From Beroe forskalii (taxonomy: Eukaryota; Ctenophora; Nuda; Beroida; Beroidae), in the NCBI GenBank assembly GCA_011033025.1, contig WFMF01000208.1:234877-298876 (forward strand): 64,000 nt of DNA, written 5' to 3'. The notes beneath the pieces are model-generated. The model ran no database searches, had not been told where the DNA came from, and was given only the letters and a program-made list of their open reading frames with translations. A program made the position numbers and the translations under genes. Positions 1 to 64,000 of the stretch are shown here, piece by piece; within the stretch, counting starts at the first letter, position 1, and every line of letters starts with the position of its first letter.

Positions 1-1669
1 TATGAAGAACAATACTGTTTTTTTCTGAGACTATTGACCTAGGTTATCAAGGTATAAAAATCGGACTATTTTTTATCTGACTTTCCCAGTCTGATGAGAT
101 AGTGAAGAATTTTCAATCCAATGGACCAGTTTGCCATGAATGCATTAGTGCTTGAGCTTGACCTTGGAAAGAAGAATTTGATGATCTCCTTAATACTTTA
201 ATAGAATGTTCTACTATAATAAGTAAATAAAAACTACTACTGTACTTTCACTTGATACTTCCATGACTGTCAAGGAGTATTGGGTTCAAATATCAGAATA
301 TATAATTGATGTTCAATCATTGATGTATATCATCGCTCAGTTTTCCTTCACCACATGGGCCCTCGCAGATCTAACAACATGATCAAACAACATAATCAAC
401 ATAATCAAACTTATACAGATAAGATTTAGATTGGCATAATGGAGTTGACAAGGGAGTCGCTTGTTGTAACAGCTGGTGATTCACACTTTCAATAATTCCT
501 TTTTTTCTGTGTATCAATCCTTGAAGTTTTTGATTGAAACATCAATTTAATGTTTTGATTGTTTTCATGTAAGCATAGATTGCCCTTAAATGGTTTTGTA
601 GAGGTCACAACAAAATATTAATTGAATACATGAGATTATTGTGTTAAGGTTCATAACTGAATTGTTCAGTTACGTGATGACTATACGTTGAATTAATAAC
701 ACATTAAATATAATGGTCACATGGCAAGGTGATAATGCTTTAGTTGATAATTAACATGTATATTAAGTTGATTAATATATAACATGTGTAATGTATAATG
801 ATTTGATCCGGTTTTACTTTTTAAATCTGAGTCAGCAATAAAACAAATAACAAAATATTAGAAGTACATGGAATTATGGCAATTTAATACTGGTTCATAT
901 CTGAGTTGTTGGGTCACCTGATAATTATATAGATTGATTTAATTGCTGATTTGCAGGGGATGGGGTTTGGTACTAGGGTACGATAGGTAATAAGGCACTG
1001 CTTTTATTTGGTGATTAGCATTTATTTAGACTTTACATCTTTAATCTTGTTTGTGACTTAAAAATCTTTTGTCCAGAGGGCAGAAAATGTCGTTAATAAA
1101 AAATCAACTTAAACATTTCAAAGGACTTAAACTATAGATAATTTGTGTAGGAAATGGAGGGAATTAGGTGGGCTCTCAATCATTTCTCTTCTTATACGTT
1201 TACACAGTTAAAATTGTCATCATACAACCAAAGCAAATCGATCCAGTTGAAAGAATTTTCATCACTCTTCAGATCAGTGAACGTGAGAGAGAACTTTCTC
1301 ATTCAAAGTTTTATAACTCGGATTTGAAAAAAGTAAAATCGGATCAAGATGAAAAAATAGATGATGAATATGATTTTTTAATAAGCAAAAACGGAACAAA
1401 TTTAAGCCTTTTTAAAGATGACTGACTTTTTTTATGCAGGAATGGTATCAGACAATAGCTAGCATGACATCTCAATTGTATATTGCCTGCTCTATATGAC
1501 ACTTGCATTTTGCCAAGTGTTATGAAAATTTGAATTGTTTTATTAATTGTTGCGAAAAATTCAAAATTGCTTCTAGCTGGCTTTAAATTTTCGCATTTTT
1601 TACCAACAGTTGGGAGTTGTTCTAGGATTTGATTTCAGCTATTACCACCAGATGGGAGTATATTTTGAT
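1..1669 (+). repeat. Left arm of large inverted repeat
   Basis: Positions 1-1669 reappear in reverse complement at about 2397-4078; for example the start of the window matches the end of the other arm, and 1168-1425 mirrors 2640-2897. The arms differ by scattered substitutions and small indels (as near 95, 230 and 645), so they are not one read folded back without change. The right arm still shows homology to its neighbour past 4078, so the left arm probably extends beyond the window start. An 85-codon open stretch lies in both arms; no known domain is visible in it. Confidence 0.9.
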
Positions 1670-1689
1670 TCGATCAGAGTTTCACTTGT

Positions 1690-2320
1690 TAGCTACTCCT
1701 CTCAACTCATAACTCACCCCTCTTAACTCATAACCCATCCCTCTCCTCTCATAACACACCCCTCCCCACTAATAACACACCCCTCTCAACTCATAAAATC
1801 ATAAAGTAGTAACGCACCCCTCTCCACTCGTAACCCATACCTCTCAACTCATAAAACACCCCTCTTCACTAATAACCCACCCCTCTCCACTTATAAACAC
1901 ACCCTTCCGCATTAATAACACACCATCTCAACTCATAAAGTCATAACACACCCCTCTTCACTCATAACCCCTCTCAACTCATTACACACCCTTTCCACTC
2001 ATAACACACCCCTCTCAACTCATAACGCACCCCTCTTCACTCATAACCCATCCCTCTCCACTCATAACCCATCCCTCTCAACTCATTACACACCCCTTTC
2101 CACTCATAACACACCCCTCTCAACTCATAACACACCCCTCTTCACTCATAACCCCTCTCAACTCATTACACACCCCTTTCCACTCATAACCCACCTCCCT
2201 CAACTCATAACACACTCTTCTCCACTCATAACACACCCCTGTCCCCTCTCCACTCGTAACTCACCCCCTCAATTCATAACACACCCCTCTCCATTCGTAA
2301 CCCCCCTTTTAACTCATCAT
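1690..2320. repeat. Minisatellite, ~20-bp CTCATAACACACCCCTCT-type unit
   Basis: About 30 imperfect copies of a roughly 20-21 bp unit (CTCATAACACACCCCTCTC, with variants CTCATAACCC and CTCATTACAC) fill the spacer between the two arms. The array is directional, pyrimidine-rich on the plus strand, and has no coding potential. Confidence 0.9.
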
Positions 2321-2396
2321 CCCTCATTTCTGCATACAAACCGTCAGGCCAATCAGTCAGGTTGACTTATTTTTACCCATACAAGCTCTAAGTAAG

Positions 2397-4078
2397 ACAA
2401 AATATACTCCCATCAGGTGGTAACAGCTGAAATCAAATCCTAGAACAACTCCCAACTGTTGGTAAAAAATGCGAAAATTTAAAGCCAGCTAGAAGCAATT
2501 TTGAATTTTTCGCAACAATTAATAAAACAATTCAAATTTTCATAACACTTGGCAAAATGCAAGTGTCATATAGAGCAGGCAATATACAATTGAGATGTCA
2601 TGCTAGCTATTGTCTGATACCATTCCTGCATAAAAAAAGTCAGTCATCTTTAAAAAGGCTTAAATTTGTTCCGTTTTTGCTTATTAAAAAATCATATTCA
2701 TCATCTATTTTTTCATCTTGATCCGATTTTACTTTTTTCAAATCCGAGTTATAAAACTTTGAATGAGAAAGTTCTCTCTCACGTTCACTGATCTGAAGAG
2801 TGATGAAAATTCTTTCAACTGGATCGATTTGCTTTGGTTGTATGATGACAATTTTAACTGTGTAAACGTATAAGAAGAGAAATGATTGAGAGCCCACCTA
2901 ATTCCCTCCATTTCCTACACAAATTATCTATAGTTTAAGTCCTTTGAAATGTTTAAGTTGATTTTTTATTAACGACATTTTCTGCCCTCTGGACAAAGAT
3001 TTTAAGTCACAAACAAGATTAAAGATGTAAAGTCTAAATAAATGCTAATCACCAAATAAAAAGCAGTGCCTTATTACCTATCGTACCCTAGTACCAAACC
3101 CCATCCCCTGCAAATCAGCAATTAAATCAATCTATATAATTATCAGGTGACCCAACAACTCAGATATGAACCAGTATTAAATTGCCATAATTCCATGTAC
3201 TTCTAATATTTTGTTATTTGTTTTATTGCTGACTCAGATTTAAAAAGTAAAACCGGATCAAATCATTATACATTACACATGTTATATATTAATCAACTTA
3301 ATATACATGTTAATTATCAACTAAAGCATTATCACCTTGCCATGTGACCATTATATTTAATGTGTTATTAATTCAACGTGTATAGTCATCACGTAACTGA
3401 ACAATTCAGTTATGAACCTTAACTTACAATAATCTCATGTATTCAATTAATATTTTGTTGTGACCTCTACAAAACCATTTAAGGGCAATCTATGCTTACA
3501 TGAAAACAATCAAAACATTGGAAATTGATGTTTCAATCAAAAACTTCCAAGGATTGATACACAGAAAAAAAAAGGAATTATTGAAAGTGTGAATCACCAG
3601 CTGTTACAACAAGCGACTCCCTTGTCAACTCCATTATGCCAATCTAAATCTTATCTGTATAAGTTTGATTATGTTGATTATGTTGTTTGATCATGTTGTT
3701 AGATCTGCGAGGGCCCATGTGGTGAAGGAAAACTGAGCGATGATATACATCAATGATTGAACATCAATTATATATTCTGATATTTGAACCCAATACTCCT
3801 TGACAGTCATGGAAGTATCAAGTGAAAGTACAGTAGTATAGTTTTATTTACTTATTATAGTAGAACATTCTATTAAAGTATTAAGGAGATCATCAAATTC
3901 TTCTTTCCAAGGTCAAGCTCAAGCACTAATGCATTCATGGCAAACTGGTCCATTGGATTGAAGAATTCTTCACTATCTCACATCAGACTGGGAAAGTCAG
4001 ATAAAAAATAGTCCGATTTTTGTCTACCTTGATAACCTAGGTCAATAGTCTCAGAAAAAAACAGTATTGTTCTTCATA
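2397..4078 (-). repeat. Right arm of large inverted repeat
   Basis: Reverse complement of 1-1669. Read on the minus strand its outer part (about 3890-4100) resembles the 3' exons of the RING-finger gene just downstream (4152-4580): both contain a stretch beginning ATGAAGAAC, and an FVINAFVLELGY-like segment is recognisable as decayed sequence. The arm therefore derives from a duplication of that gene's 3' end. Stops and frameshifts show that it is not a working exon set. Confidence 0.85.
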
Positions 4079-4151
4079 AGCACAGGTTCGAGGGTATGAA
4101 TTTCTGTAATCTGTATCACTATACTACTATATGTCCTGAAGCATAACATAC

Positions 4152-4305
4152 TTAGGCAGTTTGAATCACCTGACAGTATCCAAGCTCAAGCACAAATGCA
4201 TTTATGACAAACTTGTTGATTTGATAGAAGAGTTCTTCACAATCTGGTATCAGGCCGGGAAAGTTGACGGTGTAGAAGTCATCGATTGAAGGATACATGG
4301 AGAGT
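4152..4305 (-). CDS. Probable terminal exon of the RING-finger gene
   Basis: On the minus strand a reading frame beginning near GTPLSMYPSIDDFYTV and including FPGLIPDCEELFYQ, then FVINAFVLELGYCQ, runs to a TAA at 4152-4154. No clean AG acceptor in the right phase is visible directly upstream (an in-frame TAA lies just before), so the 5' border is unresolved and a frameshift or sequencing error is possible. Conservation of the segment in the decayed inverted-repeat arms supports it as exon-derived. I do not recognise the domain. Confidence 0.4.
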
Positions 4306-4473
4306 GGTGTGCCACCGAAATCAGTAATTAATAGTTATTGATCCTATTGCCTATAGCCTTCATCTTCTTTGAAACCAGTTGATAATATGATCATTACTCT
4401 TGCTCCATCAAAACCAATTTTGGCTTCTGAAGATTATTCACAAGATATAAAGATAGTCATAGTTGTCGTTTAC

Positions 4474-4580
4474 CTTGTATATCCATGAACAATCTTTCGG
4501 TGGTCTCAGAAAAACAGCACTGTTCTTCATCAGCATATGTTCGATAGCTATGGTGAAGATGTCAGAGGCTGTTCTGGTTC
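4474..4580 (-). CDS. Internal exon of the RING-finger gene
   Basis: A 107-bp segment on the minus strand has a good acceptor (ATGCTTGCAG before 4580) and donor (ACAAG/GTAAAC at 4474). Joined to the donor at 4742 it reads TRTASDIFTIAIEHMLMKNS, then AVFLRPPKDCSWIYK, open throughout and ending in phase 0. A degenerate copy sits at the very start of the window and at the end of the right arm. The exon calls rest on splice sites and frame; the protein segment matches no family I know. Confidence 0.6.
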
Positions 4581-4741
4581 CTGCAAGCATAAATTAGTCA
4601 GACTAAATGAAAATTGAAATCTTAAAAGCATAAAGTTGTTCTGTTTTGTCTTTTGTTAATCCGATTCATCTATTGTTATTTTCATTTTGATCCAGTTTTA
4701 CTTTTCTAGATCTGAGTGACCGATTAATAGATAATTCTAAC

Positions 4742-5133
4742 CTGAATCTCCGTACTGAAGAAGTGAAGAGACTTCTTCTGGCTGCATTGAAGAGCTACTT
4801 CAGGAGGATTCGCTGGTGTCTCGAGTTTTCCACGTCCTCCCTTGACCTGAAGGGCTCGTCTTCACCAAGGTCGAGGGGAGGCCTCTCGATCTGAGTGGTG
4901 TGGTGGCTCTGCAAGGCAGGAAGGGCAATCTTGTTATCATTCCATTCTCCAACTCTCCGTTTCAGGGCGTGGGATAACTCTTCTCGGCAGATAGGGCAGA
5001 TTGAATGGATCTTGAACCTCCCTTTGATGCAGAGCCAGCAGAACTCGTGGTTACACCCCCTTGTAGATGCGGCAGGGTTGATCGTGGTGATGCAGCAGTA
5101 GCAGATGTCACAGATTGACATCCCGGATAGCAT
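4742..5133 (-). CDS. RING-type (C3HC4) zinc-finger protein, 5' exon
   Basis: The minus-strand frame starts MLSGMSICDICYCC and shows a C3HC4 RING finger: CDIC, then CNHEFCWLC, then CPIC (residues about 8-49). RING fingers of this class usually make a protein an E3 ubiquitin ligase. The FCWLC-then-CPICREEL spacing resembles RNF146-type RINGs, but no WWE domain is visible. The frame runs to a TAG at about 4795; a donor (GATTCAG/GTTAGA) at 4742 lies in a different frame that joins the next exon correctly. Either a one-base error sits near 4800-4830, or the short 112-residue form is the real end. Substrate unknown. Confidence 0.7.
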
Positions 5134-5395
5134 TGTATAGTAGCTACTAGCTGTTGATGATGCATGAAGATGTGGATGAGCAGTATCCTAAAGATCCAAT
5201 ATTTCTATGTTTTTTCTATGAATTAACTTCCCCCGAATGTTTCAGTTTACTCTACAGACAAATACATAGCTTAATAAGACACTCACCTCGTCTATACACT
5301 ATAGCAAGCAGCCTCTAATCATGTGACATCCATACTTTTTTACGCATAAGAATCATCTCGTAACCCACCACATCAGAGGTAATTCACCTTAACAC

Positions 5396-5680
5396 TAGCG
5401 CTCACGCCACCCTCCAGCAGTTTCAGTTATGACATCAGATCATTATCATGAACAGTGGATATGGTTAGAGTCAAACATGTAATATCATAATACCTCGACA
5501 TTCAAAAGAGCAGTTAACCCTCAGGGAGATATGGCACAGCCATATGCACATGCCCACATGAGCCATGTTGTATCCAATATTTCACTAACTAGCCCTTATT
5601 ATTCTTAGGGTTACAACTATCCCTCTGTGGTAGGGGTGATTAAGCAGTGTTAAAAGTTATACAACTATGATCAAACCTGC
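5396..5680. repeat. Interspersed repeat, copy 1
   Basis: A block containing AGGGAGATATGGCACAGCC, a CCACATGAGCC segment and a TAGGGTTACAACTA segment recurs in diverged form at 7505-7790, with part of it at about 7350-7500. It has no coding content. Copies are direct and old (many substitutions). Class unknown. Confidence 0.7.
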
Positions 5681-5817
5681 AATTGATCGCACTCTTTAGA
5701 TTGTATGGACGACATCATTGTAAACATCTGTCTTGTAAACCAGTCAATTATGAAGAAATATTACTGGTCTCAGACTCAAGTACAACAATAATGTGACATT
5801 ATGACATAATCCCCTTC

Positions 5818-6442
5818 CTAATGAAGCGGACCTTGAGGGGGGCTCCTCCTCGATCTTCTTCCTGAGCCCCCACCAGTTCTATCATTCCTCCTCACATCTG
5901 TCCAGATATAGAAACAACCTCCGAAAACTTTGTGACTTTTCCAGCTCAAGAACTCTTCCTGAGGATCAGAAGTGCAGAGGCTCCACTGAACTTTCACTGA
6001 CCTTGTGACACCTGTTTTCTTTTTCCCCATCCTACTGTGGTCATGTCTCAGCTTCAGCTTGCATGTTCCTCAACATGCAAGTACAACTTTGTAACTGAGA
6101 ACTTCATTTTTTGATTCGTTGAGACCGAAAATAGTGACATTTTTTGGCATGGTCTTCCTCCTCAATCACAGTCTTTACCACCTTCTGAAGAGACTTAGTA
6201 CACATTGGGATCTGATTGCCGGAGACTGCTGCACTGTAGGTCTTGATCTCTTTGATGGAGTCAGCCACTGACTCACTCACTGCTTCACTGATGCTCAGAT
6301 TCATGGGCTGATCCTTGCACTCGACGAGATCTTCCTGTATATCCATTACTTTCTCCTGTAACACATTCGTTTTGTGGAACAACTTTTTCTTAGAATTTTT
6401 CAGGTTCCTGATCAACTTGTTCTGCTTCACGATATGACCCAT
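5818..6442 (-). pseudogene. Decayed LINE ORF1-like fragment
   Basis: Minus-strand frames at 6442-6104 and 6030-5818 resemble the ORF1 proteins of invertebrate LINEs: a lysine-rich coiled-coil start, then VVKTVIEEEDHAKK, equivalent to VKSAVSEEDRLNN in the ORF1 at 38.7 kb, and a second part with GVTRSVKVQ and WKSHK that would fit the same family's basic C-terminal region. Frameshifts and stops separate the parts and no reverse transcriptase follows. Dead fragment; call based on motif resemblance only. Confidence 0.55.
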
Positions 6443-6969
6443 GCAACGGTGACCAATTTCGCTAGCACCTCTTTTCTTTCATGACTGATGTACACATGTA
6501 CAACTGTAAGTTAGAATCTACAAGGGATCCTTCTGGTTCAAAGCATGAACTGGTGCCAATCGTCTTCATGATATCCCCATTCCATAATAAGGAAGCTTCA
6601 CCCACATCACAGCGTGGGACTTTGATCAGGCATCATACAAGTATATGCCTAGGTACACTTGTATAATAATATTATGCTCAAACTAGTGGCTTCAACAAGT
6701 TTTGATAAGCAACTATAAATTTATCACGTATATGAAAAGAGATATTATGTAGAATATGAATGGCTAATTTCTGTTTGGATTCCTGTTAAGATTATGTGAT
6801 ACAATTGTGTAATTGTGCAATTAGCGAATCACGTGATGCAATTACCAAATAATTAAATCAGCTACTGTAATAATTTTGTTACCTAAACCACAAGGATTCC
6901 CTTTTTTCCATTATAGGTACATAAACAGCTTTTGCTATAACCAGATGACCTACTAACCTAGTACTAAAG

Positions 6970-7290
6970 TGCCAGGACTGAGATTGAGCCATCCAAATGA
7001 GGCCATTGTATTGAGCCAGCAGTCGAAAATATGGGAGACACTCAACAGTCTAAGCTAGGGTTGGGCTAGCAACCAAGGGTTCAGAGTTAAGCCAGTAACC
7101 GATGGTTTGGAATTGAGCCGACAGCCGAGAGTGTGGAATTGAGACAGTAGCCGAGGGTATGGGATTGATCCAGCATTCGAGTGTATAGGGTTGAGCAGCT
7201 AGTCTAAGGTTGGTGGAAGGTTCAGGGCAAGAGCTAAACCAAGATCCGAGCCTCGAGGCTACAGCTGAGCCATCGGCCGAGGATGGGTGG
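6970..7290. repeat. Degenerate ~33-bp tandem repeat
   Basis: Roughly eight imperfect units built on a GAATTGAGCCAGCAGCCGAGGGT-like theme (shown abbreviated; wording varies from unit to unit) follow each other here. No coding content is supported; open stretches on either strand are by-products of the repeat. Confidence 0.6.
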
Positions 7291-7504
7291 AGGGAGCTCA
7301 ATGTAAAGAGTTAGTTAAAACCAGGGCTATGGTTGAAGCAAGGGTTAGGGGAGGGCTGAGTGAAGTGCCCAGGTGCATGAGGCCTATCCACATGACTCAT
7401 ATGGTATCAACCCTTTGTCCTAGGGTTTCAGCTACCTACTTGGCTAGGGCTGATTCACAAGAGTTAAGCAACTGTGTTCTAACATACATTACACTACCGG
7501 TCAC

Positions 7505-7790
7505 GTGACTAAACCCCCCTAACAATCACAGTTATGACGTCACATCAATATCATATCCTTAAATACCATATCACGTGACCTGCAGCGGACATGGCAAGAG
7601 TCTGACGTGTAATATCACAATACCCCGAGGCTCAACTTAGCCTTCAGGGAGATATGGTACAGCCATATCCACATGAGTCACGTGGTACCCACTAACCAAC
7701 CCTTTGTCCTAGGGTAACAGCTACCCCCTGTGCTAGGGCTGATTCACTAGTGTTAAGCAACTGTGTTCAAACATACATTATATATCTACT
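7505..7790. repeat. Interspersed repeat, copy 2
   Basis: Second diverged copy of the repeat at 5396-5680; both carry TTATGAC near one end, then a shared AATATCA run, GGGAGATATGG and a GTGTTAAGCAACTGT or GTGTTAAAAGTTAT tail. It includes several CACGTG-like sites, also present in the partial copy before it. Confidence 0.65.
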
Positions 7791-8002
7791 CAGGTTTTTA
7801 TGATGAATTCTTCTTTTAATTCATCCTCATAAACCTGCAATTATAAAACAAGCATTCTTTATCAGTGTAAACAATCACCTTATTGTAATAACTTAATAAA
7901 TTCAAAAACCCATGCTAATATTCCTTTACTTTCCATCCCCTTTGACTTGAAAATAAAACAAATCAATTCAAATAAAAACCAAAAACTCCCTCTGTTTTGC
8001 AG

Positions 8003-8181
8003 GCCGGTTCCTGGTTTTCACCTGCCTCCTCCTCTTCGGAATCCTCCTCTCATTCCGACTGGAAGGGGTAATTGAGGGATCCTACTGGGGGGTGTTCGTG
8101 CCCCTTTGGATCTGGAAGTTCGTGATGATGGCCGGGTGCACTGTCGGCATCCGATCCTACGTTCTGCAGCAGGAAGTTTTA
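8003..8181 (+). CDS. TMEM185-like membrane protein, single internal exon
   Basis: A 179-bp exon lies between TCTGTTTTGCAG and the donor GTGAGT. It reads RFLVFTCLLLFGILLSFRLE, then GVIEGSYWGVFVPLWIWKFV, then MMAGCTVGIRSYVLQQEVL. This fits the N-terminal part of the TMEM185 (FAM11) family, in which LLLF, LRLDG, SYWAVFAP and LWK occur in the same order; the family are multi-pass membrane proteins of unclear function. The exon covers two hydrophobic segments joined by a short loop. Base composition is far more GC-rich than its surroundings, as expected of coding sequence. The first exon and the rest of the gene were not found nearby, so this is either an exon of a gene with very long introns or an isolated duplicate. 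Confidence 0.8.
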
Positions 8182-9365
8182 GTGAGTTCTGGAGAATACT
8201 ACTTTGCCTATTTTGAAACGCAAGAAATGCAAGGAAATATTTTTCTTGGGTTTTCAATACCTGGCAAGGAAGGTACTCTGTAGCAAACGTCCTACGTCAC
8301 TTTTTTAGATATTTAATTCACTTTCCCGAGAAAGCATAAAAGTAGCAAATTACGAATAACATTGATTTTCTAAGAACCTGCTGGGCCCTTATCAAACGCA
8401 AGGAAATGATTGAATATAGTTATTTTACAAGTTTTTTGTCCACTTTAGGCTACTCAAATAATTTGTTAGAATTAGACCAATCTTTACGAGGGCTACTATA
8501 TAAACGATGCCCTACTAAAATATTTAAGATCTTATATTGTTACATCAATTTGTCATCTAGAGCAGCTTTTAAAAAACGCAACATTATTCATATCAAAGGA
8601 GATTGACATGAAGTTGCACGACGCACGTGTTGCTATGGTATTCAGTGCTTGCGCGCACAAGTTATGATTTTACGATTTCTTTTATTGTACGCTATGATAC
8701 TGTGCTGTAGATAAATGTTTGTGTATGTAAAACGAATTTCATGAATTCATGAATGGCAACCATCAACCAATCCACCTCAAATTCTGGACGGAAAATGTAC
8801 CACTACAAACCGCTATTTCATGCATATCCCTTGTTATAGAATAGTTTATTGTTGGTAAACTTTCAAACACAAGGATTTGTTTTTATCTCCGTTTCAAAGA
8901 CCACGGACTTCTTTTATCAGCAAGTATGAAAAAGCATCCATAACTGGAAATAATATTTAATGGGCCTCTTTACAGAGCCCTGATGTCTGAATTCTGTCTA
9001 ATAGTTGTGTCTCATGATATACTTCATCGGAAAAATCGACAGTGTATTTATTAACCCACTGTTCCATTTGATAATGAATTCGACCAAATTAGCGTATGTG
9101 TTGATTGTAAATAAAACGCGCGCGTAAGCCAATTCTACGGTTATTAATAAACTGATACGCTGCCGAAGATTAATTTCGAATGTAAAATTTGAACGCTCCA
9201 TGAACACCAATTTTGTTCTAAAAACAGCGAAATGAAGTTTTTCAGCACTATTCTTAGTCTGCTCTTCCCCTCAGCATTTTCATTTTCAACCCACACAGCC
9301 ATTTAAATATTTTTTGTGCTTATAAATAATGTTTGTGAATGTAAGACGAATACATAATGAATACC
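8182..9365. repeat. Diverged direct repeat, unit 1
   Basis: From about 8398, starting GCAAGGAAATGATTG, the sequence repeats at 9369-10230. Shared blocks include TTTGTTAGAATTAGACCAAT, TTACGAGGGCTACT, and later TGAATTC-TCAACCAATCCACCTC. No coding content is supported. If the TMEM185-like exon belongs to a gene, this is intron. Confidence 0.75.
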
Positions 9366-9368
9366 ATC

Positions 9369-10230
9369 GCAAGGAAATGATTGGATATAGTCATTTTAAA
9401 AGTTTTTGTTGTCCACATATGACATAAGGCGACTCAAATAATTTGTTAGAATTAGACCAATCTTTACGAGGGCTACTTTATAAACGATGTCCTACTGAAA
9501 TATTAAAGATCTTACATTATTACATTGAATTTGTCATCTAGAGCAGCTTTTTAAAAACGCAGCATTTGTCATATCAAGGGAGATTGACATGAAGTTGCAC
9601 GTGGTGCTATGGCATTCAGTTTCTGCGCGCACAAGTGATGATTTTATGATTTATCTTATTGTACCCTATTATATAATATTGTGCTGCAAATAATGACAAT
9701 CTTAATGTTTTTAAGAAAAAGCTTAAGACATATTATTTTGATATTGCCTTTGAATCCCTTAAATAAGTATTAGAAGTATTTGACTATAACTTTTACGAGT
9801 CGCTTTAGATGGCTGGATTTTGTTTTAAAGCATAGCGTCTTTAACTTAGGATCTTTAATAGCTTTAAAGCGATACATAAATGTAGATTATTTATTTATTT
9901 ATTTATAATGAAGTTTTTGTGTAAAACTGTAAAACGAATCTCATGAATGACAACTATCAACCAATCCACCTCAAATTCTAGACGGAAAACGTACATCTAC
10001 AAACTACCATTTCATGCCTATCCCAGGTTATTGAATAATTTATTGTTGGTAAACTTTCAAACACAAAGATTTATTTTTATCTCCGTTTGATTCCTGCCAT
10101 GTCTTCCTCTATCAGCAAGTATTATAAAGCATCCATAACTGGAAATAATATTTCAAAGGTCTCATTACAGAGCCCTAAAATCAATACCGTGTGAATTCTG
10201 GAAAAGTTGAGTCTCATGATACACTTCATC
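9369..10230. repeat. Diverged direct repeat, unit 2
   Basis: Second copy of the block starting at 8398, roughly 85-90 percent similar by eye, with an extra segment around 9690-9910 that holds a short (TTTA)n tract. Noncoding. Confidence 0.75.
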
Positions 10231-10419
10231 GGAAATATCGACGGTGAATTTATTTACCCACTGTCAGTCCATTAGCATAAGTGTCGACCGTTTCGATTAT
10301 ATTACGACACTGAAAAGATCAATAGTTTTTCCACGACTATAGGAGGTGACTAGGTCATGAGATTGAAAATAGCGCGTTAACCATAACCCTTGGCAATCTG
10401 ATGTTATTCAAACGCAAGG

Positions 10420-12250
10420 AAATCTTTTTTCTTACGTTATCAATATAGGTTGGTGCGAGGTGAAGTTGTTTCGAGTGGTTTCGGCTAGTTCCGAAACATA
10501 TTTTTAGATGGCTTATCACTATTCGGAGTTGTAAGCCGTTAAAGCGAAAGGAATTTAAGAACGTATCATACTACATTCAGTGGAACCTATATTTAATCTA
10601 TGAAGTTACAGGAAAATAGGCCCTTCTTGATTCGTTTGTGGTTTTGGGAAGCATTTCATCAGTTGTTCAGAGTTCAGAAATTCTCATGAATAGATCCTAC
10701 TATGACAATCTGTAACACACTGTTAATCGAATGTGCGTCGTTGCTTCCTATCTTTATTCTAGATCTGAAGAAATTTAAAAGTTACCTTCCACACTTGAGG
10801 GGGTTCAACTTGGCTTACCTTGTTTCGTTTCTCAAACACAAGGATTCGTGGTTTTCATATCAATATTTAGTTTTGCTGTTGAAACTTCAGTAGACACTTT
10901 TGGGTCTATATTCACCGGTTTATATTTACTAAAAATCTTTGTACGGGGGCTCACAACTGGTCTTAGCACCAGGCCTCCATCCTAAACGCCGTGTAAGAGA
11001 AACAGGCGGTTCAACGTTATCTACTCACTACATTGAGCTATGATAATGACGTCATCCTAACTGCCTATTTGCCGTGCGCGGCGTATAATATGTGCCTATT
11101 TCGTGAATTTAAACCTCGCTTTGATGTACAGATCACATCGACGTATTAACGCTCCATAACTTTTGATGGCGTGCAACTTCCAACTCAGCTCTCACAGTAA
11201 GAAGTAATGTTAATTGTTTCAATGTCTGACACCGCATTATGATTTGATTGGAGGATTGGGTCGTGTGCGTAAAACAGGCGTTTCTGAGGCCTACATCAAA
11301 GATCGGCCCATTCAAAAGTTTTGATCTGTGTTCTCGAACAAAACTACCAAGTTTCAAGGGGTTTTCTCAATAAACGTACGAGTATTAGATAGATTTTACA
11401 GTTGCTTAGCGTTAGTGGTTTGCGTGGGCTCTGTGATTACAAGAATGGTCGCTTTTTGAAAAACACATAACATCAGCTTGATGCGGTTAATAAAACTTGC
11501 TGGTAGCTGGCGATGTCATCTATAAAAACAGTAAAAACAAGATATTGACTTCCAACTCCCGGCCCCATTGGACATGCTGCTTTGTTTTCGATCTTCATTC
11601 TGGATTTTAAAAAGTTAACATTCAAAATGAAGGAAATCGAACTTGCCTTGATCCATTTTTTAAACTCAAGGATTCCTGGTTTTCATACCAATATTGTGTT
11701 TCACCGATGTTGAACTGGCGATTACTCAGATGTGACTGTAAAGAAAAAGTCAATCTTTATACGGAGGCCCAAAATTGGTCAAAGCACCAGGCCTCTATCC
11801 TTATAAGGCAACATCTATACTTTCAAATCGCGTTAGAAGTTTTCCCGCGCATGTGGTTACACAAAAAAACGCGTTTTGAAAAATTCATAACAATGAAAAG
11901 CAGAATATCATCTCCGAAACCAGGGCTGCCCCTAAAAGTACTTGCTCCATTGTTTCTATCTTCATTGTAGAATTTTCAAAAATGTACATTCAAAATGAAG
12001 TGAATCAAAAGTGATGTACTTTGATCCGTTTTTCAAACGCAAGGATTCTTGGTCTCCGTATCAATATTGCGTTTCACCGATTAAATTCCAGCAGACACTT
12101 TTTGGGTCTATATTCACAACTTTTTATTTACTATAAAAAATATTTTCACGGAGGCTCACAACTGGTCAAAGCACCAGTCGCCTCTTCTTATGTGGCATTT
12201 TGGAGAAAAAGTAACGTGGCTACTTTGAGGAAACTTTAGCAAGGTAAACT
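10420..12250. repeat. Three degenerate ~0.4-0.9 kb direct repeats
   Basis: The theme AACNCAAGGATTC followed by a TTTTCATATCAATATT-like block, a TTCACCGAT block and GGAGGCTCACAACTGGTC, then AGCACCAGGCCTC, recurs at about 10840, 11660 and 12030. It is related by its AAACGCAAGGA start to the unit at 8398. Nothing coding is supported. 12250-13050 holds one more CACAAGGATTC copy at 12868 and otherwise unique AT-rich sequence. Confidence 0.6.
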
Positions 12251-13164
12251 CTGCTTTATTTCAATAATTTCTCAATATCTGGCATAAAACCTTTACCTTC
12301 CATGAAGTGCCTTAATCTCAACAACAAATTTTAAGTTTCCCATAAGTATGATTTCTCTCTTTCTAACGTAGTTGCATAGAAAAAAACAGTACCCAAAATC
12401 CGATTCATTTTCTCGGTATCGGTTATGAAATTATTATATTAGACAGAACACCAATGGTAAAGGTCGGAAACGTTTTGAGCCCGTCGTGCCCCTAGGAAAC
12501 CACCATGAGAACCATTGATATGTCCTGAAAGTTGAAAGGATAAATTTACATAAAATCATGAATGTTCAATAACGAAGTGGCAAATAGATACTTATCAAGA
12601 TCAATATAAGGTCGAATAAAATACCTGTTTCTCGATGAAATATTTTAAGTTGCTCAAGAAAGCTAGAGGTATTATTGCTCTTGTCGGAGGGGGATCTAAC
12701 CGTCGCTGAGCCTATTGCGACATGTGATTATGAAAATATTCGTCTGAAATTGTACCAGATTAAAAATTCATTTTATAATTTACTATAAAAACTTTTATGA
12801 TTTCAAAAAAAATGAAAATTCAAGGTAGGTATGAAACAACACAATTTTCATTTCAATTATGAAACACAAGGATTCATTTCTTTCTCGGAATATTCATCTT
12901 TATCACTCTCTCGTCGGTTTGATGAAGAAATGCGTAACTCTTGTAAACGCTTGTGAATCTTTTGATAGGATTGGAGTTTCAGCTCCAGGCCTTATTCTGT
13001 CCAAATTTCGAAAGGAAGATGAGCGCTTTACATAACATTATCTTGCCAACAAGCCCCTGCCAGATTAGAACAACACACACTAGGTATTGAATTCCACACT
13101 ATAAAAATGATCGCATTGTTAAGATGATATTCGCCACAGGCCACCCCTATGTTAACTTTCTAAG

Positions 13165-13460
13165 ATGTAAGTGCAGGGTAATATCACACTAAATTATATT
13201 CGCCAAAGTGGTCGCATGTTTGTAAACACATGCAATGTAAGCAATTATTCGCCTGTTTTAAATAATCTTCGTAGACTCTATTTCGCCATGTTAGGAAAAT
13301 ATTCGCCATTGGGTAACACATTCATTCTAGAGAATAATTCGCCGTGTTTGGAAAGTATTCGCCTACTGTTATATACTTATTCTTAGAGAATATTTCGCCG
13401 TGTTCGGAAAATATTCGCCTTAGAAAATATTTCGCCGTGTTAATAAAATATTCGCCGTAT
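13165..13460. repeat. Left-arm array of GGCGAA-type motifs
   Basis: On the plus strand ATTCGCC and TTTCGCCGTGTT occur every 15-50 bp, paired with AAAATATTCGCC. The same array in reverse (GGCGAATATTTTCC, ACACGGCGAAATATT) fills 21000-21300 and a third copy 20060-20260. The motif spacing alternates rather than being strictly periodic. Confidence 0.8.
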
Positions 13461-13865
13461 GTTATGATAACATGTACACTCTAAACTAATTAAGTTACAT
13501 GAAATTTGGCCCCGACCTTGATTCACATCTGTACAAAATGTGTTCTAACTGGACTCCTGAAAATTTTCTATTTCATATTTTGAACAGATGATGTGTTGAT
13601 GTACACAAAGTTGCACTTAGCAATACATACCTACTGTGTATGTAAATTTAAGCATTCATATTTTCCAGATTAAACACATTAATACAGTCAAATCTGGCCG
13701 AAAATAGCCCAAAATCGGAACAAATTCTACACCAAGCGATTTTGACTGTTTTCTATAGTTTTTAGCCCAAAAAATCGATCTAGCAACTTTCCAAGACTTT
13801 CCAGGGTGGGGAAAGTGCCGAAAAATTCATTTTTAGTTGAGGCGCAGCCGACTGACCTGTGAAAA

Positions 13866-14570
13866 ATCATAACTTGGCCCAGGAAGGTCGTAGAGACTTT
13901 GTTTTAAGCTTAAAAGAAGCGCAATGGCCATGTTTATATACGACTTGTTTATAAACATATGGCCTAAAATGCTCAGGAAAGGAGTTATGGGCAAAAAACT
14001 GTTTTTCGGGCACCCGCGAGACATTGTGGAAGCGATTTTTGTATCTAGATCCAGGAAGGTCGTAAAGACTTCGATTTGGGCTTAAAAGAAGCGCAATGAC
14101 CATGTTTATTTACGACTTGTTAATAAACACATGCCGTAAAATGCTGAGGAACCGATTTATGGGCGAAAAACTGATTTTTTGGGCACCCACGAGACATTGT
14201 GGAAGCAATTTTTGTATCTCGGCCCAGGAAGGTCGTAGAGACTTCGTTTAGGGTTTAAAAGATGCGCAATGGCCATGTTTATAGTCGACTTGCTAATAAA
14301 CATATGCCCTAAAATGCTCAGGAACCGAGTTATGGGCGAAAAACTGATTTTTTGGGCACCCACGAGACATTTATGGAAGCCATTTTTGTATCTCGGCCCA
14401 GGAAGGTCGTAGAGACTTCGTTTAGGGCTAAAAAGAAGTGCAATGGCCATGTTTATAGCCGACTTAAATGCCCTAAAATGCTGAGGAACCGAGTTATGGG
14501 CGAAAAACTGTGTTTTAGGCACCTGCAAGGCATTGTGAAGCAATCTTGGCCCAGGAAGGTCATTGAAGCT
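13866..14570 (+). repeat. ~170-bp tandem repeat, forward array
   Basis: About four to five units of roughly 165-180 bp. Landmarks in each unit are CAGGAAGGTCGTA, GCGCAATGGCCATGTTTATA, ATGCCCTAAAATGCT and GAGTTATGGGCGAAAAACTG. Open frames on both strands arise from the repeat itself. The reverse-oriented array is at 16930-17620. Confidence 0.9.
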
Positions 14571-14598
14571 TGATTTTGGATTTTTACAACATGTGAAT

Positions 14599-14729
14599 TT
14601 ATGCCCAAAACATTCGTTTTTCGCCCATAACTTTGTTCTGGAGCATTTGAGGGCATATGTTTATAAACATAATACGTCCTCAATGCTCCAGAACAAAGTT
14701 ATGGGCAAAAACTGATGTTTTGGGCATTA
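14599..14729. repeat. ~65-bp-arm hairpin where the repeat array flips orientation
   Basis: The arm 14599-14664 and the arm 14665-14729 are near-perfect reverse complements with almost no loop; the shared core is CATAACTTTGTTCTGGAGCA. The sequence is a modified unit of the flanking 170-bp repeat meeting its own inverse. It could extrude as a cruciform or be transcribed as a long hairpin. Confidence 0.85.
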
Positions 14730-15128
14730 TAAGACATGACCAATGCTATTTCTGCATCTCTGCCCAAGAGGCTTGTAGATTTCATTGTAGACCTCAGATT
14801 ATTAGCAAAAACCTGCTGTCTGGTCAATATCGGCCATGACTCATCAGACAATAGACATGGCTGAAGCAATTTCATATCCTATCTCAGCAAAGCAGTATGG
14901 ACTAAGTTTTAGCTATTGCCACACATACAGGTCGTAGAGCTAGGTGTCATCGATGAATCATCAATCATCATCTTTACATTAGCCCTAATAGTCTACACAG
15001 TTGCCGTTCTTTTTAAGTTTTAAGCCCTTCTTGGGGCAAAGCTGTGATTAGAAAATTGTGCTTGCCTTAGTAGGGAGCCCCATATAAGTTTATCAAATCT
15101 ATAACATTCTGTATATGTCCAATTCCAC

Positions 15129-16353
15129 GTTACGTAATTCACAAAAACGTCTAATATTTGACAAAAATTGCTCAACAGTTACAACAATTATCATCAAGGA
15201 ACCCCATTTTTTGGCTCATCCAATACTTCAGGAAGTTATCTCATCCTATAGAAATATTATTTCTAGAGATCAAAAGGGTTTCTTGTGAGAGTGTTTTAAA
15301 AGCGTTACGTAATTCACAGGGCTAAAAATCATACTTTCACACTAAGAAAATCTGATAGGGTATTTCAGCTCAAACAGAAATGCAGTGCTCTTTTGATTGT
15401 GCCAGTCATAGCTCTTAGGGGGTAAATGTTCAGAAAATAACCACTTATTTACTAGTTCCTATTTTGGATCTGTACCAAGCACTTTTCTCCTGTTACGTAA
15501 TTCACAATTTTTGTGTTACGTAATTCACGAGACACATTCATTACGTCACAATTGTAATTTTGCTTCACTTTATTGTGTCATTTTGGTTTTCAGATTGTCA
15601 TCAAATGAAGATAAGTCATAGGCATTGCTTGAATCACAGATTTATTTATTTAAAATTGAATTATCATGCTTCAAAAATGTGAATTACCAGAAATCATCAA
15701 TCACAACCTATAAGGGGCGAATTCTTCATACTTTCATTAAATATCGACTGTGATTAGTGAAAGGCCACTGATTTTCATTATTTAGAGTGCTAAGTATTGA
15801 AAAATCATGAATTTGAAACATTTCGTTACGTAATTCACATTATTTGTTACGTAATTCACAACTGATTTTGGTCATTTTTGTTCATAATAACCTCATAACG
15901 CTGCCAAACTCTTTTTTATTGTTTGAAATACATTCAAGTCTCAAATGACATGTTATTGATATGGATAACTGTAAAAACGATCGTTTTGTTGACTTTCTTG
16001 TCCCTGATGCATCTTTGAAAACCGCTAAATTGGACAGCCTTAGACAACGAATGACAGTATGTATACAAAATTGATAGTTTTGGTTACTTGAAGCGTATCC
16101 CAATCAATTTTATATTAATAGCTGCAGAATAGAGGCATTTTGAAATTAAATGGCATACTTTGAAATTTGTGAATTACGTAACGTTACGTAATTCACATCA
16201 GCTTTATCTCATTCAGGGGTAAAAATAGAGCAAAACGAATTGTCTCAGTGTCAAGATATACCCACTAAACTCCTGAAATGAAAATTTCAAGACAAAGGAC
16301 TTGATAGTCCAGGAGTAATAAAACTTTTAGTACTATACCGTTACGTAATTCAC
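15129..16353. repeat. Dispersed array of the 14-mer GTTACGTAATTCAC
   Basis: The exact or near-exact 14-mer occurs at 15129, 15304, 15492, 15515, 15825, 15846, 16183 and 16340 on the plus strand and once inverted at 16169-16182. The inverted copy abuts the next to make a perfect 28-bp palindrome (16169-16196). The sequence between copies is unique, so this is not a tandem repeat. The core TTACGTAA matches the established PAR-bZIP/NFIL3 binding consensus (RTTAYGTAAY); whether it binds anything here is unknown. Confidence 0.85.
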
Positions 16354-16929
16354 AACGTTTGAGCTACAGACTAAAAATGAAATATCTCCTTCATTTGAAG
16401 TACTTAAGAGCCAATACACCACGACAATGCTGTTAGGGTTCCAAACAATATGCGCAAATGTTTTGCAGCACATCAAGTTGCACATTTGTCAAGATATTAT
16501 ATGGTCGAAAAAGTCTCAAAATTGACTGTTATTAATGCACATTTGTAGCAAAGTTTGACTGAATCTCACGTAAAACTGATGAGGACTATTCACAAACGGT
16601 TTTTTGTTCCTGAAAGTTACAGATCTCTTCTAACTAAACACAAAATTTCATCACCTTAGGTCCATCTTGAATTTTTGACCTGTGGTAAACATCGTCGTGG
16701 AATTGGACATATAAACATGGCTATATTGTATTATTTTCAAGTTTCAATGACCTTCCTTGGCTGAGCCCAGGAAAATTGCCTCAACTCAGAAGAAAACTAA
16801 AGTTACATGACTTTGTTCTAGAGCATTTTAGTACATACCTTTGATAACAAATGGTATATAATACACATGCCCATTGCACGTATTTACAGCCCACAATGAA
16901 ATCTCTGCTCAAGACTCTTGGGCCAAGAT

Positions 16930-17620
16930 ACCTAAACCGCTTCAGGTGCCCAAAAATTCAGTTTTTCGCCCATAACTCGGTTCCTCATCATTCTAGGGCA
17001 TATGTCTAGGGTGTATATAAACAATGAAATTGCGCTTCTTTTAAGCCCAAATAGAAGTCTTTACGACCTTCCTGGGCTGAGATACAAAAATCGCTTCTAC
17101 AATGTCTTACATGTGCCCGAAAACAGTTTGTCGCTCATAACTCTGTTCCTGAGCATTTTAGGGCACATTTTTATTAACAAGTTCTATAATTACATAATTA
17201 TAAACATGGCCATTGCGCTTCTTTTCAGCCCTAAACGAAGTCTCTAACGACCTTCCTAGGCCGAGATACAAAAATCGCTCCCACAATGTCTCGCGGGTGC
17301 CCAAAAAATCAGTTTTTCGCCCATAACTCGGTTCCTCAGCATTTTAGAACATATGTTTATTAACAAGTCGTATATAAACATGGTCATTGCGCTTCTTTTA
17401 AGCCCAAATCGAAGTCTTTACGACCTTCCTGGGCCGAGATACAAAATCGCTTCCCACAATGTCTCATGGGCGCCCAAAAAACAGTTTTTCGCCCATAACT
17501 CTGTTCCTGAGCATTTAAGGGCATATGTTTATTAACAAGTCGTATATAAACATGGCCATTGCGCTTCTTTAAGCCTAAAACGAAATCTCTACGACCTTCC
17601 TGGGTCAAGTTATGATTTTT
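16930..17620 (-). repeat. ~170-bp tandem repeat, reverse array
   Basis: Reverse-complement counterpart of 13866-14570, about four units; landmarks TTTTTCGCCCATAACTC, CATGGCCATTGCGCTTCTTT and TACGACCTTCCTGGG. It continues into 17620-17790, which matches 13686-13866 in reverse, with the shared GGTCAGTCGGCTGCGCCTCA. Confidence 0.9.
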
Positions 17621-17799
17621 CACAGGTCAGTCGGCTGCGCCTCAACTAAAAATGGATTTTCGGCACTTTCCCCACCCTGGAAAGTCTTGGAAAGTTGCTA
17701 GATCGATTTTTTTTGGGCAAAAACTATAGAAAACAGTCAAAATCGCTTGGTGTAGAATTTGTTCCTGAAAAAATTAGGATTTGACTGTACTACATTACC

Positions 17800-18180
17800 G
17801 TTTTCATCTTTTCGGACCGTTCTAATGCAAAGTGGGAGAATACCAGTTATCATAACTGGCATTTTCTGCTGCATTATACTGTGATTTACCAGAATTACAA
17901 GTACAGCTTATCACCGCTTTTTCGGACCCATCCTCTCACACCTGTCAGTTCCGTGTCGGCAGCCAAAATTATAACCTTTTACAATGCTTATCAGGTCCAT
18001 TGTTTCGCATCCTTCAATTTCAAATTCAAGTCCAAGGACGAGCATAATCCCCTGCCTTTTTATCAATCCTTATCACCGCTTTATCAGGTCCATTGTTTTT
18101 CATCCTTCAATTTCAAATACAAGTCCACGGTGAAGATTACCGGTAATGGCAGTATCCAAGTAGGTCAGTATCAAAGTAGC
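17800..18180. other. Unpaired unique segment with short internal duplications
   Basis: This stretch has no partner in the left half of the inverted-repeat structure. It holds two versions of TTATCACCGCTTT and of CATCCTTCAATTTCAAAT about 100 bp apart. An open frame of 115 codons (17881-18228) is unsupported by any domain and runs into the satellite. Confidence 0.5.
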
Positions 18181-19990
18181 CCGACTCGACTCAACTCGAC
18201 GACTCAACGACTCGACGACTTGACTTGACTCGACTCGACTCGACAACTCGACGACTCGACTCGACGACTCGACGACTCGACGACTCGACGACTCGACGAC
18301 TCGACTCGACGACTCGACTCGACTCGACTCGACGCGACTCGACGACTCGACTCGACGACTCGACGACTCGACGACTCGACTCGACTCTCGACGACTCGAC
18401 TCGACGACTCGACGACTCGACTCGACTCGACGACTCGACTCGACGACTCGACGACTCGACTCGACTCGACTCGACGACTCGACTCGACGACTCGACTCGA
18501 CTCGACGACTCGACTCGACGACTCGACTCGACGACTCGACTCGACGACTCGACGACTCGACTCGACTCTCGACTCGACGACTCGACTCGACGACTCGACT
18601 CGACTCGACTCGACGACTCGACTCGACGACTCGACTCGACTCGACGACTCGACTCGACGACTCGACTCGACGACTCGACTCGACGACTCGACGACTCGAC
18701 GACTCGACTCGACTCGACTCGACGACTCGACTCGACGACTCGACTCGACTCGACTCGACTCGACGACTCGACGACTCGACGACTCGACGACTCGACTCGA
18801 CGACTCGACTCGACGACTCGACTCGACTCGACGACTCGACTCGACGACTCGACTCGACGACTCGACTCGACGACTCGACTCGACGACTCGACGACTCGAC
18901 TCGACTCGACTCGACGACTCGACGCGACTCGCGACTCGACGACTCGACTCGACGACTCGACTCGACGACTCGACGACTCGACTTGACTCGACGACTCGAC
19001 TCGACGACTCGACTCGACGACTCGACTCGACGACTCGACTCGACGACTCGACGACTCGACGACTCGACTCGACTCGACTCGACGACTCGACGACTCGACT
19101 CGACGACTCGACTCGACGACTCGACTCGACGACTCGACTCGACGACTCGACTCGACGACTCGACTCGACGACTCGACTCGACGACTCGACTCGACTCGAC
19201 TCGACTCGACGACTCGACTCGACGACTCGACTCGACGACTCGACTCGACGACTCGACTCGACTCGACGACTCGACTCGACGACTCGACTCGACGACTCGA
19301 CTCGACGACTCGACGACGACTCGACTCGACGACTCGACTCGACTCGACTCGACGACTCGACTCGACGACTCGACTCGACGACTCGACTCGACGACTCGAC
19401 TCGACGACTCGCGGACTCGACTCGACGACTCGACGACTCGACTCGACGACTCGACTCGACGACTCGACTCGACGACTCGACTCGACGACTCGACGACTCG
19501 ACTCGACGACTCGACTCGACGACTCGACTCGACGACTCGACTCGACGACTCGACTCGACTCGGCTCGACTCGACGACTCGACTCGACGACTCGACTCGAC
19601 GACTCGACTCGACGACTCGACTCGACGACTCGACTCGACGACTCGACTCGACGACTCGACTCGACGACTCGACTCGACGACTCGACTCGACGACTCGACT
19701 CGACTATGATCGACTCGACTCGACGACTCGACTCGACGACTCGACGACTCGACTCGACGACTCGACTCGACGACTCGACGACTCGACGACTCGACTCGAC
19801 TCGACGACTCGACGACTCGACTCGACTCGACGACTCGACTCGACTCGACTCGACGACTCGACTCGACGACTCGACTCGACGACTCGACGACTCGACGACT
19901 CGACGACTCGACTCGGGACTCGACGACTCGATTTGACGACTCGACGACTCGACGAATCGACTAGACTCGACGACTCGACTCGACGACAGA
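18180..19990. repeat. 1.8-kb satellite of CGACT and CGA units
   Basis: The array mixes the pentamer CGACT with the trimer CGA, giving higher-order units such as CTCGACGACTCGA (13 bp). Interruptions are rare (CTCTCGACG near 18385, TATGATCG near 19706, TCGGGACT near 19913). Because the unit contains no stop in most phases, long open frames appear on both strands (plus 18225-18986 and 18983-19936; minus 20000-19704). These are repeat artefacts. TCGA occurs every 5-13 bp, so the block is extraordinarily CpG-dense compared with its AT-rich surroundings. Confidence 0.95.
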
Positions 19991-19999
19991 TGCGAATCA

Positions 20000-20270
20000 A
20001 GGTGAGGGTGGGGTTGAATGTTGATGTGTGTAACTTAGAGTGTACATATTGTAATCATAACATACGGCAATATTTTATCTAACACGGCGAAATGTTTTCC
20101 AAAAAGAAATCTGATACCCAGCAAGCGAATATTTCCCAAACATATGCGAAAACTTCTTTAAGAATGAATGTGTTGCCCAATAGGCGAATGTTTTCCTAAC
20201 ACGGCGAAATATTCTGTATTAATAAATGTGTTACCCAGTAGGCGAATATTTTCCTAACACAGCGAATTAA
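20000..20270. repeat. Extra partial copy of the right arm
   Basis: Direct, diverged copy of 20937-21190: both start at GAATCAAGGT, pass through AGAGTGTACAT and a CATAACATACGG segment, then the GGCGAA motif series with ATGTGTTACCCAGTAGGCGA. Its presence beside the satellite suggests that the satellite expanded inside a duplicated arm. Confidence 0.8.
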
Positions 20271-20730
20271 AGTCAACGATGAAGTGTCGTATCCAGAGAT
20301 AAAATATCGTAGTCTGAGATTTTAAGTGTCGTAACCAGAGATGAAGTGTCGCACCCTGAGATGAAGTGTCGTAGCCTTGGATATGAAATGTCGTACTTTC
20401 GAGGTCAAATGATGCACTTTACAGTACAATCAAGTTGCAGTAAGAGATGGAGTGCCGTACCCTTTGAGATGAAACTTCGCACTCTGGAGATCAAATTTCG
20501 TACTTCACAGTACAATCAAGTTGCAGTAAGAGAGTAAGAGATGAAGTGCCGTACCCTTGAGACGAAACTTCGCACCCTGGAGATCAAAGTCGTACTTTAT
20601 AGCACAATCAAATTACAGTAGGAGATGAAGTGTCGTACTTTGAGATGAAGTGTCAGGGACGAAATGTCGCGAGATGAAATGTCGTGATATAACGTGTCGC
20701 GAGATGAAATGTCCGTTCCCCAATCTCACT
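20270..20730. repeat. Degenerate GATGAAGTGTCGTA array
   Basis: About fifteen short units of GAGATGAAGTGTCGTA and variants (GATGAAATGTCG, GATCAAATTTCGTAC), with a longer repeat including TACAATCAAGTTGCAGTAAG at three places (20425, 20508, 20605). Noncoding. Confidence 0.8.
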
Positions 20731-20792
20731 CTGTCGTACTATGTGATGCCCTCATGATATAAAAACGGGCCATTATGATATGTTCAATCTGA

Positions 20793-21329
20793 AAAATATG
20801 AATGCTTAAATTTACATACACAGTAGGTAAGTAGGTATGTATTGCTAAGTGCAACTTTGTGTACATCAACACATCATCCGTTCAAAATATGAAATAGAAA
20901 ATTTCAGGAGTCAAGTTAGAACACATTTTGTACAGATGTGAATCAAGGTCAGGGTGGGGCTGCTATGTGTAACTTAATTAGTTTAGAGTGTACATGTTAT
21001 CATAACATACGGCGAATATTTTATTAACACGGCGAAATATTTTCTAAGGCGAATATTTTCCGAACACGGCGAAATATTCTCTAAGAATAAGTATGTAACC
21101 CAGTAGGCGAATACTTTCCAAACACGGCGAATTATTCTCTAAGAATGAATGTGTTACCCAGTAGGCGAATATTTTCCTAACATGGCGAAATAGAGTCTAC
21201 GAAGATTGTTTATAAAACAGGCGAATAATTGCTTAGCATTGCGTGTGTTTACAAACATGCGACCACTTTGGCGAATATAATGCTAGTGTGGCGAATATTA
21301 CCCTGCACTTTACACGCATTCTTAGAAAG
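20793..21329 (-). repeat. Right arm of the 13-23 kb structure
   Basis: Reverse complement of 13156-13665, including AAATTTACATACACAGTAGG, CATCAACACATCAT and the GGCGAA motif series. Arms are close but not identical; the right arm has a few small insertions. Confidence 0.9.
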
Positions 21330-21333
21330 TTAA

Positions 21334-23179
21334 TGATAACTGTCTAAATGTCCCTTCTAGGGTACATTTTCAAGAAAATGTACCTTCCATGGTACTTTTT
21401 ACAAAACATGAGTTATCTATGTTTGGAACAAGTTTTTATGGTTTCAATTTTGCCTCACACTCTCTGTCAATGGTGTAGGCAAAACCTGGAACAATTCCTC
21501 TTGTTGCACTGGCCCCAATTTTTCTGCAATTGATGTTGAAATGGAGTCATTTTCAAAACCATAAAAACCGGCTTCATAATTCCTTCATTATTTTAACCTT
21601 CTGCTAAAAAATCCTGTGATGTCTGGGCTTATTTTATTTCAAGGGAGACACTAATAGCACAGTATTTGATGAAAAAATTCTATGCAAATTCATCACTTCA
21701 TGTTATATCTTGCCCATTTTGAGTACTGCCCCAAAAATGACCAATTTCGTATTTGCTGTTACTTACTGCACCCTTTACAGATATGGGCAGCCTAAAGTTT
21801 TCATGAAATATGACAGTAAAAAGAATGATTTCAAAAACAACTGTTTTTCTATATCATATATCTTGAAATTCTGGGCACAAGAGGACATGTTCAAGAGAAA
21901 TGTTCCTCCTAAGGGACATTTTATAGTAGTTTTGCTTCACACTTTAACATGTTTAAATCAGCTCACTGGTTAAGCATAATTACTTTATGTTACATATAAA
22001 GCTTATTATTTTTAAGAAACATCGGTGCATCTGGCCCTTTTTTAAAAGGAAACGAGAAATTTTAGGTTGAAGAATTTGAAAAATGTCCCCTAGAAGGTAC
22101 ATTTCGATGATGATAGAAAATGCCTGATATTCCGTCCCTGCCTTGATTCTGAAGTTGTTTCTGTGTTACAGGATCGTGTAAGATGCCTAGTGATGACAAA
22201 TAACATGTACTGATACCTTTCACTGGAAGAAATGGATCACAATTTTGAAAATTGATGTTGAATATTCAGCACTGCTATCTAAATTGCTCTAAAATGGCAA
22301 ATAAAATATTATTAAGCCTTCAATTTTCATTGAACATGGTTAACTGAAGATCACTGTAAAAGATACATGTTAGTTTTCACTGCTTCTGACTTTTCACTAT
22401 GGAAAAATAATAAAATGTCCTTCTAGGACCCATTTTGAAATGGCAAAATTTGCTTTCATTGGGTTGATTTTTTATTAAAGTTAGTTCCTTGAGTCAAAAA
22501 GTGGTTGATGATAGATTGTTAGTGTCTTGGCTCATCAAAAACCATGAAAACCATTTCCAAATGTACGAATTGGAGTCCATGGAAGCATTGAAATACAATA
22601 TTTGAAAAGTTTATGTTACAAAAAGGCCTGTACAGAATGAAATTTTCAGAATTACCTTTCAAATTGTGTCATGTTTGTGGCGTATAATACTCAAAAAATA
22701 TATTTGAAACTTTTTCATAAAAACCGAGCGTAATTTACCACTTTAAAAGGGTCATATGCTTTGAAGCATAAAATGTACCCTTGAAGGGACATTTTGGACA
22801 CCTTTTCATTTTGCTATAATCCACATTTCAGTGATCTGAGCGCCAAGAAAATCATTTGTAATGATAGAAAAAGGGTAATGAGTCAAGCAGAGCAAATTTT
22901 TGGGGCTCTCGATTCACCCTATGTCCTAAAAACTCCAAATATAAATGAAAAGTAAATATTTTTTCATTTTTTCAAAAAAATACGATTTTTGAGGTCAAAG
23001 CATATCTGAGTAATCAATGTTGACCAGGAAAAGTCAACATTTCTTATTTGAAATGGGCCTTGTCTGTCAGAAAATTGAAACTGCGTAATCTTAGCTCCTC
23101 AGTTGAAGGAGATAATACTCATTCAATGATGTTTGGTAAAAAGGGGCCTGTAGGGTACAAATTACACAGACAGCTATCA
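21334..23179. mobile_element. 1.85-kb insertion flanked by TTAA, non-autonomous element
   Basis: TTAA occurs at 21330-21333 and 23180-23183. Directly inside are inverted ends TGATAACTGTCT and TGATAGCTGTCT (11 of 12 match). The opposite arm of the large structure shows the same junction with a single TTAA (13152-13155), that is, the empty site. Duplicated TTAA targets are typical of piggyBac and Kolobok DNA transposons. No transposase frame is present. Inside are six copies of a palindromic motif listed separately. Confidence 0.8.
21346..22795. repeat. Six dispersed ~24-bp imperfect palindromes, AAATGTCCC...GGGACATTT type
   Basis: Copies lie at 21346-21369, 21375-21400, 21898-21923, 22081-22104, 22413-22436 and 22770-22795. 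Each has AAATGT-C/A-CC, a short middle such as TTCTAG, and GG-G/T-ACATTT. Sequence between copies is unique AT-rich DNA. The copies are all inside the TTAA insertion, which suggests binding sites for a protein or a shared origin. Confidence 0.8.
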
Positions 23180-23441
23180 TTAAGGCATAGGGTGTGGCCT
23201 GTGGCGAATATCATTTTAACAATGCGATCATTTTTATAGTGTGGCGAATTCAATACCTAGTGTGGCGTTGTTCTAATCTGGCAGGGGGCTTAAATAGCAT
23301 TCGAGGAACTTATTGCGAGTTCTTATTGCGAGAGGCACAGTCGTGAGTGATAAGTTACTTATACTGCAAGGTAACATACTTTGATGAGAATGATAACCTT
23401 ATTACACCATGAATGACAAACTTGACAAACTCGCTTCGCAG

Positions 23442-25353
23442 TAGGGTTTCCAACTGATAATATCGCGACAAAATTATCGGCAATAATTGGGCCAAAATCA
23501 GTTATCCATTATCGGCGATAATTTTTTGCCGATAAACCGATAAAATTTAATATTTTCAAAACCATAATATTTAACTCAAATAAATTGGTACCAGTCAATT
23601 TCACGGTTTACCAGCTTATTTCAAAGCAACGTGCCAGTTTGTATAACAATTCGTAGCATTTCTTTTGGCTATGTGTCTCATGATAATGATTATATTGTCA
23701 AAACAAAATTCGCCCAAGCTTAGTTTAATTTCTAAATTTTTTCCGAGCTCTTTTAAAGTTTTAAGCGTTTGAACTTTGACCTTCGCTTCACATTCTACTC
23801 CAAGTCTTCTTTGATTAGTTGATTTATTCAATTTGTATTTAACATGTCAAGCCACAGCATATGGCAGTTCTTTACAAAAAAGGGGCAGGAAGTGGTCTGC
23901 AACCAGTGTACCGTTGCCACATGTAGAGTTGTACACTTGACGGAAACCGTCGAATACTTCGCACGTTTGCCACATGTTCTGTTCATCCTCCCCCATCAGT
24001 ACGAAGTCTTACTCTGCTGCAACTTCGAAGAGCAGTTATTCTAGTTTGTGGAATCATCTCAAAGCAAAGTACAGTATTGATCGCCCACAGGCCGTGATGT
24101 TAGAGTCTAAAGCAAAGCGGCCAAAAACCCAGCAAAAGTTAATCGTATCATATGCTGAGAAAAAAATGCCAAGAAGAAATGTATGCTGCCCTTGCAGCTG
24201 TTGAAAGATTACCTTTCAACCAGATAGCAACGAGCATGTTTCATTAATAAGAATGCTATGAGGGAAAAGAAGTTCCTAGCAAACAGCTCGCCGACCACCA
24301 TATGCATAAATTAAACAAGAATTGCGCCTGCCAGCACAATCTAGTTGGCCGTTGTTCCAGTATGCTAGTATGCAGGCGCTTAATTTCCCTCTCCAATGTG
24401 CTTGATGGTTGATTTAACGCGCAAATGCACGTGGGCGAATGATGCGTCCGGATGCACGTGACAAATTCTATGCGCGCATTTATTACAATTCTTAGAACTC
24501 TTTTGTTATGCGTTACATTTTCTTTGCTGTTGATATCAAGCCATTGCTCATTATGGTTCTTGTTGCATTCCACATCCTAATTTGTATGATTTCAAGAGGT
24601 CAATAATCATAAAATGATGGGCAGGTTCTGCAACTGACAAATATTGTGGATTTGTATATTTTACGGTATGGACCAATCAATCATCATCATGATTCAGAGT
24701 CGAACTTAAATCATGAATTCATCGTCTGTTAGATCTCAAGCTGAAAATGTGAAAAAGACAAATGTCTCAAAGTCCAATCAAAATAATGAAAATCGACAAA
24801 TATGTTGAATTCACTATTTTATCGTGAAAAGGTTTATGAAATTATCAATATACCTGAAATTTTTGAAAAAATTATTTCCAGAATGACCTGAGCATTGAAC
24901 CCAATTTATGCATGTCTGCTAGCCGCAGTGTACAGTTCAACTCGATGCCCCTACATCAAAACTTCAAAAAACTCCGACTTGACTGATATTATAAAGGAGC
25001 ACTTGCTTGATGGGTATGACGAATTACCACCACATTATGACGAATTACCCCCACAACATGACGAATTACCCCCACTTTTATTTTCCGGGCACTTTTCAGA
25101 TTTGACAGTACGGGTAAAGGTAGTATACACTATACACAAATTCTCTCATAATCCTCCACACCACGTCCATTACTAACCCTCTTCAATGCCTTTTTGTAAA
25201 ACAAAAAGGCGATTTGGAGAGGGAAAAATTGAAATAAATTGACGTCTAAAATTGAATTAAATTTATCGCCGATAATTATCAGTATCGCTGATAATTCACA
25301 GAAAGATATTGATTATCGCCGTTAAGAATTTGCTACAGATAATGGAAATCCTA
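23442..25353 (+). mobile_element. hAT-type DNA transposon, degraded
   Basis: The ends are TAGGGTTTCC and, inverted, TAGGATTTCC. They are flanked by a perfect 8-bp target duplication CTTCGCAG (23434-23441 and 25354-25361). Eight-base duplications and YARNG-type ends are characteristic of hAT elements. Just inside both ends are GCCGATAA-rich inverted motifs. A BED-finger relic lies within (23844-24204). The rest shows no intact transposase, so the copy cannot move by itself. Confidence 0.85.
23844..24204 (+). pseudogene. Remnant of hAT transposase N-terminus (BED zinc finger)
   Basis: One frame reads SIWQFFTKKGQEVVCNQC, the first half of a BED finger (aromatic residues followed by CxxC). After a frame change at about 23970-24030 another frame gives SLWNHLKAKY, the second half with its histidine, followed by SKAKRPKTQQKLIVSYAEKK, like the linker after the finger in ZBED/hAT proteins. 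BED fingers bind DNA at transposon ends. The frame break and absence of a downstream catalytic RNase-H-like domain mark it as dead. Confidence 0.7.
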
Positions 25354-25361
25354 CTTCGCAG

Positions 25362-25650
25362 GGCATCGCCATTCTATTTAGACCAAATATTAATAATTTT
25401 ACTTTTTACAAGTTTCACCGTATGAACAGAGTTACACAGTGGTCATTCCTTCGAAGTGATTGAGTTGTTGAGTTACTTTTTGATTGAACTTCTGCTCATC
25501 CTCCTTTTTCCTTTCTCAAAGTTTTTCTCAAACTTCTAACGCATGAGGAAAGGCCAATACAGGGTTGGTAATAAGTCGGCAGTCGGCACCCCCTTCTGTT
25601 GCCAAAACCATAAAATTTGGTAACAATTCCTTTGGTACAGTTTTACTTTG
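25362..25650. other. Unique AT-rich spacer
   Basis: Between the hAT element and the next inverted-repeat structure I see no gene, repeat or structured signal. Confidence 0.5.
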
Positions 25651-25654
25651 ATCC

Positions 25655-27850
25655 ATTGGGGGGAATGAAGCCCAAAAAAACCAAGCCCCACCCTACTTTT
25701 CCGATTCTTGGGCTAGGTTTTTTTAGGTTTTTTTGGGTTACATTTTAGTAATTTCTAGCACCTTTCCAAACAATTTTTAGGTTAAAATTCGATTGTTTTA
25801 TGATGTCTACTATGTGACTGTAGATCCACAGGAGCTTGGTATGTAGCTTGAACGACCTATAATTGTGTAATTTATTGAATATAATTGAATATTTTCACTC
25901 ATCTAACCATTCTGAAATTGGTCCCATTATTCAAAATTCACGTTCATGACTGTTTTGTTAATTTTCAAGAAGACATTTTATTATTGTTGGGATGTTATTA
26001 ATACTGAAATTCCTCTGTTATTAAGACACTTGTAGAGTTTTTTAACAAGTATATAAGATGATTTCCAATAGGCACCTTTACTTTTTCCTATAGGTTTTCA
26101 ACTGCATTCTTAGGTTCTCACCTCTAAGTGACTCCAAATAGTAATCAGTCAAGTAAAAGCATCCATTTATATATTAGAGCTGATCCTGGGTCCCTGAGTA
26201 AACCCCGAGTGACCCGTCGTGGGTCTCTCAGGGGTGTCCCCTTGTCCTTACTGACCCCTAGTTGACCCCTAGTTGACTTCCTAGGCTGATCCCCCAGTCA
26301 GTTGTCACTGGTCACCCTCGACTGACTCACTGTTTTAACACTATTTATGACTGTTTTCGAATAAATTTTACAACTTAAACTGGATTCTGACCTCTTGTAA
26401 ACATTGACTGACGCTACCTGGCACCTCACACTTATCACTTTAGTGACGAACTTTTATTAATGCTTTAATGGTTTGATGTTGACATTTGAACAGCTTCAAT
26501 TAAAGTTTAATGACCCATAAAAAGACCCATTGATAAAGCGCACACAGAAAGGCCCAATAAGTTAATAAGATCATATTATATGTATAGCTTTTTGTTGATC
26601 CTTGGCCTAGAAATAAAATGAACAGTCAATAGTCCTATGCTGAGAGGGGTTCTGAGGTTATTAAGGTGAGTTCAAAGGATTCCGGCTTCCGCAGAGAAAA
26701 TTTAATGAAGGTATTCACTAACGTCTAACACCAATCCTAACACTAACTAAGTAACTATGGCCATAACTGTTAATCTTCAGAGCATGTTTGGGACCCCAGT
26801 CCCTTATACTGAAGCTAACCTGGGAAATATCCTTCACTCCTTAGTGTGGAGTCTGGAGGGTATGTTAATCAAGGGTGAAACTGCACTTGGCAAACCCTTG
26901 CCAACCCCAGAGGAAATTTGACTGACCTTTTCCTGATACCTATTTGATATTTCACTGACCCCTAGCAAGAAGTTAAAAACCTGAGTGACCTTCTCGCCTC
27001 TTCTGACTGCAATAGTAGTCCCTTTATGACCATTGGCTGACTTCGTGCTGAACCTTGGCTGTCCCTTAATAACAACTGAATGAGTGATTATCTGATGTCT
27101 TGATTGTCCTCACTCAACTTCTTCCTCAAAAGCCTTTTATCCCATAGTAGCATGGCGACCCATTGATTAACCTTGTTTAACTCCTGGCTCCTTCTGACCA
27201 TTACCTGATATTGGACATAAGTGACTGGCCCCCTGGCGACCCTTGGCTATCCTTTGACATGGTGACTTTTCCAGTGCAAAACACCTTGTTAATCTCAAAT
27301 GACACTGGTGTGAACTTTATCAGCCATGAGCAAACCAGTGAGCCCTGAGAAACCCCCTGGTTCACTTGGCAGTTTGCAGGGCCCCTTTGTCCTTATTTCA
27401 GTACTGAGTCGCTTCCTGGCCTGGTGATTCAAATCTGACCACTATTAACTTATTAACCCCCTGCTGATCCATGCTGGCTGACCCTCGGCAACTCTTGAGC
27501 AGTGCTTCGCTGATAGTTCACCAAAACAATGCCTTGACGTACTGATTATGTCATATAAAACACCATAAACCACTCAAAACATCGATAAAAACTGCCGAAT
27601 ATTGTTTGAAACTATAGTGATATCAATAACAACACATGAATATCATCAACAATCCATATTGGCATGAAAAAGTCAAAATTTTTGAAAAAATCTAACCCAA
27701 AAAAAAACAAAAAATACCAAAAGAAACCAAAAAATACCAAAAAAAACCTAAAAATACCAAAAAAAAACAAGACCCACCCTACTTTTCCGATTCTTGGGCT
27801 AGGTTTTTTTTTTTTTTTTTTGGTTTTTTGGGCTTCATCCCCCCTCCATT
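25655..27850. repeat. 2.2-kb segment with inverted ends and a shared 43-bp block
   Basis: The left end has GGGGGGAATGAAGCCCAAAA and the right end the inverse GGGCTTCATCCCCCC. Next to each lies the same direct block including CACCCTACTTTTCCGATTCT, then TGGGCTAGGTTTTTT (25690-25727 and 27773-27812). The interior (26180-27500) is rich in TGACCCC-like words, such as CTAGTTGACCCCTAGTTGAC. No coding content is supported. It may be a non-autonomous element; no target duplication was identified. Confidence 0.5.
27664..27830. repeat. Low-complexity A/T tracts (AAAAATACCAAAAAA type)
   Basis: Seven or so units of CCAAAAAATACCAAAAAAA, then an 18-base T run. Open frames on both strands (lysine-rich or phenylalanine-rich) are composition artefacts. 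Confidence 0.85.
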
Positions 27851-27859
27851 CCAATTGGA

Positions 27860-28290
27860 TTTGATTATGAAAAATGATTCTCAATGATGAAGGAGCACTT
27901 TTTAAAAGTGATCAAATTTAGGTGAAAAGCACTTTTTGTATTGGTGTTGTGAAACCCACTGTGGGGCTGGCAATGTGCCACAATATAATATCAATAATAC
28001 ACTGTACAAGTTTTAACAATCCATCAAAAACATAAACTCATAAAGCACTCATGGTATTGCATATTTAGGAGTTCATCTTTATGTCGTGTAAAAACATATG
28101 AAAGATCATATAATTTATTGCAAATCAAAAACAATACGGATAAAAACTGTCAAACATAAATCTTCTTAAAACTCGATGAACTATGATTTGTTTCATTCTG
28201 CAAAGACAAAACGGTTCATATTACATTCATTTTATTATCATGGCATCATAATTTGTAATAAAATAGATATTGAATATTAATCATGCCATT
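27860..28290. other. AT-rich spacer, nothing identified
   Basis: I see no coding region, repeat or hairpin that stands out. Confidence 0.5.
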
Positions 28291-28294
28291 ACAC

Positions 28295-28660
28295 ACTTTT
28301 TCGAGCTAGTGGGGGCCAAGGCCCCCCCCCTAATTTTTTCTAGGGGGGGGCCTTTTGAAAACTACAGGGGGCCAAAATTTACAAAGGCAAATTTTCATTT
28401 CTCATGGCCATAATTTTTACTATTTTGCTTAAAAATAGTACTAAAATAATGTTTTATTCATTGATTTTACTCTGAAAAAGGGTGAATTTCAGGTATATTT
28501 CTGTCTAATGAACTAAATTTTGACCTCCATTCTATGCTCAATTTTTTGAGAAAATCTTAGGTAGGGCCAAGGCCCCCCCTAAGATTTTTCTACAGGGGGC
28601 CTTTTGAAAACTAGGGGGGGCCTGGCCCCCCCTTAGGGGGGGCCGTGTAGTCCCATGATA
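28295..28660. repeat. G/C-homopolymer hairpin repeat, two copies
   Basis: Two copies (about 28310-28385 and 28563-28645) of GGGGCCAAGGCCCCCCC followed by a T-rich spacer, then GGGGGGGCCTTTTGAAAACTA. The G and C runs make strong hairpins. Run lengths differ between copies and could be unreliable. Confidence 0.8.
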
Positions 28661-28693
28661 TTAATACACTAATTAGGTACACGTCTTATTAGC

Positions 28694-29375
28694 ACTAGTC
28701 GGTTCCCGTCCTACGGACGGCGAATGATGGCAGCCGCATGAGCTAACGGCCACATGTCCCTTACAGTGATTTGACCGTGCGAGTTTGGAGGGGAAATTCG
28801 AAACTTTAATTTCTGTGAAAAAAAAGCTTCCACGCCCCCCAACGGTAACCCAATATTGCCGACAATATTCTCAAAACCTTTACTCATCATAAGCAACTCC
28901 ATAGCGAAGGAATTTTGAAAAAATTCGAAACTTTGATTTTTGCGAAAAAGGGCGTGGCCTCCCACGCCCCTTAGGGTGACCCAATAATTCGGACAAAATT
29001 CTCATAAGCAACTCGAAGGCGAAGGTATTTTGAAAAAATTCGAAAGTTTAATTTTTGCGAAAAAAAGGGCGTGGCCTCCCACGCTCCTAAGAGTGACCCA
29101 ATTATTCGGACAAAATTCTCAAAATTTTCATTTATCATAAGCAACTCAATGGTTAAGGAATTTTGAAAAAATTCGAAAGTTTAATTTTTGCGAAAAAAGG
29201 GCGTGGCCCCCCACGCCCCTCAGGGCGACCCAATTATTCGGACAAAATTCTCAAAATTTTTATTCATCATAAGCAACTCAATGGCGAAGGAATTTTGAAA
29301 AAATTCGAAAGTTTAATTTTTGCGAAAAAAAGGGCGTGGCCCCCACGCCCCTCAGGGTGGCCGAAAAAATCTTTC
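28694..29375 (+). repeat. Direct repeat R1 with ~128-bp internal tandem units
   Basis: It starts ACTAGTCGGTTCCCGTCCTA and contains a short palindrome CGTCCTACGGACG. Then come four to five units of about 128 bp, each with GGAATTTTGAAAAAATTCGA, TTTTTGCGAAAAAAGGGCG, a CCCACGCCCCTCAGGGTGAC segment and TCATCATAAGCAACTC. The same block in the same orientation is at 36138-36820. No coding content. Confidence 0.9.
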
Positions 29376-29466
29376 ATAATTTATCTGATTCATTATAAAG
29401 TTTTTGCAACACGATGAAAAATTAAAAAAGAATTTCGTTGCCTACTTGAAAACGAATCGCCAGCCA

Positions 29467-29469
<3 letters not shown>

Positions 29470-29497
<28 letters not shown>

Positions 29498-29705
29498 ACT
29501 AATATCAGGGCGCTGGCAAGCGCACGCAGCCACGTTATGGGTTCTCCGGACGAGGGCATCTCCGAACGATCAGCACCCCCGCCTGAAGGGCGGGGGTGCT
29601 GCCATCGGCCCGAAGGGCCGGGACTGCTGGCCAGACACAGTAAAAAGACCAGGAGTACCAGCACGAAGTGCTGAAAGTCGTAGCGGGACCAATTTTCAAG
29701 TCTTG
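29470..29705. repeat. (AAAT)n and three consecutive short hairpins
   Basis: After an AAAT run (29469-29498) come three perfect stem-loops in about 100 bp: 29571-29601 (13-bp stem, CAGCACCCCCGCC, loop TGAAG), 29606-29620 (CGGCCC, loop GAA) and 29659-29673 (CAGCAC, loop GAA). All have a GAA-containing loop. The flanks carry GGGCGCTGGCAA and, inverted, TTGCCAGCGCCC (29507-29518 and 29715-29726), so the group is itself enclosed by an inverted repeat. Confidence 0.8.
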
Positions 29706-30079
29706 AAAAATGAGTTTGCCAGCGCCCAATATATAAAAATTCAGTGATTTGCGAAAATCGCGATTTTCGAGTCGCGTTCTAGACACGTTAACGAGCTCTG
29801 TTGGACAGTTGTAGTCCATGGTATGAAGAACAATCCCTGAAAATTTCATGAAAATCGACAGCACCGTTTTTTCATAATAAATTATCAAAAAAATCCCATT
29901 TTGCCGAAAATTAGTGTTATGGACGGTACGACTCCTCCTCCTCCGACGACTACTACCACAAAACGGGAAAACACTTCAAGGGAGAACCATAAAAGATAGA
30001 ACCGTAATCTAAACGGCATATGAAACTTTAGAATAAGGTGCGTGCACTAGGGCATGTTAAAAATATTTTTGCCAAATCC

Positions 30080-31070
30080 TTAATTGGATAATTGACCAAT
30101 TAAAGTAATTATCGCTTATAACTCAGAAGGTATTGATGATAGCGACTTTATTCCAACGGTATCATTAACTTGAGCCAAAATAACGTTATATGCGTTTAAT
30201 TTGCGTACCGGTTCTCAACCGCCTAATGAGATAATTGACCAATTAAAGTAATTATCGCGTATAACTCAAAAAGTAAAAATGATAGGGACTTAAATCAAAC
30301 AGTATCATTAACAAGAGCCAAAATAGCGTTTTATGCGTTTAATTTGCGTACCGGTTCTCAACCGCCTAATGACATAATTGACCAATTAAAGTAATTATCG
30401 TGTATAACTCGAAAAGTAAAAATGATAGCGACTCAATTCTAACGGCATCATTTACAAGAGCCAAAATTACGCTTTTTACGTTTATCTTGAGTGCCGGTTC
30501 TCAACTGCCTAATGAGATAATTGACCAATTAAAGTAATTATCGTGTATAACTCGAAAAGTAAAAATGATAGCGACTTAATTCCAACGGTATCATTTACAA
30601 GAGCCAAAATTACACTTTATACTTTTATCTTGAGTGCCGGTTCACAGCCGCTTAATGACATAATTGGCCAATTAAAGTAATTATCGTGTATAACTCGAAA
30701 AGTAAAAATGATAGCGACTTAATTCTAACGGCATCATTTACAAGAGCCAAAATTACGCTTTTTACGTTGATCTTGAGTGCCGGTTCTCAACTGCCTAATG
30801 AGATAATTGACCAATTAAAGTAATTATCGTGTATAACTCGAAAAGTAAAAATGATAGCAACTTAATTCCACCGGTATCATTTACAAGAGCCAAAATGACA
30901 CTTTATACGTTTATCTTGAGTGCCGGTTCTCAACCGCCTAATGAGATAATTAACCAATTAAAGTAATTATCGTGTATAACTCGAAAAGTAAAAATGATAA
31001 CCAGAGCCAAAATCACGTTTTACACATTAATTTGAGTACAGGTTGTCTACCGCTTAATTGAATAATTGAC
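30080..31070 (+). repeat. ~145-bp tandem repeat, about seven units
   Basis: Each unit has GATAATTGACCAATTAAAGT, AATTATCGTGTATAACTCGA, AAAGTAAAAATGATAGCGAC, AAGAGCCAAAAT and GAGTGCCGGTTCTCAACCG. Units are 85-97 percent similar by eye. No coding content. Confidence 0.9.
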
Positions 31071-31082
31071 TGATTAAATAGT

Positions 31083-32040
31083 AAGGGCTATACCAAACAT
31101 GGGTGTGAAATAAATCTTAATCTGGGTTTGAGGGTTGGATCCGATGGCATATAGGTCAAATATATACCAAAAAAAAAGTTTCAAAAATTTTCGATGCGGA
31201 AACCCATTTTTGGGCCACGCCCATTTTGAGCAGTGGCCAAAAAATGAATCAACGATATCTCAGCTTCTATTTGAGGAAAAGTTATAAATGACCACTCTAA
31301 CTGACGTAGAATTGGCGGTTTTACTAGGGTAGAACATGGTTGTAAGGTTCTATCTCATCCCGTTCCTGAGATTATCCCAGATTTGGCCATTTTGGCTGTC
31401 CGTCAGGCCCAATTTGGGCATATGGGCAGCTTATGAGATGGAGAACATCAGAACCATGTGACTCGACTAGAAATGATCAGTTTATGAGGGTAGAGCATGG
31501 TTTCAAAGCTCTATCTCAATCCGCTCCCGAGATAATCCCCAATTTGGCCATTTTGGCTGTCCATGAAGCCCAATTTGGGCGTTTCGACAGCTAATGATAT
31601 GGAGACCGCCAGAACCATGTAACTCGACTGGAAATGGCCGGTTTATGAGGGTAGAGCATGTTTTTAAGGATCACTCTCAACCCGTTCCCGAGATAATCCC
31701 CAATATGGCCATTTTGGCTATCCATGAGGCCCATTTTGGGCATTTGGACAGTTTATGAGATGGAGAACATCAGAACCATGTAACTCGACCGGAAATGATC
31801 GGTTTATGAGGGTAGAGCATGTTTTTAAGGCTCTATCTCAACCTGTTCTCGAGATAATCCCCAATATGGCCATTTTGGTTGTCCATGAGGCCCATCCTGG
31901 GCATTTGGACAGCTTATGAGATGGAGAACATCAGAACCATGTAACCCGACGGAAAATGATCGGTTTATGAGGGAGGATCGTGTTTTTAAGGCTCTATCTC
32001 AACCCGTTCCCTAGATAATTCCTAAATTTTAGATTTTGGC
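31083..32040 (+). repeat. Left half of 4.9-kb palindrome, ~165-bp units
   Basis: A unique 200-bp lead (containing GGGTTGGATCCGATGGCATA and a TTTCAAAAATTTTCGATGCG segment) is followed by about four and a half units of roughly 165 bp with GAGGGTAGAGCATG, CTCTATCTCAACCCGTTCCC, GATAATCCCCAAT, GGCCATTTTGGCTGTCCATG and CAGCTTATGAGATGGAGAAC. The whole block is inverted at 34890-35995. Confidence 0.92.
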
Positions 32041-32329
32041 GGATCTATGGCTCAATTGGTGCACTCAGCTGAGGTACTCGATGTTATGATCAAGAGATAA
32101 TCGGTATGTGGTGTAGAAGATTCTAGATCCCAAGTACTCCGAGGGATCCTGCACTGTGGTTAATGCTTTAATGGTGGCTCCAAGACTCGTGATCCGATGA
32201 ACTCTGAAGTTTTAACAGGTGTTATTGAGGTGAGTATATAATGAGTTTCTCAATTTCAGATAATCTCAACATTTTCGGCGCATTGTTATCTCAATATAGC
32301 CGAATCAGCTTTTGTAACAAATTATAGAA

Positions 32330-32440
32330 CCCTCTGACGTTTTCATGCGGGCCTATGATGTATAGACACTTGCCTGATCGGGTCCATATTGGTTTAGACC
32401 CCCAGTGGCATAATTTTTTAAAGTGGCTGGGAATGGGAAT
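32330..32440. repeat. Inner inverted segment of the 31-36 kb palindrome
   Basis: Positions 32353-32420 (ATAGACAC, GATCGGGTCC, TTTAGACCCCCAGTGGCATA) appear inverted or rearranged at 34310-34445, so the palindrome extends inward of the tandem units although the central SINE region is not symmetric. Confidence 0.65.
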
Positions 32441-32448
32441 TTGGTCGT

Positions 32449-32840
32449 AAATTGGCTTTTTTGACCAATTACTTTCACTGCGATCCCAGTATCAGAAATT
32501 TTTGCTCGGGAACATAGCATAACCTTCAATGTGTTCAGTAAGTTCGAAACACACAATAAAATAAGATTTTTCGATAATTTTCAAAAAGTGCGCCAGCGGG
32601 GTGGAACTCGGGACAACTGCGTGCTACGCAGGAGGTATAACCATTGCGCCACCACCAGATGGTGTGGAAATAATTTTACACTATTTATTCATAACTCATC
32701 AAGCTATGTGTGATATGACTCTTCAAACCATTTCAGGAATCTTTTACGCAAGATAAAGTGTATTGAGTGTGTGAGAGTGTGTTTTAAGCAGCCTGGGAGC
32801 AAAAGTCATGAATCATGTCATGTACAGTGTGTTCAAAATC
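32449..32840 (-). mobile_element. tRNA-derived SINE-like repeat, copy 1
   Basis: On the minus strand the segment about 32665-32590 has a perfect RNA polymerase III A-box, TGGCGCAATGG, and a B-box-like GAGTTCCACCC 30-40 bp later, in a tRNA-like arrangement around GCGTAGCACGCA. The entire 390-bp unit recurs at 33001-33400. This is the layout of a tRNA-derived SINE; the cloverleaf is degraded and it is not a working tRNA gene. Confidence 0.6.
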
Positions 32841-33000
32841 TATTTAGTATGATGAGCAGATGAGCTCCTTCCTTGCTTTAAACCCAAGTCCGACAGAGGC
32901 TTAAGCAGCGAGGCGTTTGGTGGATAGGTCTGTTGCCACAGCTTTTCTATTTAGCTCCGGTTTTGGATGTAGGCAGTGGAGGAGGCAGGGATTGCCAAAT

Positions 33001-33410
33001 ATTGGCTTTTTGACCTATTAGTGTCACTGGGATCCCAGTATCAGAAATTTTTGCTCGGGAACATTGCATAACCTTCAATGTGTTCAGTAAGTTCAAAACA
33101 CGCAATAAAATAAGATTTTTCGATAATTTTCAAAAAGTGCGCCAGCGGGGTTGGAACTCGGGACAACTCTGTGCTACGCAGGAGGTATAACCATTGCGCC
33201 ACCACCAGATGGTGTGGAAATAATTTTACACTATTTATTCATAACTCATCAAGCTATGTGTGATATGACTCTTCAAACCATTTCAGGAATCTTTTACGCA
33301 GAATAAAGTGTATTGAGTGTGTGAGAGTGTGTGAGAGTGTGTTTTAAGCAGCCTGGGAGCAAAAGTCATGAATCATGGCATGTACAAGGTGTTCAAAATC
33401 TATCTAGTAT
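33001..33410 (-). mobile_element. tRNA-derived SINE-like repeat, copy 2
   Basis: Direct copy of 32449-32840 (shared TATCAGAAATTTTTGCTCGG and CATTGCGCCACCACCAGATG). The B-box version here is GAGTTCCAACCCC. The two copies are in the same orientation with about 160 bp between them; a tandem duplication is more likely than two insertions because the flanking non-tRNA sequence is duplicated too. Confidence 0.6.
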
Positions 33411-33800
33411 GAAGAATCATATTACACAATGTATTGCACACTATCTGCCACTCTAAATCTGTATTCTGTCATCCATAGTACTTTAAACCATGCTAAAGAT
33501 TTGGTAAACCATGAAAGCGTTTATTTAAAGTTCTTAGTAAGCAGGGTCTTCGACCCATGGCAAAAAACCTTTTCCATTTCCTTGAACTGCCCAAATTTTA
33601 GACTGGCATATTAAAAAAAAGTCACAAAAAGATCGCAAAAATAGTCTGCCCACACCTTCCAAATCGTTAAAACAGCCGGGAAGTTTATCATATGTCGGGA
33701 TTTTTAGGAATCTGTAGATTCCCCAAACCAGCCACTACATTCCCCAACCAGCCGGCTGGGCTGGGAATTTAATGGCTGGTTCGGGAAGCGCGGCGTTCCG

Positions 33801-34110
33801 TGGCCAGGTAGCGCAGTGGTTTAGGGTGTCGTGCTTTCAATCGAGAGGTTGGTGGTTCGATTCCCGGCCTTGCCTATCGTGCTAAGGGTGAGAACTCTCA
33901 CCTAAGCAGCCACACGGTTCACTCAGCCGAGCGTACTGGAAACTGTACGGGAGGGTTAAATGAGGAGCTGCCCATTGCAGCGAAGTCTCGGGCGACGAAA
34001 GTATGGATTACATTCCTTAACCGTCACTGGCTTGATTACACTTGAATCCCTCGATTCCTGTCATTGGCTGTTACAGCTGTTGGAATAGAAGTAAAACCAT
34101 CTAAATAAAA
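33801..34110 (+). mobile_element. tRNA-derived SINE with intact A and B boxes
   Basis: TAGCGCAGTGG (A box, 33808-33818) and GGTTCGATTCC (B box, about 33855) match the polymerase III internal promoter consensus exactly, with tRNA-like spacing. The segment continues with an unrelated body (AACTCTCACCTAAGCAGCC, GGGAGGGTTAAATGAGGAGC) and an A/T-rich end. This tRNA head plus unrelated body is the SINE signature. Confidence 0.8.
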
Positions 34111-34889
34111 TTAGAAATTGGCGCAAAAGGCTGCTCCTTTATAAAATCATTTTTTTCGAAGTCGATGAGACACAGTGCCCGGCGTAAAATCGAACAGCCA
34201 CTGTAGTGAAAAAAATATTTAATTCAATTTTCCGTGAATTTGGCTTTTTGAGTCCGATTTCACAGATTCTGTCCCAAAATTTGGCTGGGCTTGCCATTCC
34301 CTCATTCCCTACGTATTATGCCACTGGGTTTAGACCCTCGCCCTACGGGCTCGGGCCAAAACCGGATAAATCCCTCGGGCTTATGCCCTAGGGCAGTATC
34401 CCAAAATGGACCCGATAGGCGCGTGTCTATGTATTTTATAGACACGTGTCATACAGGCATAGGAAGACGTCAGTAAAGATTCAGTACTATGCAATAGATA
34501 TATATCTCTGTGAATATAAAGTATTTAATGATGGACTTGATAATTATATATCGTGTGAATCACACAATAGAGAAGGATATCCTCCGTCATACTGTAAATG
34601 AAATTGAACTCATTAAAAAGGATGCCATACCCAAAGGGACTCATTGCAGGTGGAAACGAAAATCGCAAAATGTTGTTGTTTCCATAGCTTGAAGAACCCT
34701 TTTGTTTTGTGTCTTCTTCAACTGTATACTTCGATAACAGTAACATGTTTATTTTGATATCATGCTGATCTGTATCTTATTTTATGTTTCATGCCAATTG
34801 TATCAAATTGATAAATAAACATTTCTGTGCAGTAAATATTTATTTTTTTGGTAAGATTTTTAAACTGAATGCCTCAAGAGCAAGCAATA

Positions 34890-35995
34890 GAATGACCATC
34901 TCGGTAACGGGTTGAGATAGAGCCTTAAAACCATGCTCCACCCTCATAAAACGACTATTTCCAGTGGAGTTACATGGTTTCGATGGTCTCCATCTCATAA
35001 GCTGTCCAAATGCCGAAAATGGGCCTCATGGACAGCCAAAATGGCCATGTTGGGGATTATCTCGGGCACGGGTTGAGATAGAGCCTTAAAAACACGATCT
35101 TCCCTCATAAACCGATCATTTTCCGTCGGGTTACATGGTTCTGATGTTCTCCATCTCATAAGCTGTCCAAATGCCCAGGATGGGCCTCATGGACAGCCAA
35201 AATGGCCATATTGGGGATTATCTCAGGAACAGGTTGAGATAGAGCCTTAAAAACATGCTCTTCCCTCATAAACCGATCATTTCCGGTCGAGTTAAAAGGT
35301 TCTGATGTTCTCCATCTCATAAACTGTCCAAATGCCAAAAATGGGCCTCATGGATAGCCAAAATGGCCATATTGGGGATTATCTCGGGAACGGGTTGAGA
35401 TTGATCCTTAAAAACATGCTCTACCCTCATAAACCGGCCATTTCCAGTCGAGTTACATGGTTCTGGCGGTCTCCATATCATTAGCTGTCGAAAGGCCCAA
35501 ATTGGGCTTCATGGACAGCCAAAATGGCCAAATTGGGGATTATCTCGGGAGCGGATTGAGATAGAGCTTTGAAACCATGCTCTACCCTCATAAACTGATC
35601 ATTTCTAGTCGAGTCACATGGTTCTGATGTTCTCCATCTCATAAGCTGCCCATATGCCCAAATTGGGCCTGACGGACAGCCAAAATGGCCAAATTTGGGG
35701 TTATTTCAGGAACGGGATGAGATAGAACCTTAAAACCATGTTCTACCCTAGTAAAACCGCCAATTCTACGTCAGTTAGAGTGGTCATTTATAACTTTTCC
35801 TCAAATAGAAGCTGAGATATCGTTGATTCATTTTTTGCCACTGCCCAAAATGGGCGTGGCCCAAAAATGGGTTTCCGCATCGAAAATTTTTGAAACTTTT
35901 TTTTGGTATACATTTGACCTATATGCTATCGGATCCAACCCTCAAACTTAGATGAAGATTTATTTCACACCCATGTTCAGATATATCAAATACAG
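34890..35995 (-). repeat. Right half of 4.9-kb palindrome, ~165-bp units inverted
   Basis: Reverse complement of 31083-32040, about five units; some units are nearly identical to their mirror partners, others have diverged. The outermost 200 bp match the lead of the left half. Confidence 0.92.
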
Positions 35996-36137
35996 CCCTT
36001 ACTAAAAGCAATTATCTCTACTTGTAGTGAATGTAGTGAGTTTCTTGCCAAAAAAGAGTGATATGGATTGCCAAAAACAATTGAAATTGTTTGGGTCTCG
36101 CAGCCACTACAGTACCTAAAATTATACGATTAAAAGT

Positions 36138-36820
36138 ACTAGTCGGTTCCCGTCCTACGGACGGCGAATGATGGCAGCCGCATGAGCTAACGGCCACATG
36201 TCCCTTTGACAGTGATTTGACCGTGCGAGTTTGGAGGGGAAATTCGAAACTTTAATTTATGCAAAAAAGCTTCCCACGCCCCCAACGGTAACCCAATATT
36301 GCCGACAATTTTCTCAAAACCTTTACTCATCATAAGCAAATCCATAGCGAAGGAATTTTGAAAAAATTCGAAAACCTATTTTTTGCGAAAAAAGGGCGTG
36401 GCCTCCCACGCCCCTTAGGGTGACCCAATAATTCGGACAAAATTCTCAAAACTTTTATTCATCATAAGCAACTTGATGGCGAAGGAATTTTGAAAAAAAT
36501 TCGAAAGTTTAATTTTTGCGAAAAAAGGGCGTGGCCTCCCACGCTCCTCAGAGTGACCCAATAATTCGGACAAAATTCTCAAAATTTTTATTCATCATAA
36601 GCAACTCAACGGCGAAGGAATTTTGAAAAAATTCGAAAGTTTAATTTTTGCGAAAAAAAGGGCGTGGCCCCCCACGCCCCTCAGGGTGACCCAATAATTC
36701 GGACAAAATTCTCAAAATTTTTATTTTCGATGGCGAAGGAATTTTGAAAAAAATCGAAAGTTTAATTTTTGCGCTAAAAAGGGCGTGGCCCCCCACTCCC
36801 CTCAGGGTGACCGCAGAAAA
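36138..36820 (+). repeat. Direct repeat R2
   Basis: Second copy of R1 (28694-29375), same orientation, 7.4 kb away, four to five ~128-bp units with small differences. R1 and R2 flank the whole SINE and palindrome block. Confidence 0.9.
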
Positions 36821-36957
36821 AATTCTATATTTTTCTTACAACACGATTAATAAATAATTTCGATGCTAACTTGAAAATGAATCGCCACATATAAATAAAT
36901 AAATAAATATATATATATATATATACATTAACAACACGCATTATATATAGTAAGATT

Positions 36958-37227
36958 GATATGAATTTTAATCGCAGCCCGGTCGTGGCGGTGCATTTTG
37001 GTTTCACAGCTAATCGATTTGAAGATTCACGTTTTTCAAAGTTATTAAGGGGCTAGAACGTCTAACACATTTCTGTGTTTAGTTACAGCTCGATCCTGAC
37101 AAAGTCAAAGACGGATTTACACAATCAATTAATGCTGTTTTTCCATTATTAAGTTATTACAATGAAATTGTGGTAGTCTGCTACCACAGTGCACCGCCAC
37201 GACCGGGCTGCGATTAAAATTCATATC
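36958..37227. mobile_element. 270-bp MITE with 38-bp perfect inverted ends
   Basis: The ends 36958-36995 and 37190-37227 are perfect reverse complements (core TTTAATCGCAGCCCGGTCGT). Outside it, a 47-bp segment (TTAACAACACGCATTATATA with an adjoining AT run) occurs on both sides at 36907-36955 and 37303-37351, as a long flanking duplication. There is no coding sequence. Confidence 0.8.
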
Positions 37228-37501
37228 AATACTTTTAATCGTATAATTTTAGGTACTGTAGTGGCTGCGAGACCCAAACAGTTTCAATTGTTTTTGGCTA
37301 TCCTATATATATATATATATATATTAACAACACGCATTATATATAGTAAGATACATAAGTAGAAGTGCCTCTTTTCTTTATATTAATAGATTATCAATTT
37401 AGTAGAACTGATCAAGTTGAAAACGTTATTTTTGCTTGATGATGATATCTTTTCAAGTTCTGATTGCTCGAAAACTCATAACTAGCCCATCTACACTTCA
37501 G

Positions 37502-37710
37502 TGTCACCCGGATCTCTTCCCTGACAGTGAAGAGAAAACTAAAGAGTTTCAAGAACTACAGGAGGCATATTCTGTATTGAGCGACACAAAAAGGAGAGCA
37601 GCATATGCACAGGCTCAACCTAACTCTCCCAATAGGAACTCTGAGCCATTCAGAAATCCTCACACTAGATTTGATGGTGGATTCCCAAGGCATTCCTATC
37701 ATCCAAATAG
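37502..37710 (+). CDS. DNAJC4-like J-domain protein, exon with HPD motif
   Basis: The exon follows an acceptor (CTACACTTCAG) and reads CHPDLFPDSEEKTKEFQELQ, then EAYSVLSDTKRRAAYAQAQ. This is helix III of a J domain with the catalytic HPD loop that stimulates Hsp70 ATPase. It ends at ATAG/GTACTT in phase 2. Length 209 bp. An exon carrying the start of the J domain must lie upstream but was not recognised; in the second J-domain gene (52.5 kb) the intron is at exactly the same place, just before CHPD. Later exons add a single membrane span, as in DNAJC4, a mitochondrial/membrane J protein. Assignment to DNAJC4 is by layout, not by close identity. Confidence 0.8.
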
Positions 37711-38714
37711 GTACTTTATTTTTGATAGCATCAATTTAAAGGGGTTCTCTGCTCCAGAAAAGTTGCTATTTTTCATGATCTAATTTACTTATTATTTCTG
37801 TAACAATAATCATGGTGAAATTCCCATGTTTCTAGGTGCCTCCTATCGCGAGATATCGCACCTTTATGTTATGGCGCAATGACGTCACTACAGCACCAGA
37901 CCGCAACTGACTGCTATGTGCGCTATTAAAATACTAAAATACGTGATAAAGTTGGTATTTCTCACATTTCTTTTATTGTTTGCGTCACTAGTTTAGTTTT
38001 TCTTATTTTTTTGAAGTAATTGTTTGTTGCTTAGTTATGTTAGTTAATAAATACACTCAACTATTTATGCATTCATTTTGGGACAATAGGTTGGGAAATG
38101 AGCCCATCTTGCCTGCAGTAAATTGTAACAATTTTCATTGTGAAATCATTACTTTAAGGCATCAGCTAATTAGCTAGTTACCCATCGAACCCGGCAAAAT
38201 GAAGCAAAGTTTTGCCGAGGTCGAGTTTGTAAAAAGGGCTGATTCTGGCCGAGGCTGAGTACTCGGTCGTTTTCTGGCTGATGCCAGTCTACTCCAACAT
38301 CAGCTCAATCTGAAATAGTCCGGATACAAACAACAGTTCAGTGATCACTCGGACACCATTCCTTATTCTAACATCACTTCAGTGTTGAAATCCGGACTGG
38401 TGCCCGAGTGAATAAGTGTCAGAGTGACTCTGACACTAATTCCCCTGACACCACTCTCGATTCTAACAACCGTCAACCGATCAGTGTTCATTCAGATAAC
38501 AAAAGTTCACTTTGACACCAGTCTGGATTCCAAAAACAATTCAACTATTCAAACAACAGTGTTAAGTCTGACAACAGTTCACTCAAAAACCAGCCCGGAA
38601 TCATTTTGCCGGGTTCTGCAAATATCTTATAGCTTGGATCAGTTCTGCAAATATCTTATAGCTTGTGCATCGCTAATTGTTTCTCTTATCGCAAAGTTGT
38701 TATCACAGTAAATC

Positions 38715-39605
38715 TTGTATATTACTGTGTGCTGCAAACGTTTAATGATGGAAGTACAAGAATTTTCATTGGAATGTATAAAATCTATAGAGGACGAACT
38801 GAGTAAGTCACTGTTCCAGACTTATAAGGTCAAGCGTGTTGAGGACATTGCTCTGAGTATGCTAAACAAGTCAAACAAAGATGTGCTGATTAGGCTGGTT
38901 ACCACACTTTCTGGTTCGCTCTCTCGCAGTCAAGTTTTGTTAAAGGATGCTGCTATCAAAGTTGAAAATTTCAAGACGCAGCAGATCAACCACCAAAAGG
39001 CTCTTTTGGATGCTAATCAGGAGCTCCTGTCATTGAAAAACGAGCAGTTGACTGTTGTCAAAGACACCGTTGCAACTGAAATGAGAAGCTGGTCGGACGT
39101 CGTGAAGAAGAACTGCGAGAAGAGCGGCAGTACAGTTAACCCACAGAAGATAAAGGAGGCTGTTAAATCTGCAGTCAGTGAGGAAGACAGACTTAACAAC
39201 GTGATTTTGTTTGGACTGGAGGAGCTGGAAGAGGAGGACGATGTCCATGACGCTGAGGACGAAGGGATGGTGGAGGAGATTGTCAGAGAGCTGAATGTGT
39301 CTCCTAACCTCGTTGCAGAGATTGAACGAGTGGGTGAACGGAGGGATGGGTTCATTCGCCCCATGAAGGTAAGAATGGTCAGGAAGGACTGTGTGGTGGA
39401 GCTGCTGGCCAGGGCAAGACGACTGAAGGACACTGTGAAGTATTCTTCTGTTTTCCTTGCCCCTGACAGGACCAGGGAAGAGCGATCTGCTCACAAGGAG
39501 CGTGTGGAAGCTCTGAAAAAGCGCCGTGAGGAGTGTCCCGACCGCGTGTTTTACCTCAGAGGGGATAAGATCTGTGAGAAGGCACGAACTGCCGCTCCTT
39601 CGTGA
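38715..39605 (+). CDS. LINE ORF1 protein (coiled coil plus RNA-binding-like domain)
   Basis: Intact 296-residue frame; internal methionines at 38745/38748 are also plausible starts. Residues about 15-130 are heptad-like and charged, suggesting a coiled coil. Then come VKSAVSEEDRLNNVILFGLE, an acidic stretch, and a region with IERVGERRDGFIRPMKVRM followed by FLAPDRTREERSAHKERVEA. This order is typical of ORF1 proteins in invertebrate LINEs of the L1/Jockey-like groups, which bind the element RNA. The related decayed copy is at 5.8-6.4 kb. The frame being open suggests recent activity. Confidence is high that it is transposon-derived, lower for the clade. Confidence 0.8.
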   Translation: MYITVCCKRLMMEVQEFSLECIKSIEDELSKSLFQTYKVKRVEDIALSMLNKSNKDVLIRLVTTLSGSLSRSQVLLKDAAIKVENFKTQQINHQKALLDANQELLSLKNEQLTVVKDTVATEMRSWSDVVKKNCEKSGSTVNPQKIKEAVKSAVSEEDRLNNVILFGLEELEEEDDVHDAEDEGMVEEIVRELNVSPNLVAEIERVGERRDGFIRPMKVRMVRKDCVVELLARARRLKDTVKYSSVFLAPDRTREERSAHKERVEALKKRREECPDRVFYLRGDKICEKARTAAPS

Positions 39606-39629
39606 GATGACTTTAGTGTAGAATTGACT

Positions 39630-40116
39630 GGTAAATTGAGCGATCCGTCGAGGCCAGTATCACGCCAGTATCGCGCCAGTATCAGGCCAGTACCACGCCA
39701 GTACCACGCCAGTATCGCGCCAGTATCAGGCCTACCTCACGCCGTTATCGCGCCAGTATCACGCCAGTATCGTGCCAGTAGCACGCCAGTAGTGCGCCAG
39801 TAGAAGGCCAGTAGCGCACCAGTAGCACGCCAGTAGCACGCCAGTATCGCGCCAGTATCACGCCAGTACCGCGCCAGTAGCACGCCAGTAGTACGCCAGT
39901 ATCACGCCAGTCGACACTAACTTATAGCAAGGACGCCAGTAGCACGCCAGTTTCAGATCATTATATACTGGCGTGCTATTGGCGCGATACTGGCGTGATA
40001 CTGGCCTGATAACGGCGTGAGGTAGGCCTGATACTGGCGCGATACTGGCGTGGTACTGGCCTGATACTGGCACGGTACTGGCGTGATACTGGCCTCGACG
40101 AATCGCTCAATTTACC
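39630..40116. mobile_element. 487-bp fold-back element with 8-bp target duplication
   Basis: The ends are GGTAAATTGAGCGATCCGTC and its inverse (one mismatch, TTC for TCC). They are flanked by a perfect AATTGACT at 39622-39629 and 40117-40124. Inside, about 25 copies of an 11-bp unit (CCAGTATCACG, CCAGTAGCACG, CCAGTATCGCG) run forward to about 39930, followed by a short spacer and about 12 inverted copies (ACTGGCGTGAT). Tandem-repeat arms with 8-bp duplications match the architecture of Drosophila FB and sea-urchin TU elements. Confidence 0.9.
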
Positions 40117-40124
40117 AATTGACT

Positions 40125-41248
40125 TTTGTTTGAGTGAACTGAATTATAGACGATGTACTATTTCAACGATTTTTTGCCGACAGGATCAATCTAGAAATTT
40201 TTTAGCTAGAAAAGTTTTAAGTTTAACTGTCAGCCCATTAGCTATATTTTACTTTGGCCGATGCGTGAAGTTCAGCTCGTTGTTGAGTTTCTCAGGTCAG
40301 GAGGGGACCTGTTTTTTGTATACGCGCAACACTTAATGGTGTTTGTAACATATTCAGGTCATGGGTTTAAACTTTCATATTTTGGCAGTTTTCAAGTTGA
40401 GATGTGAGCAGACTTTCGCTATGTTCTTAGTCTATTTTATATTTATTTATTGAGGCATATGCCAGCGCCCGTTGGGCGTTTTCAATCAATCAATCTGGAT
40501 TCCAGCAACAGTTCATCAGACTATTTGCTTATTTGGTTTACTCTGATATCAGTTCACTGTTCATTGTCCATGTAAAATTGCTAACTACTACATACCTATG
40601 TTAATTAATGTTACAGTGAATATGCATTATGATTTTGACGACGATAATCACATGATTTTCGAAAGCTCCTGATTTAAAGTTTATCGTATCATTTAAACGT
40701 TTTAACTTGCTCTCTACGTAGTAATAGTATCAATTATCATATTGATTCAAGTATGATGAATTAAACCGCTTCAGAATGTATATTTTGGAAAATCATTCAA
40801 AACCTAAGGCGAATGTAGTAAACTCCATCCATGAACAAGGATGAAAAACTATATAAGCATGCTAAAAGCTTAACAATTTCACCAGATTTCACCTATTTTC
40901 CACTACAATAAGCTGTTTCACCTGTTATATAACACTGCGCAACAACATGTTGGTGCTGTAGCGACGTCATCGCGCTAAATTTTAAAACCGCAATAACTCG
41001 CGAAATAACGAAGATACAACGATGGGGATTTCAACATTGTAAAACATGTGAGGTGAGATATGATAAAATCATAATGATTTCGATTTCATAAGAAGTCAAT
41101 TCTATACCAGAGAACCCCTTTATTATTTCTGTCTTAATTAATGAAATGTGCATTTTATGCCTTCTTACCATAATCAGGTCAATTTTGCTACTTCATTGCA
41201 TGAGCCGTGATGCATGCTTTGTATCTGAATCCAATGGGTCTCTTGCAG
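40125..41248 (+). other. Intron remainder of the DNAJC4-like gene
   Basis: It holds the LINE-like 3' end to about 40500, then AT-rich sequence. No exon was recognised. GC content and coding signals are low. Confidence 0.5.
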
Positions 41249-41296
41249 GACTGGGATGAATGATCCGCTTCATGATATGTTCAAGGATTTCCGAAG
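41249..41296 (+). CDS. DNAJC4-like gene, small exon
   Basis: A 48-bp exon between TCTTGCAG and GAAG/GTAATC. It joins in frame to the exon at 37502-37710 (phase 2) and reads TGMNDPLHDMFKDFR. It lies just before the duplicated part and is not present in the second copy. Confidence 0.75.
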
Positions 41297-41533
41297 GTAA
41301 TCAAGTGAGATTAACTATTGATCGAGATTCACAGCTAGATTATCAGTGCATAGGTACCGCACTATAGTGCCCTATAGTGCCCTATAGTGCCTATACTACA
41401 CTAAGCAAGGAATCCAACCAATGTGCAATGTACATGACGAATGGTTACTAGGCTAAATATGATAGAATTCTAATCATCGACATTATTTCTTACTTTCCCT
41501 GTAAAATATAACTGAATAACTTAACATTGCCAG

Positions 41534-41673
41534 GCAGCAGTGGGAGCGCAGACAACACTTCACTGAGGAGGAGCTCTCAGAGGCGCAGGAAAGGAAAAGC
41601 GATGGGAACGCATCATTGTCACTGTTCTTTTCATCTACTTCGTGTCAATAATCGTGGCAAACAATTTTAGACT
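41534..41673 (+). CDS. DNAJC4-like gene, transmembrane exon (one base short)
   Basis: The exon follows ATTGCCAG and ends ACT/GTGAGT. It reads QQWERRQHFTEEELSEAQER and, when compared with the second copy (56504-56644), continues into a membrane span, IIVTVLFIYFVSIIVANNF. In this copy a run of A near 41605 has four bases instead of five, shifting the frame to a stop before the membrane segment. The other copy has 141 bp and stays open, so the missing base is either a polymorphism or an assembly error. Confidence 0.8.
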
Positions 41674-42017
41674 GTGAGTCATCATTTGGGTAACTTATTT
41701 CTATCCCTATTGACACTGGCAATTTGTCTTTGTGATATGGTTAACCAAAATTCTTGCTTTGTTGTGTGAGATAGCCGGTCACCCTTAGGCTAAATGTGCT
41801 TTAAAGTACGTGTTGACACGTTTTCATAGCATGCCCACAGAAAATAATTTTAGGTTTTCCGACATTGGCTCCGTAGTTCAAGAGCCATGAAGCCTCACTG
41901 TTTACCAAGGCTGAACATGCATTGCACCCTTGCGTCCCTTGACATGTGCTTCGGAAGTTCGCAACATTGATCTGTCTCTTGTTTCTCATCTCGACTGACA
42001 GTGTGGTCTCGTTTCAG

Positions 42018-42257
42018 ATCCGCAGCTAGGAGAAGGATGGCAGATCCCTTGAATCCTGATGATGACCAGATCCGCGTTGTTCAGACCCAGGGGGAAGGGA
42101 TGCTGACACCAAGACAACAGGCAGCACTGGCAAGACAGAGGGAGGCAAAGGGCTTCATAGAATCTTACTATAAGAGTATGCAGGAGAAACAGAGTCGCCC
42201 CGAAAAGGAACAAGTCGCTGCTGCAGCTTCTGCCAATGAGGTCATTCCTCCAGAACT
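42018..42257 (+). CDS. DNAJC4-like gene, cytosolic or matrix exon
   Basis: A 240-bp exon between GTTTCAG and GAACT/GTATGT. It reads SAARRRMADPLNPDDDQIRV, then RQQAALARQREAKGFIESYY, then KSMQEKQSRPEKEQVAAAA. It is a charged helical segment after the membrane span, comparable in position to the post-membrane region of DNAJC4. The second copy (56990-57229) is the same length with a few residue changes (ADP to ARIP, QTQGEG to QARGR). Confidence 0.8.
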
Positions 42258-42438
42258 GTATGTGTCAGAGAGCTTCGAGCGCGATGTTTCACTTAGAAAT
42301 ACGTTTTTAATCCTAAAGGTGACCGGCAGTATCATCTTTTACTTACATGTAAGCATGTACTTAGATTAAATGCACAGTTATCTCTGTCTAGATCCCTCTC
42401 TGAATAAAACTATTTGATTACACCCTATTCCATCTCAG

Positions 42439-42730
42439 TGAAACGAAAGAAGAACGTAGACGTCGCCTATCTCACATGTCCGACATGGAAGCAGGACTTG
42501 AGGACGCTAAAATCGTTCAGAAGTACCGGGAAAGAATGCGAGTGAGAAGAGCAGGAGTGCAGAGTGTGAGCATGGAAAGCCCTGAGCAAGGGCGCGCTTC
42601 TGTTAAGAAGGTTGTAAATAATAGTGAGAAAGTTGTTAATAATCAGGAAACTGTGTCTAAATTAGGGGGTGATGAGATTCTAAGTTCATCAAACCAGACA
42701 GTTCAGCTTCAGAAAGAAATGAATAAATGA
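42439..42730 (+). CDS. DNAJC4-like gene, last exon
   Basis: The exon starts after CCATCTCAG and joins in frame; it reads ETKEERRRRLSHMSDMEAGL, then EDAKIVQKYRERMRVRRAG, and ends EMNK at TGA 42728-42730. A polyadenylation signal AATAAA is at 42791-42796. The fold-back element begins 114 bp further on, so the gene's 3' end is intact in this copy. Confidence 0.85.
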
Positions 42731-42929
42731 ATTTGTAATATCAATATAATATTGTAATAGTATGAACTCCTGTCTCACTAATTTGATAGTAATAAATCTT
42801 CAGAAAGATCAACTTTTCATCATTGGAATGTAAAAAGATCTTGTAGTTTACAATGAAGATACTTAAATGAAGAACATAACCTCTTATGCTATGATCCATT
42901 ATTCAGGTCGGGCATAGATCCGTTTGCCA

Positions 42930-43345
42930 CTTTGTCCGGGCGCCGGTCTGATGCAGGTCTGATGCCGGTTTGGTGCAGGTCTTGTGCCGGTCTGGTGCAC
43001 CTGTCTAATGCAGGTTTGGCGCCAGTTTTGTGCAGGTTTAGCGCCGGTTTAGCGCGGGGCCTGCGCCAGTCTAATGCAGGTCCTGTGCCACTCTAGTGCA
43101 GGTCTAGCGCCGGTTTGGTGAAGGTCCAGCGCTGGTTAAGCACGGGTACAGCGCTGGTCCAATGCAGGTCTAGCGCCGGTTTAATGCAGGTCTTGTGCCA
43201 GTCTAGTGCCACTCTGATGCAGGTCTAGCGCCGGTTTAATGCAGGTCTTGTGCCAGTCTAGTGCCACTCTGACGCAGGTCTAGCGCCGGTTTGGTGCAGG
43301 TCCGGCGCTGGTTGAGCGCCGGTGCGGCGCTGGTTCAGTGCACCT
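42930..43345. repeat. 11-bp tandem array, left arm
   Basis: About 38 units of GCAGGTCTGAT/GCCGGTTTGGT-type 11-mers in alternation, making a 22-bp higher-order unit. The inverse array is at 50620-50840. Confidence 0.9.
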
Positions 43346-43439
43346 CGGATGCTATCCCGATATTACTAGTGCATTTTATAAAGATTTGGGGGGGGCAACC
43401 CCCATAAACCCCCGGTGGATATCAAAAATGGCAAATGGA

Positions 43440-43570
43440 TTGATGATTTTGGACCCTTTTCTGAAATGGTACCATTTTCGATTGATGATTTTCGACCCTT
43501 TTCTGAAATGGAACCATTTTTTGTCGAAGATTTTCAACCCTTTTCTGAAATGGTACCATTTTTTGTTTTT
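43440..43570. repeat. ~42-bp GAAATGGTACCATTTT satellite, short array
   Basis: Three units, each with TTTTCTGAAATGGTACCATT and a GATTTTCGACCC or GATTTTCAACCC spacer. TGGTACCA is a perfect palindrome. The duplicated copy has about ten units (58420-58840), and single units reappear beyond the LINE at 48293, 49645 and 49823. Confidence 0.9.
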
Positions 43571-43571
43571 T

Positions 43572-44179
43572 ATATTCTGACTCATAACCGTATTATTTCT
43601 TGTCAAAAATGTCAAACTATATACCATGCAGAATGCTCAAAATCAAGTTTCAAATTCAATCATCTGACAAGGCAATGGCAATGTGCTGACTGTATATTGA
43701 ACTCTATTCCACGGTATAATCCGTTCATTGACTTAGAAACAGACAGGCATGACCAGTTCGATATGCAGCAACTAGATGATGTTAAAACAATCTCTGACAT
43801 ACTCAATGATTGCAAGTCATATGACAAAACTGGCCTTAAAACTGCCAGAGATCGTATTTCGAAAACAAAAAGCACGTTTTCAATTGCTTTTAATAATATT
43901 GATGGGAATAGCTCCAATTTTGATAGCTTTCTTGCCGATATATGTCAGTATGACTTGAAATTCAATGTGATAGCATTAGCTGAAACAAATTGCGATGTTG
44001 AAAATAAGGAGCTGTATGGTATACCTGGTTACGAGTCAGAGTATAACTCGAAAATTGCAAACAAATCTAAAGGTAGTGGCCTGGGAATATACATAACTGA
44101 TGACCACCAATTCACTAGAATTGAGAAATTTTGTCATTGTACTCAAAACTTAGAGTCTCTGTTCATAGAAGTAACCAGC
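43572..44179 (+). pseudogene. ORF2 N-terminal part: PHD-like finger and start of APE endonuclease
   Basis: The frame reads SCQKCQTIYHAECSKSSF and WQCADC, three of the four metal-binding pairs of a PHD-type finger (the first pair is lost at the truncation). After an 80-residue linker comes TFSIAFNNIDGNSSNFDSF, FNVIALAETNCDV and the GLGIYI strand, the first half of an exonuclease-endonuclease-phosphatase fold. The E in AETN is the expected metal-binding residue. The frame runs on from satellite sequence, so the start codon at 43415 is not the natural one. Confidence 0.8.
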
Positions 44180-44667
44180 TTAGTCTTAGTAAAACGGCCA
44201 AGGTCGGTTTAATCAACCAGGCCAGTGCAGCCATGCTGAGCATAGAGACTATCCCTAATACACTAGGCTAAGGGTGTGAACTCCTGGGTGGTTTTTAGGC
44301 CACCCGACTGCGGGTTATATCCTGGGCTGAGAGCAGAATCCAGTCCTGGACCACACAGGTCTGGGATTCTACCAACGCCCCTGGCTTCAAACGGACTGCA
44401 AAGCAAGTCAATGCTTGCCTGCAGATTAGGTCAGCTATCAGCCGAAGGTGGCTATGTACCACCTCCCTTCGTCTAGTGGATCACAGAGTGGCCTGACCCA
44501 ACCAGACTGTGAAAATCATATTCCCATCGATTGGGATTTAACTGGGCTCAATGGGCAAAGCCCAGTTCCAGGATACTGCCTGGAACAGAAGACAAAGAAC
44601 TGTTGAAAATGTTGTTAATGTTGCCCTTGTTATCCTTATATCTGTTGTTGTTGCTGTTGATTTGAGC
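44180..44667. mobile_element. 488-bp insertion splitting the endonuclease
   Basis: In the second copy, VTS is followed directly by TDSPQIIGVVYRPPSGD in one frame (62,210-62,270). Here 488 bp intervene, bounded by AGC on both sides (44177-44179 and 44665-44667). The insert includes CACCCGACTGCGGG and ends in a (GTT)n-rich tail, TTGTTGTTGCTGTTG. It has no A/B box that I can see and no coding content. It may be a short retroposon or another small element. Confidence 0.75.
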
Positions 44668-46800
44668 ACTGATTCTCCTCAAATTATTGGCGTTGTTTAC
44701 CGACCACCAAGTGGTGATCAAAAAACATTTTATAAAGAATTTGAGGATCTTCTTAAGGAATTGCCTGATAAAAACGTTCATATAACTGGAGACTACAACA
44801 TCGACTTACTCAGCAAGGGAAGTGACGAGTTTGAGCAATTGATCTACGAAAGAAACTTGATCCCAACAGTATCTATAGCTACCCATGAAAGGCCTGGTTG
44901 TAAAGCCTCCCTCATAGACAACATACTGATTAACTCAACTGATAAATTGCTCTTGTCAGGCGTTCTCAAGTCAAGAGTGTCACACCACTCCCCAATTTTC
45001 AATGTTTTTGAATGTAGCTCCAACAGTGATGCAAAACCTGAGAAGAGACTTCCAAAATACGATTTCTGTGAAACGAATGTAGATAAATTTATCTCCGATG
45101 TAGAAAATGAAATTGCGAGTCATCACCAAAATTATGAATTCCATGAACACAATTTCAATGGCTTTGTATCGTTCCTCCACGGAAAAATTGACACCCATTT
45201 TTTAATCGATGAAAAAATTTATTCAAATTCAAAAAGGAACAGATTATTTAACCCGTGGATAACAAATGGAATCATTGCCTCAGTGCAGCGCAAAATTTAC
45301 TTCTATGAGCAGTGGAAAAAGTCTTGTAACGAGCATAACAAACAGGGGGATGATGAACTTTATCAACGTTACAGGAACTTCCGATTTGAGCTAAAAAAGG
45401 TTATTAAGCAGGCCAAGAAATCTTATTACTATAAGAAATTCGAAAATGTACAGGGAGACATGAAAAAAACCTGGAAACTGATCAATGAACTGAGGGGAAA
45501 ATCAAAAGTTAATATCAAAGATTCATTCATAATCAATGGTGAAATGGTGAGAGATAGAAGGGTTATTGCCGAGGAGTTTAATATATTCTTCTCATCTATT
45601 GCTAGGAACCTTAACACAAAAGTATATTCTTCTACTCTGACAACAGGTCTTGAAGGACCAGGCGATAGCTTCTGGAAATTTTTAGATCCAAAGAAAAAAT
45701 CGTGCAACAGCTTTTTCATGTCTCCCTGCACTATAGACGAAGTTGCTGATATAATTAAAAACCTTGAAAACGGTAAAGCCAGTGATATCCCAATCTCACT
45801 CATAAAAAAGACATCAGGAACCCTACTTGGGCCCCTTTCTAAATTTTTCAATTACTTTCTTATGAATGGTATTTTTCCTAGCGTATTAAAGAAAGCCTCA
45901 GTAACACCAATCTTCAAAAAGGGTGACTCAAGATACCTTGATAATTATAGACCAGTATCTACACTCCCTCTTTTTGGAAAAATCTTAGAGAAATTGATTT
46001 ATAATCGTTTGTACAGTTTCTTCACAGCAAACAATACTATTTATGAAAATCAATATGGCTTCCGAAAAAATCATTCCACAAGTCATGCGGTAAACTTCTC
46101 TGTTAAACAGATTATTGACGAAATCGAGGAAAAGAGGCATGTTATTGGAATTTTTATCGACCTTAGTAAAGCATTTGACACCATATCCCATGAAAAACTT
46201 ATCCACAAACTAAACTTCTATGGTATCAGAGGCATTAGTCTCAAATTGATGAAAAGCTATCTTTCAGGTAGGGTACAAACCACAAAGTTTCAGTCAGAAC
46301 ATTCTGATGAATGTAATATGGAAGATGGTGTTCCACAAGGGTCAGTTTTAGGACCTTTACTGTTTTTGATATATGTAAACGATATCGTGATGACTTCAAA
46401 ATTAGGAAAATTTGTATTATATGCTGATGATACAAATATCTTTGTTTCTGGTAGCACTGAGAAGGAAGTCTATGAAAAATCTCAAATAGTTTTGAATGCT
46501 ATTTATGATTATATGTACGCTAATCAGCTCCATATAAATGTTGAAAAAAGTTGTTATATGCACTTTAGACATGAATATAATAATGACGAGAGATTAGCCT
46601 GTGCGAGAACAGATAGAACCTTTGATAAGTTACTCTCGCTGAAGCTCTGTAACAAGAAACTCAAAAAGGTATCAAAAGTCAAATTCCTTGGAGTTATTAT
46701 AGATGAAAAATTGAAATGGGAGGAACAAATTGACCACCTTCAGAAAAAACTTAAACTTAGTATAGTTATGATAAAAAGAATTAAAAAATTTGTTACTTGA
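44668..46800 (+). pseudogene. ORF2 continued: endonuclease C-half and reverse transcriptase
   Basis: The open frame covers IIGVVYRPPSGD and HITGDYNIDLL (endonuclease catalytic DxN), then SRVSHHSPI (terminal SxH). After a basic spacer the reverse transcriptase starts near LKKASVTPIFKKGD with NYRPVS, FRKNHSTSHA, IFIDLSKAFDTI, VPQGSVLGPLLFLIY and the active-site YADD (46420-46431). These are the standard RT blocks of CR1/L2-group LINEs. It ends at a premature TGA at 46798; the product would lack its C-terminal domain. Confidence 0.9.
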
Positions 46801-47417
46801 AAATATATAACGCACTTTTTGTACCCTATCTCACATACTGTATATCAGTGTGGGGTGGGGTATCTGACAACAAACTCTCTAAAATATTTTCTATACAAAA
46901 AAGATGTGTACGACTCCTCTTTGGTAATGAATTGACTTTTGATCACCAAGAATATTATTTGACATGTGCTAGAGCAAGAACACATTCTGAACACATGGCT
47001 CCAAAAAACTTCATACTTGAACACACCGAACCATTATTCAATGCGAATGGGCTCTTGAATTTGAGAAATATGTATAAGTATTTCACACTTCTTGAATTTT
47101 TTAAAATTCTGAAATACAAATCCCCTTTCCCGATTGCCGAATTGATGAAATTTGGCAAACAAAGTAGTAAAATTTCTCTATTACTGCCGACTGTCAACCT
47201 CGACGTCGGTATTCAGAGCTTTGTGTTCAGTGCTTGCAAGCTTTGGAATCAATATTCAAAACACCTGTTTGAGTCATGTACAGCAAATATGAGTGGGATT
47301 GTGGTACCTGGTTCAGCAAAAAATTCCGATTTGTCCACATCAGCAACAGTCATAAAATCAAAACTAAGAAGTTTACTTCTAATGGAACAAAAAGCAGGGT
47401 GTGAGATCACATGGTAA
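46797..47417 (+). pseudogene. ORF2 C-terminal domain, out of frame by one base
   Basis: In the next frame the sequence reads KIYNALFVPYLTYCISVWGG, a thumb-region motif standard for this LINE group, then ENELTFDHQEYYL-like and LWNQYSK segments to a stop at 47415-47417. Only a one-base indel separates it from the RT frame, so the break is recent or an error. Confidence 0.85.
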
Positions 47418-48290
47418 AAAATTTAGAGTGACTGGCACTCTTCTCAGGACTCAGGGTCTATTGAACTTGACACACAACCTCAATATCTCTCTTTCAAATA
47501 ATCCCGAAAAACAAACATATTCAATGGAAAAAACAGATCTTCTCGGGATCAGGTAGAGGTCTTAGGTATTAGGTAAACAGGTCCAGCAGAAAAGACTGCC
47601 ATCGAAACGCGAAATAGGTATAGGCAAAATTCTTCATGTGATTTCCTAGATGTTTGTCTTCGTGTTTTATAAATCATTTTGTTTTGTGCTTAAATCTGGT
47701 ATACATGTTATATTTCATAGGAGAGGTTTTAAAGGATTTAGTAAAGATTTCATGATTTATTAATTTATTCCTTATTTAATTTAGTATAGGTAGCCTATAT
47801 ATAACGCATCATTGTTTGTATACACAACTGTAATGAGCCTCTGCAGATAAAGCAGTTAAAATGTTTTGAAATCTATCAAATTTACTAACGAATATGTAAA
47901 CTAAATGTATATTATGCTCACTCAAAGGTGCAGAACTGAGTCACAACTGGCTTTGCGGCCATAGTTTGGATTTGGAGAGGTCATTGTCCAAGTTACAGAC
48001 AGGGAATGTCCGTTGGCCCTTATGCAGACTATGGGTGTGGGGCTGGTTGTCTGATTGGCTGTATAAAGTGATGATAAATTAGCCACATTACCCTCCAGTA
48101 TTGTGGTATGACTGCTGAGGCCATTACAGTCCTCAGAGTATTACCAATCTTTAGATCATCAGAGCTCATTTTAAAGAAAGGCAGCACTATTTCTCAGATA
48201 TAAAATATATTAATTATTCTATATATTGATTGTGAAAGTGCCAAGAAATTAATAAATGATTGTTTACCTATAAATAATTGTTTACCTTTT
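47418..48290 (+). other. LINE 3' untranslated region
   Basis: AT-rich and noncoding. It ends with two tandem copies of a short unit including AATTGTTTACCT (about 48255-48290), in keeping with the short 3' tandem repeats that CR1 and L2 LINEs use for priming. Confidence 0.6.
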
Positions 48291-48309
48291 TTGAAATGGT
48301 ACCATTTTT

Positions 48310-49600
48310 TAAGAGTGCTCTAGCATCAGAGGTTATGCTCCCCGCGGAGCAGCGTGGGAATGGCCAGGAGCCACCCATCTCAAAAGTGGTGATTTTTGAA
48401 TAGGACAAAGAGTATTCCACGCTACCACCACACTCGAGGCCAGGGCTGGGGCCATGTCATCAAGACTAAGTCTAGTTAACACGGTGTTAGCGGCACTGCA
48501 AGAACAGAGTCCGAGGGCAACCTGCATGGAGATACTCTTGCAACATATAAGAGAACTCACCCAGAAAAATGGAATCAAAAAGAAGATGAATACTGAATTT
48601 ATGTAATTGGTGAATATGAACGAAAAGAAAAGCTGAAAAGGACAAATATGATAGCTCTATGACCGGCTCAACAGAGTAAATAGTACAATATAACTTAAGG
48701 AATAGAAGCTGACAAGAAGAATAATAAAGACACTTGCAGGGCCTGGCCAAGCAAATCAGGAGATCATCCCTGCCTCTTCTAAGGCGGTTCTAACTGCTAG
48801 CCTGTCTCCCCGCACCACAAGTCTTACCCAATTTTTGAAATTTATCCAGTCTAGGGGCTTTTGATATTGAAACTGCTTACTAATATACCATTTTGAAACC
48901 ATGTTGATGTAGTTAATAATGGAGTTATCGTGATTACAAGTTATAAAGAAGTAATTATTCCGATCACGATAGTTGTTGTCTAATTTCATTGTTATAAAAG
49001 TGTTCAGCCTGGACTTAAAAGAGAGAGTATGTGGGCACTGGAGGAAGATATGATCCAGTGTCTCAAGGTTTATTTGACACTGACAGCAGCGCGGACTCAC
49101 TTTGTCTATATTCATCTTAAACCTCATGTATCTAGTTGTCGATATCCTGGTGTATTATGTATCCTAAAGAACTCTTTAATCGCCCACTTTATCATGGTGT
49201 ACTCGCTCTCAGAGATACTATCAGGTGGTACATTCCACTTAGCGCAGAGTTCACTGAGTGACAAGAGAGTAGGAGGGTTTTGGAGTTTTAAGAATTGTGA
49301 AAGATAGAGAACCCTGCTGCCGATAAGCGTATCATTCCATAGAGGCTTTTTCCACGCCCCAGTGATCACCTTACTACCCCAAACACAGTGATCAATCCCA
49401 CTGCCAGATTTAGTCGCAGTTTTATTTTTCAACTCGCAAACACAATTCAACATATCAATTAAAAATTTTCCTGTAGGCTTCGCTCTATAATTTTCAATAG
49501 AAATTAATGGATAGTTAGGGTAACGAAGCTGGTTGACTATGAGATCCTTCCATAAATGGCTAAAGGAGTTATCAAAAATTTTACCAATTACGGATAATTT
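48310..49600 (-). mobile_element. 3' fragment of a second, unrelated LINE
   Basis: Minus-strand frames at about 49600-49124 and 49127-48756 encode the C-terminal region of a LINE ORF2: KPTGKFLIDMLNC, WNVPPDSISESEYTMIKW, then CCQCQINLETLDHIFLQCPH, a zinc-knuckle-like CxxC...H...C that is usual at the end of L1/Tx1-type ORF2. A one-base frame break separates the two frames near 49125. The stop is at about 48756, followed by a 3' tail to about 48310. No RT catalytic part is present: 5'-truncated insertion in the satellite, opposite in orientation to the first LINE. Confidence 0.7.
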
Positions 49601-49645
49601 AAGTCAATTACGGATAATTTAAGGCAATTACGGATAATTTAAATG
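49585..49645. repeat. Three copies of CAATTACGGATAATTTAAG
   Basis: Three units of about 19-20 bp at the junction between the LINE fragment and the satellite. They may be target-duplication or slippage products. Confidence 0.85.
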
Positions 49646-50029
49646 GTACCATTTTCGACCCTTTTCTAGAATGGTACCATTTTTAAGAGATTTTTGGCTT
49701 AATTTATCTTCCTTTCTTCGCTTCTTAGCTTAAAACCACCTTTAAAATTGAGCAAGGATCGCAAGAATTACACATTTTCACCACAATTGAGCCATTTTTG
49801 TCTGAAATTTTGATCATTTTAGAAATGGTACCTGGAAAATTAAACCCCCATAAACCCCAAAGTGGATATCAAAAAAGGCAAATGGAGGTTAAATTTTTGG
49901 GGGTTTATGGGGGTTTATGGGGGTTGCCCCCCCCCCAGATTTGGCGCCGATTGGACTATGCAGGTTGACGTCTTTTCATGCATGTTTGGCGCTGTTTTAA
50001 TGCAGGTGCAACGCCATTCCAATGTTGGT

Positions 50030-50525
50030 TAGTTACCACCGTTAACCATGGTAACGTCCGTTATGGACCACCGGTAACCATGGTAACGTCCGTCAGCTAC
50101 CATCGGTAACCAAAGTACTATAGTATAAGTAACATACGTTAGGGACCACCGTTAACCATGATTACCGACGTTAGTTACCATCGGTAACCCACCTAAGTTA
50201 CAACTGGTAGCCATGATAACATACGTTAGCTACAACCGGTAACCATGGTAACCCACGTTAGTTACCACCGGTGACCATGGTAACGTACGTTAGCTACCAC
50301 TGGTGTCCGGTGACCATGGTAGCGTACGTTAGTTACCACCGGCTACCATGGTAACGTACGTTAGTTACCACATACCGCCGGTAACCATGGTGACTGTAAG
50401 CCACCTAAGTTACAACCGGTAACCATGGTAACCCACATTATTTACCACCAGTAACCATGGTAACGTACGTTAGTTACCACCGGTAACAATGATGAAGTAG
50501 GTTAGTTACCAACGGCAACCAGCGC
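50030..50525. repeat. ~33-bp palindromic array, GGTAACCATGGTAACGTACG type
   Basis: About fifteen units combining GGTAACCATGGTAAC, ACGTACGTTAGTTACC and ACCGG. ACCATGGT, ACGTACGT and CCGG are each self-complementary, so both strands look alike. Flanked by short inverted segments carrying ACGTC and CATGCATG (49975 and 50540). Confidence 0.9.
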
Positions 50526-50619
50526 CAAACATGCATGAAACGACGTCAAACCTGCATAGTTTAATCGGCGCCAAATCTGTATAATCTGCACTAGTAAAGT
50601 AGTAATATTGGGATATCAT

Positions 50620-50840
50620 CCGAGGTGCATTGGACCAGCGCTGCACCCGCGCTTGGCCAGCGCTGGACCTGCACCAAACCGGCGCTAGACCTGCATAGGA
50701 CCTGCATTAGACTGGCGCAGGCCCCGCGCTAAACTGGCGCTTACCCTGAACAAAACTGGCGCCAAACCTGCACTAGACTGGCACGAGACCTGCATTAAAC
50801 CGGCGTTAGACCTGCATTAGAGTGGCGCCTGGACAGAGTG
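50620..50840. repeat. 11-bp tandem array, right arm
   Basis: Inverse of the left-arm array: ACCTGCATTAG alternating with ACTGGCGCTAA-like 11-mers, about 20 units, ending just inside the terminal repeat. Confidence 0.9.
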
Positions 50841-50868
50841 GCAAACGGATCTATGCCCTTCAGGTCAT

Positions 50869-52549
50869 TGTCAGATTGTAAACGGTAAAGAATGAAAGAA
50901 TGAAATGACAGTTTGAATTTATGATCTAATTGAAGTAAAAATATATTTTATACTCAAGACTGGATGTTGAGCGTGTAATTTATTTCATTTGTTTTTTAGA
51001 ATTAAGCATATATCCTCCAAAAATAGATAACATTTTGATAATGCAACCGAAGTTCCATCATAATAATAATAATAATAATCAGAGATTTTGTCACTCGACA
51101 ACTCATGTAAATCTCTCTACCCATCATATCATGATAATGAATAATTGATTATATTGGTTAAGCCTCTGATGTCAAATCATGGTTCCAGATCTTCAAACAA
51201 TGAAGCAGATATTATTTGATAATCTCTGTTTGAGAGGCGCCTCTAGCAATGACCCTCATCTACTAATATTATAGTGTAAGCTAAGAGTTCAGAGTAACGG
51301 AATTTTGTAAAAAGTGTACCGTATTTGCTTTTTATTGGAAGTATAATTTTGCTATTTACTTCGTCGTTAAGGGATCGTTTACATATTACGTAATCAATTT
51401 TTGACCATTTTTAACCCCCTTCCCCTCGTTATCAAACGTAATTAAAGCCCAACCCCCCTGTTGAGGAGAAATGAATTGTTTCAACTTTGGAAAAAATTTT
51501 AAAAATCGAGAAAAGTTTTGAAAATGTTGCTGAAAATGTTGCTTTTGGGTCTGTTTTTGAAGATTTTGCCAAAAAACCGAGAGTTTTTGGCAAAAATTTC
51601 AAAAATTGTGTCGAAATTTAGATATTTTGATAACTTAATCAACGACAAAACCCCCTCCCCCTCCCCGTAATCAAACGTAATCATTTGAAAACACCCCCTC
51701 CGCCTAGATGATTACGTAATTCCTAATCATTGTATCATTTCAGTCCTCGGATCTTATTCGTCTTGCTCTGCTCTGCTCAATATTGGAAATTTAAAATTCT
51801 TAATAAATTTTTGTGAAATTATGATATCATTAGTTCTATAATGCCTCAGTTTTTTAACTTTTCAACCTTCTGAGGATGTCGATTACAAAGGAGGAAACAA
51901 GGGATAAGGTTGCCGATCTTTAGAATGACGTAGACGAGCTCTTGAACCCTGAATGTTCACCTCCAGTAGACTGAGGATCAAGCTTCGGATTTTTCTTTAC
52001 TCGAAATGGTTATACCTATTTTTAGAATTGTGCAACATCTTATGGCCATCGACACTCCGAAGATACCCCCCCCCCCCTTATATTTAAACTTTGTATAATA
52101 AGGGGACCGAGGGGGTTCGAGGTCGATTTTCGGTTTTTCATTGTTTCTGATAGAGCTGAACGCCATGAAAAAATATTGTTCCTAGCCGAAGTTATGATTT
52201 TTTCAAATCGCGAGTTCGCCTGTAATTACAGTGCGCGCGCAAACTTCTAACGCGATTTGCCGAAAATAAACTTTAAAATGTATCTCCTCCAACAGTTTTT
52301 GAGGAAAACCCCTGAAACTTGGTGGTTGTGTTCTGGGGCATAAAACAAAACTTTGAATTGAAGAAGTGAAAAGATGGCCCCTCAAAGTTGGCTCCTGTCC
52401 CAAAAATAGTCAAAAATGACGATTTTCAAATTTCAAAAAGCCATATTTTCACTTTTGAGGCCTAAATCAAAAATCGGCTCGATTCAAAGTTTTGTTTTAG
52501 GAGGAGATAGAGAAGTGAGTTGACACTTCTACTAGTACTACTTTAACAG
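50869..52549. other. Intergenic or intronic AT-rich DNA
   Basis: A (TAA)n run lies at 51060-51080 and a C-run at 52068. Around 51360-51740 there are repeated CCCCCTCCCC and CAAACGTAAT words with ATTACGTAAT near both edges, perhaps an old MITE. No exon was recognised. Confidence 0.5.
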
Positions 52550-52693
52550 ATTGATTTGATGGAATTCCCACAAAGCGTAACCTTCTTCAGCACGATGTGC
52601 TCCGAAGTAGAGAAGTGCAGGGAGGCCATGGGAATGACTACTCCTTTCAGCAAGAAACAGCTCAAACGAGAGTACATTGAACGAGCCAAACAG
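52550..52693 (+). CDS. Second J-domain protein, exon with J-domain helix II
   Basis: The exon follows an acceptor-like TTTAACAG and reads MEFPQSVTFFSTMC, EVEKCREAMGMTTPFSKKQL and KREYIERAKQ, ending in phase 0 at CAG/GTTATG. KKQLKREYIERAKQ is J-domain helix II. If the ATG at 52559 is the start, this is the first coding exon; an upstream exon is possible since the frame is open to the acceptor. Confidence 0.75.
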
Positions 52694-52866
52694 GTTATGA
52701 AATCACTAATCATTACTATTACATTAATTCTTGTAATTTTTAAATGTTTTTTTTTCATCAGGCTGAACAAAACTGTTTAAGCGCAGTTTAAACCTCGATG
52801 ATCGCGTAAAATTGTGATTTATTTTCGATTGATTTAATCCCATTTAATCTCGTCTGACTTTTTCAG

Positions 52867-53081
52867 TGCCATCCCGATCTTTACCCAAGTGACCCTGTCA
52901 AACGCGACGAATTCACCAAACTACAGCAATGCCACGAAGCATTACTCATGTCAATGAACAGGAACCCCAGCTCACGGGGCCTCGGATTACGTGAAGACTG
53001 CTCACGTGATCAAGGACTGCGTGATTCTGAAATACCATGTCCACCGCCTGACCTGTCAGCTTGGGATGATAAAGTGTACAG
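52867..53081 (+). CDS. Second J-domain protein, HPD exon
   Basis: A 215-bp exon between TTTTTCAG and TACAG/GTCTAT. It reads CHPDLYPSDPVKRDEFTKLQ, QCHEALLMSMNRNPSSRGL, then PPPDLSAWDDKVY. HPD and the start of helix III are intact. Intron position before CHPD is identical to that of the gene at 37.5 kb, and both exons share CHPDL-P-S/D, so the two genes are related and only about 10 kb apart. Confidence 0.85.
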
Positions 53082-53241
53082 GTCTATTTAGATTTAAAAA
53101 AATACAGTCTAATTGTTTGGTCTTCTACCATTGCTGGCAATTTTCTTTAGATTTTGAAGGTTTTTTATTATAAAATTTGTGATACTGTTTTATTTAGTGT
53201 TTTTCTAAAGTCAACACAATTGTTCATATTATAATTTTCAG

Positions 53242-53280
53242 ATTAAGTGACTCAGAGACGTGGTTACAACAGCTAATCAT
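53242..53280 (+). CDS. Second J-domain protein, 39-bp exon
   Basis: Between ATTTTCAG and AATCAT/GTGAGT. It reads RLSDSETWLQQLI in the frame set by the previous exon. Confidence 0.75.
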
Positions 53281-53496
53281 GTGAGTAATCAAGTAGTTTC
53301 ATTGTATTCAGCTTTACTTTTTAGTTATCAGTAACAGGTGAGAGTTCACAAACTTAGCATATTCCATACCTTTTGACGCGGAATACTTATTGTAAATACA
53401 CTTGCACTATGCTCTTGTCTACACTTCTACATACATAATACATACATAAAAAGACAACGTTATAGACGTGATATTAACAAATTCTGGCTTCATCAG

Positions 53497-53604
53497 TGCC
53501 CACAGAAAAACCCTGGAACTTCAGGAAGTTCGCTCAGCAAATAGAAGGATTCTAAAAGGGAGCTTGTTTTGTTTCACGGTGCTTCATATACTTTATCTCA
53601 TAAT
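53497..53604 (+). CDS. Second J-domain protein, membrane exon
   Basis: Follows TTCATCAG and reads AHRKTLELQEVRSANRRILK, then GSLFCFTVLHILYLI, a short membrane span like that of the DNAJC4-like gene. It ends at the first of a series of identical donors, CATAAT/GTAAGT. Joined to 54098 it continues MFEALPHEDWIAR and stops. Phase is correct at both joins. Confidence 0.75.
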
Positions 53605-53765
53605 GTAAGTACTTTATCTCATAATGTAAGTACTTTATCTCATAATGTAAGTACTTTATCTCATAATGTTAGTACTTTATCTCATAATGTAAGTACTTTA
53701 TCTCATAATGAAAGTACTTTATCTCATAATGTAAGTACTTTATCTCATAATGTAAGTGCATTTTT
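53584..53765 (+). repeat. 21-bp minisatellite of repeated 5' splice sites
   Basis: About eight copies of TACTTTATCTCATAATGTAAG, a unit that contains the end of the membrane exon and its donor (AAT/GTAAGT). Two copies vary: one has GTTAGT, one GAAAGT. Each unit is 21 bp. Using a later donor would run into the in-frame TAA that the first GTAAGT itself supplies. Confidence 0.9.
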
Positions 53766-54097
53766 CAGATAGATTTTGTGAATGCTTACCGTGGCAACTA
53801 TCAAGTAATTAACTAATTAAGTCTATCAGATTTATTCTGACACCACTTCACAAAACCACTTTATTTTGACACCATTCTACCTTCACACCACTCTGACACT
53901 CTGTCTCGGCATCACTCTAGCTTACCACCACTTTATCCTGACCTTAAATTGACACCACTTTATCCTGACCCCTGACCGCCAGTCAGAGGCAGGCACAGTC
54001 CAACCCTTGGGCTATCCTCTTGCTAACCTTCTATATACCTTTTTGTATTGACACTGCTGACTGCTTTAATTAATTAATTGTTGCCTCCTTTCCACAG

Positions 54098-54137
54098 GTT
54101 CGAAGCATTACCTCATGAAGATTGGATTGCAAGGTGA
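54098..54137 (+). CDS. Second J-domain protein, last exon
   Basis: Starts after CTTTCCACAG; reads FEALPHEDWIAR and stops at TGA 54135-54137. A polyadenylation signal AATAAA is at 54358-54363, only 366 bp before the start of the next gene. Confidence 0.7.
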
Positions 54138-54728
54138 AATTGGTATCATGTTGGAAATGAAAGAAGAATGGGATCAACATGAAATCTTATTAGGATGCTA
54201 AACGCTTTGACGATTTCCGACTGGGCATCATTCATGTTTTTTGATATTTTAGATTTGCTGTCATCGGTTTCAGCCAATTTTAGGGTTTTGTATTATGTCC
54301 AATTTGTGAGTACAATGTACGCTATGCTTGTTATGTAACTTCTACTTGACAATTGCCAATAAATTGTGCCAAGTGGCAAATTTATCACGAAAAAAGCTCT
54401 ATTTACAATTTAACCGAACAGCATTTCTCTCGACATGTTCGCGCGTAATTTGATCACGCACCATTTATTTTGTGAATTTGTAGATTTGATTCGTAGCTAA
54501 TCGAGAAATGTACAAATTTGAGCTATGTATGCGTCACTTTAGCCGTTTACTTGGCCCTTCCATCAATCAAAACCTAAGGTAAGGCGCTTGTTAGCAAACT
54601 TCAGCTCAGCTCTATTTACCCCTTGCTTATTTCATGTGCAATTCTTTCTTTCTTTCTCGAATGGATATTATCCATTCGATAAGCCATTTTCTTTATATTA
54701 CGTTTGACACTCACATTCTCACAGAAGC

Positions 54729-54947
54729 ATGTCGAACCTCGCTAGACTAGGACTAACGGAGGCTAAAATAGCTGAAACGGAGAAGAATGCCGCCCTAACC
54801 GCTACCTTGAACAACTTCCTATCCCAAGCTGATGAGAGGATGGTGGTGGTGGATAAAACCGTGGGAACACTGTTCTACAACGTCGCTACGAAACTCAAGA
54901 AACAAGAACACATGCCCATGCTGCTGGATTTAATCTTGCAAAAGAAG
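54729..54947 (+). CDS. QARS1: Glutaminyl-tRNA synthetase, first coding exon (N-terminal domain)
   Basis: The frame reads LARLGLTEAKIAETEKNAAL, TATLNNFLSQ and later VGTLFYNVATKLKKQEHMP, ending LQKK at AAGAAG/GTTAGA. This aligns with the start of animal cytosolic QARS1 ([20 protein letters not shown]... TGILLYGLASRL...IASKK), a domain that holds non-catalytic tRNA-binding helices. The enzyme charges tRNA-Gln. Only the N-terminal exon is present; the following 1.5 kb are minisatellites and then a repeat of the DNAJC4-like region, so the catalytic exons are absent from this window. Either the gene continues beyond, or the assembly is joined wrongly here. Confidence 0.85.
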
Positions 54948-55059
54948 GTTAGAATGGTGCACATGTCTATTGTCGATGGGTGCTATTATTGTGGAGTGTC
55001 GACCTATTTGAATATTTGAAGATGTGATCAACTATCGTAATTAGAGATTGAATCCAATG

Positions 55060-55575
55060 AACGGTCGCCTGATTGGAATCCAATGAATGGTCTCCTGATT
55101 GGAATTCAATCAACTGGCACTTGATTGAATTCAATCAACTGACACTTGATTGGAATTCAATCAAGTGGCGCTTGATTGGAATTCAATCGACTGGTACTTG
55201 ATTGGAATTCAATCAACTGACACTTGATTGGAATTCAATCAACTGGCACTTGATTGGAATTCAATCAACTGGCGCTTGATTGGAATTCAATCAACTGACA
55301 CTTGATTGGAATTCAATCAACTGGCGCTTTATTGGAATTCAATCAACTGACACTTGATTGGAATTCAATCAACTGACACTTGATTGGAATTCAATCAACT
55401 GGCGCTTTATTGGAATTCAATCAACTGACACTTGATTGGAATTCAATCAAGTGGCGGTTGATTGGAATTCAATCGACTGGTACTTGATTGGAATTCAATC
55501 AACTGACACTTGATTGGAATTCAATCAACCGACACTTGATTGGAATTCAATCAACTGGCACTTGATTGGAATTCA
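55060..55575. repeat. 26-bp tandem repeat, TTGATTGGAATTCAATCAAC type
   Basis: About nineteen units; each has GATTGGAATTCAATC (a near-palindrome centred on GAATTC) and ends in ACTGACACT or ACTGGCGCT. It follows closely after the QARS1 exon donor, in its first intron. Confidence 0.95.
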
Positions 55576-55759
55576 GGGGGTCCACCGGCCAACCGACTAA
55601 AAAATTTGCCATTTCGGCCAATTGGCCGTTGGCCGTTTTTTTCCTTTTCCATCCCTGGTTTCATGATAGTTGAAAGTTGTGAGAGAAAAAGTTGTTACAA
55701 TTTCTATAACTGACATCTTCCTGCTTATTTGATTGGTGGGGGTGTCAATCAAGGTCGTT

Positions 55760-56450
55760 GATCTCTCAGATAGTGAGTGATATGCAGCTGAGTGTCTCCT
55801 CTCTCAGATAGTGAGTGATATGCAGCTTACTGTCTCCTCTCTCAGATAGTGAGTGATATGCAGCTTACTGTCTCCTCTCTCAGATAGTGAGTGATATGCA
55901 GCTACTGTCTCTCTCAGATAGTGAGTGATATGAAGCATTGCCCCTTTCAGATAGAGTGATATGCAGCTTACTGTCTCTCTCTCAGATAGTGAGTGATATG
56001 CAGCATTCTCTCTCAGATAGTGAGATATGCAGCTACTGTCTCTCTCTCTCAGATATAGTGAGTGAGCATGCAACTTACTGTCTCTCTCTCAGATAGTGAG
56101 TGATATGCAGCTTACTGTCTCCTCTCTCAGATAGTGGATATGCAGCTTACTGTCTCTCTCTCTGTAGATAGTGAGTGATATGCAGCTATGTCTCCTCTCA
56201 GATAGTGAGTGATATGAGCTTACTGCCTCTCTCAGATAGTGAGATATGCAGCTTACTGTCTCTCTCAGATAGTGAGTGATATGCAGCTACTGTCTCTCTC
56301 TCTCAGATAGTGAGTGATATGCAGCTTACTGTCTCCTCTTCAGATAGTGAGTGATATGCAGCTTACTGTCTCTCTCTCAGATAGTGAGTGATATGCAGCT
56401 TACTGTCTCCTCTCTCAGATAGTGAGTGATATGCAGCTTACTGTCTCTCT
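55760..56450. repeat. ~38-bp tandem repeat, TCTCAGATAGTGAGTGATAT type
   Basis: About seventeen units with CTCTCTCAGATAGTGAGTGA and TATGCAGCTTACTGTCTC. Unit lengths vary through CT-run slippage. Its right edge is the exact 5' border of the second DNAJC4-like copy (about 56452). Confidence 0.95.
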
Positions 56451-56503
56451 CTCATTATTTCTTACTTTCCCTCAAAAATACCTGAATAACTTAACATTGC
56501 CAG

Positions 56504-56644
56504 GCAGCAGTGGGAGCGCAGACAACACTTCACTGAGGAGGAGCTCTCAGAGGCGCAGGAAAGGAAAAAGCGATGGGAACGCATCATTGTCACTGTTCTT
56601 TTCATCTACTTCGTGTCAATAATCGTGGCAAACAATTTTAGACT
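56504..56644 (+). CDS. DNAJC4-like membrane exon, second copy (frame intact)
   Basis: The 141-bp version keeps the frame: QWERRQHFTEEELSEAQERK, then KRWERIIVTVLFIYFVSII, then VANNFRL. The hydrophobic run of about 19 residues is a clear membrane span. This copy shows what the exon at 41534 encodes without its missing base. Confidence 0.8.
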
Positions 56645-56989
56645 GTGAGTCATCATTTGGGTAACTTATTTCTATCCCTATTGACACTGGCAATTTGTCT
56701 TTGTGATATAGTTAACCAAAATTCTTGCTTTGTTGTGTGAGATAGCCGGTCACCCTTAGGCTAAATGTGCTTTAAAAGTACGTGTTGACACGTTTTCATA
56801 GCATGCCCACAGAAAATAATTTTAGGTTTTCCGACATTGGCTCCGTAGTTCAAGAGCCATGAAGCCTCACTGTTTACCAAGGCTGAACATGCATTGCACC
56901 CTTGCGTCCCATGACATGTGCTTCGGAAGTTCGCAACATTGATCTGTCTCTTGTTTCTCATCTCGACTGACAGTGTGGTCTCGTTTCAG

Positions 56990-57229
56990 ATCCGCAGCTA
57001 GGAGAAGGATGGCAAGAATCCCCTTGAATCCTGATGATGACCAGATCCGCGTTGTTCAGGCCAGGGGAAGGATGCTGACACCAAGACAACAGGCAGCACT
57101 GGCAAGACAGAGGGAGGCAAAGGGCTTCATAGAATCTTACTATAAGAGTATGCAGGAGAAACAGAGTCGCCCCGAAAAGGAACAAGTCGCTGCTGCAGCT
57201 TCTGCCAATGAGGTCATTCCTCCAGAACT
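56990..57229 (+). CDS. DNAJC4-like post-membrane exon, second copy
   Basis: Same 240 bp and phase as 42018-42257. Substitutions and small compensating indels give ARIPLNPDDDQIRVV and QARGRMLTPRQQ. The donor is GAACT/GTGTCA, weaker than GTATGT in the other copy because four bases are lost. Confidence 0.75.
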
Positions 57230-57403
57230 GTGTCAGAGAGCTTCGAGCGCGATGTTTCACGAAATACGTTTTTAATCCTAAAGGTGACCGGCAGTATCAT
57301 CTTTTACTTACATGTAAGCATGTAGTTAGATTAAATGCACAGTTATCTCTGTCTAGATCCCTCTCTGAATAAAACTATTTGATTACACCCTATTCCATCT
57401 CAG

Positions 57404-57581
57404 TGAAACGAAAGAAGAACGTAGACGTCGCCTATCTCACATGTCCGACATGGAAGCAGGACTTGAGGACGCTAAAATCGTTCAGAAGTACCGGGAAAGA
57501 ATGCGAGTGAGAAGAGCAGGAGTGCAGAGTGTGAGCATGGAAAGCCCTGAGCAAGGCGCGCTTCTGTTAAGAAGGTTGTAA
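57404..57581 (+). pseudogene. DNAJC4-like last exon, second copy, frameshifted
   Basis: Identical to 42439 onward until GAGCAAGGCGCG, where one G is missing from GGGCGCG. The frame then ends at TAA 57579-57581, about 50 residues early. A second missing G follows near 57630. The upstream J-domain exons are absent from this copy. Confidence 0.8.
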
Positions 57582-58419
57582 ATAATAGTGAGAAAGTTGT
57601 TAATAATCAGGAAACTGTGTCTAAATTAGGGGTGATGAGATTCTAAGTTCATCAAACCAGACAGTTCAGCTTCAGAAAGAAATGAATAAATGAATTTGTA
57701 ATATCAATATAATATTGTAATAGTATGAACTCCTGTCTCACTAATTTGATAGTAATAAATCTTCAGAAAGATCAACTTTTCATCATTGGAATGTAAAAAG
57801 ATCTTGTAGTTTACAATGAAGATACTTAAATGAAGAACATAACCTCTTATGCTATGATCCATTATTCAGGTCGGGCATAGATCCGTTTGCCACTTTTTCC
57901 AGGCGCCGGTCTGATGCAGGTCTGATGCCGGTTTAATGCAGGTCTTGTGCCAGTCTAGTGCAGGTCTGATGCAGGTTTGGCGCCAGTTTTGTGCAAGTTT
58001 AGCGCCGGTTTAGCGCGGGGCCTGCGCCAGTCTAATGCAGGTCCTGTGCCACTCTAGTGCAGGTCTAGCGCCGGTTTGGTGAAGGTCCAGCGCTGGTTAA
58101 GCACGGGTACAGCGCTGGTCCAATGCAGGTCTAGCGCCGGTTTATTAATGCAGGTCTTGTGCCAGTCTAGTGCCACTCTGATGCAGGTCTGGCGCCGGTT
58201 TAATGCAGGTCTTGTGCCAGTCTAGTACCACTCTGACGCAGGTCTAGCGCCGGTTTAGTGCAGGTCCAGCGCTGGTTAAGCGCCGGTGCAGCGCTGGTTC
58301 AATGCACCTCGGATGCTATCCCGATATTACTAGTGCATTTTATAAAGATTTGGGGGGGCAACCCCCCATAAACCCCGGTGGATATCAAAATGGCAAATGG
58401 ATTGATGATTTTGGACCCT

Positions 58420-58840
58420 TTTCTGAAATGGTACCATTTTCGATTGATGATTTTCGACCCTTTTCTGAAATGGAACCATTTTTTGTTGAAGATTTTCAAC
58501 CCTTTTCTGAAATGGTACCATTTTTTGTTGAAGATTTTTGGCACTTTTTAGAAATGGTACCATTTTTCTTTGCGTATTTTCGAACCTTTTCTGAAATGGT
58601 ACCATTTTTGGCCCTCTTCCGAAATGGTACCATTTTTCTTTTATGATTTTCGACCCTTTTCTGTTGACGATTTTTGGCCCTTCTTTGAAATGGTACCATT
58701 TTTCGTTGATGATTTTCGACCCTTTTCTGAAATGGTACCATTTTTTGTTGACGATTTTCAACACTTTTCTGAAATGGTACCTTTTCTGTTGAAGATTTTT
58801 GGCGCTTTTCTTAAATAGTACCATTTTTGTTGCGCATTTT
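58420..58840. repeat. GAAATGGTACCATTTT satellite, about ten units
   Basis: Units of 35-45 bp: CTTTTCTGAAATGGTACCAT followed by TTTTTGTTGAAGATTTT or similar. Open frames on both strands (FSEMVPFF-like and MVPFQKRVEN-like) are repeat artefacts. The full-length LINE begins at its right edge. Confidence 0.92.
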
Positions 58841-58844
58841 TGGG

Positions 58845-59233
58845 ATTTTACTGCATGCTGCCATAGGTAAACTGTTAAATTAGGAGACATAAGAATATTT
58901 TAAAATGCACACTCCTGCATAATACATTCTCGCCACCCATTTGTCACCAATTCACCCATATGTTTACTGTTGTGTGTTGTCGGTTTGATTGAAATCTTAA
59001 TTAGCAAGGAATGGAAATGACAGTGAAAAATATGTACTTGAGCTTTTCATATCAATTTAACCCAAGCCATCAACCTTATATTACACAATGACTTTTAACA
59101 TCTTATACTGCCAGAATTTTTATTTCAGGTGTCTGCCAGATCACTTTGCGTCTCATCTGGCCCCTGTTTGAGATGCTGAGAGTGGGGATCGCTCCAGCTA
59201 GCTCCCCGTGCACGGATTGGTGCTCTGGTTCCC
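58845..59233 (+). other. LINE 5' untranslated region
   Basis: Unique sequence between the satellite and ORF1. The exact element start is not marked by a repeat. Such regions carry the internal promoter in LINEs; I see no definite promoter element. Confidence 0.5.
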
Positions 59234-61555
59234 TTGTCCCCTGGAGCGCCTCCCTTCATCATCATGACGAAAGGCAAACGACCAGCCCAGTCTGGAGATC
59301 TGAAAACCCCTGCTGCAACCTTAACAGTCCCAAACAAGAGGGCTGCAAGGTCAGCTGGGAACTCACCTGCTTCTTCTCCAGTGAGTCGTAAAGACTCTCT
59401 CCCTCCCTCCAAGCCACCAACATCAAGCAGCTCAGTCGCTGAAGACCCTGATGAAACACTGCAGATAGATGTCCTAGAAACAAGTTCTAGCACACCAGCA
59501 AACATCAGTCTGCTAGCACCCACCAAGCTGACAAACTGTCCCTGTGCTGTGTTTGACCGGAAAAGCACAGACATCACATGCTCCAAGTGCAACAGAAGCT
59601 GGCACACAGAGTGTTGTAACCTGAAAGGACTTACACAAGCTGTTACCAAGAAATTGGGGCCTAAATGGGAATGCCCCTGGTGCTACCAGCCCTCAGTACC
59701 AAATCCTGATGTCAAAAATGGGAATGAGACTACAGAGTCGTTGAAAGCATTCATGTCTGACATCTCACGACTTCAGAACTGTTCTGAGATGCTAAGGGAT
59801 GGTGCCTCAAGTGTAGAGTTCTTCAATCACCACATCAAACATTTGCTCATTGAGGAAACCAAATTTAAAGATCATAGTAAAACAATCTCTGATCTTGCCA
59901 CGGATGTGAAGCTAATTAAGGATGACATCAAGGAAATGTCACTAAGACTAGCCAAAGGGACATCTGAATTTGAGGATATGAAATCCCACATCTCCACTGG
60001 CATAGTTAAGGATCACACTGCTGGATTCAAGGCTATTCGAGATGAGATTCATCAGTTGAAGGACCAAATGAACTCCTTGATCAGTAAGCCAGCCCAGGAA
60101 ATTTCTCCGGAGCTATCTGAGTCTATAAACAAAATCTCAAGATTTCCAATGGAAGAGATAAGTAAAATTGGGGAGAATGTTGCTGCATTCTCCAACAAAG
60201 TGTCCGACATGCAGCAGTCAATGACAGCAAACACCACAAGAAGCGACAGGCCATCATCTCCGTGTGCTATGCAACCCAACACTACATCACCACACATGAG
60301 GAAAAAAGAGGCTCCTTGTACACCGTTCACGATGTATAAAGACAATGCAGTCACACCCGATCTCAAAGACAGACTCCTTGGATTTGTCCATGGCACAGAA
60401 AGTGCATTCAAAACCATTGGATCTGAAAATTCTAGAGATGTCTTGTATTACAGAGACTATAGATACAGATACGCTGGTGGTGAACATAAGGCTCAGCCCA
60501 TCCCTGATGAAATCAAGAGCCTTATTGACTCTATTAAACCCCAACTTCAAAACCCTGAAGCAGTCTTCAACTCGTGTCTGATCAGCCGCTACTCGACAGG
60601 CTCAAACTGCATACCCCCTCATAGGGATGACGAAGCAGCAATTGATCCTGAATCAGACATAGTAACTGTTTCAATAGGAGCTGAAAGGACAATGACCTTT
60701 GCCAATAACTATGGAACCTCATCCGAGCAGAAGGTGCTTAAGGACAGAAGTGTTCTCGTTTCATCGAGATTCGCACAGGACTTCTGGGTTCACAGCATTG
60801 AACCATGCGAATCATCAGAGATACGGTACAGCTTCACATTCCGCCATATAGCCCCACACTTCATAAACAGCACAGTTATCCTAGGTGACTCGAACACAGC
60901 TAACATCAAGTTCGGGAGTGGGGTTGGTAAGCTCGGTGCTTGGATGCCAGGGAAACGGGTTAAGGTTGGTCACATTGATGCCATCCCTGAACCTGAGAAA
61001 ATCGGACCCTACAGAAATATAGTTATACACACCGGTATTAACAGTATTAACTGTAGCCCGAGATTCAAAAAGTCCAACAGAGCCCTCATTGAGGGCATGG
61101 AGGAAAAAGTGAGGAAAATATGTGAAATGTACCCAAAGGCGAAGGTCTACATAAGTCTCCTCCTTCCAACACGGCTACCATCACTCAATCACCGTGTACA
61201 GGACTTTAACAACCTCATACTGGACATGACGTATGGGATGAACCGAGTGTGTATCATCGAACACTCACTCCTCGGAGATCACCTATCAGACGAGCATGGC
61301 AGATGGAAGAAGGAGTCAGAGAATGTATTCCACCCACACACTGAAGATATGCTTCATCTGGGTAAAAAGGGAATAAGAATCTTTGCTGCTAATTTGAAAA
61401 AAACTGTCGTAAGCAAACCTAGGTCCGAGTCTGCAAATCGTTTTAGTGGAGGGCATGGAAGCTATAGGAGGGCTTTAGAAGGTAGTGGTACTGATTCCCG
61501 AAGGAGATCTGAAGGCCAGAACATACCAAGTCATAATGGTTACCAATCATCATGA
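59234..61555 (+). CDS. LINE ORF1: PHD finger, coiled coil, AlkB-like dioxygenase, SGNH esterase
   Basis: Intact 773-residue frame (a start at residue 11, 59264, is also possible). Residues 1-95 are Ser/Pro/Lys-rich. Residues 102-150 form a PHD-type zinc finger: C102, C104, C116, C119, H124, C127, C147, C150. Residues 160-330 are helical and probably coiled coil. Residues about 363-543 are AlkB-like: NSCLISRYSTGSNCIPPHRD gives H463-x-D465, FWVHSI gives H520, and RYSFTFR gives R531 and R537, the Fe(II) and 2-oxoglutarate ligands of the AlkB family. Residues about 546-722 are an SGNH/GDSL hydrolase: GDSN (S553), HTGINS (N603) and DMLH (D705, H708). PHD plus esterase is known in CR1-group ORF1; the AlkB insert is the unusual part. 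The stop overlaps the start of ORF2. Confidence 0.9.
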   Translation: MSPGAPPFIIMTKGKRPAQSGDLKTPAATLTVPNKRAARSAGNSPASSPVSRKDSLPPSKPPTSSSSVAEDPDETLQIDVLETSSSTPANISLLAPTKLTNCPCAVFDRKSTDITCSKCNRSWHTECCNLKGLTQAVTKKLGPKWECPWCYQPSVPNPDVKNGNETTESLKAFMSDISRLQNCSEMLRDGASSVEFFNHHIKHLLIEETKFKDHSKTISDLATDVKLIKDDIKEMSLRLAKGTSEFEDMKSHISTGIVKDHTAGFKAIRDEIHQLKDQMNSLISKPAQEISPELSESINKISRFPMEEISKIGENVAAFSNKVSDMQQSMTANTTRSDRPSSPCAMQPNTTSPHMRKKEAPCTPFTMYKDNAVTPDLKDRLLGFVHGTESAFKTIGSENSRDVLYYRDYRYRYAGGEHKAQPIPDEIKSLIDSIKPQLQNPEAVFNSCLISRYSTGSNCIPPHRDDEAAIDPESDIVTVSIGAERTMTFANNYGTSSEQKVLKDRSVLVSSRFAQDFWVHSIEPCESSEIRYSFTFRHIAPHFINSTVILGDSNTANIKFGSGVGKLGAWMPGKRVKVGHIDAIPEPEKIGPYRNIVIHTGINSINCSPRFKKSNRALIEGMEEKVRKICEMYPKAKVYISLLLPTRLPSLNHRVQDFNNLILDMTYGMNRVCIIEHSLLGDHLSDEHGRWKKESENVFHPHTEDMLHLGKKGIRIFAANLKKTVVSKPRSESANRFSGGHGSYRRALEGSGTDSRRRSEGQNIPSHNGYQSS

Positions 61556-64000
61556 TGAGGAGTTCAATATAAGAATTGAAAGAGAGAGTTGTAAAGTGTG
61601 CAATAAGTATATTCTGACTCATAACCGTATTATTTCTTGTCAAAAATGTCAAACTATATACCATGCAGAATGCTCAAAATCAAGTTTCAAATTCAATCAT
61701 CTGACAAGGCAATGGCAATGTGCTGACTGTATATTGAACTCTATTCCACGGTATAATCCGTTCATTGACTTAGAAACAGACAGGCATGACCAGTTCGATA
61801 TGCAGCAACTAGATGATGTTAAACAATCTCTGACATACTCAATGATTGCAAGTCATATGACAAAACTGGCCTTAAAACTGCCAGAGATCGTATTTCGAAA
61901 AACAAAAAGCACGTTTTCAATTGCTTTTAATAATATTGATGGGAATAGCTCCAATTTTGATAGCTTTCTTGCCGATATATGTCAGTATGACTTGAAATTC
62001 AATGTGATAGCATTAGCTGAAACAAATTGCGATGTTGAAAATAAAGAGCTGTATGGTATACCTGGTTACGAGTCAGAGTATAACTCGAAAATTGCAAACA
62101 AATCTAAAGGTAGTGGCCTTGGGAATATACATAACTAATGACCACCAATTCACTAGAATTGAGAAATTTTGTCATTGTACTCAAAACTTAGAGTCTCTGT
62201 TCATAGAAAGTAACCAGCACTGATTCTCCTCAAATTATTGGCGTTGTTTACCGACCACCAAGTGGTGATCAAAAACATTTATAAAGAATTTGAGGATCTT
62301 CTTAAGGAATTGCCTGATAAAAACGTTCATATAACTGGAGACTACAACATCGACTTACTCAGCAAGGGAAGTGACGAGTTTGAGCAATTGATCTACGAGA
62401 GAAACTTGATCCCAACAGTATCTATAGCTACCCATGAAAGGCCTGGTTGTAAAAGCCTCCCTCATAGACAACATACTGATTAACTCAACTGATAAATTGC
62501 TCTTGTCAGGCGTTCTCAAGTCAAGAGTCTCACACCACTCCCCAATTTTCAATGTTTTTGAAATGTAGCTCCAACAGTGATGCAAAACCTGAAGAGACTT
62601 CCAAAATACGATTTCTGTGAAACGAATGTAGATAAATTTATCTCCGATGTAGAAAATGAAATTGAGTCATCACCAAAATTATGAATTCCATGAACACAAT
62701 TTCAATGGCTTTGTATCGTTCCTCCACGGAAAAATTGACACCCATTTTTTTAATCGATGAAAAATTTATTCAAATTCAAAAAGGAACAGATTATTTAACC
62801 CGTGGATAACAAATGGAATCATTGCCTCTCAGTGCAGCGCAAATTTACTTCTATGAGCAGTGGAAAAGTCTTGTAACGAGCATAACAAAACAGGGGATGA
62901 TGAACTTTATCAACGTTACAGGAACTTCCGATTTGAGCTAAAAAAGGTTAGTTGTAAGCAGGCCAAGAAATCTTTTATTACTATAAGAAATTCGAAAATG
63001 TACAGGGGAGACATGAAAAAAACCTGAAACTGATCAATGAACTGAGGGGGAAAATCAAAGTTTTCAAGAATTTTCAAGGGGTTGGGAGATAGAAGGTTAT
63101 TGCCAGGTTTTAAAATATTCTTCTCTCTTTCTGGAACCTTAACAAAAATATTTCTTCTTAAAAAAGGTTTGAAGGACCGGGGTAACTTCAAAATTTTTGA
63201 TCAAAAAAAAAATCTCAACAGCTTTTTATGTTCCCCGCACTATAGCAATTTTAAAAATTAAAACAAAAAAAACCAGTATTCCCAATCTTATAAAAAAATA
63301 GGGAAACCCTTCCCCCAAATTTTCTTTTTCTTTGAATGGGATTTTTTTTTAAAAAACCTCAGTAACAAATCTTAAAAAATGACTCAGTCTTTTTAACCCT
63401 TCTCACTCCTCTTTTTTAAAAATCTTGAAATGATTTATAATCGTTTGTAAGTTTTTTCAAGAAAAATATTTTATGAAAAACAATAGGGTTGAAAAAAATT
63501 TCAAAACTGTTAAACCCCTTTTAAAAAGTTATACGAAAACAGGAAAGACTTTTTAAGGTTTTTAACCAGTAAAGCATTTGACACCTATCCTGAAAACTTA
63601 TCCCAAACAAAATTCTATTATCAAATTGTTAAAATTATGAAAAGCTATCTTTGGGTAAAAAACCACAAAACATCAGAAAATTTGATGAAAGTTAAAAGAT
63701 GTTCACAATTTTATGTTTTTTATATTTAAAAAAATATTAAAATTTTGGGAAAAATTTTTATATTGTGATACAAATTTTTGTTTTTGGCAGGAAAGTCTTT
63801 AAAAAAACTAAATAGTTTTGAAAAATTTTTTTTGATTATATTCGCTAATCAATCCCTAATTTAAAAAAAATTTTTTACTTTGGCATAAAATTTTACAGAT
63901 TACCCAAAAAACAGGAGAATTTGAAATTTCTCTGTGGGCTCTTTAAAAAGAAACTCAAAAGGGATAAAAAGTCAATTTAGTTTTATAGATGAAAAATTTG
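61536..64000 (+). pseudogene. LINE ORF2 (PHD-like finger, endonuclease, reverse transcriptase), error-ridden copy
   Basis: The probable start ATG at 61536 lies 20 bases before the end of ORF1, in another frame. The product begins MVTNHHDEEFNIRIERES, then CKVC, SCQKC, YHAEC and QCADC: a complete PHD-like set, C2-C2-HC-C2. The endonuclease follows, with GVVYRPPSGD uninterrupted at 62240-62270. Small indels break the frame from about 61820 onward; after 63040 they are dense, though the DNA still aligns base for base with 45520-46713 of the other copy. The window ends within the RT domain. Confidence 0.8.
63040..64000. other. Low-fidelity terminal kilobase
   Basis: Compared with 45520-46713, this stretch has lost about 200 bases in many small deletions and carries lengthened A and T runs. 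The pattern (loss within short runs, bias to homopolymers) fits uncorrected sequencing error rather than mutation. Frame-based calls here are unsafe. Confidence 0.75.

What the first reader, a model, noticed from the sequence alone, without database searches (positions are those of the whole stretch)
59234..61555. Retrotransposon ORF1 that combines a PHD finger, an AlkB-like dioxygenase and an SGNH esterase
A LINE ORF1 encodes three recognisable modules in one open frame. PHD and esterase are established for CR1-group ORF1. The middle module carries H-x-D (463/465), a distal His (520) and R-x5-R (531/537), the full ligand set of AlkB enzymes, which oxidatively remove methyl groups from nucleic acids. 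I am not aware of it as a standard LINE component. An element that carries its own demethylase could protect its RNA or cDNA from alkylation damage, erase host m1A/m3C/m6A marks or counter RNA-modification-based silencing, as proposed for AlkB domains in plant RNA viruses. All catalytic residues being present in an open frame argues for selection.
Basis: partly seen in the sequence, partly recalled or inferred. Interest (0 to 1): 0.92.

Follow-up and report, generated by a model that had tools for sequence, protein, structure and literature searches.

The report
Jumping gene carrying a repair enzyme
A retrotransposon, probably from a comb jelly, encodes in its first protein an enzyme domain of the AlkB type, a kind known for stripping methyl groups off DNA and RNA; the catalytic residues are kept in over two hundred related proteins, which suggests that the element uses a nucleic-acid demethylase when it copies itself.

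The parts
58841..59263 (+). 5' end and 5' UTR of the LINE
   Evidence: three other copies (L009, L002, L021) begin to match the window at 58841 and L004 at 58847
59264..61555 (+). ORF1, 763 codons from the ATG; the frame is open from 59234
   Evidence: conserved Met at residue 11
59537..59686 (+). PHD finger 1 (residues 102-151)
   Evidence: PHD_4 2e-4, under cut-off; conserved C/H columns; family profile hits BPTF PHD
59723..60229 (+). long helices, probable coiled coil (residues 164-332)
   Evidence: predicted model
60311..60868 (+). AlkB-like Fe(II)/2-oxoglutarate dioxygenase (residues 360-545); H463 60620-60622, D465 60626-60628, H520 60791-60793, R531 60824-60826, R537 60842-60844
60869..61414 (+). 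SGNH hydrolase/esterase (residues 546-727); S553, N603, D705, H708
61536..62138 (+). start of ORF2: PHD finger 2 (61590-61730) and, by match to the relatives, the first part of the endonuclease; overlaps ORF1 by 20 bases
   Evidence: PHD 1.8e-6; relative L034 has the same layout with a 1143-aa ORF2
62139..63998 (+). rest of ORF2, frame broken, low-quality contig end
   Evidence: 62216-63998 match the second copy's 44665-46712 at 79%
43571..47417 (+). second copy of the same element in the window, lacking ORF1: ORF2 PHD, endonuclease, RT, interrupted by about 480 bases at 44180-44664
   Evidence: 99% identity at 43571-44179; RVT_1 4.5e-39

Best explanation
This is ORF1 of an APE-type LINE of the CR1/L2 kind (clade not resolved) from a genome that is probably a ctenophore's. 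Shown by sequence and model: a PHD finger, a long helical stretch (probable coiled coil), a complete AlkB dioxygenase and a complete SGNH hydrolase in one protein, kept under purifying selection, upstream of a PHD-endonuclease-RT ORF2. Inferred: the coiled coil makes ORF1p multimers on the element's RNA. The AlkB domain uses Fe(II), O2 and 2-oxoglutarate to strip base methyl groups, most likely the N1-methyladenine/N3-methylcytosine type repaired by ALKBH2/3, from the RNA template and the single-stranded cDNA. Such methyl groups block reverse transcription (recalled). The esterase and PHD would place the particle at membranes and chromatin.
Against: No activity was or could be tested. Position 451 (AlkB Asn120, recalled) is Thr/Ser in 36 of 39 non-host-like domains and position 533 (AlkB Asn206, recalled) is Ser in 38 of 39, while all five host-type sequences have Asn at both; in the 114 further homologues 451 is Thr/Ser in 79, His in 19, Asn in 12, and 533 is Ser in 112. 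So 2OG binding or substrate may differ. D466, the AlkB D135 position that helps to set base preference (recalled; one search lists D135 mutants bound to m6A), is Asp in this ORF1 but Asn in 20 of 39, 39 of 116 and 94 of 114. Fold similarity shows no function. The substrate is inferred from relatedness only. This copy's own ORF2 is broken.
Confidence: 0.5

Rival explanations
1. The AlkB domain is an eraser of host silencing marks: it removes m6A from element RNA or 6mA from newly inserted DNA, as proposed for orchid Ty3/Gypsy elements, rather than repairing damage.
For: The orchid element's ALKBH5-like protein has RNA binding and demethylase activity in vitro (PMC9289625, abstract and passages). 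A review reports more N6-mA on young L1 5' ends in Alkbh1 knockout mouse cells (PMC4982230, passage). The family departs from ALKBH2 at two 2OG contacts and often at D466. PHD fingers in both ORFs suggest chromatin contact.
Confidence: 0.25
2. The domain acts on another substrate (host tRNA, mRNA or a protein) to change the host cell in the element's favour.
For: AlkB relatives act on tRNA and proteins (recalled). Most copies share two departures from ALKBH2, compatible with a new specificity.
Against: Fusion to ORF1 and retention across element groups suggest action on the element's own particle; nothing here points to a named host target.
Confidence: 0.13
3. The AlkB fold is a non-catalytic nucleic-acid binding module that replaces the RRM of other ORF1 proteins.
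For: No RRM matched in ORF1, and esterase-type ORF1 proteins lack defined RNA-binding domains (PMC3905857, passages).
Against: All five catalytic residues are kept in 223 of 229 homologues and 39 of 39 genomic domains; a mere binding module would not need them.
Confidence: 0.07
4. Chance motif or passenger fusion in a decayed copy.
For: This copy's ORF2 is broken.
Against: Pfam 1.3e-16, 115 homologues, model, dN/dS, many open copies.
Confidence: 0.01

Closest known systems
ALKBH2/ALKBH3 DNA and RNA repair dioxygenases
   Different: fused into a LINE ORF1; Ser/Thr instead of Asn at two 2OG-contact positions in most copies
Orchid Ty3/Gypsy elements with an ALKBH5-like ORF (PMC9289625; abstract and passages seen)
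   Same: a retrotransposon that carries its own AlkB-family enzyme
   Different: plant LTR element, separate ORF, ALKBH5 type, m6A; here a LINE, in-frame in ORF1, nearest to ALKBH2/3, in many copies and more than one element type
Esterase-type (type IV) ORF1 of CR1/L2 LINEs, e.g. ZfL2-1 (PMC3905857, PMC4120745; passages seen)
   Same: coiled coil plus SGNH esterase; the family profile hits 4c1b, named 'ORF1-encoded protein', at 6e-4 (that 4c1b is ZfL2-1 is recalled)
   Different: in PMC4120745 the terms 'alkb' and 'oxygenase' occur 0 times in the main text; the shown passages give esterase, zinc-finger/leucine-zipper, RRM, CCHC and PHD parts but no AlkB
AlkB domains of plant RNA viruses and giant viruses
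   Same: AlkB fold in a selfish element, found by fold among viral proteins
   Different: host, element type and flanking domains
Helitrons
   Same: a relative of the module (order SGNH then AlkB) is fused in one frame to a Helitron_like_N protein next to a PIF1 helicase frame
   Different: rolling-circle DNA transposon; five places stand out in this genome

Membership tests
AlkB/ALKBH Fe(II)/2OG dioxygenases | H-x-D...H iron triad | tested here: met
   H463, D465, H520; conservation
AlkB/ALKBH Fe(II)/2OG dioxygenases | R-x5-R for 2-oxoglutarate | tested here: met
   R531, R537 in 114 of 116 each
AlkB/ALKBH Fe(II)/2OG dioxygenases | double-stranded beta-helix of AlkB type | tested here: met
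AlkB/ALKBH Fe(II)/2OG dioxygenases | profile match over curated cut-off | tested here: met
   PF13532 61.9 bits against 31.2
AlkB/ALKBH Fe(II)/2OG dioxygenases | demethylase activity | not testable with these tools
   needs an assay
APE-type LINE (non-LTR retrotransposon) | ORF2 with endonuclease and RT downstream | tested here: met
   window copy 2 RVT_1 4.5e-39; L034 Exo_endo_phos 1.1e-6 and RVT_1 8.5e-35, both over cut-off; ORF2 downstream in 23 of 30 loci
APE-type LINE (non-LTR retrotransposon) | dispersed copies with a common 5' end | tested here: met
   69 matching stretches on many contigs, some of them pieces of one copy; shared start at 58841 in three copies
APE-type LINE (non-LTR retrotransposon) | 3' tail and target-site duplication | not tested
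   the contig ends before the 3' end
CR1 or L2 clade | placement of RT in a clade tree | not tested
   no reference RTs at hand; PHD and esterase ORF1s are reported in both CR1 and L2 lineages
Type IV (esterase) ORF1 | coiled coil plus SGNH with catalytic residues | tested here: met
   S, N, D, H all four in 104 of 115. The single-protein Pfam match for SGNH is under cut-off
Helitron (relative at C847, L032 and L035) | Rep (Helitron_like_N) and PIF1 helicase | tested here: met
   2.2e-24 and 1.2e-25 in neighbouring, overlapping frames
Helitron (relative at C847, L032 and L035) | terminal sequences and HUH motif | not tested
   not examined

The most novel reading that the evidence does not exclude
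In one animal lineage (probably ctenophores) a paired AlkB demethylase and SGNH hydrolase module became a general accessory of mobile elements with single-stranded intermediates. It is carried by more than one LINE ORF1 type and by a Helitron, in up to some 140 places of one genome, as an element-encoded repair or mark-erasing enzyme that acts on the element's own RNA or DNA.
Probability: 0.5. Interest if true: 0.87.

Novelty: new variant of a known kind. Interest (0 to 1): 0.8.

Why it matters
ORF1 proteins are presumed to package the element's RNA, and the esterase type was called unique among ORF1 proteins in having an enzymatic function (PMC3905857, passages). A conserved nucleic-acid demethylase fused to that esterase would be a second enzyme. 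It would make base methylation of element RNA or cDNA, as damage or as host defence, a selective force on animal retrotransposons that can be tested directly. The Helitron case widens this to DNA transposons.

Tried and rejected
Chance motif: rejected. Host ALKBH gene that captured a LINE: rejected, because ORF2 follows and copies are dispersed, and four host-like single-domain ALKBH candidates plus human ALKBH2 branch apart from the 39 other domains (split support 97.2/97; tree unrooted, several deep branches weakly supported).

Led nowhere: a scan of viral contigs found no relative. A search with the AlkB domain alone found seven short relatives and no named free-standing ALKBH. The RT clade was not resolved. 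Whether RT copies without AlkB in my lists lack it cannot be told: only 150 of 189 AlkB candidates and 60 of 2988 RT candidates were scored. By coordinates, 18 of 60 RT hits had a listed AlkB within 4 kb upstream and 11 more had SGNH but no listed AlkB; 59 of the 86 SGNH hits that I entered (of 134 matches) had a listed AlkB directly upstream. One of those counted as lacking it, C847:41962, does have it, so these are lower bounds. dN/dS: 5 of 253 pairs passed the filter (AlkB dS between 0.05 and 1.2) and two of the five share a sequence; the closest pair to the window's copy (L001-L003, 61 AlkB codons) has dN 0.007 and dS 0.026, too few changes to weigh. In L034 the SGNH part gave no Pfam match at E 0.01; it rests on alignment and motifs.

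Print: searches for AlkB with LINE, non-LTR, Helitron, ctenophore, SGNH and a five-term set, for dioxygenase/ORF1/PHD, esterase/PHD/ORF1/CR1 and Mnemiopsis/ORF1 listed no LINE or Helitron AlkB; I judged the listings by title and abstract start. I opened ten papers, passages only; none of the passages describes one. The other listed papers were not opened. Subscription papers, preprints and Repbase entries are not covered.

Full report

The element. ORF2 begins at about 61536, overlapping ORF1 by 20 bases, with a second PHD finger, and is broken after about 62140. The window end is the contig end, and the last kilobase or so is rich in homopolymer runs, so the breaks may be sequencing error. 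A second copy at 43571-47417 lacks ORF1 but has RT (RVT_1 4.5e-39). Three other copies start to match the window at 58841 and one at 58847, which marks the 5' end. An open relative, L034, has ORF1 of 722 aa (AlkB over cut-off; PHD only weak, E 0.007; SGNH by motif and alignment, no Pfam match) overlapping ORF2 of 1143 aa with endonuclease and RT over cut-off.

How common. The window's own genome (216 Mb, 1134 contigs) has 69 stretches that match ORF1, some of them pieces of one copy (58 of 444 first-look candidates scored). ORF2 lies downstream on the same strand in 23 of the 30 loci fetched, which include the window's own copy and some loci that overlap each other. Ten places have both an ORF1 or AlkB frame of 661-804 aa and an ORF2 frame of 1039-1200 aa without stops: C702, C352, C192, C55, C110, C580:1702811, C1024, C1080, C847, C370; I read only C702 in full. 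PF13532 itself matches 150 places over cut-off (150 of 189 candidates scored); four of these (L037-L040) look like host ALKBH genes, and for most of the rest the element around them was not read. In the public protein set, 115 relatives were found with P0001 and 114 with a second, more diverse alignment (about 7990 candidates scored in each); 113 of the 115 and 114 of the 114 bear a precomputed PF13532, and the only organism named, in six of the 229, is Mnemiopsis leidyi. The host is therefore probably a ctenophore; this is inference.

Conservation and selection. All five ligand residues are kept in 111 of 115 and 112 of 114 relatives (of the six exceptions, P0105 and P0107 lack part of the domain) and in all 44 domains of an alignment of 39 non-host-like copies, four host-like genes and human ALKBH2 (six partial or duplicate domains were dropped beforehand; for some of the 39 no ORF2 was read, so that they belong to elements is inferred). 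dN/dS (Nei-Gojobori) for AlkB is 0.145, 0.075, 0.106, 0.088 and 0.096 in the five of 253 pairs that pass the dS filter, like SGNH (0.045-0.206) and the N-terminal part (0.130-0.219, three pairs). Two positions that in AlkB are 2OG-contact asparagines (recalled) are Thr/Ser in 36 of 39 and Ser in 38 of 39 copies, and Asn in all five host-type sequences; this is a shared mark of the group and a reason for caution about substrate.

Wider pattern. AlkB plus SGNH occurs also in a LINE without the N-terminal PHD (L033: 531-aa ORF1, 889-aa ORF2 with RT), in proteins with other N-termini (L051, L053; element type not determined), and in swapped order, SGNH then AlkB, at the start of a 2026-codon frame that runs into a Helitron_like_N domain with a PIF1 helicase frame following (L032, L035). 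In L033 and L051 the SGNH match is under Pfam's cut-off. The Helitron form stands out at five places (C847, C225, C208, C281, C297); the Rep and helicase were seen only at C847. In an unrooted tree the non-host-like domains separate from host ALKBHs with support 97.2/97, but the Helitron's place among them is weakly supported.

Mechanism. Shown: domains, order, conservation, selection, linkage to ORF2. Inferred: ORF1p coats element RNA and the AlkB domain removes Watson-Crick-face methyl groups that would block reverse transcription. ALKBH2/3 as nearest kin and the near-invariant HxDxE motif favour m1A/m3C over m6A; the loss of two asparagines, and Asn at D466 in 20 of 39 genomic copies and 94 of the 114 further homologues, leave substrate open. 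The Helitron has no RNA intermediate (recalled), so an RNA-only role does not cover all cases. The rival, erasure of m6A or 6mA silencing marks, has a tested precedent in orchid Ty3/Gypsy elements (PMC9289625).

Comparison. It is a member of the AlkB family by fold, ligands and profile, and of the esterase-type ORF1 by probable coiled coil and SGNH. An AlkB domain inside a LINE ORF1 or a Helitron was not found in print with the searches listed under Tried and rejected; AlkB in an LTR retrotransposon is known. Hence a new variant of a known kind.

Noticed in passing
L032 (C847:362500-369500) with L035 (C847:369001-374000); L031 (C225:191000-197000): Protein that begins with SGNH then AlkB, then a proline-rich repeat stretch; at C847 it runs into Helitron_like_N, with PIF1 helicase in the next frame. 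Five such SGNH-AlkB places in the genome.
   Followed up: partly
L033, L041-L043, L045-L050: A second group of AlkB-SGNH proteins (open frames 416-561 aa) without a PHD match seen; an ORF2 with RT was read only for L033.
   Followed up: partly
L044, L051, L052 and L053: AlkB plus SGNH-like proteins with other N-terminal parts; the element type was not determined.
   Followed up: no
41481-43567 and 56453-58529: 97.6% identical stretch upstream of both copies of the element although the element's 5' end is at 58841; it may be a segmental duplication with a 3-kb deletion or an assembly or haplotype effect.
   Followed up: partly
44180-44664: About 480 bases inserted in ORF2 of the second copy, absent from the first; possibly another mobile element.
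   Followed up: no
62900-64000: Homopolymer-rich, error-like sequence at the contig end; 62216-63998 are 79% identical to the second copy.
   Followed up: no
18225-19936: Long simple repeat, G+C 0.59 with 0.37-0.38 in the neighbouring 2-kb blocks, open frames of Thr-Arg-Leu-Asp-Ser type.
   Followed up: no
38715-39605: 296-codon frame that looks like the ORF1 of a different LINE, by eye only.
   Followed up: no
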